5,693 nt of DNA, taken from Acetobacteraceae bacterium (GTDB lineage Bacteria; Pseudomonadota; Alphaproteobacteria; Acetobacterales; Acetobacteraceae). The DNA is taken from positions 1-5,693 of the forward strand of contig PLSZ01000465.1 of NCBI GenBank assembly GCA_003164305.1, read 5' to 3'. Of the stretch, positions 1-5,693 are shown one piece after another. A program made the position numbers and the translations under genes. The notes under the pieces were generated by a model. That model was given only the letters and a program-made list of their open reading frames with translations, made no database searches and was not told the DNA's origin. Each line of letters begins with the position of its first letter. Within the stretch, counting starts at the first letter, position 1.

Positions 1-41
1 TCGAGCACGCGAATTCCGGACAGAGGTAGTTTCCCGCTCAC
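1..41 (-). CDS. CaiB/BaiF-family CoA-transferase, N-terminal fragment (runs off window)
   Basis: Starting at the GTG at 39-41 the minus strand reads MSGKLPLSGIRVL followed by an incomplete GA- codon (Asp or Glu). The pattern L-P-L-x-G-I-R-V-L-[DE] is the characteristic start of CaiB/BaiF (type III) CoA-transferases, which move CoA between carboxylic acids. A GAGG lies at 46-49, only 4 nt before the GTG, so the ribosome site is closely spaced. An ATG at 42-44 is followed directly by TGA, which makes the GTG the only sensible start. It lies 56 bp after the selenoprotein stop, on the same strand, with a hairpin between them. Only 13 full codons are visible, so the family call rests on this short signature and should be treated as probable. 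Confidence 0.6.
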   Translation of the reverse strand, partial: MSGKLPLSGIRVL

Positions 42-64
42 ATTGCCTCGCGTTTCATGAAAGG

Positions 65-93
65 CGCGGACCGGGGTTTCGCCCCGGCCCGCG
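65..93 (-). terminator. GC-rich hairpin after selenoprotein gene, probable terminator
   Basis: The arms CGCGGACCGGGG (65-76) and CCCCGGCCCGCG (82-93) form a 12-bp stem with one G-U wobble around a 5-nt loop. On the minus strand the stem begins 4 nt after the selenoprotein TAA (98-100) and is followed by CCTTTCAT. The run of U is therefore only three long, weak for a classical intrinsic terminator. It could also be an attenuator or mRNA-stabilising hairpin between the selenoprotein and the downstream CoA-transferase. Confidence 0.6.
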
Positions 94-97
94 TTCG

Positions 98-1048
98 TTA
101 TTCGGCCGTTTTCGCCGCACCAGCACCCACGCGTTGCTGTTTGGCGATTTCCTTGTTGGCATCGAACTCGGCGCGCCGCCGGGCGATTTCCGCGGCGGAG
201 AGTTGTTCGATGTTGCTGAAATCCAGCTTCCAGTCGGGATTGTCGCTCCACCGCAACGGAGATTGCACGGTGGTGCGCGGACCGGGGGCGGCTTCCAGCA
301 CGCGCAGCGCCAGTTCGATGGTGAACGCCTGCGAGGCCTCGTCGTGCGGCCGGCCGGCGGAATTCCCCAGCGGGAAGTCGCTGAACAGGAACCGCGGCAC
401 GCCGCAGAATTCCACCAGGTCCTTGGCGCAGCCCATGATCACGGTCGGGATTCCATTCGCCTCAAGATGCCGTGCGATCAGACTCACGGTCTGATGACAG
501 ACGGGTCAATTGGCGACCAGAATCGCGGCGTCGGATCCGGCGGCGCGGACATAAGCGAGGACTTCGGCCGCGTCCTGCTCGATGGTGACTTTCTGGCTGC
601 GGTTGGTCGGCGCGCCGATGAACTCGGGCGCCAGCGAAGCCATGCGGCCTGCCGCCACCAGCCGTTTCAGTTGCTTCAGCGGGAACCAGGTGTTCACGTC
701 GGTAGCGGTGGTGTGCTTGCGGTCGATGCCGATATGGGAAATCCGCAGGTCAGGTTCGCCCTGGATGCTGTCGGTGTAGACGCGGTAGAATTTCGCGGCC
801 GCGTTGTAGGGCGCGCCAGGTCCCTGATCGCCCTTGTCCGGCTGATACGGCGCCGCGGTGGTGATCAACGAGATCCGGCTGTCCGCCAGCGGCTTTGTCA
901 ACGGCGTGAACGGGACGGTGGTGTACTGAGCCCAACGATACGGTTTGCCGTAGCCGAGCGTCTGGTAATAGGTACTGATGCGATGCCGATACGGAATTGG
1001 CACGTCGTGTTCGACGGCGAATTCCAGATCGTCCATGCGGTCCGCCAT
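98..1048 (-). CDS. GrdB-like selenoprotein (glycine/sarcosine/betaine reductase selenoprotein B family) with in-frame UGA as selenocysteine
   Basis: Read through the UGA at 506-508, this frame gives 316 residues with selenocysteine at position 181. The upstream half contains the family pattern around residues 102-150 (RISHIGIDRKHTT, then TDVNTWFPLKQLKRL, then APEFIG), and a DAAILVAN strand leads into the motif U181-P-V-C184. The downstream half continues with the expected helix (residues 188-198), GIPTVIM, then CGVPR and DFPLGNSAGRP (about 215-235). In the GrdB/PrdB families of amino-acid reductases the selenocysteine attacks the substrate and is reduced again through a neighbouring thiol; U181/C184 is the inferred redox pair here. 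Further cysteines are C207 and C215. The protein is shorter than clostridial GrdB and no GrdA or GrdC partner is in view, so the substrate is unknown. The ATG at 1046-1048 is preferred because GAGGAAGGG (1056-1064) lies 7 nt upstream; the upstream in-frame Met at 1066 overlaps that site. The alternative, a pseudogene with a nonsense mutation, is unlikely given the UxxC position and the SECIS. Confidence 0.88.
470..504 (-). promoter_or_regulatory. Bacterial SECIS element for selenocysteine insertion
   Basis: Directly after the UGA the mRNA can fold into a hairpin. The lower stem CCGU (504-501) pairs with ACGG (473-470). After an internal loop (CUGUC against CGC), the upper stem AUCAGAC (495-489) pairs perfectly with GUCUGAU (483-477) around a 5-nt loop CGUGA (488-484). 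The apical loop begins 18 nt after the UGA and has G at its second position. This fits what is known of bacterial SECIS elements: a short stem close to the UGA, a small loop with an early G, and binding by the elongation factor SelB. The element lies inside coding sequence. The 7-bp perfect upper stem is unlikely to be a chance coincidence at this spot. Confidence 0.85.
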
Positions 1049-1165
1049 GGTGTGACCCTTCCTCATTGATAACGAGCCGCCCCCAGGCCGGGGCGGCGCG
1101 ACGGCCAACGAACCACCCGGCGAGGGTGGCGTCGAACCGGCGGGACCTATGCTTATTCCGTCCCG
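1049..1165 (-). promoter_or_regulatory. Hairpin-rich leader upstream of the selenoprotein gene
   Basis: Three consecutive inverted repeats lie upstream of the selenoprotein start: CGGGAC/GTCCCG (1141-1146 with 1160-1165), CCACCC/GGGTGG (1113-1118 with 1124-1129, 5-nt loop) and GCCGCCCC/GGGGCGGC (1076-1083 with 1090-1097, 6-nt loop). The last ends 27 nt before the ATG and is followed by the Shine-Dalgarno GAGGAAGGG at 1056-1064. If transcription starts upstream of 1165, the mRNA would have a structured 5' leader. No known riboswitch class is recognised. A very weak promoter-like pair (GTGACG, then TAAGCA 17 nt later on the minus strand, about 1148-1176) overlaps the first repeat, so the true start is uncertain. 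Confidence 0.35.
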
Positions 1166-1233
1166 AGGCGGACGTCACGCGGGCACGCGGCGAGCCAGCA
1201 GTTTTTCATTTTGACGCAACCGCTCATATTGCC

Positions 1234-1365
1234 CGTCATCCTCCTCCCCCGACTTGATCGGGGGATCGACCGGAGGATCAGTATCCGCACGCCCGTGAGA
1301 AGATGCACGACTATTCAACGTTGTGTGGGGCTCGACCGATCCTCCGGTCAAGCCGGAGAATGACG
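1234..1365. repeat. Paired REP-like palindromes in inverted orientation (BIME-like element)
   Basis: Two related palindromic units face each other. The left unit begins CGTCATC (1234-1240) and contains the hairpin CCCCCGA/TCGGGGG with loop CTTGA (1246-1264). The right unit ends AATGACG (1359-1365) and contains CTCCGG/CCGGAG with loop TCAAG (1342-1358). The loops CTTGA and TCAAG are reverse complements, as are the outer CGTCAT and ATGACG. In addition GACCGGAGGATC (1268-1279) is the exact reverse complement of 1338-1349, a 12-bp perfect pair enclosing a 58-bp centre. This layout matches the REP-like repeats common between genes in Alphaproteobacteria. It separates the duplicated-domain gene from the selenoprotein gene and may end transcription or stabilise mRNA. 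No transposase is present. Confidence 0.7.
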
Positions 1366-1399
1366 AACCTGGGAGGCGGATGACGAACCGGGGAGGCAG
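1360..1399. repeat. Two-copy 20-bp tandem repeat
   Basis: Positions 1360-1379 and 1380-1399 are two adjacent copies of a 20-bp unit beginning ATGACGAACC and containing GGGAGGC. They differ at only two positions (T/G at unit base 11 and G/A at unit base 19). The sequence after 1400 restarts ATG and then diverges. The first copy overlaps the outer end of the right REP-like unit, so the duplication probably arose from slippage at the border of that element. Confidence 0.7.
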
Positions 1400-1627
1400 A
1401 TGTCGTGGACGCGCACGCGGAACTGGAACAGCCGAAGCACTCCAAAGGAAAGCCGCGGCCGGACTCAGGGTGAGGGATTGGTCAACGCGACGGCGATCTT
1501 CGCGGCCCAGGAGTCATCATCGTGGCGCACCCGCCGCTGCCGGGCGCGCGGGCCACCGGCACTCGCCGGAGGCGGTGGAGGAACTCCAGTCCCTCCACCG
1601 TCATCGCGCCACCCTCGTCCCGGAACT
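1400..1627. other. Intergenic stretch without a convincing gene
   Basis: This GC-rich segment lies between the tandem repeat and the end of the duplicated-domain gene. Long frames cross it on both strands but have arginine- and proline-rich, low-information translations with no family resemblance. The only candidate worth naming is the 40-codon minus-strand frame at 1482-1604, listed separately. No RNA gene or clear terminator hairpin with a U-run is seen. Confidence 0.5.
1482..1604 (-). CDS. Possible small ORF, unknown function
   Basis: A 40-codon frame starts at the ATG at 1602-1604, 23 bp after the stop of the duplicated-domain gene on the same strand, and ends at a TGA at 1482-1484. GAGGG (1612-1616) stands 7 nt upstream of the ATG, a good ribosome site, and the protein begins MTVEGLEFLHRLRRV. 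The remainder is rich in Pro, Arg and Gly and shows no recognisable domain or membrane segment. It could be translated with the upstream gene, a remnant of a longer gene, or a chance frame in GC-rich DNA; the last is about as likely as the others. Confidence 0.2.
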   Translation of the reverse strand: MTVEGLEFLHRLRRVPVARAPGSGGCATMMTPGPRRSPSR

Positions 1628-2551
1628 CTATTCGGCGGCCATGTTCGGCGTGAACTCGAGCGGCAACCCCCTGTGCCCGGTCAGCTTTTCGCCTTCCTCC
1701 CACATCTCGAACGCCCGCTTCTTCAGCTTCGGCACCACGGCGGCGACGAGATCGGTGTCCATCTCGGCGGCGATCCCGGGATAGCCGGCCCGCTCGATCA
1801 TCGCCGGCAGCTTGCCCTTCTCGATTTGCTGGAACGTCCACGCCAGGGGATCGTCGATCACCGTCAGGTCCCAGTTGATCCGATGGTTCTTGTTGCGCGG
1901 GCCATAGTGGTAGTGTGCGTTGTCCCAGAAACAATCGAACGCCATCAATTCGGTTTCCTCGATATAGGCCTTGCCCTTGGCGCCGCCGATATCGGCCAGC
2001 ACGTGCACCGCCAGGCCGCCGTCGCCGTTCTTCAGCCGGCGCATCTCAAGGCCGAAGCGGATGTTGCCGGCCTCGAAGATTTCGGTGCCGCGGTTGTGCT
2101 TCACGACATTGCGCTTCGAGATGTAGGTCTCACGCGCGCACGCCTCGACCTGGGGCAGCACGTTCGCCACCTTGGTCATGTCGGTGGCCATGGCGACCGC
2201 CGCGTAACCGGCGCGCGACAGCATCGGCCGCAGCTTCGTGCTCAGCATGCGCAGCGTCCAGCCGATCGGGTTGCCGTCGGTGATCGGGTCCATGCGGCAA
2301 TGGATGCCCATCCCGCCGCCAACGCGCAGCGCCGTCGTCAGCTCGGGGTTCTCCGGGCCGTAGACATAGGCGCGCTCCAGATCGAAACAGTTGAAGCGCA
2401 GCAGTGAGGTTTCCTTGTCGGCGACATCGGCCACGACGTCGATCGAAACGCCCTGATCCGTGTGATCCTCGCAATTGGCGTCCCACAACTGGTGCCGGAC
2501 GACGAAGGTCAGCGGCTCGGCGGTAAATCTGAAGCCCTGGGATTGCGGCAT
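1628..2551 (-). CDS. Unrecognised protein made of two tandem copies of one domain
   Basis: The 307-residue product has no signal peptide or membrane segment and looks cytosolic. I do not recognise a named family. It clearly contains an internal duplication: residues about 8-140 and about 159-283 align. The best anchors are LLRFNCFDLERAYVYGPEN (50-68) with LMAFDCFWDNAHYHYGPRN (202-220), and AGYAAVAMATDMTKVANVLP (114-133) with AGYPGIAAEMDTDLVAAVVP (255-274). Shared features are a hydrophobic-F-x-C-F segment, a Y-G-P-x-N turn, an acidic D-P or D-x-P loop, a W-T helix and an R-A-G-Y motif. Conserved Cys, His and Tyr (C55, Y64, C207, H213, Y214) could bind a ligand or metal, but this is a guess. 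The ATG at 2549-2551 has AGGAG (2561-2565) 9 nt upstream. It lies 35 bp after the flavin oxidoreductase gene, so the two are probably co-transcribed and may act on the same compound. Confidence 0.85.
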   Translation of the reverse strand: MPQSQGFRFTAEPLTFVVRHQLWDANCEDHTDQGVSIDVVADVADKETSLLRFNCFDLERAYVYGPENPELTTALRVGGGMGIHCRMDPITDGNPIGWTLRMLSTKLRPMLSRAGYAAVAMATDMTKVANVLPQVEACARETYISKRNVVKHNRGTEIFEAGNIRFGLEMRRLKNGDGGLAVHVLADIGGAKGKAYIEETELMAFDCFWDNAHYHYGPRNKNHRINWDLTVIDDPLAWTFQQIEKGKLPAMIERAGYPGIAAEMDTDLVAAVVPKLKKRAFEMWEEGEKLTGHRGLPLEFTPNMAAE

Positions 2552-2586
2552 GTTGGAACTCTCCTGTCAGTTGGTTTTGCTCTACC

Positions 2587-3609
2587 CTACGAAGGAGGCG
2601 CGCTGTTCGCAAGAGTGGCTGGCGCGCAGGCGCGGATGGCGGCCTCGAAACGGGCTTTGGCGTCCGGGCCGCGGGCGAAGGGGCTGATGATCGGCAGGTC
2701 GATGCCGGATGCGCGATACGCTTCGATCCTGGCGCGGCATTGCTCCGGCGTGCCCGACACGCTGGTGGCGTCGATCATCGCGTCGCTGACGGCGCGCTCG
2801 GCCGATACAGTATCGTGACGAGCCCACGCTTCGGCGATGGCGGCGGCTTCGGCGGCGAAGCCGTGTTCCGCCATCATCCGGTTATAGCGTGGGAAAAACC
2901 CACAATAGAACGCGATTCCTGGGCGGAGCGCGGCGAGCGCCGCTTCTCGGGTTGCGCTGACCGAGGCCGGTAACAGCGACGCGATTTCGATCCGGGCCGG
3001 GTCGCGTCCGGCCTTTGCGGCGCCTTCCGCCAGATGCACGCGAGTTTGGGCGGCGGTGCGCAAGGTGCTGCGCGTCAGGATGATGCCGTCGGCGATTTCG
3101 CCGCACAACGCGATCCCTTTCTGGAATACCGCGGAGAGGTAGACCGGCACGTCGCGGTGGCGCGGCGTGTACCAAAGATCGAAGTTCTCGATGCGGATGG
3201 TCTCGCCTTTGAAGCTGACGCGGCCTTCGCGGATCAGCTCGCGGACGATGGCGACGGTCTCCCGGGTGCGGGTCAGCGGCTTGCTGTAGACGACGCCGTG
3301 CTCGGGTTCGACCTGCGCCTTGTGACTGGAGCCGAGGCCCAGAATGAAGCGGCCGCCGGACAGCTCGGCGATCGTGGAGGCGGCCATGGCGATGGTCGGC
3401 GCGGTGCGAACGAAGACGCTGCTGATGCTGGTGCCGAGCTGGATGCGCGACGTGCGGGCCGCGCAGGCGGCGAGGATGGCGAACTGATCGCCGCCGTGGC
3501 CCTCGGCGACCCAGGCGGAGCAGTAGCCGAGGCTCTCGGCGAGGACGACGAGATCGACGATGTCGGCTGGGTTGGGGCCGCCTGAAATGGCGATGCCGAT
3601 TCTGGACAT
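2587..3609 (-). CDS. LLM-class flavin-dependent oxidoreductase (luciferase-like monooxygenase superfamily)
   Basis: The 340-residue product has the TIM-barrel signatures of the bacterial luciferase-like superfamily, which includes FMN-dependent monooxygenases and F420-dependent reductases such as Mer. Visible landmarks are the first strand RIGIAISGG (3-11), the D-L-V-V-L-A-E-S-L-G-Y helix (19-29), the second-strand region SAWVAEGHGGD (31-41), RIQLGTSISSVFVRTAP (55-71), the diagnostic segment ELSGGRFILGLGSSH (82-96), VPVYLSA (154-160) and the C-terminal GTPEQCRARIEAY (286-298). Length is normal for the family. The ATG at 3607-3609 is chosen because the protein starts exactly at the first barrel strand and GGAG (3618-3621) is 8 nt upstream; the open frame extends much further upstream but without homology and overlaps the toxin-antitoxin genes. 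Substrate and cofactor (FMN or F420) cannot be told. It is probably the first gene of an operon with the duplicated-domain protein. Confidence 0.92.
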   Translation of the reverse strand: MSRIGIAISGGPNPADIVDLVVLAESLGYCSAWVAEGHGGDQFAILAACAARTSRIQLGTSISSVFVRTAPTIAMAASTIAELSGGRFILGLGSSHKAQVEPEHGVVYSKPLTRTRETVAIVRELIREGRVSFKGETIRIENFDLWYTPRHRDVPVYLSAVFQKGIALCGEIADGIILTRSTLRTAAQTRVHLAEGAAKAGRDPARIEIASLLPASVSATREAALAALRPGIAFYCGFFPRYNRMMAEHGFAAEAAAIAEAWARHDTVSAERAVSDAMIDATSVSGTPEQCRARIEAYRASGIDLPIISPFARGPDAKARFEAAIRACAPATLANSAPPS

Positions 3610-3719
3610 GCGAGGGGCTCCGGTTTGGGCGAGGGGGATTGAACACCGGATGGCGTTGTGGGGCGAGGTGTGGGTCGGGACGATTGATCTTGTTTCGCGT
3701 CCCATGTGAGCGCAGTCGA

Positions 3720-3735
3720 TGTCTCGTGTGAGACA
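3720..3735. promoter_or_regulatory. 16-bp inverted repeat, probable operator of the RES-Xre operon
   Basis: TGTCTC-GTGT-GAGACA is a perfect 6-bp inverted repeat with a 4-bp centre. It sits 16 bp upstream of the preferred antitoxin ATG. A second TGTGAG (3705-3710) lies 22 bp, about two helical turns, before the TGTGAG in the repeat (3727-3732). Xre-type antitoxins of this class repress their own promoter, so this is the best candidate binding site. Because the spacer is shared with the divergent oxidoreductase gene, binding could influence both directions. No clear -10/-35 pair could be assigned. Confidence 0.5.
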
Positions 3736-3751
3736 GGCCGGGAGGCCAGCA

Positions 3752-4198
3752 ATGGGTGTTGTCGCGGACCCCGTATCCAAGGTCCTGAGGATCAGGGCGT
3801 CGGGGCCATTCCCGCTGATGTCGGCGGTCGAAAAGGGGCTGCCGCTCAGGTCCCTGGACCGGGTTGTCCACGCGCTCGCGCCATCCGACAGCAAATTCGC
3901 ATTCCAGATCGTTCCGCGCGCGACCCTGGCTCGGCGCCGTAAGGCCTGGGCGACCGCCAAGGATCGCGCGGAAGGCCGGCTTTCGGCGGACGAGGGCACG
4001 CGGCTGGCCCGGCTCGCCAGCGTCTGGGCCATGGCGCTTGAGGTCTGGGGGTCGGAGGAAGCGGCAAGGCGGTTTATGTTCGAAACGCATGGGTTGTTAC
4101 ATGGCAGGCGGCCGGTCGATCTCGTGCTGGAAAATGAACTGGGGCGGCCAATCGTGGAAGGCGTTCTGGGCCGGCTGCGGTACGGATCGGCCGTGTGA
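3752..4198 (+). CDS. Xre/MbcA/ParS-family antitoxin of a RES-Xre toxin-antitoxin system
   Basis: The 148-residue protein has the two-part layout of this antitoxin family. A helical DNA-binding region (about 30-88) includes the typical FQIVPRATLARRRK and the LSADEGTRLARLASVW helix. A C-terminal toxin-binding DUF2384-type domain (about 90-148) carries AMALEVWGSEEAARRFM, then PVDLVLENELGRPIVEGVLGRLRYG; the C-terminal tail is known in this family to plug the toxin active site. The ATG at 3752-3754 is preferred over the upstream in-frame ATG at 3719 because GGAGG (3741-3745) stands 6 nt before it, and because the longer form would place the operator-like repeat inside the coding sequence. The stop TGA (4196-4198) overlaps the toxin start GTG, giving translational coupling. 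Confidence 0.9.
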   Translation: MGVVADPVSKVLRIRASGPFPLMSAVEKGLPLRSLDRVVHALAPSDSKFAFQIVPRATLARRRKAWATAKDRAEGRLSADEGTRLARLASVWAMALEVWGSEEAARRFMFETHGLLHGRRPVDLVLENELGRPIVEGVLGRLRYGSAV

Positions 4199-4719
4199 GC
4201 GCGCAAACGCTCGATCGGGTGCTGACGGCGTACCGGATTGGCGATCCGGCGGGGGCTTACCCGATTTTCGACGCGACCGGCTCGCGGCTATGGCCTGGGC
4301 GGTGGAATACCGGCGTCAGTCCGATGATCTACAGCAGCGAGCACTACAGCCTGGCGATGCTGGAGAAGTTGGCGCACGGCAATGGGCACATGCCGCCCCA
4401 CCAACACTGGATCGCGGTCACGATCCCTTCTTGGGTGTCGTGCGAGGTGTTTTCGATCGCGCATCATCCTGGGTGGGACGCGGAGGATTGCCTCGTGGCG
4501 AAGGCGTACGGGGAGGCGTGGCGGCGGTCGATGCGGTCGTTGCTGCTGATGGTGCCGAGTGTGGTGGCGCGGATGGAACGGAATGTGCTGATCAATGATG
4601 GGCACGCGGAGGTGGGGCGGATCACGTATGGGCTGCATGAGCCGATCTGGTGGGACAGGCGGCTGTTTCCGGTCTCTCCGGCGGGTGGCGGGGGAGCGAG
4701 GCGGCGTGGGAGGGGGTAG
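4195..4719 (+). CDS. RES-domain toxin of a RES-Xre toxin-antitoxin system
   Basis: The 174-residue product is a RES-domain protein. Members of this family degrade cellular NAD+ (hydrolysis or phosphorolysis) and resemble ADP-ribosyltransferases, causing growth arrest when free of antitoxin. The naming residues are visible: Arg14 in AYRIGD, Glu57 in SLAMLEKLAH and Ser122 in VPSVVARMERN. R-W-P-type pocket sequence is seen as GSRLWPGRWNTGVSPMIYSS (29-48). The usual end WWDRRLFPVSP (about 155-165) is followed by a short Gly/Arg-rich tail that is not typical and probably dispensable. Translation starts at GTG 4195-4197, which overlaps the antitoxin stop as GTGA, so synthesis depends on translation of the antitoxin. 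All key residues are present, so the toxin appears intact. Confidence 0.93.
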   Translation: MSAQTLDRVLTAYRIGDPAGAYPIFDATGSRLWPGRWNTGVSPMIYSSEHYSLAMLEKLAHGNGHMPPHQHWIAVTIPSWVSCEVFSIAHHPGWDAEDCLVAKAYGEAWRRSMRSLLLMVPSVVARMERNVLINDGHAEVGRITYGLHEPIWWDRRLFPVSPAGGGGARRRGRG

Positions 4720-4792
4720 GACGTGACGGATTTGATCACGCTTTCGACTTCGAACTGTCCTCCATGGCCGGTGACCCAAAGTCCGGAGATGG

Positions 4793-4834
4793 CCGAAAGC
4801 GGAATGGACACTTTCGGTTATGGTGATCGCCATA
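4793..4834. other. Two adjacent inverted repeats in the convergent spacer
   Basis: The 189-bp spacer 4720-4908 between the convergent toxin and DoxX-like genes holds no convincing gene. It contains CCGAAAG/CTTTCGG (4793-4799 and 4811-4817, 11-nt loop) and, one base later, the near-perfect palindrome TATGGTGATCGCCATA (4819-4834, one mismatched pair, centred on GATC). The first could form a modest hairpin on either transcript, but neither side has a U-run, so calling it a bidirectional terminator would be speculative. The second looks more like a protein-binding site. Confidence 0.4.
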
Positions 4835-4908
4835 GCGGACGCAGACGGGCGCCTGTGGTTTGGCGACACTCCCATGGTGTGATGAGAGGAGGCGGATAGC
4901 TGTAGTGA

Positions 4909-5253
4909 TTAGCCAACGAGCAGCGCGAGATTGAGCGCCGACAGCACGGTGAGAGCGGCACCGGGAGCGAGATGGCCGTAGTCCTTACACCGAAGCACGG
5001 TCGCGACAGCCGCGACGCAGATCACCGCACCTAGCCCGAGGCCCGCAACGCGCGCGGCCGGTATTGCGATGAGCACGGCCACCAGCACCTCCAGCCCGCC
5101 CGTCACAAGATTCCACCAGCGCGGATAGCCCCAGCGAACGAAGTCGTTCTTGACGGCGGCTGAGCCGGCCGCGTTGACGATCCCCGCCCCGAGAAAGGCG
5201 AGGACGAGCAGCCAGGCCAGCAGGGTGGCTGCAGAAATCCCGAACAGAGTCAT
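4909..5253 (-). CDS. Small DoxX-like membrane protein
   Basis: The 114-residue protein has four predicted membrane segments (about 8-28, 48-66, 69-87 and 95-113), matching DoxX-like four-helix proteins in length and layout. The family signature is the R-W-G-Y-P-R-W segment (40-46) between helices 1 and 2, followed by the V-T-G-x-L-E-V motif (50-56) at the start of helix 2, and a D-Y-G-H loop (91-94) before helix 4. DoxX-like proteins sit in the inner membrane; their function is poorly defined, with redox and stress roles proposed for some members. The ATG at 5251-5253 has GGAG (5261-5264) 7 nt upstream. It follows the DUF4267-type gene by 45 bp on the same strand, suggesting one transcript. 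Confidence 0.87.
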   Translation of the reverse strand: MTLFGISAATLLAWLLVLAFLGAGIVNAAGSAAVKNDFVRWGYPRWWNLVTGGLEVLVAVLIAIPAARVAGLGLGAVICVAAVATVLRCKDYGHLAPGAALTVLSALNLALLVG

Positions 5254-5298
5254 GGGTTTGCTCCAGTATGAGAGGGTTATGACGGGATCAGCCGGCGT

Positions 5299-5691
5299 TT
5301 AGGCCAGCAGCAGTGCAGCACTGGCCGCCAGCATCACAGCGGCCGTGGCGCCGTGGATGCCAAAGGCTGCCGCGCGGGTTCCGCCGCTACGCAAAACAAT
5401 CACCGCATCGCCCACGGGAATGATGCTGGCGGCGGCCATGAAGGCGCCCAGCAGGTGCGGCGCCCGGTTGGCCAGCAGGATGAAGATGAAGATCCCCGAG
5501 GCGATATCGCGCATCCCCTTCACGTAAAGCCAAGGGTAATGGCTGGCGGCGTGGTTTTGCGCTCCAACGGGCGCCGCCAGAACGCCGTATCCGGTCGCGG
5601 CGGCCTGCGGCACCACAAGAAAGCGCGCGCCGATGAAGATGATGCCGACGCCGATCGCGCCGGAGGTGATGGAAGCGATGGTGGTGAGCAT
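5299..5691 (-). CDS. DUF4267-type small membrane protein
   Basis: The 130-residue frame encodes a four-helix membrane protein with segments near 4-24, 62-75, 78-98 and 108-129. Landmarks that fit the DUF4267 family are a helix-1 end followed by F-L-V-V-P-Q-A-A-A-T-G-Y-G-V (24-37), the KGMRD segment (58-62) before helix 2, the P-V-G-D-A-V-I-V-L-R motif (92-101) and the G-I-H-G-A-T-A-A-V-M start of the last helix (111-120). The function of the family is unknown. The ATG at 5689-5691 is only 2 bases from the window edge, so no ribosome site can be checked and a start further upstream is possible. It is the first visible gene of a two-gene unit with the DoxX-like protein. Confidence 0.8.
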   Translation of the reverse strand: MLTTIASITSGAIGVGIIFIGARFLVVPQAAATGYGVLAAPVGAQNHAASHYPWLYVKGMRDIASGIFIFILLANRAPHLLGAFMAAASIIPVGDAVIVLRSGGTRAAAFGIHGATAAVMLAASAALLLA

Positions 5692-5693
5692 GG

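Follow-up and report, generated by a model that had tools for sequence, protein, structure and literature searches.

The stretch of DNA analysed here (the window, 5,693 nucleotides) carries on its minus strand a gene that almost certainly encodes a single selenoprotein of 316 residues, in which the UGA at 508-506 is read as selenocysteine 181 (Sec181). Judging from sequence comparison, we give about an even chance to a fuller reading, in which the product is a selenoenzyme of the PrdB/GrdB superfamily whose Sec-dependent reductive cleavage is coupled to CoA-thioester chemistry. The features relevant to this reading are the following.

98..1048, minus strand: PrdB-like selenoprotein gene, 316 codons plus a TAA stop (PrdB model 88.3 bits, GRDB Pfam model 18.1 bits)
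506..508, minus strand: in-frame UGA, the predicted Sec181 of U-P-V-C (of 81 aligned sequences, 46 have TGA here and 35 have TGC/TGT)
1056..1064, minus strand: ribosome-binding-site-like GAGGAAGGG, 7 bases ahead of the ATG, read in the sequence
477..495, minus strand: SECIS-like hairpin with a 7-bp stem and the loop CGTGA, spanning bases 11-29 after the UGA
1..41, minus strand: start of a class III CoA-transferase gene, 13 codons from GTG 41-39, encoding VSGKLPLSGIRVL and cut by the window edge

As the sequence-only reading had anticipated, plain ORF calling reports two fragments, 506..1108 and 98..487 on the minus strand. They lie in a common frame that is split solely by the UGA at 508-506, with no other stop between them. 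Translation from 1048 to 98 with TGA as U yields 316 residues, with U181 within VANUPVCHQT, C184 closing the U-P-V-C motif and a TAA stop at the end. TGA is also the ordinary stop of an antitoxin gene in the same window (4196-4198), indicating that TGA has not been generally reassigned. On the opposite strand, a 355-codon antisense frame (2-1069, plus strand) is open across the entire selenoprotein gene because of the high G+C codon use, and it disturbed the initial gene clustering.

We examined codon 181 in the relatives. A genome scan confirmed 260 of them, and the best 80 of these 260 loci, together with the window, gave the 81 sequences analysed. Codon 181 is TGA in 46 of the 81 and TGC or TGT in the remaining 35; no other codon occurs there, and the cysteine homologues that the sequence-only reading had proposed to look for are thus present, with no non-redox residue in any sequence. 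This count omits a weak second match at the start of L030 (13-372), a UGA PrdB-like paralogue with 38% identity over 122 residues and with UPLD in place of UPVC. When residue 181 was masked and the 81 proteins were placed on a quick tree, 6 changes of the Sec/Cys label were needed, with starred branches forcing at least 3. An alignment of 67 proteins (that of the window and 66 of the 120 matches listed) shows C181 (U shown as C), P182, C184, H185, Q186 and C207 to be invariant.

Conservation continues past the UGA. Over the first 110 codons 3' of it, the window protein is 80–91% identical to nine UGA relatives, and dN/dS over these codons is 0.05–0.28 in eight window-relative pairs, the ninth pair being saturated. 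The low ratios together with this identity indicate that purifying selection persists beyond the UGA, with the relatives taken as non-independent samples.

In a set of 120 genomes of one family, the protein is present in 22, and UGA at codon 181 is found in 6 after a check of the DNA; in 3 of those 6, the UGA occurs only in a 40–44% identical paralogue. Eleven genomes had first shown one TGA. The DNA was inspected in nine of them, and the other two (G001 and G005) correspond to the loci L001 and L005, examined earlier. An internal UGA was rejected in G017, G021, G036, G051 and G078, where the DNA has Cys181 and the aligned part is free of internal stops; these five were counted as Cys forms, and we infer that the flagged TGA is their terminal stop.

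The stem of the SECIS-like hairpin pairs bases 11-17 after the UGA with bases 23-29, leaving a five-base loop. This loop is CGTGA in 46 of 46 UGA forms versus 2 of 35 Cys forms (best 80 of 260 loci and the window), and a mean of 6.76 of the 7 stem pairs is formed in UGA genes versus 4.09 in Cys genes. Among the 46 UGA forms, pair 12/28 is C-G in 35 and the compensating T-A in 10, with one form mismatched there; pairing fails in 8 forms at 11/29 and in 2 at 15/25. Three further UGA PrdB-like paralogues, 40–44% identical to the window protein (L108, L109 and L110), contain the CGTGA hairpin too, two of them with A-T, not G-C, at pair 15/25. For the serine within the hairpin, all 46 UGA genes use AGT, as does none of the 35 Cys genes at the same place, and AGT accounts for 25 of the 577 serine codons counted elsewhere in the 46 UGA genes; the codon choice is otherwise difficult to explain. 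Because the relatives are not independent, p values for the hairpin and for the codon choice overstate the evidence. Folded alone, the window sequence of the hairpin region was no better than shuffles, and a search of Rfam gave no match for the hairpin.

The sequence-only reading had made its case depend on selenocysteine machinery in the genome. This holds in the genomes of UGA relatives, the scope of our search, which covered the 15 genomes that carry 16 of the 80 loci (12 with the UGA form and 3 with Cys as the fetched copy). selA scored over its cut-off in 12 of 12 UGA genomes, and selB and selD were each found in 11 of the 12; none of the three genes was detected in any of the 3 Cys-copy genomes. 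The UGA genome with neither selB nor selD matches (G002) is a draft MAG in which selA and tRNA-Sec are present. The best tRNA-Sec match reached 69–81 bits in all 12 UGA genomes and less than 48 bits in the 3 Cys-copy genomes; all 15 passed the Rfam tRNA-Sec threshold, the best scores of the Cys-copy genomes resembling the secondary matches of the others. In the 120-genome set, selA occurs in 6 of 6 UGA genomes versus 34 of 114 others, and selB was found in the four of the 6 that were newly searched. G021 and G078, both with Cys181, gave no selA or selB matches.

Four of the 12 UGA genomes (G001, G003, G005 and G009; L115-L122) encode two divergent SelB proteins, one type 50–59% and the other 62–69% identical within itself, with about 38–43% identity between the types. 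The second type adjoins a UGSC-like selenoprotein gene in G001 and G005. UGSC-family matches with an in-frame UGA occur in 14 of 16 genomes (L130-L159), with up to 10 in G008, and their GSCSSWSFHD subtype is found in the four two-SelB genomes and in G011 and G012. The apical loops of 30 UGSC hairpins contain GT, which sets them apart from the CGTGA found in the PrdB-like genes. We looked at the idea that each SelB paralogue decodes its own SECIS class. The UGSC and PrdB-like hairpins do differ, but both kinds occur together in genomes where one SelB was detected (for example G004, G006 and G007).

The two fragments in the plain ORF list could also be explained by a pseudogene or a sequencing error, the UGA being the true stop of a dead gene. 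We give this explanation practically no chance, as it stands against the same-codon UGA in 45 of the 80 fetched loci (best 80 of 260), the conserved protein past the UGA, the hairpin, the alternation with Cys and the machinery. The view of the sequence-only reading that the gene makes one selenoprotein with a UxxC motif, through a frame broken only by UGA, is borne out by the alternation, the hairpin, the selection past the UGA and the machinery in relatives.

Its description of the protein as GrdB-like is replaced by a PrdB-like one. Among NCBIfam models, PrdB (TIGR04483) scores highest with 88.3 bits, followed by GrdH (34.5), GrdF (29.1), GrdB (27.9) and the UGSC family (16). These scores lie below the cut-offs for PrdB (300), GrdB (TIGR01917, 602.2) and the UGSC family (NF041046, 125), and Pfam GRDB (PF07355) gives 18.1 bits against a cut-off of 22, although PF07355 is a precomputed label on many of the homologues listed. 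The profiles thus favour PrdB/GrdB yet fall under the cut-offs, so that the protein resembles the family and is neither PrdB nor GrdB by curated tests; from these similarities, it probably shares descent with PrdB and GrdB. The protein is indeed shorter than GrdB, as had been stated, but this is better understood as the architecture of PrdB, extended at both ends. The PF07355 match runs to residue 179, immediately ahead of the Sec and at model position 346 of 347, as would be expected if UGA-truncated proteins had been used to build the public model.

The top profile, together with the name 'D-proline reductase (dithiol) PrdB' that several databases give to homologues, would be consistent with an orthodox D-proline reductase PrdB whose pyruvoyl PrdA is encoded elsewhere in the genome. 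We consider this very unlikely: the score of 88.3 bits is far from 300, the neighbours are not Prd genes, and PrdA was matched in 0 of the 15 relatives' genomes, in a search that matched in no control genome either. GrdA gave the same outcome (0 of 15 genomes, with no match in any control genome), so that neither search is taken to show absence from the genomes. The lack of nearby GrdA and GrdC partners that had been pointed out earlier is confirmed within the window, which contains no GrdA, C or D. The substrate of the PrdB-like selenoprotein is likely to differ from those of the clostridial reductases.

The gene order suggests a partner of another kind. In the window, the GTG start of the CoA-transferase gene lies 56 bases past the selenoprotein stop; its product VSGKLPLSGIRVL resembles the N-terminus of the L005 CoA-transferase, KLPLEGIRVLDIG, and its identity rests on this similarity of 13 codons. 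Among the best 80 of 260 loci and the window, a class III (CaiB-type) CoA-transferase gene lies directly downstream on the same strand in 55 of the 77 loci with room for it, that is, with at least 600 bases downstream (L013, L028, L050 and the window being excluded). The pairing is found in 39 of 44 UGA loci versus 16 of 33 Cys loci; of the 22 loci in which it is missing, 17 are Cys forms. The start of a CoA-transferase gene is visible in L050, which was counted as the 56th adjacent match. Full-length neighbours match PF02515 over its cut-off (L005 396.4, L006 409.5 and L059 398.6 bits). Loci that combine the UGA form with an adjacent CoA-transferase gene include L059 (Reyranella massiliensis 521) and L061 (Reyranella aquatilis), both from cultured strains. 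Two CoA-transferase queries (E <= 1e-10) recovered the 56 adjacent matches and no other CaiB-like match in 1.0 Mb of locus DNA, which shows that the pairing is not due to commonness of CaiB genes there. In 9 of the 56, the start codon of the CoA-transferase overlaps the selenoprotein stop (offset -3). No CaiB match was found beside the UGA paralogues L108-L110.

The CoA-transferases of the window's clade (n=8; L001-L007 and L009) share at least 75% identity with one another and 28–37% with the other 47, which are themselves 46–98% identical to that of L059. L008, the first branch outside within the window's clade of ten, has the other CoA-transferase type. From these comparisons, the window's clade appears to use a different CaiB subfamily, and the pairing appears to have outlived a swap of partners; that a partner could change subfamily and stay in position speaks for a functional link. 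Both a Sec copy (L001) and a Cys copy (L034) of the PrdB-like gene occur in genome G001, and the CoA-transferases adjoining them belong to different subfamilies. Among CoA-transferases of solved structure, those nearest are named formyl-CoA transferase, CaiB/BaiF family protein and succinate-hydroxymethylglutarate CoA-transferase, and these names do not single out a substrate. As far as we searched, namely in open papers, no description of the selenoprotein–CoA-transferase pairing was found, and we regard it as new to that extent.

The selenoprotein could instead act without a CoA step, as a UxxC redox protein for thiols or peroxides in general, the CoA-transferase being merely co-transcribed and serving a separate step. 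UxxC is common among thiol redox selenoproteins, according to a table in the available part of PMC13188914, and 22 of the 77 loci have no adjoining CoA-transferase. Against this stand the adjacency in the other 55 loci with no other CaiB-like match in the flanks, the fact that the pairing persists with a second CaiB subfamily, and a best profile, PrdB, that describes a reductase of a small molecule. We consider the explanation possible, albeit rather improbable.

The upstream genes of the window belong to no gene family common to at least 4 loci in the clustering. Upstream of the selenoprotein gene and on the same strand lie a luciferase-like (LLM) oxidoreductase (2587-3609, minus strand) and a two-copy DUF7700 protein (1628-2551, minus strand); for DUF7700, no report was found in a search of open papers. 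A RES/Xre toxin-antitoxin pair occupies 3719-4719 on the plus strand, where the antitoxin TGA (4196-4198) overlaps the toxin GTG at 4195. An imperfect palindrome at 1247-1358 accounts for a chance Rfam match; its two arms, CCCCGACTTGATCGGGGGATCGACCGG and a near complement of it, are rich in G+C, and it may represent a dispersed repeat. Genes that by eye resemble dipeptide-type ABC transporters recur in the flanks of 23–33 loci.

In D-proline and glycine reductases, the Sec of the substrate-binding subunit participates in reductive cleavage. This role is summarised in part in PMC13188914, as far as its available text goes. An AlphaFold model of the window protein (mean pLDDT 83.2, pTM 0.86) places residue 181 between a strand (174-178) and a helix (184-197). 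Comparison with relatives supports decoding of the UGA at 508-506 as Sec181, aided by the downstream hairpin, within one protein of 316 residues. For its action we propose the following mechanism. Sec181 may form a redox pair with Cys184 at the strand-loop-helix turn of the model. The selenolate would attack the substrate carbon bearing the leaving group, Cys184 or the invariant Cys207 would resolve the intermediate, and a cellular thiol donor could re-reduce the Se-S bond, by analogy with what has been proposed for D-proline and glycine reductases. Judging from gene order, the class III CoA-transferase encoded by the next gene would either load the substrate acid as a CoA thioester beforehand or capture the product acid afterwards. 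We hold reductive Sec-Cys catalysis to be quite likely, and the arguments for and against its coupling to CoA chemistry, drawn from gene order, to be evenly balanced. More tentatively, the two genes might form the unit of an alphaproteobacterial selenium pathway, in which the acid is placed onto CoA and Sec cuts a C-N, C-O, C-S or C-halogen bond beside the thioester, with no pyruvoyl cofactor.

In several databases, the relatives are named after clostridial amino-acid fermentation, a role for which the evidence here gives no support. As for the selenoprotein, it probably belongs to a group that surveys had already recorded. Should the CoA-transferase link be real, this widespread group (235 'PrdB' in one ocean survey, from the available text of PMC2398784) would gain a testable chemistry, and PrdB/GrdB reductases would extend beyond pyruvoyl-dependent systems.

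GrdB, GrdF and GrdH are the substrate-specific protein B of glycine, sarcosine and betaine reductase. The window protein resembles them (PF07355, TIGR01917, NF040794, NF040795) through weak profile matches of 28–35 bits and the UxxC site given in the available part of PMC13188914, but it falls under all cut-offs, is shorter, and lies in a window without GrdA, C and D. It is closer to PrdB (TIGR04483), its best profile match (residues 47-255), for which the same partial source lists a UxxC site. It differs from PrdB in being longer by about 45 residues at the N-terminus and 60 at the C-terminus, and in that the usual next gene is a CoA-transferase rather than a prd gene.

A looser likeness links the protein to the UGSC family (NF041046), since the U of UGSC is aligned on the U of UPVC (hmmscan E 0.009; hhalign E 0.00026, probability 42%); that model has 147 positions, about half of the window protein, and the alignment of the two profiles suggestively but not conclusively indicates a relationship.

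The Sargasso Sea and GOS surveys reported 42 and 235 'PrdB' UxxC selenoproteins, respectively, with Cys homologues (PMC1088965, PMC2398784, in the text available). Set beside them by description, the window family probably belongs among these marine proteins; the link to a CoA-transferase is absent from the available survey text (PMC1088965, PMC2398784).

Finally, FarB of Cloacibacillus, a GrdB-family, predicted Sec protein and fluoroacetate reductase, is reported to cleave a C-F bond (available text of PMC10838667). Unlike what we propose here, FarB works with the GrdE-like FarE, in an anaerobe, and we liken the two by description, not by sequence (PMC10838667). Both are nevertheless PrdB/GrdB-type predicted Sec proteins, and since the substrate of FarB is not an amine and a C-F bond is cleaved, the PrdB/GrdB type is, on that partial source, not limited to amines (PMC10838667).
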